Shown one piece after another: positions 1 to 41,633 of a stretch of DNA of 41,633 bases. Below the pieces are notes generated by a model that worked only from the letters and a program-made list of their open reading frames with translations, was not told where the DNA came from and searched no databases. The translations under genes and the position numbers were made by a program. This DNA comes from Oscillospiraceae bacterium (GTDB lineage Bacteria; Bacillota; Clostridia; Oscillospirales; Ruminococcaceae). Every line of letters starts with the position of its first letter. Position 1 is the first letter of the stretch. The stretch covers positions 1-41,633 of the forward strand of contig JAFZGF010000026.1 of NCBI GenBank assembly GCA_017555565.1, written 5' to 3'.

Positions 1-8
1 ATTCTGTC

Positions 9-346
9 ATTCTGAACACCGCAGGTGTGAAGAATCCTTGCTCTTGTATAAACTCAAACTCTTTTTACGCTGCGCTGGCGTTACTTTTGGCGCAAAAGTA
101 ACCAAAACGTGGGGGTTGCGATTCCCCCACACCCCACAAACGCTGCACAAGTGTGGAATGCTCCGTCTGCTACAAATCGGGAAAAATTACAAACCTCATT
201 CACTTTGTTCCTTCGCACTGTAATTTTCCCTCGATTTACACAAGCATATCGCCACCTGTAAGCTACGCTACGCTTTGCTTACCCTGGCTCTCTGCTTGTT
301 CTCCGCAGACTTCGCTATTTGTATTCGGGGAAATACTTTCCCCGAA
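9..346. repeat. Non-coding array of inverted repeats
   Basis: No convincing gene is seen in the first 378 bases; short open frames here lack ribosome binding sites. Instead there is a chain of inverted repeats. Positions 9-35 hold nested arms ATTCT and ACACC, separated by GA on both sides, around a GCA loop. Positions 81-101 pair TTACTTTTG with CAAAAGTAA. Positions 109-130 pair GTGGGGG with CCCCCAC. Positions 174-191 and 219-237 are a longer imperfect pair. Positions 258-282 pair GTAAGC with GCTTAC. Positions 324-346 form a perfect 10-bp stem TTCGGGGAAA/TTTCCCCGAA with a 3-base loop. None is followed by a T-run, so they are not ordinary terminators. It could be a dispersed intergenic repeat or a remnant of a mobile element. 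Confidence 0.6.
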
Positions 347-378
347 CCCCCTTTCTATTCGCCAAATTCAAATTTATC

Positions 379-1326
379 TTACTGCTTTAACAACCATGCT
401 GCGCACACAACATCTTCGCAGGCAAGGCCCTGGGATTCAAAGCAGGTAATGTCGCTGTCTTTTTCTCTTGCTGTTACCTTGCCGCTTACAACCTGGGCAA
501 GGTCACCAAGGATATGCGCTTCTGTAATGGCGCCTTCTTCCAGCGGGAATATATAGTCCCCTGCTTCGTTTTTGCAGGAATCATAATTGTCGCAGAACAG
601 ACGGGATTTAACCATACATTCTGTGTCCAGCTCCCTGTTTGCTTTGGCGCAGGCACCAACTGCATTGATATGTGCCCCTTCTTTTACCCAGGCGCCAAAC
701 AGTACAGGCACGCTGGATGGTGTAACTGTGTTTATAATATCAGCATCTTTTACTGCATCTTCACAGTTTGCGCAAGGTACAAATTCGATATCTGGGTATT
801 CTGCTTTGTGTTTTTCGCAGAATCTTTCGCTTTCAGCCAATGTTGGGCACCAGATGGTAACTTTTTTGATATCTCTTACAAGAGTGATGGCTTTCAGGTG
901 CATTGTAGCCTGCACACCACCGCCGATAAGGCACATTATACGGCTGTCTTTTCTTGCCATATGGTCTGTGGCAAGGGCTGAAACAGCGGCTGTTCTGATA
1001 GCTGTGATGGATGTACCGTCACAGATACCCTGCAGCTGGCCGTCATCATTGGAGAACACCGCCACTATGCCAAGGTGGCTTGGCAAACCTTTGGCGTGGT
1101 TTGTGTGGAAAGCTGTAATCAGCTTTGCGCCGCAAACATCTTCAGTAGGGATAATCGCCGGCATAATACCAAACACTTTGCCTGCATCAACCGGGAAAAC
1201 GCTGCGCAGTTTGTTTTCCATTTTGCCTTCTGCAAAAGCTGTAAAAACATTGTTCATAAGACCGATGCAAGTTTTCATATCAAGAAGTGAGTTAACTTCC
1301 TTTTCTGTCATATACTTCAGTTCCAT
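379..1326 (-). CDS. Ornithine cyclodeaminase/mu-crystallin family protein
   Basis: A 315-residue cytoplasmic protein of the ornithine cyclodeaminase/mu-crystallin family. These NAD(P)-dependent enzymes act on amino or imino acids (ornithine, alanine, ketimines). The start MELKYMTEKEV is preceded by AAGGAGAT. A Rossmann nucleotide-binding loop, CLIGGGVQATMH, lies near residue 133, after a substrate-domain segment containing KLITAFHTNHAKGLPSHLG. Family length is usually 310-340 residues, so it is complete. It lies 28 bases downstream of the alkyltransferase gene on the same strand, so the two are probably cotranscribed. The substrate cannot be read from sequence: ornithine cyclodeaminase, alanine dehydrogenase-like or ketimine reductase activity are all possible. 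Confidence 0.88.
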   Translation of the reverse strand: MELKYMTEKEVNSLLDMKTCIGLMNNVFTAFAEGKMENKLRSVFPVDAGKVFGIMPAIIPTEDVCGAKLITAFHTNHAKGLPSHLGIVAVFSNDDGQLQGICDGTSITAIRTAAVSALATDHMARKDSRIMCLIGGGVQATMHLKAITLVRDIKKVTIWCPTLAESERFCEKHKAEYPDIEFVPCANCEDAVKDADIINTVTPSSVPVLFGAWVKEGAHINAVGACAKANRELDTECMVKSRLFCDNYDSCKNEAGDYIFPLEEGAITEAHILGDLAQVVSGKVTAREKDSDITCFESQGLACEDVVCAAWLLKQ

Positions 1327-1354
1327 AATAATCTCCTTTATTTATGTTTGTATT

Positions 1355-1837
1355 TTAAAACAGGCCCCACAAGCCATATGTATTCTGATGTTCAAAAGTA
1401 AGCAGCCAGTCTTTGTTGGCAGGGCCGCCAGCTGAATAGTTGCCAAGGCTGCCGTCTGATTTAAGTACACGATGACAAGGTATGGCTATGATTATAGGAT
1501 TTGTTCTCATGGCGCTGCCTACTGCACGCACAGCTTTGGGATTGCCTGTTTTTTCTGCCAGGTCCTTATATGTTACCGTAGAGCCAAAGGGCACCTGCAT
1601 AAGCGCTTCCAAAACTTTTCTTCTGTAAGGTGATACCTTTGGATTAAGGGGAAGTGTAAATTCCTTTCTCAAACCATCGAAATATTCGCAAAGCTGATTT
1701 GCTGCTTCTTTCAGTAAATCGGTTTCGGGTAAAACTTCCTCTGCTATTTGACATACATATTTTATTTCTGTTATATAACCATCTTCTTCTACTATGCGCA
1801 GGGCACCAATAGGAGTGTTTATTATCGCAAAATCCAT
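1355..1837 (-). CDS. ogt: Methylated-DNA--protein-cysteine methyltransferase
   Basis: A 160-residue suicide DNA repair protein that takes the alkyl group from O6-alkylguanine onto its own cysteine. The active-site motif IAIPCHRVLKSDGS is present with acceptor Cys at about residue 121. The helix-turn-helix and arginine-finger segment TGNPKAVRAVGSAMRTNP lies just before it. The tail GNYSAGGPANKDWLL deviates slightly from the common GNYSGG.xxK form. There are two in-frame ATGs six bases apart. The inner one at 1837 is preferred because GGAG then sits seven bases upstream, whereas the outer one leaves almost no spacing. It is divergent from padR across about 140 bases. Confidence 0.93.
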   Translation of the reverse strand: MDFAIINTPIGALRIVEEDGYITEIKYVCQIAEEVLPETDLLKEAANQLCEYFDGLRKEFTLPLNPKVSPYRRKVLEALMQVPFGSTVTYKDLAEKTGNPKAVRAVGSAMRTNPIIIAIPCHRVLKSDGSLGNYSAGGPANKDWLLTFEHQNTYGLWGLF

Positions 1838-1897
1838 TACCATACTCCAGATATTTTTTAATAATTATACATTATCAAAAAAACATTGTAAACCATA

Positions 1898-1947
1898 TTG
1901 ACAAATATATCGTGCGCCGATATAATATATATCGTAAGGCGATATAT
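1898..1947 (+). promoter_or_regulatory. padR promoter with two tandem operator palindromes
   Basis: The -35 TTGACA (1898-1903) and -10 TATAAT (1921-1926) are consensus and spaced by 17. Two palindromes of the same design, TATATCG-N5-CGATATA, overlap it. The first (1906-1924) fills the spacer and half of the -10. The second (1927-1947) lies directly downstream over the expected transcription start. Their centres are 22 bases apart, about two helical turns, so two dimers would sit on the same face. This fits autorepression by the PadR protein encoded next. Confidence 0.8.
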
Positions 1948-1976
1948 CGCAACTCTATATATAATGAGGTGTAGTT

Positions 1977-2297
1977 ATGGGTGATAAGAATATAAACGCC
2001 CCTCTTACTGAGGCTATCTACTATATTCTGCTTTCATTGATGCAGCCTATGCACGGCTATGGAATAATACAGAATGTAAAGGAAATGTCGGGTGGCAGGC
2101 TGGTGCTGGCAGCAGGTACGCTGTACGGGGCAATAACAAACCTGCTGACAAAAGGCTGGATAGAGGCAGCTGGCGAAGAAGAAAATTCCCGCAAGAAAGA
2201 ATATGTGATAACAACCCAGGGCAAAGCAGCCCTTATGGCAGAACTGGCAAGACTGGAAGAACTGACCGCAAACGGCAGAAAGGTTATGGAGGTATAG
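1977..2297 (+). CDS. PadR family transcriptional regulator
   Basis: A 106-residue winged-helix regulator of the small PadR class. The core AIYYILLSLMQPMHGYGIIQ followed by a G-x-LYGAITNL recognition segment and KKEYVITTQGKAAL wing is typical. These proteins are dimeric repressors that usually control the gene next to them, often membrane stress or drug efflux genes. Here the next gene starts three bases after the stop and encodes a DUF2812 membrane protein, a very common PadR partner. The start is set by a GAGGT ribosome binding site at 1965-1969. Two palindromes in the promoter are the likely binding sites. The inducing signal is unknown. Confidence 0.92.
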   Translation: MGDKNINAPLTEAIYYILLSLMQPMHGYGIIQNVKEMSGGRLVLAAGTLYGAITNLLTKGWIEAAGEEENSRKKEYVITTQGKAALMAELARLEELTANGRKVMEV

Positions 2298-2300
2298 GAT

Positions 2301-2840
2301 ATGAGAAAAGTTGAATGGCACTGGTGGACAATAGGTCAATACAAAGAAGAAGAAAAATGGCTGAACAAAAAAGCACAGGAAGGTCAGGCCCTTGTAAGCG
2401 CTTTTGCTGTAAGATATGAGTTTGAACCTTGTGCTCCTGGTGAATACACATATAAAATAGTTTTTACTGACCATATGCCAGGCACAGATGGCAGAGTTGC
2501 CTTTGAAGAGTTTCTGGCTGAAAGCGGAATTGAAGAAGTGGGCAGATTCCACAGATGGGCATACTATAGAAAGAAAAACGATGGCACGCCTTTTGAAATG
2601 TTTAACACCACCAGAGAAGAACTGGCACACGCCAACAAGATAAAAAAACTTGCAACTGTTTTGCTGGCTGTTATTCTTCTTACTCTTGTGATGGAAGTAA
2701 CTGCATTTATTCATCGGCCTAAAGAATTATTTGGTGTAGTGTTATTTGTTGCACTGATGTCCGGATTTGTTTTCAAAGTATATAAAGACTGTGTTAAACT
2801 GGTAAAGGAATTGGAACGGGAAAACCGGTTATTTGAGTAA
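2301..2840 (+). CDS. DUF2812 domain membrane protein
   Basis: A 179-residue protein. The N-terminal soluble part (about 1-110) matches the DUF2812 pattern: WHWWTIGQYKEEEKWLNKKAQEG near the start, then a beta-rich segment with YTYKIVFTD and FHRWAYYRK. Two hydrophobic helices follow (about 116-138 and 145-163), then a short charged tail. Members are usually encoded directly behind a PadR repressor, as here, and are thought to respond to membrane or envelope stress; no biochemical role is established. Translation is probably coupled to padR, since only three bases separate them and the ribosome binding site lies in the padR 3' end. Confidence 0.85.
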   Translation: MRKVEWHWWTIGQYKEEEKWLNKKAQEGQALVSAFAVRYEFEPCAPGEYTYKIVFTDHMPGTDGRVAFEEFLAESGIEEVGRFHRWAYYRKKNDGTPFEMFNTTREELAHANKIKKLATVLLAVILLTLVMEVTAFIHRPKELFGVVLFVALMSGFVFKVYKDCVKLVKELERENRLFE

Positions 2841-2950
2841 ATTTTTGTTCTAAAAACACAATAACCTAATGCAATTATATTCAAATCAATAATTTACTAT
2901 TGTAAAACATTGTTTTGCGTTAATATTGATTTTCCCAGTAAAATAAAGAA

Positions 2951-2974
2951 AAAGCGGGGTATATACCCCGCTTT
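2951..2974 (-). terminator. Terminator of the D-cysteine desulfhydrase gene
   Basis: A perfect 9-bp stem AAAGCGGGG/CCCCGCTTT with a six-base TATATA loop. Read on the minus strand it is followed by TTCTTTATTT, so it mainly serves the minus-strand gene ending at 3003. It could also stop convergent transcription from the padR operon. Confidence 0.85.
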
Positions 2975-3002
2975 AGTATTATATAACATTGTTTTATTTC
3001 AA

Positions 3003-4046
3003 TTACAGCTGTGTTGTTGTGCAGTTTGCTCTCAGCTGGTCCTGCATATCGTCCAGATGTTCTTTTGTCCACAGTGCCATCGCGCCGCCTGTATGGAGGA
3101 AAAGTGCATTTTCGCCTTCTTTAATCCAGTCGCCTTCTTTTACAAGATCCATAAATGCACGGAATGTTTTACCTGTGTATGTAGGGTCAAGGAAGATAGC
3201 TTCGCTCTTTGCAAGAGTGATGATAGCTTCTCTTGTTATTGGGTCAGGTTTATTATACTGTTCGCCAGAGTATGGTGCATCATCTGGGCCGTAGGCAATT
3301 TTTACTTCTTCCGGAGAGATTGTAATGCCCATGCCATATGTTTCACTAACCTTGTTTGCAAATTCTGCAACAGCCTTTTCTTTGTCACCTTTTGGTGCAG
3401 GTGATACCGGAACAGCAATTACATCGAATGGTGCGTTAAAATATTTTGCGCCCAACAGCATACCGCCAAATGTACCCATAGAACCAACTGTACATACCAG
3501 GTGGTCAATTTTAAGATTTTCTTCTTCCATCTGATCCAGGATTTCCTTGATAGACATAATGTAGCCCACCGCGCCAACAGGGTTGGAACCACCACCTGGG
3601 ATTACATAAACCTTATCGCCCTGCTGTGCATATTTTTCGCACACATCTTCAATAACCCTTGGTGTGTCAGCCGGATTGGCTACAAAGTAGATATCTGCGC
3701 CCATCATAGCATCAAGATTAAGGTTGCCGGAAAGATAACCTGTATCTTTGCCAGAAAGAACCAGGATAGGTTTCAAACCATATTTTACAGCCGCACCAAC
3801 AGTTGTACGACCGTGGTTTGTCTGTGTGCCGCCAACAGTAAGAACTGCTGTGCAGCCTGTGTCAATTGCTTCCCGGATAAGATATTCCAGCTTTCTTGCC
3901 TTGTTACCGCCAAAAGCAGGGCCTGTTGAATCATCACGTTTGATAAACAGTTCTCCTTTGCCCAGCATTTTTGTCAGATTTTCCATTTTTTCAAGCGGAG
4001 TTGGATAGTGGCCAAGTTTCACTTTTCTTACATTTTCAATACCCAT
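3003..4046 (-). CDS. dcyD: D-cysteine desulfhydrase-like PLP enzyme
   Basis: A 347-residue fold-type II pyridoxal-phosphate enzyme of the D-cysteine desulfhydrase/ACC deaminase family, which typically turns D-cysteine into pyruvate, sulfide and ammonia. The segment FGGNKARKLEYL carries the expected PLP lysine (about residue 49). A serine/threonine-glycine phosphate-binding stretch, TVGGTQTNHGRTT, and the C-terminal FLDPTYTGKTFRAF and FLHTGG motifs follow. The frame is open 20 codons further upstream, but ATG 4046 is chosen because AGAAAGGA precedes it and homology begins there. It is monocistronic and ends at a strong terminator. D-cysteine activity versus ACC deaminase or another D-amino acid lyase cannot be settled from sequence. 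Confidence 0.82.
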   Translation of the reverse strand: MGIENVRKVKLGHYPTPLEKMENLTKMLGKGELFIKRDDSTGPAFGGNKARKLEYLIREAIDTGCTAVLTVGGTQTNHGRTTVGAAVKYGLKPILVLSGKDTGYLSGNLNLDAMMGADIYFVANPADTPRVIEDVCEKYAQQGDKVYVIPGGGSNPVGAVGYIMSIKEILDQMEEENLKIDHLVCTVGSMGTFGGMLLGAKYFNAPFDVIAVPVSPAPKGDKEKAVAEFANKVSETYGMGITISPEEVKIAYGPDDAPYSGEQYNKPDPITREAIITLAKSEAIFLDPTYTGKTFRAFMDLVKEGDWIKEGENALFLHTGGAMALWTKEHLDDMQDQLRANCTTTQL

Positions 4047-4167
4047 AGTCGTATCCTTTCTGTCCTTTATTCGATTAAAATAATCTTTATATTTCAAGTA
4101 TACCATTTATAAATAATATATTCTATTGAAAATATATACAAAATTATTAATGTAGTTTTTAAAACTG

Positions 4168-4196
4168 TTGCAAACGGTATTTTTTAAGAGTAAAAT
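4168..4196 (+). promoter_or_regulatory. Promoter of the lipid kinase operon
   Basis: TTGCAA (4168-4173), 17 bases, TAAAAT (4191-4196). The ribosome binding site AGGAGAA and the ATG at 4229 follow about 30 bases later. Confidence 0.55.
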
Positions 4197-4228
4197 TATT
4201 GTATAGAGAAAATAGGAGAAGTCGGTAT

Positions 4229-5146
4229 ATGAATTATGTTTTTATTTTAAATCCTGCCGCAGGAAAAAACAAAACAGCTCTTGCTATGATTCCCGATATA
4301 CAGAAAGCCTGCAACAAAGCGGGACTGAATTACCAGGTACATATTTCTCAGAGCAGCGAAGATATTACACAGTTTGTAAAAACTCTGTGCGAAAACAAGG
4401 ATAAAAAATACCGTTTTTATGCGTTGGGCGGTGATGGAACACTTAACCAGGTAATCAACGGCTGTGTAAACTGCGAAAACGCAGAAGTAGGTGTGTTCCC
4501 TCTCGGTACCGGCAATGATTTTATACGCAATTTCAGCGCAGATACCAAAGATTATTTTAATCTGATAAAGCAGCTTTTTTCACCAAGCGTTGTAATAGAT
4601 ACAATAAAATACAATGATAAACACTGTGTAAATATCTGCAATATGGGATTTGATGCCAATACAGCGGTGGACATGCCTAAATTCAAAAAAATACCTGTAA
4701 TCGGCAGCAGTATGGCATATAATATGTCTATAGCATACAATGTATGCAAAAAACTGGGCAGATATATGGAGATTTATGCTGACGATAAACTGCTGTACAA
4801 AGGCGACACTCTGATGTGCGCTGTAAGCAACGGTATAGCCTGTGGCGGTGGCTTTAAGGTTACTCCAAGGGCTGTAACAAATGACGGTCTTATTGATGTA
4901 AACGTGGCATTGCCACCAAGCAGAATAAAATTGCCACTCTTCGTAAAAAACTTTTCAAATGGCACACAGTATCAAGACCCTGCAATGAAAAAATATATCC
5001 GCTATGCGCAGTGCAAAAAAGTTACTGTTAGGGGTGCAAAACCTTTTGCCCTTGTAAATGATGGTGAAGCTGAATATCTGCAGGAAGTAAGCTTTGAAAT
5101 TGTGCCGGCAAGCCTGAGATTTATCGTGCCAAAGGAAAGCAGGTGA
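4229..5146 (+). CDS. Diacylglycerol kinase-family lipid kinase
   Basis: A 305-residue soluble lipid kinase of the DagK/YegS/BmrU family, which phosphorylates diacylglycerol or related membrane lipids at the inner membrane face. The N-terminal FILNPAAGKNK loop, the GGDGTLNQVINGC nucleotide-binding motif and GTGNDFIRNF are all present. The C-terminal beta-rich domain ends in a NDGEAEYLQ segment, as in the family. ATG 4229 was chosen because AGGAGAA precedes it; a TTG ten codons upstream gives a longer frame without a ribosome binding site. It heads a three-gene operon, with four bases to the next gene. Recycling of diacylglycerol from lipoteichoic acid synthesis is a plausible role (inference). 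Confidence 0.88.
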   Translation: MNYVFILNPAAGKNKTALAMIPDIQKACNKAGLNYQVHISQSSEDITQFVKTLCENKDKKYRFYALGGDGTLNQVINGCVNCENAEVGVFPLGTGNDFIRNFSADTKDYFNLIKQLFSPSVVIDTIKYNDKHCVNICNMGFDANTAVDMPKFKKIPVIGSSMAYNMSIAYNVCKKLGRYMEIYADDKLLYKGDTLMCAVSNGIACGGGFKVTPRAVTNDGLIDVNVALPPSRIKLPLFVKNFSNGTQYQDPAMKKYIRYAQCKKVTVRGAKPFALVNDGEAEYLQEVSFEIVPASLRFIVPKESR

Positions 5147-5150
5147 TTAT

Positions 5151-5540
5151 ATGATTACAGCTACAAGCAAAGGTGACAATTATATCACTGAACTGTCTGA
5201 CGGCAAACATATTTTCTACGCCGACACTATCAAGCATGAAGGTGGCAGTGATATGTATGCCCGCCCAACTGATATACTGTGCAGCGCCTATGCTGCCTGC
5301 ACAAATATAACTACCCGTATGGTGCTGGACCGCGAAGGACTGAAGTATGACAAGGTTACTGTATGGGTTGATATTGATAAAAGTGACCTGAACAATGTAA
5401 AATTCTTTATTAAAACTGAAATTGAGGGAGATATCCCGCAAGCAAAAAAGGATGAAATTATCGAAAGGGTAAAACGTTGTCCTGTATGCAGGATTTTAAG
5501 AAGTGATAAAGAATTTCTTGATCTGAAGGATATAGAATAA
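5151..5540 (+). CDS. OsmC/Ohr family protein
   Basis: A 129-residue OsmC-like protein. The segment RPTDILCSAYAACTNITTRMV carries the first conserved cysteine, in the usual helical position. The second is in RVKRCPVCRIL near the C-terminus, where the family has a C-P-[VI] motif. OsmC/Ohr proteins are dimeric thiol peroxidases that reduce organic hydroperoxides, although YhfA-type members have unclear roles. The C-P-V-C arrangement has two cysteines three residues apart. The gene starts four bases after the lipid kinase stop and lies 10 bases before a small membrane protein gene, in one operon. Confidence 0.82.
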   Translation: MITATSKGDNYITELSDGKHIFYADTIKHEGGSDMYARPTDILCSAYAACTNITTRMVLDREGLKYDKVTVWVDIDKSDLNNVKFFIKTEIEGDIPQAKKDEIIERVKRCPVCRILRSDKEFLDLKDIE

Positions 5541-5550
5541 GGGGTAATTT

Positions 5551-5814
5551 ATGTATTGGTTATTATTTTTTGCTATTGCTGCACTGATTATATGGAAAAT
5601 CATTGCTGATTTTTCCATTGCTCTGTTTTTTGTTCCTTTAGGTCTGTTTATTGTATTTATAGGACGCGAACTAAAGTCAGAAACCTTTCTTGGCGGTATG
5701 CTTACAATTATTGCAGGTGTTGCAATGGCTGTGCTGAGCTTTATACACAGAGATGTTACTTTGGAAATGTTTACTGACTACATACCACAAATAATAATGT
5801 TCTGGAAAAAATAA
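5551..5814 (+). CDS. Small membrane protein, unknown function
   Basis: An 87-residue hydrophobic protein with about three membrane helices (roughly 3-20, 22-38 and 45-64) and a short C-terminal segment ending FWKK. A charged turn, GRELKSETF, separates helices two and three. No family was recognised. AAGGGGT precedes the ATG and a strong terminator follows, so this is a real last gene of the lipid kinase operon. The context suggests an envelope role but nothing more specific. Confidence 0.7.
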   Translation: MYWLLFFAIAALIIWKIIADFSIALFFVPLGLFIVFIGRELKSETFLGGMLTIIAGVAMAVLSFIHRDVTLEMFTDYIPQIIMFWKK

Positions 5815-5821
5815 ACATGCT

Positions 5822-5851
5822 AAAAGGCGATTTCATCAGAAATCGCCTTTT
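5822..5851 (+). terminator. Terminator of the lipid kinase operon
   Basis: A perfect 13-bp stem AAAAGGCGATTTC/GAAATCGCCTTTT with an ATCA loop, followed by more Ts on the plus strand. The stop codon of the convergent minus-strand gene lies inside the loop and right arm, so the hairpin is shared by both transcripts. Confidence 0.9.
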
Positions 5852-6096
5852 TTATTTATTACTGCTATTGCTTTATTATAGTCTTTTTCGTGGACATATA
5901 AATCATAAACAAGACCTGTTTTGGTAACTGTTCTACCCTTTACATTATATGTGCGGGGCATTGTATGTTTGTAATTGGTTCCCTTTGTTGCAACACGAAA
6001 ACCTATACCAGCTTTTGCAAGTTCATCTTTCGCATTGGCATACTGTTCCACATTCATAGTGGATAAGAGCAGTTTTCTATTGAAAACAGTAATCAT
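5836..6096 (-). CDS. Small hypothetical protein
   Basis: An 86-residue soluble protein. A strong ribosome binding site, GGAGGTGG, lies just before ATG 6096; the open frame extends 32 codons upstream, but that part has no start signal and runs through the neighbouring terminator. The sequence resembles short DUF2007-like proteins: MNVEQYANAKDELAKAGIGF near the start, a basic beta segment RTYNVKGRTVTKTG, and YDLYVHEKDYNKAIAVINK at the end, a ferredoxin-like alpha/beta arrangement. That family call is tentative. The stop lies inside the terminator hairpin shared with the plus-strand operon. No partner gene is evident. Confidence 0.65.
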   Translation of the reverse strand: MITVFNRKLLLSTMNVEQYANAKDELAKAGIGFRVATKGTNYKHTMPRTYNVKGRTVTKTGLVYDLYVHEKDYNKAIAVINKKGDF

Positions 6097-6155
6097 ATCG
6101 CCACCTCCATTTGATAACAGTATAACATACAAATTGTGAAATAAATGTGCACAAC

Positions 6156-6181
6156 AAAAGGACACCGAAAGGTGTCCTTTT
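6156..6181 (-). terminator. Terminator of the YgiQ/lipoprotein genes
   Basis: A perfect 11-bp stem AAAAGGACACC/GGTGTCCTTTT with a four-base loop, 12 bases beyond the stop of the lipoprotein gene. The minus strand continues with GTTGTG rather than a long T-run. Confidence 0.8.
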
Positions 6182-6192
6182 ATAATATACAA

Positions 6193-7038
6193 TTATTCTG
6201 TTATTATTGTTTGTGTATCTAAAGAATATACAATATTGCCTGTTTCATAGGTTATATAATATGGTATGCCCATATCTGCCAGCCTTTTCAGCATCTGACT
6301 GTGTGGGTGGCCGTATTCGTTGTCTTCTTTACAGGAAATACCCACAACGGCAGGATTCAGTCTATCCAACAGCCGCTGTGACGTGGCATCGGAAGAACCG
6401 TGATGGCCCGCTGTAAAAAAGCTGATTTTTTCTGGCAGATATTCAAGCAGTTCCTGTTCTCTGTCGGATTCACAGTCAGCGGTATTCACATATACAGCAT
6501 TATTTACTGTAAAAGATGTAGCAACAGATGTGTTATTTATATTGTCGGTATCCGGTGTATCACCCAAAACCTTGAGCACACCCTGCCCAAGTGTAAATTC
6601 AAGACCGTTTTGGGCATACATAATGCTGTAATATCCGTTTTTCGAATCTTCAATAATGGATTTATAAAAATATGTATCCGGGATATTCTGTTCTGACAGT
6701 TTTGGGATAAGTACTGTACCTATATCAAAATTGCGGATAACATCCAGAGCCTGGCTGGTGTGGTCATAATGAAAATGTGTCAGCACCAGAAGGTCAATTT
6801 TCTTTACTTTTCGATGGGAAAGATATGAAACAATATCTGTAGCCCCACCGTATTTACCTGCATCTATAAGGCAGAACTGGCCGTCACTTTCTATAAGTGT
6901 GCTGGCGGCCTGGCCTACATCAAGCATTGTGACTGTGTTGTTATAGTCAACAGCAGGCTGCCGTGGCAAAAGCCCTTGACAGCCTGAAAGTATCATACAC
7001 AAACACAAAAATAGCGATAATAAATTTATTTTTCTCAC
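6193..7038 (-). CDS. ComEC-like beta-lactamase-fold lipoprotein
   Basis: A 281-residue predicted lipoprotein. A type II signal peptide with lipobox LSGC puts the lipidated cysteine at about residue 20. The rest is a metallo-beta-lactamase domain of the kind found alone or at the C-terminus of ComEC. It has the metal motif THFHYDHTSQ (HxHxDH), a later Asp in NTADCESD, and FTAGHHGSSDATS, which carries the HHGS signature. It would be an extracytoplasmic hydrolase anchored to the membrane, perhaps acting on nucleic acid or a phosphodiester (inference). Its start overlaps the stop of the ygiQ-like gene by four bases, so translation is coupled. Confidence 0.85.
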   Translation of the reverse strand: MRKINLLSLFLCLCMILSGCQGLLPRQPAVDYNNTVTMLDVGQAASTLIESDGQFCLIDAGKYGGATDIVSYLSHRKVKKIDLLVLTHFHYDHTSQALDVIRNFDIGTVLIPKLSEQNIPDTYFYKSIIEDSKNGYYSIMYAQNGLEFTLGQGVLKVLGDTPDTDNINNTSVATSFTVNNAVYVNTADCESDREQELLEYLPEKISFFTAGHHGSSDATSQRLLDRLNPAVVGISCKEDNEYGHPHSQMLKRLADMGIPYYITYETGNIVYSLDTQTIITE

Positions 7039-8936
7039 TGTTTATTTTTGCCTATCTGTTTATTTCTTTTCTGAATTTCTCTCCAGTCAGCGGCAGGTTT
7101 CTTTTTGCGCATAGGAGTCTGGCCTTTGGCTGCCATCTCTGTTTTTGCTCTTGGAGTTGTGCCAAGCAGGACTGGGATAAGATCTTCGCGGTGGATCTTT
7201 TTCAGTGCATCTATAACCTTCTGTCTGTTTTTTGGGTTGTAATACTGCAGAAGTGCGCGCTGAAGGGCCTTTTCTTCCCTGTCTTTTGCTACATAAACCG
7301 GTTTAAGAGTATATGGGTCCAGACCTGTGTAGTACATAGATGTGGAGATTGTACCCGGTGTTGGGTAGAAGTCCTGCACCTGTTCCGGTCTGATATGGTT
7401 TTTGGCAAGGTAAACTGCCAGGTCAACCGCATCCTTGATAGTGCTGCCAGGGTGGCTGGACATAAGGTAAGGAACAAGATACTGTTCTTTGCCAACTTTT
7501 TTAGTCACCTGGTAGAACTTTTTGGAGAATCTGTCATAAACACCGATAGGTGGTTTGCCCATATGTTTAAGAGTGTTGTTTGCCAGATGTTCTGGGGCAA
7601 CTTTAAGCTGACCGCTTACATGGTGCTGAACAAGTTCTGTGATGAATTCGTCATTTTTTTCCTGCATCATATAGTCAAAACGCAGGCCGGAACGAACAAA
7701 TACTTTTTTGACACCCTCAACATTTCTTACTTTTCTCAGCAGTTCAAGATAGTCACTGTGGTCAACAAGAAGATTTGGGCAAGGTGTAGGAGCAAGACAT
7801 TTTCTGTCTGTACACATACCTTCTGTAACCTGTTTGCGGCAGGATGGGAAACGGAAATCAGCTGTAGGGCCGCCAACGTCGTGAATATAGCCTTTGAAAT
7901 TAGGTGATTTGGAAATCATTTCAGCTTCGGCCACAACACTTTCGTGGCTGCGGCTGGTTACAAAACGGCCCTGGTGCATTGTAATAGCACAGAAGTTACA
8001 GCCACCGAAGCAGCCACGGTTATGTATAATAGAGAATTCAACTTCTCTGATAGATGGAACACCGCCCAGTTTTTCATAGCTTGGGTGTGGCAGGCGTGTA
8101 AATGGCAGAGAGAACAGTTTGTCCAGTTCTTTTCTGTACAGTGGTTTTGCCGGTGGATTCTGAACCATATACATTGTGTCAGTCTGTTTCTGCACAATTG
8201 TTTTGCCTTTGATATGATCCTGGTTTTCCATCTGCAGACGGGTTGCTTTAGAATATGCAATTTTGTCTGATTTTACTCTGTTGAAGCCTGCACATTCCAC
8301 ATATCCGTCAGGCAGGTTGTCCTGTGTGGTCATATAGCAGGTGCCAGGAATGTCAGTCATACTGCTGATTGGCTCACCCTTTGCAAGGCGGGTTACGATT
8401 TCGTAGGTCTGTCTTTCTGACATACCATAGGAAAGAATATCTGCGCCAGTATCCACAAGAATTGATGGCATAACTTCATCATTCCAGTAGTCATAGTGAG
8501 CAAAGCGGCGCAGAGAACCTTCTATACCACCGATAACAACCGGCAAATCTGGATAAGCCTGCTTTGCAAGGCGGCTGTAAACCGTAAGAGCACGGTCTGG
8601 GCGCAGACCTCCTTTACCGCCTGGGGAATAATCGTCGGTATCGCGGCGGCGTTTCGCAACAGTATAGTGTGTAACCATACTGTCAACGTTACCACTGCCG
8701 ATAAGAAAACCATATTTAGGCTTGCCAAATTCCTTGAAACTTTCACAGCTTGAGAAGTCTGGCTGTGCGAGAATACATACTTTAAAGCCCAGTGCTTCCA
8801 CCAGTCTGGCAATTACTGCTGTACCAAATGATGGGTGGTCAACATAGGCGTCGCCACCTACAACTACAAAATCCGGCTGGTCTATGCCTTTTTCCAGCAT
8901 TTCCTGTCTTGATATAGGTAAAAATTCTGTAAACAT
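7035..8936 (-). CDS. ygiQ: YgiQ family radical SAM protein
   Basis: A 633-residue radical SAM protein of the YgiQ/UPF0313 family. The N-terminal part, FLPISRQEMLEKGIDQPDFVVVGGDAYVDHPSFG, is a family signature. The iron-sulfur motif RGCFGGCNFCAIT (CxxxCxxC) is near residue 310. Later family segments include KVAPEHL and LVPYLMSSHPGS. The end is lysine-rich. The E. coli protein is longer, about 740 residues; shorter C-termini are usual in Firmicutes. The substrate of the family is unknown. AAAGGA precedes the ATG. It lies 65 bases downstream of ftsK on the same strand, with a weak hairpin between, and is coupled to the lipoprotein gene. Confidence 0.93.
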   Translation of the reverse strand: MFTEFLPISRQEMLEKGIDQPDFVVVGGDAYVDHPSFGTAVIARLVEALGFKVCILAQPDFSSCESFKEFGKPKYGFLIGSGNVDSMVTHYTVAKRRRDTDDYSPGGKGGLRPDRALTVYSRLAKQAYPDLPVVIGGIEGSLRRFAHYDYWNDEVMPSILVDTGADILSYGMSERQTYEIVTRLAKGEPISSMTDIPGTCYMTTQDNLPDGYVECAGFNRVKSDKIAYSKATRLQMENQDHIKGKTIVQKQTDTMYMVQNPPAKPLYRKELDKLFSLPFTRLPHPSYEKLGGVPSIREVEFSIIHNRGCFGGCNFCAITMHQGRFVTSRSHESVVAEAEMISKSPNFKGYIHDVGGPTADFRFPSCRKQVTEGMCTDRKCLAPTPCPNLLVDHSDYLELLRKVRNVEGVKKVFVRSGLRFDYMMQEKNDEFITELVQHHVSGQLKVAPEHLANNTLKHMGKPPIGVYDRFSKKFYQVTKKVGKEQYLVPYLMSSHPGSTIKDAVDLAVYLAKNHIRPEQVQDFYPTPGTISTSMYYTGLDPYTLKPVYVAKDREEKALQRALLQYYNPKNRQKVIDALKKIHREDLIPVLLGTTPRAKTEMAAKGQTPMRKKKPAADWREIQKRNKQIGKNKQ

Positions 8937-8965
8937 CAGATTATCCTTTCGTTTTTATATAAAGC

Positions 8966-8987
8966 GGGGCGTCCGGGAGACCACCCC
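8966..8987 (-). terminator. Possible weak terminator between ftsK and ygiQ
   Basis: On the minus strand GGGGTG can pair with CGCCCC, with further wobble pairs inside. Only a broken T-run, CTTTATAT, follows, so this is at best a partial terminator or a processing site. Confidence 0.3.
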
Positions 8988-9001
8988 ATACTGAAAGTTT
9001 G

Positions 9002-11587
9002 TTATTCGCTCTGGCCAAGAGTCATTTCAAGCCATTGGTTTTTGGTGATAAGCACCTGGCGAGGCTTACTGCCTTCATATGGGCCGATGATGCCCATAGT
9101 TTCCATTTCGTCCATTATACGGGCAGCACGGGCATAACCCAGCTTCAGCCTGCGCTGAAGCAGAGATGTGGAAGCCTGTCCTGCCTCTACTACAACTTCA
9201 ATGGCTTTTGGCAACATTTCGTCACCTGCTTCGGCAGATTTTTCACCGCCCTGGGCAGAGGACTTGTCCTTTGTGGCCAGCTTTTCCATGTTTTCAATCA
9301 TTTCCTGATTGTATTCTGCAACGAAGTCTCGCTTGATAAATTCGATTACAGAAGATATTTCTTCATCTTTAACATAAGTGCCCTGAACACGGATAGGCTT
9401 GCTGGCGCCAAGAGGCAGGAACAGCATATCACCCATGCCCAGCAGTTTTTCAGCACCGCCACCATCAAGGATAGTGCGGCTGTCTACCTGGGAAGAAACC
9501 GCAAAGGCGATTCTGGCAGGGATATTGGCCTTGATAAGACCGGTGATAACATCAACTGACGGGCGCTGTGTGGCAACTATCAGATGAATACCTGCTGCTC
9601 TGGCTTTCTGGGCCAGACGACAGATATAGTCTTCAACCTCTTTGCCAGCTACCATCATAAGGTCAGCCAGCTCGTCGATAATAACTGCTATGTATGGCAT
9701 TTTTTCAAGTGCCAGTTCCGGCTGTGAAGCAGCCAGTTTGTTGAAAGATTTAATATCCCTTACAGAGTTTTCTGCAAAGAGACGATAGCGTTTTTCCATT
9801 TCTGCAACTGCACCACCAAGGGCACCTGCAGCTTTTTTAGGTTCGGTAACAACCGGCATCATAAGATGTGGGATACCGTTGTATTCAGCCAATTCAACCA
9901 CTTTAGGGTCGATAAGAATAAGTTTTACATCTTCCGGACTGGATTTGTACAGGAAAGATGTGATGATGGCATTTACACATACTGACTTACCGCTGCCGGT
10001 TGAACCTGCAATAAGCAGATGTGGCATACGGGTAAGGTCTGTAGTAACCACATTGCCTGCAATGTCCATACCAAGAGCAATTGTCAGAGGACTGTTTGAT
10101 GAACGGAACTGCTGGCTTTCAAAAATTGTTCTGATACTTACAGAACTGCCTTTTTTGTTTGGCACTTCGATACCCACGGCAGCTTTGTTTGGAATAGGTG
10201 CTTCGATGCGCACGCCGCTGGCCGCAAGGTTAAGGGCTATATCGTCGGCCAGGTTTGTGATTTTGCTGATTTTTACACCTGCGAGAGGCTGCAGTTCATA
10301 ACGGGTAACTGCCGGACCACGGCTGATGTCGATAATTCTTGTCTGTACACCAAAGCTTTCCAGGGTGTCCACCAGTTTTTTTGCGTTGGATTTAAGTTCA
10401 CTTTCCACATCGCCCCGGGAAGCCCGGTTACCTTTCTGGAACAGGTCAATAGGCGGATGTTTATAAATATATGCCTTGTCTTCAGGTGCCAGTTCCGGAG
10501 CTATTTCACTCACCGGAACGATGGCATCTTTTTCCCGTTGGGTAAGACTGTTCTTGCTTTTTTCAATTTCTGACAAAGTTTTGCCTGTCAGTTCTTTTTT
10601 GTTTTCTTCTGAATCATCGTGGGAAAGATTCAGTTTTTTCATTATCTCGTCAATTTTCTGCTGTTCGATGGATTTCTGTTCTTTTACATCATCGAATGTC
10701 TGTTCTACAGCAACCCGAACATCATCTTCTGAGAACTCTGAAATATCTTCAAAAACATCCCGTGCAGGAGCATCGTCGATTTCAAAATCAATCTGCTTCA
10801 TAGGGAATTTAGGACGTGTGGCTTCGAGAATCTGTTTTTCACGCTCTGCTTCAAGACGCAGTTGTTCAGCCTCCCGCCTTTTCTGTTCTTTAATCATCTG
10901 TTTTTCAGCTTTGGCTGCACGGCTGGCTTCCATCTGCTGGGCAAGGATTTCTTTTTCCTTTTCAGCCTTTTCTTTCATTTTCAGATAGATATCATAAGGT
11001 GTGGTATCTGTAAGGAACATAAAGAATGCTATTGTCAGCACAGTGATAATAATTCGTGCAGGTGCTGTGCCCATAGACTGACCCATAAACACACCAATTA
11101 CGCCCAGTATGCCGCCGCTGACATTTACTGTTTTTCCAAGGCGGTGAAGTTCCACAAGAATGCTGGCCAGACCTTTTCCGCTGACGCCTCCAACAAAGAA
11201 TATCTGCATAAAATTGGAAAGCAGAAGCACAAAGCCGGATGCCCAGAACATTTTAAGCTTGACTGGTTTGTCTGTTACAGTTAGTGCACCTATGTAAAGC
11301 AGGATAGGACCAATAAAGTAACTGGAAAAGCCGAATACACCAAACATAAAGTTTTCGCGCAGATACGCCCAGAACTTTTCGCCTTCCACAAAAGCCATTG
11401 CAGTCAGCAGCAGCCCCATTGCAAACATAACAATGCTCCAGGCGCGATTGATATCCGCCTGCTTTTTTGCCTGTTTTGAAGGTCTGCCGCGCTTTTTGCC
11501 TGCAGTTTTAGCTACAGGTTTTGCAGAAGACTTTTTATTTGTTGCAGTTTTGGTGGCAGTTTTCTTTGCTCCGGATTTGTTTGCCAT
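9002..11587 (-). CDS. ftsK: FtsK/SpoIIIE DNA translocase
   Basis: An 861-residue hexameric DNA pump that clears chromosome ends from the division septum; the SpoIIIE type also fills the forespore. A lysine-rich N-terminus (1-45) is followed by about four membrane helices (roughly 48-190) and a charged coiled linker rich in E, K and R (205-360). The motor domain has Walker [10 protein letters not shown] near residue 527, Walker [13 protein letters not shown] near 636 and [12 protein letters not shown]. The C-terminal gamma winged helix includes [29 protein letters not shown] precedes the ATG. It sits 15 bases downstream of uppP. FtsK and SpoIIIE types cannot be separated by sequence alone. Confidence 0.96.
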
Positions 11588-11602
11588 AATATCTCCTTGA
11601 AA

Positions 11603-12463
11603 TTAAATCACAAAAGTGAAACCTAAAAATTTTTCGGCAAGGCCGATAAGAAATACAGATATACCAAGTATAAATGTATAGTATGAAAAAATGATGAACT
11701 TGTCATTGATAACAAGATATTTTATAAGTTTGATGGCCACAAAGCCTACAATTGCGCTGGATACAAGGCCTGCAATTATAACCGGCCAGGAATAAACCAT
11801 ACCTGCCGCCACAATTTCTGGGATATCCAATACACAGGCCCCCAGAATTGCCGGAATGGAAAGGATGAAGGAATATGTAACCATATATTCCTTGCTATAG
11901 CCCAGCAAAAGACCGGTGGAAATTGTAGAACCCGAACGGGACACGCCAGGGAGTATTGCCAGCCCCTGGAAAAAACCTATTATAAGGGCATCTTTCACAG
12001 TCATAGCTTTGGCTGTTTTTCTGCCTTTGACACATTTTGCAGCTGTAAACAACATCACAGCTGTAAACAGAAAACAAAGACCTTCTACAATAATATCCTT
12101 GTCTTCTGCAAAAGATGTAATAAAATCTTTCACCAGTACAAAGCCGAACAGCGGCAGAGTTGTGATAACAAGCATATATATCATTTTGCGCAATTCGTTT
12201 GGCTGTCGGCCGAAAAGTCTGCCGTGGAACAGATCATAAAGCATTGAAAATGCTTCCTGGATAAGTTCCCATATTGTCTGTCTGTATGTAATAAAAACGG
12301 CAACGAGTGTGCCAAGATGAAGCATAAGAGTAAAAATCAAGGCGCTTTCACCATAATTGCCTGTAAAATGCTGATAAATGGACAGATGTCCGTCACTTGA
12401 AATAGGTAAAAACTCTGTAAGCCCCTGAATAATTCCCTGCATTACTGCATCGAATACTGTCAT
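11603..12463 (-). CDS. uppP: Undecaprenyl-diphosphatase
   Basis: A 286-residue integral membrane enzyme that removes a phosphate from undecaprenyl pyrophosphate to recycle the carrier lipid for wall synthesis; it gives background bacitracin tolerance. Both family motifs are present: QGLTEFLPISSDGHL near the start, with the conserved glutamates, and PGVSRSGSTIS near residue 177. Seven to eight membrane helices are expected. Position 12463 is preceded by GGAGGAATT. It lies 15 bases upstream of ftsK, and tepA is upstream on the same strand. The three probably form an operon, though a hairpin between tepA and uppP points the other way. Confidence 0.96.
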   Translation of the reverse strand: MTVFDAVMQGIIQGLTEFLPISSDGHLSIYQHFTGNYGESALIFTLMLHLGTLVAVFITYRQTIWELIQEAFSMLYDLFHGRLFGRQPNELRKMIYMLVITTLPLFGFVLVKDFITSFAEDKDIIVEGLCFLFTAVMLFTAAKCVKGRKTAKAMTVKDALIIGFFQGLAILPGVSRSGSTISTGLLLGYSKEYMVTYSFILSIPAILGACVLDIPEIVAAGMVYSWPVIIAGLVSSAIVGFVAIKLIKYLVINDKFIIFSYYTFILGISVFLIGLAEKFLGFTFVI

Positions 12464-12480
12464 AATTCCTCCGTATATGT

Positions 12481-12510
12481 AAGCCCCGGTTTTAACCGGA
12501 GTTTTATTTT
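12481..12510 (+). terminator. Terminator-like hairpin in the antisense orientation
   Basis: CCGGTT-TT-AACCGG extended by AAGC/GTTTT, followed by TTTTATTTTT on the plus strand. The one wobble pair is G-U only in the plus-strand RNA, and no T-run exists on the minus strand. Both flanking genes are on the minus strand, so it would stop antisense transcription rather than tepA mRNA. Confidence 0.55.
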
Positions 12511-12555
12511 TGCATTACATTATATTATAACATATAATTTTATTTTTTTAAACTG

Positions 12556-13221
12556 TTATTTGTCCTTTTCAATAGCACTGTAAAGAAATTCCAGCGCATC
12601 AGAAAGATAGCCAATCTGGTCAATCAGACCTTCTTCCACTGCCTGGTTTCCGTTGAGCACAGTGCCCACATCCATTACAAGCTGACCCGTATTCAGCATC
12701 AGCTGTGTAAATTTCTCTTTTGATATATTGCTGTTGGAAGTTACAAAACCTGTTATCCTGTCCTGGATTGCCTCAAGATAATCCATAGTCTGTGTAACTC
12801 CCAGCACTGTACCGCTGTGTCGCACGGGGTGTATAGTCATTGTGGCAGTGGGAACGATAAACGAGCGGTCAGCAGAAACCGCCAAAGGTATGCCTATGGA
12901 ATGGCCACCACCCAGCACCAGGCTGGCCGTAGGCTTTGTCATACCGCATATCAGTTCTGAAAGTGCAAGCCCTGCCTCTACATCGCCGCCTACTGTATTC
13001 AGTATTATAAGCAAGCCCTTAATTTCAGGGTCTTCCTGCACCCGTATCAATTGCGGGATAACGTGCTCATATTTTGTGGTCTTCATAGAACCACCGGCTT
13101 CTGAATGGCCTTCCACCTGCCCTATTATAGTCAGACAATGTATGGGGTATTTGCCTTTTGTCTTCTCTACTGTTCCGTCTTTTTCTATATTGTCCTGATC
13201 ATTATTGTACTCTTTGCCCAT
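12556..13221 (-). CDS. tepA: ClpP-family serine protease TepA
   Basis: A 221-residue ClpP-fold protease of the TepA/YmfB type, named in Bacillus for helping protein export; it is cytoplasmic and ATPase-independent as far as known. The crotonase-like core shows LLIILNTVGGDVEAGLAL, the nucleophile region LGGGHSIGIPLA (Ser at about 108) and the His region TMTIHPVRHSG (His at about 131). A likely Asp lies further on. The first 25 residues are charged and variable. AGGAGGT precedes the ATG. Its position upstream of ftsK (with uppP between) fits the conserved tepA-ftsK neighbourhood of Firmicutes. It is divergent from rex. Confidence 0.9.
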   Translation of the reverse strand: MGKEYNNDQDNIEKDGTVEKTKGKYPIHCLTIIGQVEGHSEAGGSMKTTKYEHVIPQLIRVQEDPEIKGLLIILNTVGGDVEAGLALSELICGMTKPTASLVLGGGHSIGIPLAVSADRSFIVPTATMTIHPVRHSGTVLGVTQTMDYLEAIQDRITGFVTSNSNISKEKFTQLMLNTGQLVMDVGTVLNGNQAVEEGLIDQIGYLSDALEFLYSAIEKDK

Positions 13222-13255
13222 AAAATACCTCCTTTTTATAGAGTATGGTACAAAT

Positions 13256-13318
13256 TTGTGAAAATATTATCAAAATAGTTTGTTTATTATTTGACAAACT
13301 CCAACTTTGTAGTATAAT
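13256..13318 (+). promoter_or_regulatory. rex promoter with candidate Rex operator
   Basis: The promoter is TTGACA (13291-13296), 16 bases, TATAAT (13313-13318). Upstream, 13256-13273 reads TTGTGAA-AATA-TTATCAA. The Rex operator of Clostridia is TTGTTAA-N4-TTAACAA, so each half-site has one mismatch. This suggests autoregulation by the NADH/NAD ratio. The site also lies in the promoter area of the divergent tepA gene. Confidence 0.65.
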
Positions 13319-13355
13319 TTATGTATTAAAATTTTTATTGAAAGGCGGTATTAGT

Positions 13356-14000
13356 ATGTCACATATGAAAGCATCTTTACCGGTAATCCGCCGTTTACCA
13401 AGATATTACAGATACATAACTGAACTGAAAAACAACGGCACAGTAAGAATTTCTTCCAGCCAGCTGGCTCATATTATGGGCTCTACTCCTAGCCAGGTGC
13501 GCCAGGACTTCAACTGCTTTGGCGGTTTTGGTCAGCAGGGCGTTGGCTATTCTGTAGATTTGCTGCATGAAGAAATCGAAAAACTGCTGTTCCCTGAAGG
13601 CAAACAGCGCGCTATTCTTCTTGGTGCAGGCACAATGGGTATCACAGTTGCTGACTTTGTTATAAAAGAAAACACTGGTGTGGAACTTGTGGCTGTATTT
13701 GACAATGACAAAGCCCTTATCGGCAACAAACTCTTCGGCCTTGAAATTCTGTCTATGGACAATTTCGTCGAATTCTGTCAGCAGGAACACGTGGATATCA
13801 TTATCGCATGCACTACAAAAGATGTTGCTGAACAGCTGGCGCCAAAAATTATTGAGACCGGCGTTAAAGGCATCTGGAACTATTCACACTTTGACTTTAC
13901 TGTTTATGACGAAACAATGATAGTTGAGAATGTTCACCTGCGTGACAGCCTTATGGCCCTCTCTTACAGAGTTTCTCACAAAAACAAACCACAGGAATAA
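13356..14000 (+). CDS. rex: Redox-sensing transcriptional repressor Rex
   Basis: A 214-residue homodimeric repressor that senses the NADH/NAD+ ratio and controls fermentation and anaerobic energy genes. The N-terminal winged helix (about 1-80) includes PVIRRLPRYYRYI, SSQLAHIMGSTPSQVRQDFNCFGGFGQQGVGY. The Rossmann domain begins at AILLGAGTMG (about 90-99), and VELVAVFDND gives the acidic residue that binds the adenosine ribose. A C-terminal helix, MIVENVHLRDSLMALSYRV, swaps between subunits. ATG 13356 follows AAAGGCGG; the frame is open upstream, but that part covers the promoter. Thymidine kinase follows three bases later. Confidence 0.96.
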   Translation: MSHMKASLPVIRRLPRYYRYITELKNNGTVRISSSQLAHIMGSTPSQVRQDFNCFGGFGQQGVGYSVDLLHEEIEKLLFPEGKQRAILLGAGTMGITVADFVIKENTGVELVAVFDNDKALIGNKLFGLEILSMDNFVEFCQQEHVDIIIACTTKDVAEQLAPKIIETGVKGIWNYSHFDFTVYDETMIVENVHLRDSLMALSYRVSHKNKPQE

Positions 14001-14003
14001 ATT

Positions 14004-14588
14004 ATGGCCAAGCTATATTTCAAATACGGTGCTATGAACAGCGGCAAGTCAACTATGCTGTTGCAGGCCGCCCATAACTATGAAGAACGCGGAATGCGTA
14101 CCATTATACTTAAGCCGACCATCGACACCAAAGGTGCTGACACTGTTGTCAGCAGGCTGGGTGTGTCCAGAAAAGTAAATTATCTGGTTAAAGCTGATGA
14201 CTGCTTAAGCAATATTGTAAAAAATGATATTGCGGCAAATGGTCCGCTGAACTGCATTTTTGTGGACGAATGTCAGTTTCTTGCCACAAGCCAGGCTGAC
14301 CAGCTGTTCTGGATAGCTGTAGAAATGGATATTCCTGTAATATGTTATGGATTGCGTACAGACTTTCTGACAAACGGCTTTGCCGCCAGCAGCAGACTGC
14401 TGGAACTGGCCCACAGTATAGAAGAATTGAAAACTATATGCCGATGTGGCAAAAAAGCTATGTTCAATGCCAGAAAGATAAACGGCAGATTCGTCTTCGA
14501 AGGCGAGCAGGTTGCCATAGACAACGAAAACAATGTGGAATATGAATCGCTGTGTCCTGTGTGCTATCTGAAAGAAAAAAACAAATAA
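14004..14588 (+). CDS. tdk: Thymidine kinase
   Basis: A 194-residue type II thymidine kinase that makes dTMP from salvaged thymidine. It shows a P-loop YGAMNSGKSTM (about 8-18), KPTID, the FVDECQFL Walker B region with catalytic Glu, and YGLRTDF with the lasso segment. The structural zinc site is formed by ICRCG and CPVC pairs near the C-terminus. Length is typical. It begins three bases after rex, so it is cotranscribed and translationally coupled; this pairing with a redox repressor has no obvious functional logic. A strong terminator follows. Confidence 0.96.
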   Translation: MAKLYFKYGAMNSGKSTMLLQAAHNYEERGMRTIILKPTIDTKGADTVVSRLGVSRKVNYLVKADDCLSNIVKNDIAANGPLNCIFVDECQFLATSQADQLFWIAVEMDIPVICYGLRTDFLTNGFAASSRLLELAHSIEELKTICRCGKKAMFNARKINGRFVFEGEQVAIDNENNVEYESLCPVCYLKEKNK

Positions 14589-14592
14589 TATA

Positions 14593-14625
14593 TACCGCTG
14601 TTGTAAAATCAACGGCGGTATTTTT
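14593..14625 (+). terminator. Terminator of the rex-tdk operon
   Basis: TACCGCTGTTG pairs with CAACGGCGGTA (one T-G wobble), loop TAAAAT, followed by TTTTTC. Confidence 0.92.
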
Positions 14626-14734
14626 CATTTAATAAATTAATTACAGTATATTAACAAACTATCCACAATTTTTTCTCTTTTATAACATAAATATTTAGTA
14701 AGCTATAATTAGAAAACTGACAAAGGTGGTTTAT

Positions 14735-15202
14735 ATGCTGGACTTTGTAGATATTACAAAAGACAACGTACATCTGCACTGCAGATTTGACAAGGATTTT
14801 GAAAATGAACTGGATAAATTCCAGAATAAAATTTATCCGGATAATAGTGATTTTTTCACAGTACTGATCAGTAACGGATTGTTGCGATGGAGCTATCTGT
14901 TCTATGGCGGCAAGCTGATAGGTGCTATATGGCTGGAAAAAGAGCACTCCTGCCTGCCGGTGGCAACTTTGGGAATATTTATCGCAGATAAAAATTATCG
15001 TTGCAAAGGCATAGGTGAAAGAGCGATAAAAGAATATATAGCAAGAAACAAAAAAGACCTTAAGCTGAAAGAAGTTAACCTGCAGGTCAGAAAAGAAAAT
15101 ATCAGGGCAATAAAATGCTATGAAAAATGTGGATTTGCTGCCGAAAAAGAGTATGAGTTATCTAACGGACAACGAGTAATTGACATGAGCAAGTCAGTAT
15201 AA
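14735..15202 (+). CDS. GNAT family acetyltransferase
   Basis: A 155-residue GNAT-fold N-acetyltransferase using acetyl-CoA. The acetyl-CoA-binding motif A is seen as LGIFIADKNYRCKGIGERAIKEYI, with the R/KxxGxG loop as CKGIGE. The later segment VNLQVRKENIRAIKCYEKCGF is the usual motif B with the tyrosine. The N-terminal region (1-60) is less typical. The ATG at 14735 follows AAAGGTGG; a GTG nine bases upstream is inside the ribosome binding site. It stands alone between two terminators. The substrate is unknown. Confidence 0.87.
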   Translation: MLDFVDITKDNVHLHCRFDKDFENELDKFQNKIYPDNSDFFTVLISNGLLRWSYLFYGGKLIGAIWLEKEHSCLPVATLGIFIADKNYRCKGIGERAIKEYIARNKKDLKLKEVNLQVRKENIRAIKCYEKCGFAAEKEYELSNGQRVIDMSKSV

Positions 15203-15226
15203 CTCCTTATAGTATAGAAAAAGAAA

Positions 15227-15249
15227 AGATGCACCTTGTAGGTGCATCT
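15227..15249. terminator. Bidirectional terminator between GNAT gene and cysS
   Basis: AGATGCACC/GGTGCATCT with a five-base loop. Ts follow on both strands (CTTCTTTT on plus, TTTCTTTTTC on minus), so it can serve both convergent genes. Confidence 0.88.
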
Positions 15250-15269
15250 CTTCTTTTATAGTAATTCAA

Positions 15270-16661
15270 TTATTTGGCAATAATCTGTGGGCCCTGTGGT
15301 GTATCTTTTACGATGTAACCAAGTTCTGCCAGCTCGTCACGGATCTGGTCAGCTCTTGCCCAGTTTTTAGCTTTTCTAACTTCTGTTCTTTCAGCTACCA
15401 GGTCTTTAACTCTCTGTGGAATTTCGTCTGTTTTTCTGTTGTAAAGCAGCCCCAGAACGCCAGCCAGTTCGTCAAAGATTTCTGCTGTGTAAACGATAGC
15501 TTCTTTGGACTGCAGTGTACCTGTTGTGTTGATAGCTGTAACAAGTTCAAACAGTTTGGACAGAGCGTCAGCTGTGTTCAGGTCATCGTCCATAACTTCG
15601 ATAAATTCAGCTTTCAGTTTGTCAGCAACAGCTTTCAGTGTTTCTTCTGTACCTGTGGAAGCACCTGCCAGGAAGTCCAGCTGTTCTCTTGCTGTGTAAA
15701 GACGTTCCAGAGAAGATTTTGCCTGTTCCATAACTTCACGTGTGAAGTTCAGTGGTGAACGGTAGTGTGCTGTCAGCAGGAAGTAACGGATTGGTTCATA
15801 GCCGAACTGGTCAGAAATATCTCTTACTGTAAAGAAGTTGTTGAGAGATTTTGACATTTTCTGGTTGTCAACGTTAATATAGCCGTTGTGCATCCAGTAA
15901 CGTGCAAATTCTTTGTCAGAAGCACATTCACTCTGTGCGATTTCGTTTTCATGGTGTGGGAAGATAAGGTCCTGACCACCGCAGTGCAGGTCGATAGTTT
16001 CGCCAAGGTGTTTGCGGCTCATTGCTGAACATTCGATATGCCAGCCTGGACGGCCTTCGGAGAAGTGGCTGTGCCAGTGTGGTTCGCCTGGTTTTGCAGC
16101 TTTCCACAGCGCAAAGTCAGCAGCTGCTTCTTTGATTTCGCCCACTTCAATTCTTGCGCCAGCTTCCAGTTCTTCCAGTGGCTGATGGCTGAGTTTACCA
16201 TAGTCTTTGAAGGAGTGAACGCGGAAGTAAACGTCGCCGTTGTCAACTCTGTATGCGTGTTCTTTGTCGATAAGTGTCTGCACGATATCAATGATTTCTG
16301 GAATATGGTCAGAAACTCTTGGGCGTGCGTCTGCAAGACGAACATTCAGCCCCTGAAGATCGTGGTAGTATTCGTTTTCGTACTTTCTTGCAACTTCTTC
16401 AAAAGTGATGCCTTCTTCAATAGAACGTTTGATGATTTTGTCGTCAACGTCTGTGATGTTGGAAACATATTTTACATTGTTGCCTTTGTATTCAAGGTAA
16501 CGGCGCAGTGTATCAAAAACTACTGCTGGACGGGCATTACCGATGTGAATATAGTTGTAAACTGTAGGGCCGCAAACATAGATTTTGTATTCGCCTTCAA
16601 CCAGCGGAATAAATTCTTCTTTTTTGCGTGTAAGTGTGTTGAAAACATTCATATGTTTCAT
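15270..16661 (-). CDS. cysS: Cysteinyl-tRNA synthetase
   Basis: A 463-residue class I aminoacyl-tRNA synthetase that charges tRNA-Cys. The zinc ligand Cys lies in KIYVCGPTVYN (about residue 30), and the HIGH motif is present as IHIGNARP (about 38-45). GWHIECSAMS and HCGGQDLIFPHHENE carry the remaining zinc ligands. The KMSKS motif is near residue 268 in NQKMSKSLNN. The C-terminal anticodon-binding domain has RxxARxWARADQIRDEL-type sequence. The first ATG is used, with AAAGGA upstream. It is controlled by a cysteine T-box in a 315-base leader. Length is standard. Confidence 0.97.
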   Translation of the reverse strand: MKHMNVFNTLTRKKEEFIPLVEGEYKIYVCGPTVYNYIHIGNARPAVVFDTLRRYLEYKGNNVKYVSNITDVDDKIIKRSIEEGITFEEVARKYENEYYHDLQGLNVRLADARPRVSDHIPEIIDIVQTLIDKEHAYRVDNGDVYFRVHSFKDYGKLSHQPLEELEAGARIEVGEIKEAAADFALWKAAKPGEPHWHSHFSEGRPGWHIECSAMSRKHLGETIDLHCGGQDLIFPHHENEIAQSECASDKEFARYWMHNGYINVDNQKMSKSLNNFFTVRDISDQFGYEPIRYFLLTAHYRSPLNFTREVMEQAKSSLERLYTAREQLDFLAGASTGTEETLKAVADKLKAEFIEVMDDDLNTADALSKLFELVTAINTTGTLQSKEAIVYTAEIFDELAGVLGLLYNRKTDEIPQRVKDLVAERTEVRKAKNWARADQIRDELAELGYIVKDTPQGPQIIAK

Positions 16662-16721
16662 AAAAAATGTCCTTTCCGGCTTAAAAGCCTGTCAAAATTT
16701 TAAACCAAAGACCGAAATATA

Positions 16722-16976
16722 ACGAAAACCGCCTGCATTTACCCCACGGGTAAACGAAGGCGGCATAAATAACCACGGTTCCACTTCGATTTATATCTTG
16801 TGAGTCCTGTAACGGGGACAGCCGTGACTGGCTACTGCTACTTCGCCAGACCTGCTTTCAAGGGCATTGGCCGGTTTATTGCATCTAAGGTGCTTTCAGC
16901 GGGTCACACCTATTCTCTGTCAGATTTTTACACCGGTTACTAGTCTTGATAATAACGCATTTGTACTATTCAACTA
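16722..16976 (-). promoter_or_regulatory. Cysteine T-box leader of cysS
   Basis: On the minus strand, the leader carries Stem I features (AGAGA bulge region near 16915) and a specifier codon TGC at 16883-16881, preceded by GA and followed by purines. The T-box sequence AAGTGGAACCGTGG covers 16777-16783 at its core UGGAACC. The variable T-box base is A, which pairs with U73, the discriminator base of tRNA-Cys. The terminator GCCGCCT...AGGCGG with an inner TTTACCC/GGGTAAA stem (16729-16764) is followed by TTTT. Uncharged tRNA-Cys would stabilise the antiterminator and switch cysS on. Confidence 0.92.
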
Positions 16977-16982
16977 CTGATT

Positions 16983-17011
16983 ATAATACCATATACCCGT
17001 ATATTTTTCAA
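16983..17011 (-). promoter_or_regulatory. Promoter of the cysS T-box transcript
   Basis: On the minus strand TTGAAA (17011-17006), 17 bases, TATTAT (16988-16983). The T-box leader begins a few bases later. Confidence 0.65.
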
Positions 17012-17025
17012 GGGTATAAAATGTA

Positions 17026-17070
17026 AAACCAGTTCCTTATGAGTACATTGTACTATTAAGAAACTGGTTT
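17026..17070 (-). terminator. Terminator of the recA-recX-rimO-pgsA operon
   Basis: AAACCAGTT/AACTGGTTT continues into CTTA/TAAG, with an inner perfect hairpin AGTAC-ATT-GTACT. The single non-Watson-Crick pair is U-G only in the minus-strand RNA, which is followed by TTACATTTTA. It lies just after pgsA. Confidence 0.85.
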
Positions 17071-17077
17071 GTCAATA

Positions 17078-17656
17078 TTATTTTGCGTTTTTGATAAGGT
17101 CAAAGTTTGGTACGATATACTGCATACCGGAAACAACTGTAAGCACAGCCATAACCCACATAAGAATATTTGTAACCATAGCCATCATATCATATGTTGC
17201 CTGTGGGATAGTGCCCATAGAAAGCAGTGCCATGGCAAGAAGGCCCAGCATGCTGGCAACCATCTGCAGCACAGTTTTCATTTTGCCCATCATACCTGCG
17301 GCAATAACTTTGCCGCCTTTTGGGTTTGCAGCTGCAATAAGTCTGATACCGCTTACTGCAAATTCTCTGGCCAGAACAATGCAGATAACCACTTCGTGAC
17401 ACATACCATTGAGGCACAGATAAATCAGTGAAACAGTTGTCAGCAGTTTGTCAGCCAGCGGATCCATAAATTTACCAAAGTCTGTAACCATATTATATTT
17501 TCTTGCGATGCTGCCGTCCAGAAAATCTGTAAAGGAAGCAACAGCAAAAACTATAAGGCCGATAAGGTAGCTATATGGGTTGTCAATATACATAAACACC
17601 ATAAATACAGGTACCAGTGCAAATCGCAGAAGTGTAAGTTTGTTAGGTAAATTCAT
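17078..17656 (-). CDS. pgsA: CDP-diacylglycerol--glycerol-3-phosphate 3-phosphatidyltransferase
   Basis: A 192-residue membrane enzyme that makes phosphatidylglycerophosphate, the first committed step to phosphatidylglycerol. The CDP-alcohol phosphotransferase motif D-x2-DG-x2-AR-x8-G-x3-D-x3-D is complete in TDFLDGSIARKYNMVTDFG followed by KFMDPLADKL (about 43-71). The opening MNLPNKLTLLRFALVP is typical. Five to six membrane helices are expected. AAGGAGC precedes the ATG. It is the last gene of the recA operon here, 12 bases after rimO. The rimO-pgsA-recA neighbourhood is also seen in other Firmicutes. Confidence 0.96.
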   Translation of the reverse strand: MNLPNKLTLLRFALVPVFMVFMYIDNPYSYLIGLIVFAVASFTDFLDGSIARKYNMVTDFGKFMDPLADKLLTTVSLIYLCLNGMCHEVVICIVLAREFAVSGIRLIAAANPKGGKVIAAGMMGKMKTVLQMVASMLGLLAMALLSMGTIPQATYDMMAMVTNILMWVMAVLTVVSGMQYIVPNFDLIKNAK

Positions 17657-17668
17657 ACTTTGTGCTCC

Positions 17669-18991
17669 TTATTCTTCTACAAGTTCACCGTAAAGGTCGT
17701 AAACATCGCTTTCTGTAATATGTACAGTGTAGATTTCGCCAACCATTACAGGGTAATCGCCGGAGATATATACTTCGCCGTCAATTTCTGGTGCATCATA
17801 TACAGAACGGCAGACAAACAGTTCGTTTTCGCTGTCGTAATCATCAACGATAACATCGATATTTCTGCCAACCATAGCTGCCTGTTTGTCAGCCATGATG
17901 CCAGTCTGCAGCTGCATAATCAGATCTGCACGGCGTTCTCTTTCTTCCATTGGCATCTGCTGCATTGTTGCAGCCTTTGTGCCTTCTTCTTCAGAATATG
18001 CAAAGCAACCAAGGCGTTCCAGCTTGATGTCTTTTACAAAGTCATAAAGCTGCTGGAATTCTTCTTCTGTTTCACCTGGGTAGCCTGTGATAAGGCTTGT
18101 TCTGATGGAAATATCAGGCACTTTTGCACGCAGGCGGTTGATAGCAGACATAATGATATCTGTGCCGCCTTTGCGGTTCATACTTTTCAGCACACGGTCA
18201 TTGATGTGCTGGATAGGCAGGTCAAGATAATGCAGAACCTTTGGATTTGTAGCGATAACGTCGATAACATCATCACCCAGTCTTTCAGGGTATGCATACA
18301 TCAGACGGATCCAGTCGATACCGTCAATTTTGCTGATTTCTGTTACCAGTTCAGCCAGTTTGTTTTCTTTGTAAATATCTTCGCCATAGCGTGTGATATC
18401 CTGTGCTACAACAATGATTTCACGTACACCTTCTTCAGCCAGCCATTTTGCTTCTTCGATACAGCTTTCCATTGGGCGGCTGCGGTGTGGACCACGGATA
18501 AGTGGAATAGCACAGTAGTAGCAACCATTGGAACAGCCTTCTGCAATTTTAAGATATGCATAGTGGCGTGGTGTAGAGATAATTCTTTTCTTTGTAATAT
18601 CAAGGTTTGTTTTTGGGCCGTAGCAGGAAAGTTTTTCGCCTTTTGTAACGCTTTCCATAACGTCCAGCAGTTTGTCGTGGGCACCAATGCCTACAACAGC
18701 ATCAACTTCTGGGATGTCTGCCATAATTTCATCTTTGTAGCGTTCAGCAAGACAGCCAGTAACTACAATTTTAAGTTTTGGGTTTTCAAGACGGGCACCA
18801 ACCGCATTGAAGATATTTTCAATTGCTTCTTCCTTGGCACTTGTAATGAAACCGCAGGTGTTGATAACACAAACATCAGCTTCTGTCATATCAGCTGTGG
18901 TTGTGTGGCCGGCTTTCAGCAGGCCGTGGGCGATAATGTCGCTGTCTACCTGGTTCTTAGGGCAACCCAGAGAAACTAATGTAACTTTCAT
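17669..18991 (-). CDS. rimO: Ribosomal protein S12 methylthiotransferase
   Basis: A 440-residue radical SAM enzyme with two iron-sulfur clusters that adds a methylthio group to an aspartate of ribosomal protein S12. The N-terminal MTTase domain begins KVTLVSLGCPKNQVDSD, which is diagnostic for RimO over MiaB. Further cysteines are in VINTCGFI and VTGCLAERY. The radical SAM CxxxCxxC is in EGCSNGCYYCAIP (about 150). A C-terminal TRAM domain ends at VYDLYGELVEE. AGGAG precedes the ATG, which abuts the recX stop. The coding sequence uses no TTA, CTA or TCA codons, which leaves a long open frame on the opposite strand. Confidence 0.96.
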   Translation of the reverse strand: MKVTLVSLGCPKNQVDSDIIAHGLLKAGHTTTADMTEADVCVINTCGFITSAKEEAIENIFNAVGARLENPKLKIVVTGCLAERYKDEIMADIPEVDAVVGIGAHDKLLDVMESVTKGEKLSCYGPKTNLDITKKRIISTPRHYAYLKIAEGCSNGCYYCAIPLIRGPHRSRPMESCIEEAKWLAEEGVREIIVVAQDITRYGEDIYKENKLAELVTEISKIDGIDWIRLMYAYPERLGDDVIDVIATNPKVLHYLDLPIQHINDRVLKSMNRKGGTDIIMSAINRLRAKVPDISIRTSLITGYPGETEEEFQQLYDFVKDIKLERLGCFAYSEEEGTKAATMQQMPMEERERRADLIMQLQTGIMADKQAAMVGRNIDVIVDDYDSENELFVCRSVYDAPEIDGEVYISGDYPVMVGEIYTVHITESDVYDLYGELVEE

Positions 18992-19615
18992 TTAATACTC
19001 CTGTAAATTTATGTTCAAGTTGTTGAAGGCCTGCTTTATCTCGCCATATTTAAAGCCTTTGCGCAAAAGTGATGCAACGACTTTTTCCGGTGAAGACAAT
19101 TTAGACCTGTATTTTGATTGTAACAGACTGGAAATCTCGTCAATCTGATTATCCAGCTCAAAACTTAATAATACACTATCAATAATATCTTTGTCAATTC
19201 CAAGAGAAGCCAGTTTGAGTTTTACAGCTGATAAAGACTGTTTTTTTACATTCAACAGATACTCTGCCTTCATCTGCGCAAAAACAGAGTCATCTATCAG
19301 GTCAAGTTCTTCCATTTTATCCACCGCATAGCGGGCACTTTCAGGCTCGAACTTGCGCAGCAGTTTGTCATACAGTTCTTTTTTTGAATGCATACGGCTG
19401 GACAGCAGCGTATACGCCTTGTCCACGGCTTTGGCATCCTGGCTTTGTTTGGAAATACAAGCAAGCTCTTGCCGGGTAAAACAAGAGCCTATCTGTATAT
19501 TGTTGCGATATAAAACCACATCATCAACCGAAAAGAGAAATTCTTCATCGGCAAAAAGGGCATTGAAGCCCTTTTTGGTTTTTGTGATGTCTGTTATTTT
19601 AATGCTATTCAACAT
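18992..19615 (-). CDS. recX: RecX family regulatory protein
   Basis: A 207-residue helical protein related to RecX, which binds RecA filaments and limits their activity. The middle [27 protein letters not shown] and the following ...[25 protein letters not shown] are the usual RecX repeat units of three helices. A third copy is seen near [21 protein letters not shown] beta-rich N-terminal 60 residues, as in Firmicute members, precedes these. Its start overlaps the end of recA by 11 bases, so translation is coupled and the two proteins are made together. Confidence 0.9.
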
Positions 19616-20744
19616 CGATGTCTATGTTGGCGCTTCTGCGCTTTGTAACAGGTTTTTCAGCAGGTGCTTCTTCTGTTTTGGCTTCGGTTGCTGTGCTGAT
19701 TACTGTTTTGCCTACTTTTTTCTTTTCTGGGCCAAGGGCATTTACACCTTTGTTTTTTGCTTCTTCAACTGCGGCAAAAACTTTGTCTTCCACTTCTTTT
19801 GCCAGTGCAGGGTTTGCCTTGAAGTATTCTTTGGCATTGTCACGGCCCTGGCCAAGGCGGATGTCACCGTAGCTGAACCAAGCACCGGATTTGTTTACGA
19901 TGCCAAGTTTAACTGCGATATCAACCATTTCGCCCATTTTGGAGATACCCTGACCAAACATAATATCAAATTCTGCTTCTTTGAATGGAGGAGCAACTTT
20001 GTTTTTAACAACTTTTGCCCTTGTTCTGTTACCGATAACTTCGCCACCGGATTTGATAGCTTCAACACGGCGAACATCAATACGTACAGAAGCATAGTAT
20101 TTCAGAGCACGGCCGCCTGTAGTTGTTTCAGGGTTACCGTACATAACACCGATTTTTTCACGGAGCTGGTTGATAAAGATAACGATTGTGTTTGTTTTGC
20201 CGATGGCAGATGTAAGTTTTCTCATAGCCTGGCTCATAAGACGTGCCTGGAGGCCAACGTGGCTGTCGCCCATTTCGCCTTCAATTTCAGCTCTTGTTGT
20301 CATAGCGGCAACAGAGTCAACTACGATAACATCGATAGCACCGGAGCGCACCAGAGCTTCACAGATTTCCATAGCCTGTTCGCCTGTGTCCGGCTGGGAA
20401 ACCAGCAGGGAGTCAATATCTACACCAAGAGCGTCTGCATACACAGGGTCCAATGCATGTTCAACGTCGATAAATGCTGCATTGCCGCCAGCTTTCTGTG
20501 CTTCTGCTGCAACGTGAAGAGCAAGTGTTGTTTTACCACTGGATTCTGGTCCGTAGATTTCAACAATACGGCCTTTTGGCAGACCACCGATACCCAGGGC
20601 AAGGTCAAGAGACAGTGAGCCTGTGGAGATAGAATCCACATTCATTGTTACATTTTCACCCAGGCGCATAACAGCACCTTTACCAAACTGTTTTTCTATA
20701 TTGGCAAGCGCAGTCCGCAAAGCCTTTTCTTTATCTGTAGCCAT
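19605..20744 (-). CDS. recA: Recombinase RecA
   Basis: A 379-residue DNA strand exchange protein that also triggers LexA self-cleavage. The short N-terminal helix domain is followed by Walker [10 protein letters not shown] (about 65-73), [10 protein letters not shown] as Walker B, the L1 loop area ([19 protein letters not shown]) and the L2 region [22 protein letters not shown]. The C-terminal tail (about 330-379) is K/E/A-rich and longer than usual. It is mostly low-complexity, ending in an acidic NIDIDVE. GAAGGGAA precedes the ATG. It is the first gene of an operon with recX, rimO and pgsA. Confidence 0.98.
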
Positions 20745-20776
20745 ATTTATTTCCCTTCATATTATATATTCACTTT

Positions 20777-20832
20777 ACAACTATTGGTTGTTATTTTAGT
20801 TATATCTTATCATATAAATATCAAATATTCAA
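20777..20832 (-). promoter_or_regulatory. recA promoter region with non-canonical palindrome
   Basis: On the minus strand TTGAAT (20832-20827), 17 bases, TAAGAT (20809-20804). No Bacillus-type LexA box (GAAC-N4-GTTC) is seen. A perfect short palindrome ACAAC-N5-GTTGT lies at 20777-20791, downstream of the -10, and a second, TCAAATA-N10-TATTTGA (20821-20844), overlaps the -35. Confidence 0.5.
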
Positions 20833-20850
20833 GTATTTATTTGATATAAT

Positions 20851-21693
20851 TTACACTTTTTGTGCAATTATTCCTCTTGGGTTACCGGCTGTATCCACTA
20901 TCTCTTTTACAATGCGGTATTCCGTATCAAATAGTATATCGCGAACAGCCTTCGCCTGGTCGTATCCGTATTCAAATATCAGATATCCTCCGTCTTTAAG
21001 GGCTGGGCGGTAGTATTTGGAAATAAATTTATAGAAACGCAGGCCTTTATCTGAGGCAAAAAGTGCTGTGGAAGGTTCGTACCCTACCTCTGTCTGCAGT
21101 TTACCCTGCTGATCCGGGTTAATATAAGGCGGATTGGAGATAATCACATCAAAGGTTTCTTCTTCCACTATCCAGTCATAATTGAACACATCGCCCATAA
21201 CCGGAAGTACCCGCAGGCCTGTCTTGTCTATGTTTCTTTTAAGATATTCAAATGCTTCGGGATATTTTTCTATGGCCATAACTGTAGAATCCGGGCAATA
21301 TTTTTTTACTGCAAGAGCTATTGCACCGCTGCCTGCGCACAGGTCCAGCACATTTGGAGAATCTATCTGCTGTATGTATTCGAAAGCTGCTGTGCACACA
21401 TCCTCTGTATCCCGGCGAGGAATAAGCACACCTTCCCCTACCTCCAGCTCCAGGTCAAAAAACTGCCAGGAGCCAAGAATATACTGCAACGGATAGCCGT
21501 TTTTTCTTTTTTCACAAAGGGAAACCAACTTCTGCCGGTCAGCATCAGAAACCTGATACATAGGGCCAAGGTCAAGACGGGATTTGCCCAGAACAAATTC
21601 AAGAAGCTGATTTGCTTCAAACTTTGGTTCGCAATTTTCATTCCGTGACAGTATTTCTGTCATCTGTTTAAAAAGTGTGTTGAGATTAATCAT
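20851..21693 (-). CDS. prmC: Release factor glutamine methyltransferase
   Basis: A 280-residue SAM-dependent enzyme that methylates the glutamine of the GGQ motif in peptide chain release factors. An N-terminal helical domain (1-75) is followed by the Rossmann methyltransferase fold, with VLDLCAGSGAIALAV as the SAM loop and the catalytic ISNPPYIN motif. The end RGIIAQK is usual. ATG 21693 is chosen because homology begins at MINLNTLFKQM, and it overlaps the upstream DUF1385 gene by eight bases, so coupling is likely. The DUF1385-prmC pairing is common in Clostridia, often near the RF1 gene prfA, which is absent here. Confidence 0.94.
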   Translation of the reverse strand: MINLNTLFKQMTEILSRNENCEPKFEANQLLEFVLGKSRLDLGPMYQVSDADRQKLVSLCEKRKNGYPLQYILGSWQFFDLELEVGEGVLIPRRDTEDVCTAAFEYIQQIDSPNVLDLCAGSGAIALAVKKYCPDSTVMAIEKYPEAFEYLKRNIDKTGLRVLPVMGDVFNYDWIVEEETFDVIISNPPYINPDQQGKLQTEVGYEPSTALFASDKGLRFYKFISKYYRPALKDGGYLIFEYGYDQAKAVRDILFDTEYRIVKEIVDTAGNPRGIIAQKV

Positions 21694-22612
21694 CTGTATT
21701 TTCTTCTTTATTGATAATAGTCTGTGGCAGAAGAGCATTTACAGAGGCGATTGCCACCTCTATCATATCGTCTTCCGGCTCGTTTGTGGTAAGGCGCTGA
21801 AACCACAGCCCAGGGGCTGCCAGTAATTTTGTGCAGGCGTTTGTGTGTCGGCCGGTATAACGCAGTATTTCGTAGGAAATTCCCACTACAACCGGCAGGA
21901 ATACCACCTTCATCAGCGCACGGCTTAAAGTACCTTTCCAAGGCACAAACGAAAATACTATGATGCTGACAATAAGGATGATAAACATCATACTTGTACC
22001 GCAGCGTGGGTGGAAACGGGTATATTTTTTTACATTTTCAACTGTGAGAGGCTCGCCGGCTTCGTAGCAGGCAATAGTTTTGTGTTCTGCGCCGTGATAA
22101 CAGAATGTTCTGCGGATGTCTTCCATTTTTGAAACCAGCCACAGATACAAAACAAATATAACCAGTTTTGAAACGCCTTCAACAACTGTTTTCATACTGC
22201 CAAGAGGAATAACCTTGTCCACAAGGCCTGCGATGGTTGTAGGCAGTACCATAAACAGCACAAGTGCAAGGCCACCGCCAAGAACACCTGCCACCATTGA
22301 AATAATTTCGCCGCTTTTTTCGCCAAAGTGTTTTTTCAGCCACAGGTCAAATTTATCTTCTTCAAAATCGCCTTCCATTGCTATTTCAGCTGAGTGCATA
22401 AGACATTTGTAGCCTGTAACAAGAGCATCAAAGAAATTCATCATACCTCTGAGTATAGGAATCTTCTGGAATTTGACTTTGTTGTTGTCAAAAACCTGCA
22501 CGTCTATGCCGCCGTCCGGTTTGCGTACAGCAATGGAATACTGTTCAGGACTTTTCATCATAATACCTTCAATAAGTGCCTGACCGCCTATTGAAACTTT
22601 TTTATCTGCCAT
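21686..22612 (-). CDS. DUF1385 family membrane protein
   Basis: A 308-residue integral membrane protein of the DUF1385 family. It begins with the signature VSIGGQALIEGIMMKSPEQYSIAVR, then has a soluble segment and about four membrane helices (roughly 105-130, 140-165, 210-230 and 235-255). The conserved FCYHGAEHKTIACYEAGEPLT with H, E and C residues, and FHPRCGTS, look like a metal site. No function is established for the family. It overlaps the histidine kinase stop by one base (TAATG) and prmC by eight bases, so all three are translationally coupled. Confidence 0.9.
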   Translation of the reverse strand: MADKKVSIGGQALIEGIMMKSPEQYSIAVRKPDGGIDVQVFDNNKVKFQKIPILRGMMNFFDALVTGYKCLMHSAEIAMEGDFEEDKFDLWLKKHFGEKSGEIISMVAGVLGGGLALVLFMVLPTTIAGLVDKVIPLGSMKTVVEGVSKLVIFVLYLWLVSKMEDIRRTFCYHGAEHKTIACYEAGEPLTVENVKKYTRFHPRCGTSMMFIILIVSIIVFSFVPWKGTLSRALMKVVFLPVVVGISYEILRYTGRHTNACTKLLAAPGLWFQRLTTNEPEDDMIEVAIASVNALLPQTIINKEENTDD

Positions 22613-24030
22613 TATTTACCTTTCATAGAGCGTATGGTGCGCAGTGTAAATGTCATTTTTGTATATACACCATACTCGCTTTCAACTTTGAATTCACCGC
22701 CGTGGGCAGTGATTATTTCTTTTACAAGGGCAAGACCTATGCCGCTGCCGCGTTTTGCGCCTTTGCCTTTATAGAACTTCTGAGTAACCTTTTCCATATC
22801 TTCCTTATGGATACCTTTACCGTTATCTTCTACCGAAATATGCACCAGACTGTTTTTCTTATCGTTGTTTACAGACACTTCGATTCTACCGCCGGCCGGA
22901 GTGTATTTAATGGCATTGTCCAGCAGATTTACCAGTACCTGCTTCAGCCTGCCTTTATCACCATATACCGGAATAATATCTTCTGTTCCTTCGTACACAA
23001 GGGATATTTCGTTCTGGGCACATCGAGGAGTAAACATAATAACTACCTCGTCAATTTCGGCAACAAGATCCATTTTTTCTTTTGTGAACTTCATATCGGA
23101 ATTCTGCAGACGGGAAAAGTCCAACAGATTTTCCACCATTGCGTACAGACGCTCTGTTTCGCTGAGGATAACCTTTGTTCCTTTTTCAACCATCTGTGGA
23201 TCCTGGGTGTGATTAAGTGTTTCAGCCCAGCCTTTTATGGCGGTAAGCGGTGTGCGCAGTTCGTGGGAAACAGAAGATATGAACTCGTTCTTGATTTCAT
23301 CACTGCGGCCCAATTCGACCGCCATATTGTTGATAGTGTCGCACAGCTGGCCTATTTCATCGTTATAGGTATTTTCTATTCGCACGCCGAATTCCCCTTT
23401 GCTTATCTGGGCGGCGGTGGCTTCAATACTTCGGATAGGATAAACAATACTGCGCACGAAATACATACCAGACATAACGCTGAAGGCAATTACAGCCACA
23501 AAGAACAATGCCGCCATCGCACCGACAACAGCAATTTCGCCATCTACTTTTTCCATACTTGTTACAAGGCGGATGGCGTGGATATTGTCTATTGACGGCT
23601 GAATTATACAGGTGGCTGTAAGAACTTTTTCGCCCATCTGTGTGCGGTAGACATTTGTAGCTATGCCGTCCAGCGCGGCCCGGGCGTTGAATGTATCTTC
23701 CATATGCATGTCGTCATTTGGCATAAAGCCGGTGGATGTGGCCAGAATCTTGCCATTTGTACCGATAAACATAAATTCGAACTTATCTTTTTCGGTAAAC
23801 TCCTCGCTCATTCTGTACAGTATCCGCGTGCGCTCGCTGTCCGGCATATCTGCCGACACAGTAAGTGTACCGTTGATGGAGTTTATACGGCTGAGGATAG
23901 CATTTTCGGCTGCAGAATAGTATGAGTTGCGCACAAATATCATCAGGAAAGCGGTAGCCAGTACCAACACCACCATAGTTGTGGTAAGGCTACCCTTTAT
24001 CCATCTTTTTGTAATACTGCTTTTATTCAT
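22612..24030 (-). CDS. Sensor histidine kinase
   Basis: A 472-residue membrane sensor kinase. Membrane helix 1 (about 14-33) and helix 2 (about 166-192) flank an extracytoplasmic sensor of about 130 residues containing FEFMFIGTNGKILATS, probably a PAS/Cache-like fold. A HAMP linker follows (193-245). The phosphoacceptor is His 256 in SSVSHELRTPLTAIKG. The ATP-binding domain has the N box (LLDNAIKYTPAGG), the G1 box (VEDNGKGI) and the G2 box (KRGSGIGLALVK). It starts 14 bases after the response regulator stop, with only a poor ribosome binding site. It is the partner of that regulator. The signal is unknown. Confidence 0.94.
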   Translation of the reverse strand: MNKSSITKRWIKGSLTTTMVVLVLATAFLMIFVRNSYYSAAENAILSRINSINGTLTVSADMPDSERTRILYRMSEEFTEKDKFEFMFIGTNGKILATSTGFMPNDDMHMEDTFNARAALDGIATNVYRTQMGEKVLTATCIIQPSIDNIHAIRLVTSMEKVDGEIAVVGAMAALFFVAVIAFSVMSGMYFVRSIVYPIRSIEATAAQISKGEFGVRIENTYNDEIGQLCDTINNMAVELGRSDEIKNEFISSVSHELRTPLTAIKGWAETLNHTQDPQMVEKGTKVILSETERLYAMVENLLDFSRLQNSDMKFTKEKMDLVAEIDEVVIMFTPRCAQNEISLVYEGTEDIIPVYGDKGRLKQVLVNLLDNAIKYTPAGGRIEVSVNNDKKNSLVHISVEDNGKGIHKEDMEKVTQKFYKGKGAKRGSGIGLALVKEIITAHGGEFKVESEYGVYTKMTFTLRTIRSMKGK

Positions 24031-24044
24031 ATACTTTTACAATT

Positions 24045-24746
24045 TCAGACTGTCCAGCGGTAGCCGTAGCCCCATACTGTAACAATAAATTCAGGACTGG
24101 AAGGGTCTTCTTCAATCTTCATTCTCAGACGGCGGATATTTACATCAACTATCTTGATGTCGCCATAGTAGTTTTGGCCCCATACACCTTCCAGGATTTT
24201 TTCTCTTGTAAGGGCCATGCCTTCATTTTTGAAAAACAGCTCCATAATGCTGAATTCCACACTGGTAAGGTCTATTACTTCGCCATTTTTGCTGAGGATA
24301 CGACTGCGCATATTCAATGAGAACGGGCCGGATACAATGGTATCTTCATTCTGGGGCTGAACAGCCTTTTCGTCTTTTTTGATTCTGCGCAGCAATGCAG
24401 ATATTCTGGCCTGCAGTTCGTTTACACCAAAAGGTTTTGTCATATAGTCATCAGCACCTACAGAAAGGGACACAACCTTGTCCTGTTCCTGGCTTTTGGC
24501 TGACAGCATAATGATTCCTATATCACTGCCCATTTCTCTGAAATATTCGCACAGAGAAACACCGCTCATACCCGGAAGCATAATATCCAGCAGAGCAATA
24601 TCAAAATTTTTATCACCGTTATCCCATAAATCCTGAGCCCGCTCGGCAGATGTCACGTGAACAACACTGTGACCAGCCAGGGAAAGATTTAAATCTATAA
24701 CTTCACCGATGCTTTCTTCATCTTCTACTACTAATATTCTGGCCAT
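24045..24746 (-). CDS. OmpR/PhoB family response regulator
   Basis: A 233-residue response regulator. The receiver domain (1-118) has the acidic pocket VVEDEES, phosphoacceptor Asp 54 in ALLDIMLPGMSG, the Ser/Thr switch position in IIMLSAKS and Lys in YMTKPFG. A linker of about 20 residues leads to the winged-helix DNA-binding domain (about 140-233) with LTSVEFSIMELFFKNEG, KIVDVNIRRLRMKIE and the ending VWGYGYRW. AGGAGG precedes the ATG. It pairs with the downstream kinase and is preceded by a lipoprotein gene nine bases upstream. Target genes are not identifiable here, apart from possible self-control. Confidence 0.95.
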   Translation of the reverse strand: MARILVVEDEESIGEVIDLNLSLAGHSVVHVTSAERAQDLWDNGDKNFDIALLDIMLPGMSGVSLCEYFREMGSDIGIIMLSAKSQEQDKVVSLSVGADDYMTKPFGVNELQARISALLRRIKKDEKAVQPQNEDTIVSGPFSLNMRSRILSKNGEVIDLTSVEFSIMELFFKNEGMALTREKILEGVWGQNYYGDIKIVDVNIRRLRMKIEEDPSSPEFIVTVWGYGYRWTV

Positions 24747-24755
24747 AAAAACCTC

Positions 24756-26021
24756 CTATTTTATATACATCATACCATTGGTAATATATTCGCGCTGGTC
24801 AGCGGCAACACTTTCGTCAAATGTTATCCTTACCTGCAATGTGCCCGAACTGGCCATAGACTGATCGTCTTCCAGCTGGTAACTGTAACCTGTTGAAAGC
24901 AGGTCAAACTGTGCTAACACAGTTTCGTCAGAAATTTTCACAACCTGCCATATGTTTTTATCTTCTCCATACCTCAGACTCACCAGATCCTGCCAGTTGT
25001 CAGGGAGCGGGAAATAAATACCGCTGTCTGCCTCGCAGAAACCATAGTATTTTCGCACAGGCTCATTGTACAGAAAGCCTGTCCACTCCATAAATTTCAG
25101 ATTTTCACTTAGTGAAAAATCGCTGAGTATAACAGTAGGCGTTTCAGCAAAACCATCTCCGTCCACATCCTTGCTGTTGAGGCTGTAGTCATAAACCCAT
25201 CGTTTCTGCACCACTTCCGGATCAAGAACTGTTTTAAGATTATAGTCCTCGTAATATACAGCCTGGGTATAAACACGGAAGTAGCTGTCAGTATAGTCCA
25301 GCAAAATAGCATTTTTATCTGAGAAATCAGTATCACTGACAATGATGTTTGTCACTCTTGAATTAGGAACTGAAAGCTGTTTTGCCGCCACAACTGCCAG
25401 TGCGGAATTTCCCTGGTTGCTGAGAATACGCAATTGTGTATGTTTATTGTCAGAGTTTATGCCTGCCAGCACGATATCGCTGACATCATCTCCCGTAACA
25501 TCTTCTACAATAAAATCCTGGCAAGACCGGTATTCCATCTCTTTTATATTTTCATCATCGGCAGAATACACAGCAAGTATTTTTTCACTGCTGTCTGCAA
25601 AGGTATAACCCACAATAATCTGCCTGCCATTTTCTCCATCCAGGTTGGCAAATATTATTTTGTAAATTTCTGTGCCGTAGCCCTCGCTGTCATAATCAAT
25701 GTGCCAGCCTTCATCAGAAGCTGTAAGCACCGCCATGCGTACATTGCCACCCTGGCCAGGTGCAGTATACATCACAACCGCCTGGTCCGTGCCGTCACCT
25801 GAAAGATCTGTTATCTGTACCGGTGAAACATTTTCGCCCTGCTTTGGATATTTAAGGATAATCTCCCGTCCCAGATGGGCTTTGATACACTCTACTATTT
25901 CACTTTCTCTCTGGGAAAGTTTAGGAGAAGACAGCAGATTTATTATATTGTCTTTGTTTGCAAATCCACTGCAACCGCTGAGTGTAAGCAAAACAAGCAA
26001 CAAAGCAAGAAATCTTTTCAT
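24756..26021 (-). CDS. Lipoprotein with FG-GAP-like repeats
   Basis: A 421-residue predicted lipoprotein with lipobox TLSGCSG, lipidated Cys at about residue 17. Several repeats contain calcium-loop-like motifs: DLSGDGTDQAVV, DVTGDDVSDIVL, and DVDGDGFAETPTVIL, plus the weaker NLDGENGRQIIVG. This resembles an FG-GAP/VCBS beta-propeller outside the membrane. It is the first gene of an operon with a two-component system, nine bases before the response regulator. It could be an extracytoplasmic sensor accessory for the histidine kinase (inference). AAAGGA precedes the ATG. No enzymatic motif was seen. Confidence 0.82.
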   Translation of the reverse strand: MKRFLALLLVLLTLSGCSGFANKDNIINLLSSPKLSQRESEIVECIKAHLGREIILKYPKQGENVSPVQITDLSGDGTDQAVVMYTAPGQGGNVRMAVLTASDEGWHIDYDSEGYGTEIYKIIFANLDGENGRQIIVGYTFADSSEKILAVYSADDENIKEMEYRSCQDFIVEDVTGDDVSDIVLAGINSDNKHTQLRILSNQGNSALAVVAAKQLSVPNSRVTNIIVSDTDFSDKNAILLDYTDSYFRVYTQAVYYEDYNLKTVLDPEVVQKRWVYDYSLNSKDVDGDGFAETPTVILSDFSLSENLKFMEWTGFLYNEPVRKYYGFCEADSGIYFPLPDNWQDLVSLRYGEDKNIWQVVKISDETVLAQFDLLSTGYSYQLEDDQSMASSGTLQVRITFDESVAADQREYITNGMMYIK

Positions 26022-26055
26022 ACAAATCCTTTCAGCATATTAATGAGCATAATTA

Positions 26056-26084
26056 ATTATATTTTATCACTAAAACAGCAATAA
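26056..26084 (-). promoter_or_regulatory. Promoter of the lipoprotein/two-component operon
   Basis: On the minus strand TTATTG (26084-26079), 17 bases, TATAAT (26061-26056). The -35 lies inside the 3' end of the ZIP transporter gene. There is no terminator between, so read-through from the transporter gene is also possible. Confidence 0.5.
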
Positions 26085-26825
26085 GCCAATACTCATTACC
26101 GATATTCCTGATATTATACCACACAAAGTGTGTTTAATGTTTGATATTTCCACAGAATTAGGTATAAGCTCGCATACTGCAGTCTGACACATAACCCCTG
26201 CTACAACCGGCATAATACCATTGAGAAATGCGGTTGTAATATATTGGTGCATAATCAGAAACAGTATAACGCCACCCAGAGGCTCTGCCATACCTGCCCC
26301 AAAAGCCTGGGCAAATGCTTTTAGTTTACTGCCGCTTGCATACCACACGGGAGCGGCTATAGCCATACCCTCCGGAATATTATGCAATGCAACTGCCAAA
26401 GCCATTTTAAGCCCCATTCCTGTATTTTCTGCTGATGTGAAAAATGTAAGCACGCCTTCAGGCAGATTGTGCAGTATCATTACTGCAGTGGTAACTGCTG
26501 CCATCCTTTTGGCAGAAACAAGTCTGTCATCGTTGTATTTTCTTTCTCCGGTAGCAATCCCGGAAACAGCCCAGCCCATAATCCAGCCTGCAACGAAAAG
26601 AGACGTTACAGCTTTCAGCGCATTGATGCCATTCATATATACATAATATTTACCAAAACTTTCTGGAATTATGTCTGCAAGGGATACTGTAAGCATAACA
26701 CCGGCGGCAAACCCCTGGGAAAAAGCCATACCATCATCAGATATACCTTTTCGCAATATTACAATAACTGCGCCTAAAGCAGTGGATACACCTGCCATGG
26801 TGGAAACAAGCAAAGGATACAACAT
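26070..26825 (-). CDS. ZIP family metal transporter
   Basis: A 251-residue membrane protein of the ZIP/ZupT family, which takes up divalent metals such as zinc, iron or manganese. About eight membrane helices are expected. The two metal-site motifs are present: MILHNLPEGVLTF in helix IV and VALHNIPEGMAIA in helix V. The loop between the first helices is short. A further conserved stretch, EPLGGVILF, follows. The start has a modest AAGATGG ribosome binding site. It is upstream of the two-component operon on the same strand, 48 bases away, without a terminator between. Confidence 0.9.
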   Translation of the reverse strand: MLYPLLVSTMAGVSTALGAVIVILRKGISDDGMAFSQGFAAGVMLTVSLADIIPESFGKYYVYMNGINALKAVTSLFVAGWIMGWAVSGIATGERKYNDDRLVSAKRMAAVTTAVMILHNLPEGVLTFFTSAENTGMGLKMALAVALHNIPEGMAIAAPVWYASGSKLKAFAQAFGAGMAEPLGGVILFLIMHQYITTAFLNGIMPVVAGVMCQTAVCELIPNSVEISNIKHTLCGIISGISVMSIGLLLF

Positions 26826-26889
26826 AAAATTACCATCTTTCTTTTTTGATAAATTATATGCATATCATTTATCATTTAAAAACAAAAAA

Positions 26890-26913
26890 CTCCCCCGACA
26901 TAAGTCAGGGGAG
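26890..26913 (-). terminator. Terminator of the potABCD operon
   Basis: CTCCCC(C)GAC/GTC(A)GGGGAG around ATAA. The odd pair is a U-G wobble only in the minus-strand RNA, which continues TTTTTTGTTTTT. Confidence 0.9.
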
Positions 26914-26920
26914 AAATTAT

Positions 26921-28186
26921 TTAATATTCTATTCTCTTTTTGATCCGTCGGCTGCGGATAACGTTGATTGCAACAGTTGCAATTACAAGAATAAGGAACA
27001 CAGTAGGTGCAAACAGGTCGTTTGCAGTCTGGTTAAATGAACGGATGTCGCTCCAGGCTGTATCCATAGCTTTGCTGATTTCTTCATCAAGAATGGTGAA
27101 AACTTCAGTATTTGCCAAAACATCATCAGACGGATATGCAACAGGGTTGTTTTTCATATCTTCGTCCAGCAGTTCGTATGCACCCATATGTGGTGTAGGA
27201 TAATAGATGTATTCAGCATTTGCCAGGGCAACATCAACTTCGTTAAGGAAGTTGATATACATATGTGCTGCCAGTACATTCTGCGCATCTTTTGGAATAA
27301 CAGCTGCGTCTGTAAACATATTGGTACCTTCTACCGGCACAACAAAACCCAGGTCTGGGTTTTCTTCCATCATTGTCAGTGCGTCACCTGCGTAGTAAGG
27401 TGCCAGGGCGGCTTCGCCACCACACATCTTGTCAAAGATTTCATCGTTTACATAGGCCTGTACCACACCTTTCTGTGCGATAAGGTCTTCCATTGCAACT
27501 TCCACATCATCCAGTGTTTTTGGGTTAAGGGAACGTCCGTTTTTCAGCAGTGCAATGGCAAAAGCATCACGGCTGTTGCCAAACATAAGGATATCGTTGG
27601 CATATTCTTCATTCCACAGGTCAGCCCAGCTGGCAGGAACTTCGTTTACCAGTGTTGAGTTATATATGATACCTACTGTACCCCAGGTGTATGGCACGGA
27701 GTACACATTGCCAGGGTCATATTCCAGGTTCATATATTTTTCGCTGATGTACATAGTGGCGTTAGGGATAAGGCTCCAGTCCAGAGGCTGCAGCATATCT
27801 TCCTTGATCATTTTTGCAATCATATAGTCTGATGGAATAACCACGTCATAGATTGCGCCGCCGCTTTTCAGCTTTGTATACATACCCTCGTTGTTATCAA
27901 AGGTCTGATAGTTAACCTTGATACCTGTCAGGGCTTCAAATTCTTTATTTACATGCATTGCGCCATCCTGGCCCAGGGACATATATTCGCCCCAGTTGAA
28001 TACGTTCAGGGTAATACCCTGGCCTTCCAGCTGTTTCCAGTCGTATTCATCAGCCAGTTTTGCAGCTTCCAGCTTTGCAGTGTCTGGCTTAGGAGCAATC
28101 AGCAGCACATCGTTTGCCGCGAAAGCAGGCATTGCCATAGCTACTACAAGGCACAAAGCAACAATCAAACTAAAAACTCTTTTCAC
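26921..28186 (-). CDS. potD: Spermidine/putrescine-binding protein with C-terminal membrane anchor
   Basis: A 421-residue substrate-binding protein of the polyamine ABC importer. It starts with GTG, preceded by GAGGT. The signal peptide (about 1-23) ends MAMPAFA-A, a type I site, and has no lipobox. The PotD core runs from GITLNVFNWGEYMS to about residue 370, with FDNNEGMYTKLKSGGAIYDVVIPSDYMIAKM. After it, a predicted membrane helix PTVFLILVIATVAINVI (about 394-411) and RSRRIKKRI form a C-terminal stop-transfer anchor. So the protein would be held by its C-terminus rather than by lipid. It is the last gene of potABCD, five bases after potC. Confidence 0.93.
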   Translation of the reverse strand: MKRVFSLIVALCLVVAMAMPAFAANDVLLIAPKPDTAKLEAAKLADEYDWKQLEGQGITLNVFNWGEYMSLGQDGAMHVNKEFEALTGIKVNYQTFDNNEGMYTKLKSGGAIYDVVIPSDYMIAKMIKEDMLQPLDWSLIPNATMYISEKYMNLEYDPGNVYSVPYTWGTVGIIYNSTLVNEVPASWADLWNEEYANDILMFGNSRDAFAIALLKNGRSLNPKTLDDVEVAMEDLIAQKGVVQAYVNDEIFDKMCGGEAALAPYYAGDALTMMEENPDLGFVVPVEGTNMFTDAAVIPKDAQNVLAAHMYINFLNEVDVALANAEYIYYPTPHMGAYELLDEDMKNNPVAYPSDDVLANTEVFTILDEEISKAMDTAWSDIRSFNQTANDLFAPTVFLILVIATVAINVIRSRRIKKRIEY

Positions 28187-28191
28187 TTATT

Positions 28192-28980
28192 TTACCTCGT
28201 TACTTTCTTTTCATCTTTGATGCTCTTGATATTAACCGCAAACAGAATTGTCAGGATTACCAGGAACATAATAGTTGAAAGGGCGTACATTTCCGGACTT
28301 ACACGGCGGCGTGCCATTGCATAGATGGCAACAGGCAGTGTCTGTGCGTGACCGGAGTTGAAGTAAGAAATAATAAAGTCGTCAATAGAGAATGTAAGTG
28401 CCATAAGGAAGCCGGATATAATACCAGGCATAATTTCCGGTACAACAACCTTGAAGAAGGCCTGTGAAGGGTTACAGCCAAGGTCAAGGGCGGCTTCATA
28501 CACACGATAGTCCATCTGCTTCAGCTTTGGCATAACAGACAGAATAACATACGGTACGTTGAATGTGATATGTGAGATAAGCAGTGTACCCATACCGAAA
28601 TCAAAGTCAAACCAGCCTCTGAAAACGTTGAACAGCAGCAGCAATGAGATACCTGTGATGATATCAGGGTTTACAACCGGCATATAGCTGATGTTGATAA
28701 CCAGTGATTTTTCCCAGGCTTTCATAGCATCGATGCCCACAGCGGCTATTGTACCCAGAATTGTGGCAACTGTGGCCGCAATTACAGCAACAAACAGAGT
28801 AGTGATAAATGCTTTGATGATAGCTTCGTTTTTAAACAGTTCCACATACCATTTCAGTGTAAAGCCTGTCCATACAGTACGGCTTTTTGACTGGTTGAAT
28901 GAGAACGCGATCATAACGAAGATTGGCATATAAAGGAATGCCAGTATAACAGCCCAATAAGCTTTTTTCAGTAATTTCAT
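28192..28980 (-). CDS. potC: Spermidine/putrescine ABC transporter permease PotC
   Basis: A 262-residue inner-membrane permease with about six helices. The EAA loop that contacts the ATPase is in YEAALDLGCNPSQAFFKVVVPEIMPGI. It begins AYWAVILAFLYMPIFVMIAFSFNQSK, as PotC proteins do. It overlaps potB by one base (TAATG), so translation is coupled. With PotB it forms the polyamine channel, using PotA for energy and PotD for capture. Length is standard. Confidence 0.95.
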   Translation of the reverse strand: MKLLKKAYWAVILAFLYMPIFVMIAFSFNQSKSRTVWTGFTLKWYVELFKNEAIIKAFITTLFVAVIAATVATILGTIAAVGIDAMKAWEKSLVINISYMPVVNPDIITGISLLLLFNVFRGWFDFDFGMGTLLISHITFNVPYVILSVMPKLKQMDYRVYEAALDLGCNPSQAFFKVVVPEIMPGIISGFLMALTFSIDDFIISYFNSGHAQTLPVAIYAMARRRVSPEMYALSTIMFLVILTILFAVNIKSIKDEKKVTR

Positions 28981-29789
28981 TATAACAAGCCCTCCGAATC
29001 ATCATCGGCAAAGCCGTTTGTAACAGACATACACAGCAGTACCAGCACCATCAGAACAAGACTCATTGCAGAACCAAGGTGAGGGTTGTAGCTGTTGCCT
29101 AAAAATTGCAGGTCAATAAGGTCGCCGATCATAAAGGCAGAGTCGCCGCCCAGCATTCTGGAAATAACGAATGTGGAACAGGATGGCACAAATACCATTG
29201 TAATACCTGTGGTGATACCAGGCAGTGACAGCGGTAAAAGAACCTTTGTCAGCACGTGGTAAAGGTTGCCGCCCAGGTCCTGAGCTGCTTCAACCAGTGA
29301 ATGGTCGATTTTTACCATTGTAGAATACAGCGGCAGAATCATAAAAGGCAGGTAATTGTAAACCATACCCAGAATTACAGCGCCGTTGGTGTTGATCATA
29401 TTGAAAGGGCCAAGGCCGAACATACCGAAGAATTTGTTGATAAGACCGTTTCTTTCCAGAAGGCTCATCCAGGCGTATGTTCTCAGCAAAAAGTTCATCC
29501 ACATTGGCAGCATAATAACCATCATCATTACTTTCTGACGGTTTGCTTTCATACGGGACATAAAGTAGCTGACTGGATATGCCATAATAAGGCACACCAC
29601 AGTAGCCACGCCGGCCAGGATAATACTGCGCAGGAAAACAGGAGCGTAGGTTGACAAAGCGCTCATATTTTCAAAGGTAAAGTTACCCCGTTTGTCTGTG
29701 AATGCAAAATACACTACAAGGCACAAAGGGGCAAAGATAAATATTGCCATCCATAACAGATATGGCGCACTGATGTATTTTGTTTTCAT
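28980..29789 (-). CDS. potB: Spermidine/putrescine ABC transporter permease PotB
   Basis: A 269-residue permease with about six membrane helices. The EAA loop is VEAAQDLGGNLYHVLTKVLLPLSLPGI. Further family hallmarks are the N-terminal YLLWMAIFIFAPLCLVVYFAFTD and LPMWMNFLLRTYAW. It starts three bases after the potA stop, giving the usual A-B-C-D order. The partner is PotC. Nothing unusual was seen. Confidence 0.95.
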   Translation of the reverse strand: MKTKYISAPYLLWMAIFIFAPLCLVVYFAFTDKRGNFTFENMSALSTYAPVFLRSIILAGVATVVCLIMAYPVSYFMSRMKANRQKVMMMVIMLPMWMNFLLRTYAWMSLLERNGLINKFFGMFGLGPFNMINTNGAVILGMVYNYLPFMILPLYSTMVKIDHSLVEAAQDLGGNLYHVLTKVLLPLSLPGITTGITMVFVPSCSTFVISRMLGGDSAFMIGDLIDLQFLGNSYNPHLGSAMSLVLMVLVLLCMSVTNGFADDDSEGLL

Positions 29790-29792
29790 AGC

Positions 29793-30839
29793 TTAGTCCC
29801 TCATTCTCTTCATAATATGGATTTCTTCAGGACCGATGTTCATACCGATAAGTTCACCCACGTTCTGTTTCTGTGTGGAGTGAATAATCCAGTCAAAGCC
29901 ACCCTGTTCAACAGTGATTTCGTAGTGAACACCTTTGAACACAACGCTTTTTACAACGCCGGACAGCTGACCCTGGATAGCAGGAACAACCTCGATATCT
30001 TCAGGACGGATAACAACGTTAACAAGTTCGTTTGGTTTGAAGCCTTTGTCAACGCAGGTAAACTGTGTGCCGTTGATTTCCACCAGGAAGTCACGCACCA
30101 TAATGCCGTCCAGAATATTACTTTCACCGATAAAGTCAGCAACGAAGGCATTTACAGGTTCGTTATAGATATCCTGTGGAGTGCCAATCTGCTGAATGAT
30201 ACCGCCTTTCATAACAACAACGGTGTCAGACATGGTGAGAGCTTCTTCCTGGTCGTGTGTAACGTAGATAAATGTGATTTCAAGAGCCTGCTGAATTCTT
30301 TTCAGCTCTATCTGCATCTCTTTACGCAGTTTAAGGTCAAGTGCACCCAGAGGTTCGTCCAGCAGAAGAACCTTTGGCTGGTTAACCAGTGCGCGGGCGA
30401 TGGCAACACGCTGCTGCTGACCGCCGGAAAGAGTATTGATATCTCTTCTTGCAAAGTTTTTAAGACCTACGATTTCCAGCATTTCCAGAACACGGGTTTT
30501 GATTTCCTGGTCTGGCAGCTTTTTAAGGCGCAGGCCGAATGCGATGTTTTCGAATACGTTCAGATGAGAGAACAGAGCGTATTTCTGGAAAACAGTGTTT
30601 ACCTCTCTTTTGTAAGGAGGCAGGTTTGCGATGTCTTTGCCATCAAAAAAAACACTGCCGGATTTCGGTGTCTGGAAACCGCCAATGATACGCAAGGTAG
30701 TTGTTTTACCACAGCCGGATGGGCCCAGCAGTGTAACGAATTCCTTGTCGTGGATATCAAGTGACAGACCATTAAGGATATTTTCCCCGTCAAAATCTAC
30801 AACAATGTCTTTAAGGCTGATAATAATGTTATTGTCCAT
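29793..30839 (-). CDS. potA: Spermidine/putrescine ABC transporter ATP-binding protein PotA
   Basis: A 348-residue ABC ATPase that powers polyamine uptake. Walker A is [11 protein letters not shown] (about 37-47), the Q loop follows, the signature [15 protein letters not shown] is near 137 and Walker [13 protein letters not shown] near 158; the H loop is in [12 protein letters not shown]-terminal TOBE-like domain (about 270-348) includes [11 protein letters not shown]. The ATG follows AAAGGGG by nine bases. That ribosome binding site lies inside a long predicted stem in the leader, so initiation of the whole operon may be controlled at the RNA level. Confidence 0.96.
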
Positions 30840-30848
30840 AATACAGAA

Positions 30849-30912
30849 CCCCTTTGCGGTAATATTCTACGTCTTTACGTAGCCAGCGCCAATTATACTA
30901 CCCCGCAAAAGG
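30849..30912 (-). promoter_or_regulatory. Structured potA leader sequestering the ribosome binding site
   Basis: Read on the minus strand, CCTTTTGCGG (30912-30903) pairs with CCGCAAAGGG (30859-30850). After a GG bulge, TAGTAT (30900-30895) pairs with ATATTA (30865-30860). A 12-base asymmetric loop, AATTGGCGCTGG, faces a single A. A terminal hairpin CTACGT-AAAG-ACGTAG (30882-30867) closes it. That makes 22 base pairs, two of them G-U wobbles that would be mismatched in the other strand's RNA. The AAAGGGG ribosome binding site lies in the right arm. No T-run follows, so control would act on translation. I know no named riboswitch that fits. Confidence 0.6.
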
Positions 30913-31044
30913 TTTGTTACACCGGCAGAAAACTGTCGGTTACAGCAGTACATACAACGCCAGTATGATATTAGATTTCTGTTAATTTAATGCCTTTATT
31001 CTTTAAAATAGCATAAGTCTAACAAGTCATTACATACTAAACCA

Positions 31045-31073
31045 ATTGTAAATTTTTTATGTATATTTGTCAA
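31045..31073 (-). promoter_or_regulatory. Promoter of the potABCD operon
   Basis: On the minus strand TTGACA (31073-31068), 17 bases, TACAAT (31050-31045), close to sigma-A consensus. Transcription from about 31038 gives a leader of about 200 bases before potA. Confidence 0.7.
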
Positions 31074-31128
31074 TAGGTATTCAGATAAATGTAAAATCAC
31101 GGTGTATTATGTGAATAAAAATAAAAAA

Positions 31129-31148
31129 GCAGGGGCAAAAGCCCCTGC
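31129..31148 (-). terminator. Terminator of the phosphoribosyltransferase gene
   Basis: A perfect 8-bp stem GCAGGGGC/GCCCCTGC with an AAAA loop. The minus strand continues TTTTTTATTTTTATT. Confidence 0.92.
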
Positions 31149-31168
31149 CTGAAATTTTGAATATTCTG

Positions 31169-31738
31169 TTAGCCAACAAAGATTGGCAGTTCGTTGAGAT
31201 AGTAAAGTTTATCGTTAGGAAAGTCTGTACCTTCACGAAGAACTGCAGCATAACCCACAACTTCTATATCACCGATTTTATCCAAAAGAACTTCCATAGC
31301 TTTGAATGTGCCGCCTGTGGAAACAACGTCATCCATCAGCAGTACTTTTTTGCCACGGATTTTTTCTGCATCTCTGATGTCAACAACCATTTTCTGCACT
31401 GCAGCTGTTGTAATGGATTTAACTTCTGTTTCGATAGCGTCCAGCATATATGCTTTTTTGCCTTTTCTGAAAACAACGAAATCTTTTTCGCCCAGCTGTG
31501 TGCAAACTGACTGTGCCAGTGGAAGAACTTTTGCTTCTGGTACTACAATGTAGTCATAGTCAACATCTTTGATTTTATCTGCCAGAACTTTTGCGCAGTA
31601 GTTTGTCAGTTCTGTGTCGCCCAGCAGAACAAAGCTGGCAATGTGCAGTGTTGGATGTACAGGTGCAATAATCAGGCGTTCTGTTCTGCCTGCAAGGTCG
31701 ATATCATAATAAGTCTGTCCTGTGTATGCTATTTCCAT
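31169..31738 (-). CDS. Adenine phosphoribosyltransferase-like protein
   Basis: A 189-residue type I phosphoribosyltransferase. The PRPP-binding motif is VLLMDDVVSTGGTFKAM (about 131-147), and YIVVPEAKVLPLAQSVC corresponds to the flexible-loop side. These enzymes join a purine base to PRPP, making AMP or a related nucleotide in salvage. Several similar proteins in Clostridia are annotated as adenine phosphoribosyltransferase, but xanthine or regulatory PRTases are not excluded. The N-terminal hood region (EIAYTGQTYYDIDLAGRTERL) is not a typical Apt sequence, so the base specificity is uncertain. AAGGAG precedes the ATG. The gene is monocistronic. Confidence 0.82.
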   Translation of the reverse strand: MEIAYTGQTYYDIDLAGRTERLIIAPVHPTLHIASFVLLGDTELTNYCAKVLADKIKDVDYDYIVVPEAKVLPLAQSVCTQLGEKDFVVFRKGKKAYMLDAIETEVKSITTAAVQKMVVDIRDAEKIRGKKVLLMDDVVSTGGTFKAMEVLLDKIGDIEVVGYAAVLREGTDFPNDKLYYLNELPIFVG

Positions 31739-31766
31739 AATTGTCTCCTTAACAATACGTCAGATT

Positions 31767-31825
31767 ATACAGTATTCTGTATTTCATTATACAATCAGTA
31801 TAAACAATATTTTGAAATTTTTCAA
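31767..31825 (-). promoter_or_regulatory. Promoter of the phosphoribosyltransferase gene with operator-like palindrome
   Basis: On the minus strand TTGAAA (31825-31820), 17 bases, TATACT (31802-31797). A perfect palindrome ATACAG-TATT-CTGTAT lies at 31767-31782, just past the expected start. It may be an operator or a 5' hairpin. Confidence 0.5.
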
Positions 31826-31840
31826 TAATTACTTTGTTTT

Positions 31841-31884
31841 TTGACTAAATTGTTGTACAATTATTTTATTGAAAACAATAAAAT
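31841..31884 (+). promoter_or_regulatory. Promoter area with two AT-rich palindromes
   Basis: TTGACT (31841-31846) is a fair -35, with a poor -10 around 31862-31867. AATTGT-TGT-ACAATT (31848-31862) lies between them. A second perfect 9-bp inverted repeat runs 31863-31884 (arms ATTTTATTG and CAATAAAAT, AAAA loop) and ends six bases before the ribosome binding site. Confidence 0.45.
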
Positions 31885-31900
31885 CAAAATGAGGAATATT

Positions 31901-32164
31901 ATGTTTGCTTTGGTTGCACTTATGGCCTTGTATCTTGGGGGCAGAAATATAAAAAATGCATTTGCACTGGCACCATTCGGCCAGTGGCAGTTTATCAACT
32001 GGTCGCTGTTTATCGTAGGTATACTGATGGTGCTGGCAGGTATTGCCTGTATTTGGCAGGCAGGCAAGGACTACAAAGCCAAAGAAGCTGAAATGGCTGA
32101 AAAGGAAAGAATCGAAAAAGAAAAACGCCAGCGGCAGTTTTACTATGATGAAACAGAAGAATAA
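31901..32164 (+). CDS. Small membrane protein with charged C-terminal tail
   Basis: An 87-residue protein with two membrane helices (about 2-14 and 30-52) and a C-terminal cytoplasmic tail. The tail is strongly charged and helical, with the KEAEMAEKERIEKEKRQRQ repeat-like pattern of K and E suggesting a single long helix or coiled coil. No family was recognised. Position 31901 is chosen because GAGGA lies five bases upstream; ATG 31889 has no ribosome binding site. It has its own terminator, so it is not cotranscribed with the following HTH gene. Confidence 0.65.
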   Translation: MFALVALMALYLGGRNIKNAFALAPFGQWQFINWSLFIVGILMVLAGIACIWQAGKDYKAKEAEMAEKERIEKEKRQRQFYYDETEE

Positions 32165-32177
32165 TCATATCATTTCG

Positions 32178-32204
32178 GGGATGCAGTAATCTGCATCCCT
32201 TTTG
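32178..32204 (+). terminator. Terminator after the small membrane protein gene
   Basis: A perfect 9-bp stem GGGATGCAG/CTGCATCCC with a TAAT loop, followed by TTTTG and further Ts. Confidence 0.92.
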
Positions 32205-32229
32205 TTTTGCAAAGTAAACGGATAGTTTA

Positions 32230-32258
32230 TTGTAAATATATCTATAAAAATTTATAAT
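32230..32258 (+). promoter_or_regulatory. Promoter of the HTH-desulfoferrodoxin gene
   Basis: TTGTAA (32230-32235), 17 bases, TATAAT (32253-32258). The ribosome binding site CGAGGTG follows within 8 bases, so the leader is very short. Confidence 0.65.
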
Positions 32259-32277
32259 TGTAACGAGGTGAATAAAA

Positions 32278-32862
32278 ATGGACAATACCAAAATAGGCAA
32301 TCTGATATATCAATTGCGAAAAGAAAAGAATATGACACAGCTGCAGCTGGCAGAAAAACTGGATATCAGCGACAAAGCTGTAAGTAAATGGGAAAGAGGC
32401 CTGGGCAGCCCGGATTTATCCATTATGCCAAAACTTTCAGAAATATTCGGTGTAGACCTGGAAAAACTGCTGACCGGCGAAATGCCGCCCAAGAAAACCG
32501 TAAACGGCAATATGAAAAGAATGCTGTTTTATGTATGCCCTGACTGTGGCAATATGATAACTGCCATGGCAGATGCCAATATATCCTGCTGCGGTAAAAT
32601 AATGACCGCCATAAAACCACAAAAATCCGATGAGCGGCATAAACTGAATGTAGAAATAGTTGAAACCGACTATTATCTGACAACTGCACACCCTATGGAA
32701 CGCGAGCACCACATCACCTTTGTGGCGCTGATAACTGCTGACGGACTGATAATGAAAAAGCTGTACCCTCAATGGGATATGCAGGCAAGAATTCCTTTCC
32801 GCAAGCACGGCAGGCTGGTATGGCATTGCAGTAAAGACGGACTGTTTTATATGGATATTTAA
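32278..32862 (+). CDS. XRE helix-turn-helix regulator fused to a desulfoferrodoxin-like domain
   Basis: A 194-residue fusion. Residues 1-65 are a Cro/C1-type helix-turn-helix (MTQLQLAEKLDISDKAVSKWERG). Residues 82-110 match the desulforedoxin FeS4 site: C87-x-x-C90-G and C104-C105-G. The rest resembles the superoxide reductase domain. H121 (in DERHKL), H138 (in AHPM) and H144/H145 match iron ligands, and C184 matches the axial cysteine. The last His of the usual CNxHG is replaced by D187, and the catalytic Lys before H121 is Arg. So it keeps iron-binding sites but probably not full activity. A redox- or superoxide-sensing repressor is inferred. It is four bases upstream of a CAT-like gene. 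Confidence 0.8.
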   Translation: MDNTKIGNLIYQLRKEKNMTQLQLAEKLDISDKAVSKWERGLGSPDLSIMPKLSEIFGVDLEKLLTGEMPPKKTVNGNMKRMLFYVCPDCGNMITAMADANISCCGKIMTAIKPQKSDERHKLNVEIVETDYYLTTAHPMEREHHITFVALITADGLIMKKLYPQWDMQARIPFRKHGRLVWHCSKDGLFYMDI

Positions 32863-32866
32863 AATT

Positions 32867-33529
32867 ATGAACAGCACAAAATTTACACCTATAGATTTAT
32901 TCAATTGGAAAAGAGGGGAAATTTTTTATTATTTCTCCAAGATGGCATCTACCGGATACTCGCTGACTGTAGACGTTGATATAACCAGGCTTCTTGGGAC
33001 ATTGAAGAAAAACAAGCTGAAATTCTTCCCTGCATATCTGTGGCTGATAACCAGGAATCTGAACAGACAGACTGAATTCAAGGTGGCACTGAAAGACGGC
33101 CAGCTGGGATATTATGAAAGTCTGACTCCGCTGTATGCCACATTCCACGATGACGACAAAACATTTTCACTGATGTGGACTGAATTTGACGATGATTTTA
33201 AAGTTTTCTATAGCAATTATCTTAAAAACAAGGAATTGTATGGCGACAACCACGGTGTGCTTGCACAGAAAGACAAAACCCCACCCGAAAATGCCTATAC
33301 AGTTTCTACCCTGCCCTGGGTTTCTTTCAAATCCTTTTCTGTCCACAGCTATGAAAACAAACCATACTATTTTCCTTCTGTAGAAGCAGGAAAGTTTTAT
33401 GAAAAGGACGGCAGAACTTTATTGCCCTTATCTATGACCTGCCATCACGCCACTACAGATGGCTGGCATATAAACTGCTTTCTGGAAGATTTACAGAATG
33501 ATATGGACAGTTTTGAAAAATTCATATAA
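32867..33529 (+). CDS. Chloramphenicol acetyltransferase-like protein
   Basis: A 220-residue protein with the CAT fold, a trimeric enzyme that acetylates chloramphenicol or other hydroxyl groups from acetyl-CoA. The opening IDLFNWKRGEIFYYF is typical. STLPWVSFKSF carries the oxyanion serine (Ser 147), and CHHATTDGWH has catalytic His 194 and Asp 198 (HxxxDG). Chromosomal CAT-like proteins without known drug activity are common, so resistance should not be assumed. It lies four bases after the HTH-desulfoferrodoxin gene without a clear ribosome binding site, so it is probably coupled and regulated with it. A terminator follows directly. Confidence 0.88.
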   Translation: MNSTKFTPIDLFNWKRGEIFYYFSKMASTGYSLTVDVDITRLLGTLKKNKLKFFPAYLWLITRNLNRQTEFKVALKDGQLGYYESLTPLYATFHDDDKTFSLMWTEFDDDFKVFYSNYLKNKELYGDNHGVLAQKDKTPPENAYTVSTLPWVSFKSFSVHSYENKPYYFPSVEAGKFYEKDGRTLLPLSMTCHHATTDGWHINCFLEDLQNDMDSFEKFI

Positions 33530-33559
33530 AAAGCAAAGGCTGACAAGCCTTTGCTTTTT
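33528..33559 (+). terminator. Terminator after the CAT-like gene
   Basis: A perfect 14-bp stem AAAAAGCAAAGGCT/AGCCTTTGCTTTTT with a GACA loop. The left arm covers the CAT stop codon. The minus-strand gene ends at 33563, so it probably serves both directions. Confidence 0.92.
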
Positions 33560-33562
33560 GTT

Positions 33563-33823
33563 TTACCCGTGTGGCATTGTGGTTCTCTCGTAATAATGCT
33601 CTGCTACGGTGTACGGATCCTGGTGAGGATCGGTGTTATCATCCTGCTCATGAAACAGGTCTATTCGTCCGTTTCGCTTCCATTTGGGAGTATTTTCCCT
33701 CATATCAGGCTCTTTGGGGCCGTGATATTCATTTTCATAATACATATCTTCTACATACTGATTGTAGATTGGGTTATTGCTGTTTGTAGCACGTTGCGGA
33801 AAGTTATATTTGTTCTTTTTCAT
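33563..33823 (-). CDS. Small hypothetical protein, Asn/Tyr/His-rich
   Basis: An 86-residue soluble protein with no recognised family. It is rich in Tyr, Asn, His, Pro and charged residues (KYNFPQRATNSNNPIYNQYV at the start; YTVAEHYYERTTMPHG at the end) and looks largely unstructured. AAGGGG precedes the ATG with good spacing, and it lies 11 bases after the other small gene on the same strand. This composition resembles some spore coat or other structural proteins, but that is only a guess. Confidence 0.55.
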   Translation of the reverse strand: MKKNKYNFPQRATNSNNPIYNQYVEDMYYENEYHGPKEPDMRENTPKWKRNGRIDLFHEQDDNTDPHQDPYTVAEHYYERTTMPHG

Positions 33824-33834
33824 AATAACCCCTT

Positions 33835-34026
33835 TTACTGCTGTGGTGGGACTTCATAGTCCAGCGCTTCGGGAAATGTTTCCGCATAGACAGTGGCTGC
33901 CAGAGTTTCTTTCATTTCTTCCAATATTCTTTCATCGTAAGTGGCCGCCATAGTAGCTTTTGTAGGTATATATCCCGTTCTGTCCCCCATTCGCGGAGCT
34001 TTATACTTTTTGTTTTTTTCAGTCAT
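33835..34026 (-). CDS. Small hypothetical protein
   Basis: A 63-residue protein of no recognised family. It starts with a basic stretch (TEKNKKYKAPRMGDRTGYIP), then a helical acidic segment, YDERILEEMKETLAATVYAETFPEALDY, and ends EVPPQQ. The strong AGGAGGT ribosome binding site seven bases before the ATG supports it as real. It is the first gene of a two-gene unit with the Tyr/Asn-rich protein. No signal peptide or membrane segment is present. Function unknown. Confidence 0.6.
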   Translation of the reverse strand: MTEKNKKYKAPRMGDRTGYIPTKATMAATYDERILEEMKETLAATVYAETFPEALDYEVPPQQ

Positions 34027-34146
34027 AATAAAATTACCTCCTGTGGGTATAGTATTTGCACTATGCTTTTATTTACTATTCCAAAAAATGGCTCGCATAG
34101 TCCCAAATAGTTTTAAAAATCACTTTTCAGGTTTTTGAAAAAAACA

Positions 34147-34175
34147 TTTACTGTGTTGGGTAAATAATGTATAAT
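34147..34175 (+). promoter_or_regulatory. Promoter of the acyltransferase gene
   Basis: TTTACT (34147-34152), 17 bases, TATAAT (34170-34175). GAAAGAGAG before the ATG is the ribosome binding site. Confidence 0.6.
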
Positions 34176-34223
34176 AATGTCGAAATGTAAAATCTTTGTA
34201 AAACATTTTGAAAGAGAGATATT

Positions 34224-35450
34224 ATGAAAAGAAACCTTGACTCTACCGGCATGGTTCATATCGGTATGATGAACGACAAATCAGTCAACGGATACCGCAT
34301 AAGCATATCCATGAAATCTGCTGTTGACCCACAAAGACTGCAGAAAGCAGCAGACCGCGTGACAACAAGATATCCTATGATATGCTGCCGAATGACAAAG
34401 GACAGCCACTGGTGCTACACCGAACCGGTAGAAAAAATCACAGTGCTGAAAGACAGCGGCAAAATACTGGGTTCTATAAACAAAGACAATGTTTTTGACC
34501 AGGCTATGAACATTATTTATGACGATAACAGAATAATTCTGGAAGTATTCCACGCGCTGACTGACGGACACGGAATTTTTACATTCCTTAATGCATTGCT
34601 GAAAGAGTACATCGCCCTGGAAGACAAGGAATACGATATGCCTTATCTGGGTATTGCCCCTGATGGCGAATACGAAGACGGTTTTGCAAAACACGGTACA
34701 GCTACTGTAGCTGAAGGGCTGACAACAAAGGTAGACAACCCTTATTATTTTGACACTATAGATCACAGCCTGCCGCTGAAATTCACAACTTTCCGTCTCA
34801 ACAGACAGGATTTCAAACAAAAATCCAAAACATTCCGGTGCACTCTCAACGAGTTGCTGCTGGTGATGATTTACAAAGCCATTTTCTCTATGAAAGGTAC
34901 TGACAACAAGGATGTTGTACTTGCTGTACCTATAAATCTGAGAAACAAATTTGAATCAGCTTCACTGAGGAACTTTATCCACATTGCAAAAATAGGCGTG
35001 AGAAAAAACAGCATTTCTTCAGCTACTGATGAAATGATAATGTCTATACGCAATCAGCTGCACCGCCAGAACAGCAAGGAATATCTGCACAAAGCCATTA
35101 CACAGGTGGCCAGACTGCGCTATGGCACAATAATGAGGCTGAGCCCACTGTGGCTGAAAACACTTATTATCAAAGCCGGGGTAATCTGCAGATTTGACAA
35201 AAGCTGTATGACAGTATCAAATCTGGGGGACCTGTCCTATATGCTGCCTGATGCAATTCACCGGATACAGCACGTGGATACTATGCTGAGCCCACGACCA
35301 AAAAGCCGGTACAACTGCTGTGTTGCAACTGTAGGCGACATTATAAATGTTACTTTTACCCACGCTACAGCTGATGACAGTTTTATAAAAGGAATTCACA
35401 GCTGGCTGGGGGAAAACAACATTTCATATACAACCCATATGCACAACTGA
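34224..35450 (+). CDS. Condensation-fold (alcohol acetyltransferase-like) acyltransferase
   Basis: A 408-residue protein of the acyl-CoA-dependent acyltransferase superfamily, which includes CAT, condensation domains and alcohol acetyltransferases. The catalytic motif is VFHALTDGHG, with His 110 and Asp 114 (HxxxDG). The later PINLRNKFESASLRNFIHI resembles the second-lobe floor loop, and the SNLGDLSYMLP segment is also family-like. It has two lobes, and no carrier-protein domain is attached, so it acts on free substrates or CoA esters. Substrate unknown. It is monocistronic, bounded by a promoter and a terminator, and lies close to the CAT-like gene of the same superfamily. Confidence 0.78.
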   Translation: MKRNLDSTGMVHIGMMNDKSVNGYRISISMKSAVDPQRLQKAADRVTTRYPMICCRMTKDSHWCYTEPVEKITVLKDSGKILGSINKDNVFDQAMNIIYDDNRIILEVFHALTDGHGIFTFLNALLKEYIALEDKEYDMPYLGIAPDGEYEDGFAKHGTATVAEGLTTKVDNPYYFDTIDHSLPLKFTTFRLNRQDFKQKSKTFRCTLNELLLVMIYKAIFSMKGTDNKDVVLAVPINLRNKFESASLRNFIHIAKIGVRKNSISSATDEMIMSIRNQLHRQNSKEYLHKAITQVARLRYGTIMRLSPLWLKTLIIKAGVICRFDKSCMTVSNLGDLSYMLPDAIHRIQHVDTMLSPRPKSRYNCCVATVGDIINVTFTHATADDSFIKGIHSWLGENNISYTTHMHN

Positions 35451-35454
35451 ACAC

Positions 35455-35494
35455 AAACAGACAGTCCATAACGTACAGACTGTCTGTTTTTTTA
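35455..35494 (+). terminator. Terminator of the acyltransferase gene
   Basis: A perfect 12-bp stem AAACAGACAGTC/GACTGTCTGTTT with an 11-base loop, followed by TTTTT. Confidence 0.93.
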
Positions 35495-35525
35495 TTAAAT
35501 AAATCTCCACAAATCAAAAAAGTAT

Positions 35526-35554
35526 TTGTCAAAAGCCATATTATTTTGTACAAT
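35526..35554 (+). promoter_or_regulatory. Promoter of udk
   Basis: TTGTCA (35526-35531), 17 bases, TACAAT (35549-35554), close to consensus. GGAGGA before the ATG follows 20 bases later. Confidence 0.7.
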
Positions 35555-35584
35555 ATTATTAATAACACTCTTTTGGAGGATTCT

Positions 35585-36202
35585 ATGGACGTTCTGGTTA
35601 TAGGTATTGCCGGTGGTACAGGCAGCGGCAAAACAACTCTTACAAATAATCTTAAAAAACACTTTGGCGAAAAAATCACAGTTGTTTATCACGACAACTA
35701 CTACAAACGCCACGACGAAATGACATATGAGGAAAGATGTCTGCTGAACTATGACATTCCACAGGCTTTTGATACAGATATGTTTGTGGAACATCTGAAA
35801 ATGCTGAAAAACAATCAGGCTATCGACTGCCCTGTGTATGACTACACAGTACACAACCGCAGTGATAAAATCATCAGAATCGAACCTCAGAAAGTTATCA
35901 TTGTTGAAGGTATTCTTATTTTTGAAAATCAGGAACTTTGCGACCTGATGGATATCAAGGTATTTGTTGACACTGATGCTGACACACGTATTCTGCGCCG
36001 TGCTATGCGTGATATGAAAGAACGCGCAAGAAGTATTGAGTCAATTACACAGCAGTATCTGACAACAGTTAAGCCAATGCACGAAAAATATGTAGAACCA
36101 AGCAAGAAAAACGCTGATATTATCGTGCTTGAAGGTGGCCATAACCAGGTAGCCCTTGACCTGCTGATTCACAAAATCACAGACTTTATCGAAAACCATT
36201 AA
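35585..36202 (+). CDS. udk: Uridine kinase
   Basis: A 205-residue uridine/cytidine kinase of the P-loop NTPase family that makes UMP or CMP from salvaged nucleosides. P-loop GIAGGTGSGKTTL lies at about 7-19. Further signatures are YHDNYYKRHDEMTYEER, NYDIPQAFD (substrate Asp), VPVYDYTVHNR-type sequence in CPVYDYTVHNRSD and VIIVEGILIF as Walker B. The lid, DADTRILRRAMRDMKERARS, is complete. ATG 35585 follows GGAGGA; the open frame extends 13 codons upstream across the promoter. It is monocistronic. Confidence 0.95.
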   Translation: MDVLVIGIAGGTGSGKTTLTNNLKKHFGEKITVVYHDNYYKRHDEMTYEERCLLNYDIPQAFDTDMFVEHLKMLKNNQAIDCPVYDYTVHNRSDKIIRIEPQKVIIVEGILIFENQELCDLMDIKVFVDTDADTRILRRAMRDMKERARSIESITQQYLTTVKPMHEKYVEPSKKNADIIVLEGGHNQVALDLLIHKITDFIENH

Positions 36203-36210
36203 TAAAAATC

Positions 36211-36244
36211 AGATGTACAGCTCCATATGGCTGTACATCTTTTA
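36211..36244 (+). terminator. Terminator of udk
   Basis: A perfect 11-bp stem AGATGTACAGC/GCTGTACATCT with an eight-base loop, followed by TTTATTTT. Confidence 0.92.
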
Positions 36245-36266
36245 TTTTGCTGTTTTAACAAAAATC

Positions 36267-36299
36267 AATCCCGGAGTGCCCTTTGGACATCCCGGGATT
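36267..36299 (-). terminator. Terminator of the C_GCAxxG_C_C gene
   Basis: AATCCCGG pairs with CCGGGATT, with inner partial pairing. The minus strand continues GATTTTTGTT, so this serves the minus-strand gene ending at 36304. Confidence 0.8.
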
Positions 36300-36303
36300 T
36301 GTG

Positions 36304-36708
36304 CTATTTTTTAAGATTATCTATGTATTCCTGCAGCATATTGCCTGTTTCCAGCACTGTTTTGCCACATTTTTCTTCTGGAGTAACATTCACCTCTTTG
36401 ATAGGTGTGCAAAGTGTTGTGCCCCATTTTTCAGTAAATGCCGTTACAAATCCAGCACATACTTCTTTGAAATCCGGATTGTACATTTCGCCTTCAGACA
36501 GATACACTTTGCCAAGTGCAGCCATAGAACCTGCCAATGCGCCGCAGAGATTGCCACAGCCCATACCACCGCCAAAGGCTGTAACCAGCTTGGCGTCTTC
36601 TTTTGTAAGGCCCAGATTATACACTTCATTTGCACCCAGCAGAACAGATACTGCACAGTTCAGCCCTTGTTCCACATAATATTTCTTCGCTATTTCACCC
36701 AGTTTCAT
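36304..36708 (-). CDS. C_GCAxxG_C_C family redox protein
   Basis: A 134-residue protein of the C_GCAxxG_C_C family, small cysteine-rich proteins in anaerobes thought to bind a metal or take part in redox chemistry. The signature GGGMGCGNLCGALAGSMAALG gives the C-x3-CGALAGS pattern (near residues 51-61). Earlier Cys is in GLNCAVSVLLG (about 17), and later Cys are in KEVCAGF, TLCTPI and EEKCGKT, all at family positions. Length is typical. GGAGG precedes the ATG. It is monocistronic and divergent from the PG-binding gene. The partner is unknown. Confidence 0.9.
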   Translation of the reverse strand: MKLGEIAKKYYVEQGLNCAVSVLLGANEVYNLGLTKEDAKLVTAFGGGMGCGNLCGALAGSMAALGKVYLSEGEMYNPDFKEVCAGFVTAFTEKWGTTLCTPIKEVNVTPEEKCGKTVLETGNMLQEYIDNLKK

Positions 36709-36754
36709 AACAAACCTCCATAATATTTCTTTTTTTAATTATACCACATTATGT

Positions 36755-36784
36755 AACAAAACCATAGCTATTTCTCATAAACTA
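36755..36784 (+). promoter_or_regulatory. Possible sporulation-type promoter
   Basis: CATAAACTA (36776-36784) fits the -10 CATAnnnTA of mother-cell sigma factors (SigE/SigK). AACA (36755-36758) lies 17 bases upstream, like the SigK -35 mACm. No clear TTGACA/TATAAT promoter was found before this gene. The match is short. Confidence 0.3.
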
Positions 36785-36819
36785 AATCAGCACAAGCTAA
36801 TTTTGTTTAAGGAGATTTT

Positions 36820-38604
36820 ATGGCTACAGGTTTTTTACAGGTGATGGTGACCACACAGACAGCATTGCCTCTTGAGAACGTAAAAATTACAGTAATTGAT
36901 TCAGCCAGCGGCAAAACGCTGGAAAATAAAACAGTATATACAGACGACAGCGGTAAAACACCGCTGATAGAACTGGAAACAATAGACAGACAGTACACCC
37001 TGGATGAAGACAACACCACAGTATTGCCCTATAAAAACTATGATCTGATAGTTGAAAAGGAATACTTTATCCGCGGGCAGATTACTGCCGCCCAGATTTA
37101 TGATGGTGAAACCACAATACAGACCATAGGACTGATGCCCCGCCCCACAGATTTTGGCAATGAGTTTGAAAGCGAACTGAACAGAGGCCGGGTACAGAAG
37201 CTGTTTGATGTACAGCCCAACCTGCAGGAAGGCAGAAACGACTATGTGCTGCAGCGCGTGGTAATACCGGAAACTGTAACTGTCCATCTTGGGCGACCCG
37301 ATGCATCGCGGCAGAATGTAACCGTGCCTTTCCGCACTTATCTGAAAAGTGTTGCAGCCAGTGAAATTTATCCCACCTGGCCAGAGCAGGCATTAAGGGC
37401 AAATATACACTGCCAGATTTCATTTATTCTCAATAGAATATATACGGAATGGTACAGAAGCCGCGGATACAACTTTGATATAACCAACAGCACCAGCTTT
37501 GACCAGAAATATATACACAACCGCGCCACCTTTGAATCCACAGACAGAATTGTGGACGAAATATTCAACACCTATGTGACCAGACAGTTCAACAGAGAAC
37601 CCTATTTTACAGAGTACTGTGACGGCAAGCAGGTGACCTGCAACGGACTGAAGCAGTGGGGCACAGTTGACCTGGTAAACAGAGGTATGAACGCCCTGGA
37701 AATTCTGCGTTATTACTACGGTGATGATATACAGATAAACGAAACTGATTACATATCCGCCGTAAACTCGTCTTACCCTGGCTATCCCCTGCGACGCGGG
37801 TCAACGGGAGAAAACGTAAGGATTATCCAGGCACAGCTGAACAGAATCAGCGACAACTACCCCGCCATAGACAAACAGACTGTGGACGGCGTTTTTGGCA
37901 CATCCACAGAAAATGCTGTAAAGACATTTCAGCGAATATTCAATCTCACGTCAGACGGGGTGGTAGGAAAATCCACCTGGTACAAAATCAGCTATATATA
38001 TGTGGCTGTGAAAAAGCTGGCAGAGCTGACCAGTGAGGGAGAATCCATCCAGGATGGAGCATATCCCGGCCGCCCTGTACGCCAGGGAGACAGAGGACTT
38101 AACGTAACTATAGTACAGTTTTATCTCAATCAGGCGGCGCAGTATGTGTCAACTGTATCACCCGTAACGCTGGATGGTGTTTTCGGCAGCGGCACAAGAC
38201 AGCAGGTATTAAATTTTCAGAGATATTATAATCTGACCGCTGACGGCGTGGTGGGCCAGCTTACCTGGGATAAAATGTATCGACTGTTTCTCTCTATCCG
38301 AGACGGAGTGGATACACCCGCACAGACTCCGCCTGCGTCTGCCACATACCCAGGCAGCCCACTGAGGATAGGTTCAAGCGGTGGGAATGTGTCAAGAGTC
38401 CAGAACTGGCTGAATGACATAGGCAGAGTTTACGGGCAGATTCCATCACTCACAGTAGACGGCAGATTCGGACCGGCCACACAGTCTGCAGTTATTGTGT
38501 TCCAGCAGGTGTTCAATTTATCCGCCGATGGAGTGGTAGGCCCAACTACCTGGAACAGAATATATGCCGTTTGGCAGGATTTGGTGGCAGATGGGCTGAT
38601 TTAA
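36820..38604 (+). CDS. SpoIID-like protein with three peptidoglycan-binding domains
   Basis: A 594-residue protein without a signal peptide. Residues 1-110 look like a beta-sandwich of the transthyretin or carboxypeptidase-regulatory type. Residues 150-305 resemble SpoIID/LytB, with VPFRTYLKSVAASEIYPTWP and EQALRANIHCQ, where the family has YLxxVxxxEM and ALKAQAVAARTY. The normally conserved catalytic Glu is kept in ASEIYP. Three PG_binding_1 domains follow (about 319-390, 415-488 and 509-582), each ending with a DGVFG... FQ... LTxDGVVGxxTW pattern. A spore cortex or germination role is inferred. AAGGAGA precedes the ATG. Confidence 0.82.
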   Translation: MATGFLQVMVTTQTALPLENVKITVIDSASGKTLENKTVYTDDSGKTPLIELETIDRQYTLDEDNTTVLPYKNYDLIVEKEYFIRGQITAAQIYDGETTIQTIGLMPRPTDFGNEFESELNRGRVQKLFDVQPNLQEGRNDYVLQRVVIPETVTVHLGRPDASRQNVTVPFRTYLKSVAASEIYPTWPEQALRANIHCQISFILNRIYTEWYRSRGYNFDITNSTSFDQKYIHNRATFESTDRIVDEIFNTYVTRQFNREPYFTEYCDGKQVTCNGLKQWGTVDLVNRGMNALEILRYYYGDDIQINETDYISAVNSSYPGYPLRRGSTGENVRIIQAQLNRISDNYPAIDKQTVDGVFGTSTENAVKTFQRIFNLTSDGVVGKSTWYKISYIYVAVKKLAELTSEGESIQDGAYPGRPVRQGDRGLNVTIVQFYLNQAAQYVSTVSPVTLDGVFGSGTRQQVLNFQRYYNLTADGVVGQLTWDKMYRLFLSIRDGVDTPAQTPPASATYPGSPLRIGSSGGNVSRVQNWLNDIGRVYGQIPSLTVDGRFGPATQSAVIVFQQVFNLSADGVVGPTTWNRIYAVWQDLVADGLI

Positions 38605-38692
38605 ATAAAGTAAGTATACAGTTAAACTAATTTTTGTTAATTGTTATAATTTGATTTTTTGCAGTGCTGAAATATTTTGTGGAATTCAATAA

Positions 38693-38721
38693 TTGAATAT
38701 TGATGGTTATTGCTATATAAT
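38693..38721 (+). promoter_or_regulatory. Promoter of the amidohydrolase-PnuC operon
   Basis: TTGAAT (38693-38698), 17 bases, TATAAT (38716-38721). The transcript would begin near 38728, just before the leader structures. Confidence 0.7.
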
Positions 38722-38732
38722 AAAATAGTTTT

Positions 38733-38818
38733 CTTATGCGAAAGCATAGGTTAACCTGAGGCATAAAACTTTAAAATGTCACAGAACAACACAGGCTATG
38801 CCTGAATAAAAACGGAGG
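38733..38818 (+). promoter_or_regulatory. Leader with mutually exclusive stems (riboswitch-like)
   Basis: Right at the predicted transcript start, CTTATGC-GAAA-GCATAGG (38733-38750) forms a 7-bp GNRA-capped hairpin. TTATGC (38734-38739) can instead pair with GCATAA (38761-38766), with AGG-TTAA-CCT inside. AGGCATA (38759-38765) can pair with TATGCCT (38797-38803), and this competes with a local hairpin CAGGC-TAT-GCCTG (38792-38804). GGAGG is at 38814-38818. No known class was recognised. PnuC genes are controlled by riboswitches in other bacteria. Confidence 0.45.
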
Positions 38819-38826
38819 TAAAAACC

Positions 38827-39660
38827 ATGACAAAACAAAGAAAAATCGATTGCCACACCCACATTGTGAACCGTCAGATAAGCACACAGTACTTTGACTG
38901 TCCTGGAGGAGGCGACTATGCTCTGGTTATGGAATTTTTGCCTTATATGCAGAAAGAAAATATGCCGGATGAATCCTGGGATCTTTGCGACGGCAATGAA
39001 AAGCTGTTCCTTTGCCCATCAGTGGATATACATAAAGATATTCCAGCACAGCTGGCTATTATAGAAGAAAAAATGGCTGCACGCCCAGGCTGTCGCGTGG
39101 TTGGCCTTAAAATTTTCCTGTCTTACCAGACAGGCCGCGCAGACGATGAAAGAATGATGCCAATATATGACTTTGCCACAAAGCACGGTCTGTCTGTTAC
39201 ATTCCACACAGGTCTGCCATCTTATCATCTTCCATATGAAAATGATGTAGAGGGTTCACGTGTGGAATATGTGGCAAATGTAGCCAGAAAATATCCACAG
39301 GTAAACTTTATTGTGGCCCATATGGGTGACCCTTATTATAACGAAAGCATCCAGGCCATGCACGGCCTGACAAATATGTTTACTGATTTTGCAGGTGCAT
39401 TTGAACCAGGTACAGAAGTTGCCGCTGACGAAGAAGGCACTATTATGCAGTGGGCAGATGCTATAAATCAGTATCCAGACACCTGGCAGCAGATTGTATA
39501 CGGCACAGACTTCTGCCCTCCTATTCTGCTGTGGGAAATTGATAAATACGACTATACAATAAATAAAATTTTTACACCTGACCAGTTTGACGACATATAC
39601 TGGAACAACCCTCTGCGTGCTTTTCCTAAAGTGGCAGAATATTTGAAAATGAAAGGATAA
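38827..39660 (+). CDS. Amidohydrolase family metal-dependent hydrolase
   Basis: A 277-residue TIM-barrel hydrolase of the amidohydrolase 2 family (COG2159-like). The first metal motif is KIDCHTHIVN (HxH). Later residues fit the barrel strands: VVGLKIF with a Lys, VTFHTGLPS with a His, FIVAHMGDP with a His, and IVYGTDFCPP with the catalytic Asp near the C-terminus. Known relatives decarboxylate or hydrolyse small ring compounds, so substrate cannot be told. GGAGG precedes the ATG. It overlaps nothing but is only five bases before the PnuC-family transporter, so the two probably work on one imported compound. Confidence 0.85.
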   Translation: MTKQRKIDCHTHIVNRQISTQYFDCPGGGDYALVMEFLPYMQKENMPDESWDLCDGNEKLFLCPSVDIHKDIPAQLAIIEEKMAARPGCRVVGLKIFLSYQTGRADDERMMPIYDFATKHGLSVTFHTGLPSYHLPYENDVEGSRVEYVANVARKYPQVNFIVAHMGDPYYNESIQAMHGLTNMFTDFAGAFEPGTEVAADEEGTIMQWADAINQYPDTWQQIVYGTDFCPPILLWEIDKYDYTINKIFTPDQFDDIYWNNPLRAFPKVAEYLKMKG

Positions 39661-39665
39661 CTTAA

Positions 39666-40424
39666 ATGTTTAAAAAATATAAATACCCTAGCCTTATCAG
39701 CTTCTTCAAATCATTTACAAAAGTTGAAGCTACATATATGACATTTGTATTTGCTCTTGCCATCGGCATGGCAGTTTTCTTCCCAGAGCTGATGTTGGAA
39801 AGCACAGCATCTCCACTGCTGCTGTTTTGCTCAGTATGTAATGTTATTGCTAACCCACTGGTTGAAACAATGAATGCAAAACAGTTCCGCGGCAACTTTA
39901 TTATCGATATCTTCCTTATTGAAATCACATATATCATCCTGTCTCTCCACCTGGGTTGGTACACACTGATGCTGTCCTGTATCTTCTTCTGGATTCCAAT
40001 CGACATTATCAGCTTTATTCAGTGGAGCAAACACATTGACAATGAAGACGATAACCTGACAGTTGTAAAAAGACTGGGCTGGAAAAAATCCATTATGCTG
40101 CTGATTGGCTGTGTGGTATTCTGTCTGGTGATGGGCAGCATTATGTCCAATATGCCTGGCTCCCAGGATTCTTACCTGGAAGCATTTGCAACAGCTATGG
40201 GTATGGTAAACGGCACTCTGCTGATGCTTCGTTATTCTGAACACTGGTATGCCTGGGTTATTACAACAATCCTTTACCTTGCTATGGATATTTCTGCCGG
40301 CGCATATGGTCTGCTTATCGACGATGTGGCTATGCTGGTGGTTACATTCTACGGCATCTGGAAATGGTTCAAATACACAAAAGAACACAATACAATCCAG
40401 GAAAAAATCGACTTCAAAGTATAG
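39666..40424 (+). CDS. PnuC family transporter
   Basis: A 252-residue membrane protein with about seven helices. The region FATAMGMVNGTLLMLRYSEHWYAWVITTILYLAMDISAG matches the second half of PnuC (vitamin precursor uptake, SWEET-like fold), and the ending TFYGIWKWFKY is a common PnuC tail. PnuC members import nicotinamide riboside by facilitated diffusion; relatives take up thiamine, riboflavin or deoxynucleosides. Substrate residues are not clear enough to choose. AAAGGA lies within the previous gene's 3' end, so translation is coupled to the amidohydrolase. A terminator follows. Confidence 0.78.
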   Translation: MFKKYKYPSLISFFKSFTKVEATYMTFVFALAIGMAVFFPELMLESTASPLLLFCSVCNVIANPLVETMNAKQFRGNFIIDIFLIEITYIILSLHLGWYTLMLSCIFFWIPIDIISFIQWSKHIDNEDDNLTVVKRLGWKKSIMLLIGCVVFCLVMGSIMSNMPGSQDSYLEAFATAMGMVNGTLLMLRYSEHWYAWVITTILYLAMDISAGAYGLLIDDVAMLVVTFYGIWKWFKYTKEHNTIQEKIDFKV

Positions 40425-40442
40425 TTTATAATTCTATGTCAG

Positions 40443-40474
40443 AAATCCTGCCTTTGAAAAAGGCGGGATTTTGC
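40443..40474 (+). terminator. Terminator of the amidohydrolase-PnuC operon
   Basis: AAATCCTGCCTTT pairs with AAAGGCGGGATTT (one T-G wobble), loop GAA, followed by T. Confidence 0.88.
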
Positions 40475-40476
40475 TG

Positions 40477-40504
40477 TTGCGCGAAAACAAAAATAGATTA
40501 TAAT
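40477..40504 (+). promoter_or_regulatory. Promoter of the EamA-family transporter gene
   Basis: TTGCGC (40477-40482), 16 bases, TATAAT (40499-40504). GAAAGGA precedes the ATG at 40544. Confidence 0.5.
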
Positions 40505-40543
40505 TCTGTATCGCTATCATATTTTTGAAAGGAATAAAATATT

Positions 40544-41455
40544 ATGTGGTTAATGTTTACACTTGCAACTACCCTGCTGTGGGGTCTTGCAGAACTTTTC
40601 TATAAAAAAGGCTCCCACGAAGAAGCCAAATTCGACCATCTGAGAGTATGTGTTATGGTTGGTGCCGTAATGGGTATCCACGCTATCTACACACTGATGA
40701 CAAGCGATATCGCTTATGACCCAATGAACCTGATTATGTACCTGCCTGTTTCAATGTGCTACATAATCTCAATGGCATGTTCATTCTTCGGCATCAGATT
40801 TATCGAAGAATCACTGTCTGACCCTATTGAAAACACATCCGGTGCTATGTGTACAGTTCTGTGCGCACTGATTCTTGGTGATGAAATCGCACCTATGGTA
40901 TGGGTAGCTATCGCAATTATCGTAATCGGTATCCTGGGCGTAAGCTATGCTGAACAGGATGCTGGCCGGGCAAGAAAACAGCGTCTGGGTAAAAAACTGG
41001 CTATGATTGCTTTCGCAATGCCATTCTGTTATGCACTTATCGACGCTGTCGGCTGTGTGCTGGACATCTACTTCCTGGAAATGGAAACCAGCCCACTTAT
41101 CGGCATCACAGAAGAAAATATCGAACTGGTAGCAAACATCTCCTACGAACTGACATTTGCAATCTGCGGTATCATTCTGCTGGCATATATGATGTACAAA
41201 CGCGTTAAGTTTGACCTGCCAAAACAGAAAGACAAAGCACTGGCTGCTGTATGTGAAACAGCCGGTCAGCTGACATACGTATACGCAATGAGCGGCAACG
41301 GCGCTATCGCTGCACCAATCATCTCCTGCGTATGTGTTGTTTCCCTGCTGCTGTCCAGAATCTTCCTGAAAGAAAAACTTACAAAAAGACAGTATATGTT
41401 TATCACTATCATTATTGCAGGTATCCTGATGCTGGCAGTACTGGAAGGCGAATAA
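40544..41455 (+). CDS. EamA/DMT family transporter
   Basis: A 303-residue membrane protein with about ten helices in two EamA-like halves. The first half opens MWLMFTLATTLLWGLAELFYKKG, and its helix end IENTSGAMCTVLCALILGDEI is typical of EamA repeats. The second half ends ISCVCVVSLLLSRIFLKEKL followed by ITIIIAGILMLAVLEG, the repeat with the E-K-L motif. Members export or import amino acids, nucleosides or sugars phosphate-like compounds; substrate unknown. It has its own promoter and terminator, but follows the PnuC operon closely and may be functionally linked to it. Confidence 0.88.
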   Translation: MWLMFTLATTLLWGLAELFYKKGSHEEAKFDHLRVCVMVGAVMGIHAIYTLMTSDIAYDPMNLIMYLPVSMCYIISMACSFFGIRFIEESLSDPIENTSGAMCTVLCALILGDEIAPMVWVAIAIIVIGILGVSYAEQDAGRARKQRLGKKLAMIAFAMPFCYALIDAVGCVLDIYFLEMETSPLIGITEENIELVANISYELTFAICGIILLAYMMYKRVKFDLPKQKDKALAAVCETAGQLTYVYAMSGNGAIAAPIISCVCVVSLLLSRIFLKEKLTKRQYMFITIIIAGILMLAVLEGE

Positions 41456-41474
41456 TCAATAGATATATCAAATT

Positions 41475-41493
41475 AAAAAGCCATTGGTTTTTT
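41475..41493 (+). terminator. Terminator of the EamA-family transporter gene
   Basis: AAAAAGCC pairs with GGTTTTTT (one G-T wobble) around an ATT loop; the T-run is part of the right arm. Confidence 0.6.
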
Positions 41494-41531
41494 GCACAAG
41501 TCCGTAAAAAACGGACATAGAAAATAAGAAC

Positions 41532-41571
41532 CCTCCTGATGTAGAATAGAAACTACATCAGGAGGATTTTT
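41532..41571 (+). terminator. Hairpin overlapping the transposase ribosome binding site
   Basis: CCTCCTGATGTAG (41532-41544) pairs perfectly with CTACATCAGGAGG (41553-41565), with an eight-base loop. It is followed by ATTTTTTATG. The AGGAGG in the right arm is the only ribosome binding site for the next gene. Read-through transcripts would either stop at the T-run or have the site buried. Confidence 0.85.
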
Positions 41572-41572
41572 T

Positions 41573-41633
41573 ATGCCAAGAAGTTACAGAAACGTAAGTA
41601 AGTATGAAAAAGAAATTTTAGAATTAAAATCAC
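41573..41633 (+). CDS. Transposase OrfA-like protein, N-terminus only
   Basis: Twenty codons are present before the window ends (MPRSYRNVSKYEKEILELKS). This resembles the start of the small helix-turn-helix OrfA subunit of IS3-type elements, where a Y-E-K-E-I helix is common. Too little is present for certainty. AGGAGG lies seven bases upstream, within a 13-bp hairpin. Confidence 0.5.
   Translation, partial: MPRSYRNVSKYEKEILELKS

Follow-up and report, generated by a model that had tools for sequence, protein, structure and literature searches.

A conserved structured RNA in potA leaders of Clostridia, a candidate translational riboswitch for polyamine import

Why should the messenger RNA of a polyamine importer begin with a leader that can fold over its own ribosome binding site? 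The question is raised by a 41,633-nucleotide stretch of DNA from an Oscillospiraceae bacterium (the window, by which we mean this whole stretch), where such a leader precedes the following genes:

29793..30839, minus strand: potA, polyamine ABC transporter ATPase by NCBIfam, presumably the controlled gene, with its ATG start codon at 30839
26921..29789, minus strand: potB, potC and potD, downstream of potA, with spermidine/putrescine transporter subunits as best NCBIfam matches, below the curated cut-offs

PotA itself clears both of its cut-offs (NF043075, 555.5 bits against 550; TIGR01187, 357 against 355.6), and the PotD-like protein (26921-28186, minus strand) finishes in a run of hydrophobic residues plus a basic tail (FLILVIATVAINVIRSRRIKKR), which suggests a C-terminal membrane anchor. 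Our answer to the question, to which we give a probability of roughly 0.6, is that the potA leader acts in cis as a structured RNA and most likely represents a translational riboswitch class not yet described, one that turns potABCD off through a pseudoknot at the Shine-Dalgarno (SD) sequence.

The original prediction started from a single hairpin, or rod, and each of its parts can be found on the minus strand: a base helix of CCTTTTGCGG (30912-30903) with CCGCAAAGGG (30859-30850), a middle helix of TAGTAT (30900-30895) with ATATTA (30865-30860), a 12-base one-sided loop, AATTGGCGCTGG (30894-30883), and a capping hairpin of CTACGT (30882-30877) with ACGTAG (30872-30867), the only non-Watson-Crick pairs being U-G and G-U as claimed. 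The rod also holds an unpaired GG (30902-30901) between base and middle helices that had gone unmentioned. As a single-sequence fold it is weak evidence, since the hairpin alone (-21.8 kcal/mol) has z = -2.04 and 9 of 200 shuffles do equally well, a modest gain over chance, and a 241-nt stretch including the leader reaches just z = -0.82 (46 of 200 shuffles equally good). Nor does the rod survive as the functional, conserved fold that it was taken for: of 76 leaders of what we call subtype 1, only 7 have the middle helix in full, namely the window and six close relatives whose PotA proteins are 91-99% identical, and the strand TAGTA of that helix belongs to a covarying helix, P1, whose partner TACTGCT (30950-30944) lies beyond the coordinates first given. 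The capping hairpin shows one compensatory change in close relatives (CTACGT/ACGTAG as against CTGCGT/ACGCAG in L046). We therefore read the rod as part of a larger element that comparison indicates is real; within the rod, only the 10-bp base helix is general. It is the comparative evidence, rather than any single fold, that lifts this element above chance.

What, then, is the larger element? Across related leaders we find a conserved structured RNA spanning about 30964-30849 on the minus strand, in which a strand that hardly varies, GUGUAACAAACC-UUUUGCGGGG, is framed by the covarying helices P1 and P2. One segment of this strand, CCUUUUGCGG, is complementary to the SD arm CCGCAAAGGG, and the anti-SD sits inside the loop of a covarying helix. 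Its parts are these:

30958..30961, minus strand: P1a 5' strand GGCG, pairing with 30888-30885; 4 of 4 pairs with two-sided changes in alignments A1 and A3
30944..30950, minus strand: P1b 5' strand TACTGCT, pairing with 30902-30896; two-sided changes in 4 of 7 pairs (A1) and 5 of 7 (A3)
30921..30940, minus strand: P2 hairpin ACCGAC...GCCGGT (30940-30935 with 30926-30921), with one A-C mismatch in the window; two-sided changes in 5 of 6 pairs
30903..30922, minus strand: near-invariant strand GTGTAACAAACCTTTTGCGG, from the alignments and an arm table of 125 leaders
30912-30903, minus strand: anti-SD CCTTTTGCGG, the 3' half of the near-invariant strand
30896..30902, minus strand: P1b 3' strand GGTAGTA, immediately 3' of the anti-SD, from covariation
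30885..30888, minus strand: P1a 3' strand CGCT, from covariation
30867..30882, minus strand: P3, a variable hairpin identical to the capping hairpin above, with the compensatory change in L046
30849..30859, minus strand: potA Shine-Dalgarno arm CCGCAAAGGGG, partner of the anti-SD, present in 71 of 74 matches selected on the other arm only

In an alignment of 23 leaders, of which L024 is the most divergent, this appears as a near-invariant CYGCTGTARC, a stem, GGTGTAACAAACC-TTTTGCGGGG, a variable stretch, CCGCAAAGGGG and the start codon; the interval of P3 is occupied in other genera by unrelated predicted hairpins. Since CCUUUUGCGG directly adjoins P1 on its 3' strand, an H-type pseudoknot could arise by stacking of the SD helix on P1, a layout in which both would be able to form together. 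Two other ideas about the element were given up. A short upstream reading frame ending at the conserved CTGTAA/CTGTAG was rejected by eye, as L013, L016 and L023 read CTGCAG or CTGCAA there, and strand exchange between two GCGG repeats is not general, many P1 strands being without CCGC.

How good is the covariation? P1a, P1b and P2 were found by reading the alignment by eye. In A1, an unguided MAFFT alignment of the 23 leaders (L001, L022, L026 and L027 were dropped beforehand), 92.5% of the P1/P2 cells pair, as against at most 60.6% in slid versions, a control in which P1/P2 is somewhat favoured by having been derived from the same sequences; 13 of the 17 pairs change on both sides, and the covariation score is reached by none of 500 shuffles. 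Pairing rises to 95.6% in A3, whose 76 distinct subtype-1 rows are model-fitted and include the chance match L082, and P1 of subtype 2 is 86.2% paired with two-sided changes in 13 of 13 pairs (38 rows, likewise model-fitted). A tree-aware test, with a null of our own construction and alignments made without structure, places 8 of the 10 best pairs among 73 distinct subtype-1 leaders in P1 or P2 (L054, L082 and L141 dropped); four pairs have E<0.05, being P1b 16-70, P2 27-44, P2 31-40 and the non-canonical 3-82. Among 37 subtype-2 leaders, aligned unguided and with L166 dropped, there are two such pairs, both in P1b and top-ranked. That so few pairs reach E<0.05, four and two, we count against the element. 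A swap test of P1b is positive, not strong: the leader's own score is reached by 5% of swaps or fewer in 22 of 125 leaders (control, 2 of 125), and against divergent swaps 28 of 76 and 12 of 49 leaders are positive. As for the leader collections, one left out L147, L151, L154, L172, L176, L211 and L239 and had no match for L164, L212, L223, L238 and L243, and another matched 97 of 100 sources, the exceptions being L077, L094 and L143. The selection on RNA structure that had been argued from the G-U pairs is thus borne out by covariation in relatives, in P1 and P2, and the arms are conserved there too.

The next question is where the element occurs, and the answer is in front of potA. BLASTN with the 222-nt leader finds matches in 25 of 197 family genomes, counting the window's own. 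Of the matches, 23 immediately precede a PotA orthologue (70-100% identity), the other two being stretches of 21-24 nt without PotA. One copy of the exact SD 16-mer is present in each of 42 family genomes out of 196, spread over 34 of 125 genera; every copy lies 4-18 nt before PotA on the same strand, and a reversed 16-mer has no match in the family genomes. In addition, we searched a named-genome collection of 84,980 species with a pattern for the left side only, GTAACAAACCN{0,2}TTTGCGGGG. Among its 74 matching stretches, the SD arm lies further downstream in 71, and in 70 the next gene in the same orientation codes for PotA; another breaks off before this can be judged, and three (L077, L082, L094), from all of which the SD arm is absent, we judge to be chance, L077 being without PotA and L082 and L094 lying near ABC ATPases of only about 30% identity, on the opposite strand in L082. 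The titles of the matches are mostly Gemmiger, Fournierella, Pygmaiobacter, Faecalibacterium, Subdoligranulum and other Oscillospiraceae and Clostridia.

The element is not a fixed companion of potA within the family. With a threshold of E<=1e-110, a PotA is encoded by 125 of the 197 family genomes, and 110 of their leaders divide by pattern into 22 of subtype 1, 45 of subtype 2 (an assignment in which P1 is putative in L147, L151, L172 and L176) and 43 of neither, which we count against our best reading. The survey, with four further subtype-1 leaders from the 23-leader set (L018, L019, L023, L025), covers all but 12 of the 126 PotA matches. This distribution suggests gain or loss of the element within the family. 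Some of the element-free leaders, of which L136, L139, L187 and L203 are examples, carry a plain AGGAGG-type site. Across the class, an SD pattern matches in 4 of 391 genomes, two of them with PotA and the element and from two other families, and the remaining two (L221, L224) are discounted as being without PotA. Of 90 distinct class PotA leaders (91 were surveyed, L222 being the same as L231, from about half of 180 PotA genomes, with loose patterns that may miss subtypes), five have the element, and three of the five make up a third subtype, which comes from a different family within the order; L222 and L223 had been added to this survey because the SD pattern had already found them.

Altogether, 125 distinct leaders were assigned to three related subtypes. 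Subtype 2, which also occurs in two other families of the class, keeps the same SD pairing around a different core, typically GTATG-TACCGC...CCTTTTGCGGG-AGCGGTA-NAAAAG, in which P1a and P1b covary. Are these one family? Two covariance models speak to this, R1 for subtype 1 and R2 built from subtype 2 only (all 23 leaders went into A1, and A2 took 20 from the 45 of subtype 2, picked for their clean GTATG motif; high scores are to be expected for the rows used in training). R2 finds the window's element at 30969-30875 with E = 3.4e-5 and recognises 19 of 23 subtype-1 leaders at E<=0.1, R1 recognises 31 of 47 subtype-2 and 1 of 3 subtype-3 leaders at that threshold, and both pass over all 43 PotA leaders that do not carry the element. 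Because of this cross-recognition, and the silence on element-free leaders, the subtypes are probably one family. Also counted against our best reading is L223, from another family of the class, which was assigned by eye and is matched by neither model. Whole-genome scans gave matches to R1 in 7 of 394 genomes, real only in the window and in G025, and to R2 in 2 of 295; absence there proves little, since the scans score about 10-13 candidates per genome behind strict filters and R2 missed G038, a known subtype-2 genome (L174). The model matches L030-L034 are chance, as there is no PotA at those loci. In the contexts scanned so far, where genes other than potA were sought with the patterns and models just described, the element is associated with potA alone.

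Is the leader long enough to hold all this, as originally supposed? A length of about 200 nt is plausible, because a promoter-like site lies well upstream and the upstream gene has its terminator at 31150-31127:

31045..31073, minus strand: promoter-like TTGACA-17-TACAAT, putative potA promoter, 11 of 12 consensus matches
30965..31040, minus strand: 5' leader domain, conserved among close relatives in an alignment of 7 leaders

Among 7 close relatives, with the window counted as one, all retain TTGACA and 6 retain TACAAT; three weaker promoter-like sites occur besides. A simple consensus scan of the minus strand between 31126 and 30840 found no terminator-like site in the leader. Within the 5' part, ACAGAA (30982-30977) can pair with the TTCTGT that follows the SD (30848-30843), a pairing present in the minimum-free-energy (MFE) fold for one of three leader lengths tried. 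The window and its close relatives have potential helices TAGTATG/CATACTG and TTAGA/TCTAA between 31040 and 30965 (minus strand), and they are missing a GCATC segment which, in many other leaders, lies near the predicted transcript start and is complementary to a GATGC right after the SD (for example in L144, L212, L160 and L185). In 124 leaders the two segments occur together in 77, neither in 26, GATGC only in 19 and GCATC only in 2, a strong co-occurrence in counts that ignore relatedness. They are possibly an outer closing helix, for which the swap test is non-discriminating (4 of 125).

Could this be something already described? Scans of the window, the leader and 20 relatives with Rfam 15 agree with the earlier impression that no known riboswitch class is involved. 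The window has no match at gathering level; at E<=10 the region 30700-31200 yields eight weak matches, all upstream of 31073 and none in the element; and at E<=1 the relatives yield two tRNAs and one weak match to a miRNA model, all away from it. The covariance models of T-box leaders, SAM-II, preQ1-II and the potC motif (RF01751) give no match either. SAM-II and preQ1-II are H-type pseudoknots that sequester the SD, with the anti-SD in a helix loop, and control translation; the potA element has a comparable, pseudoknot-like layout and differs in sequence, helices and gene.

Selective sensing of polyamines by natural RNA was long doubted, and the one rare class reported is a spermidine riboswitch, a variant of SAM-I that acts by transcription termination at biosynthesis genes of the speE, speB, speD and ldcC type (Salvail et al. 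2023, PMC10853860). As that account has it, both are cis-regulatory RNAs of polyamine genes in Gram-positive bacteria, with OFF logic that is shown for the spermidine riboswitch and presumed for the potA element, whereas ours sits at an importer, is without a leader terminator and is without a SAM-I match. Indeed, its P1/P2/anti-SD layout differs from that of SAM-I, and no SAM-family match was found in the window, in 30700-31200 or in the 20 relatives, where a variant could score low. The potC motif is likewise named for a polyamine transporter gene, and is described as marine only (Weinberg et al. 2010, PMC2864571). The potE motif of Veillonella, at a putrescine antiporter, is presented as a weak riboswitch candidate about 200 nt from its gene, with poor covariation and no obvious expression platform (PMC8632094), and that description sets it apart from the potA element. 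Borrelia given too much spermidine has less potAB RNA and less PotA protein, and the potABCD importer is lowered partly after transcription starts; the cis effect maps inside the coding sequence of potB and is accompanied by truncated potB RNAs. The account describes no aptamer and so sets this system apart too (PMC10319736). In the literature on polyamine riboswitches and potABCD available to us there is no such potA leader, and an unnamed listing in supplements is possible.

How might the leader work? We propose that the two segments of P1, around an internal loop, and P2 would form an aptamer-like core with the nearly invariant joining strand, and that the 3' part of this strand, CCUUUUGCGG, would pair with the SD arm CCGCAAAGGG. 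Once the P1/P2 core had bound its ligand, the pseudoknot would be held closed, the ribosome would be kept out and the importer would be turned off; without ligand, the SD helix would open. Such a ligand was originally imagined to open the rod, and we think closing the likelier direction, because the conserved pairing is the one that hides the SD. The gene context makes a polyamine, spermidine or putrescine, the likeliest ligand. Hiding the SD of an importer is in keeping with feedback from the compound that it takes up, with Borrelia potAB as a precedent at the RNA and protein level, and import of spermidine is probable in the one genome examined, the window's own (G000), since it has no detectable spermidine synthase or SAM decarboxylase and no credible NspC (one weak nspC match, 22.3 bits against a cut-off of 409, judged absent).

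That it is the gene context alone that points to a polyamine means, of course, that the same build could serve another ligand, such as an amino acid precursor, SAM or a related metabolite, or an ion. There are riboswitches of transporter genes whose ligand turned out not to be the one first guessed, and with only one gene context the ligand cannot be triangulated. The association with potA alone in our scans, and the apparent lack of spermidine synthesis in the window's own genome, speak against such a ligand, which we regard as unlikely while still the most serious of the alternatives; these are partly compatible with one another. Somewhat less probable is a translational operator bound by a protein, autogenously or by an RNA-binding regulator, with no metabolite sensed at all: it too would show up as a conserved RNA covering one SD, no ligand is known, and the regulator could be one that travels with the locus, although the long invariant joining strand, the several subtypes around one core and the pseudoknot-like layout would be more typical of an aptamer.

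The SD helix itself deserves a closer look, as it decides how the folds relate. It is the most constant helix and nearly invariant, with 16 arm combinations in 125 leaders and CCGCAAAGGGG in 118 of them, for which reason it has little covariation support; these 125 leaders were partly selected on the SD arm, which the 74 named-genome matches (71 of them with it) were not. A few altered arms remain pairable (for example CTCTTTTGCGG with CCGCAAAAGGG, CCTTTTGTGG with CTGCAAAGGG), and across leaders the SD arm is complementary to the conserved anti-SD, so the ribosome binding site would be buried as first supposed. Single-strand folding predicts the SD helix with a probability above 0.5 in 48 of 75 subtype-1, 14 of 46 subtype-2 and 1 of 3 subtype-3 leaders, and the 3' strand of P1b paired with the upstream region above 0.5 in 19 of 75, 25 of 46 and 2 of 3, so that in such folding most subtype-1 leaders favour the SD helix over P1 (48 versus 19 of 75), a result that we count against our best reading. 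The window comes out near balance between the two, the anti-SD pairing with the SD with a probability of 0.43-0.48, and this we count in favour. Its MFE structure is the nested P1/P2 fold (-37.6 kcal/mol), in which the SD arm is free of the anti-SD and in a weak local hairpin at most, and GUAA of the joining strand pairs with UUGC of the anti-SD. This fold is what would be expected of an ON switch with mutually exclusive states, nested P1/P2 keeping the anti-SD off the SD and the SD helix forming otherwise. We consider that doubtful, and a little more so than a protein operator: no base belongs to both P1 and the SD helix, which lie side by side, so nothing forces exclusion, the subtype-2 consensus is without GUAA at that place, and an importer turned on by its own substrate would be unusual. 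Simple sequestration by a ligand-free SD hairpin or RNA thermometer, as the rod suggests, is very improbable, for constant as the 10 bp of the SD helix are, such a device would have no need of P1, P2 or invariant unpaired bases, and the rod's middle helix is complete just in the 7 leaders already mentioned.

We thus return to the proposed OFF riboswitch with an SD pseudoknot. Comparison of leaders shows the conservation, the pairing of P1 and P2, the complementarity to the SD and the association with potA in all contexts found; that the two helices make a pseudoknot and do not exclude each other, that a ligand is sensed, that it acts in the OFF direction and that it is a polyamine are inferred from there. 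The fuller form of the proposal is that of a new class, present in Clostridia (many of them from animal guts) in three or more subtypes, that senses a polyamine directly and shuts off potABCD through the SD pseudoknot, and here we would lay even money. If true, this would be, as far as the literature available to us and Rfam 15 go, the second natural class of polyamine riboswitch and the first for polyamine uptake. The leader in Gemmiger, Fournierella, Pygmaiobacter and related gut bacteria would furnish a second, independent system for polyamine sensing by RNA, would reveal the means by which these Clostridia adjust their uptake of polyamines, and would offer a compact SD pseudoknot candidate whose ligand is directly testable.
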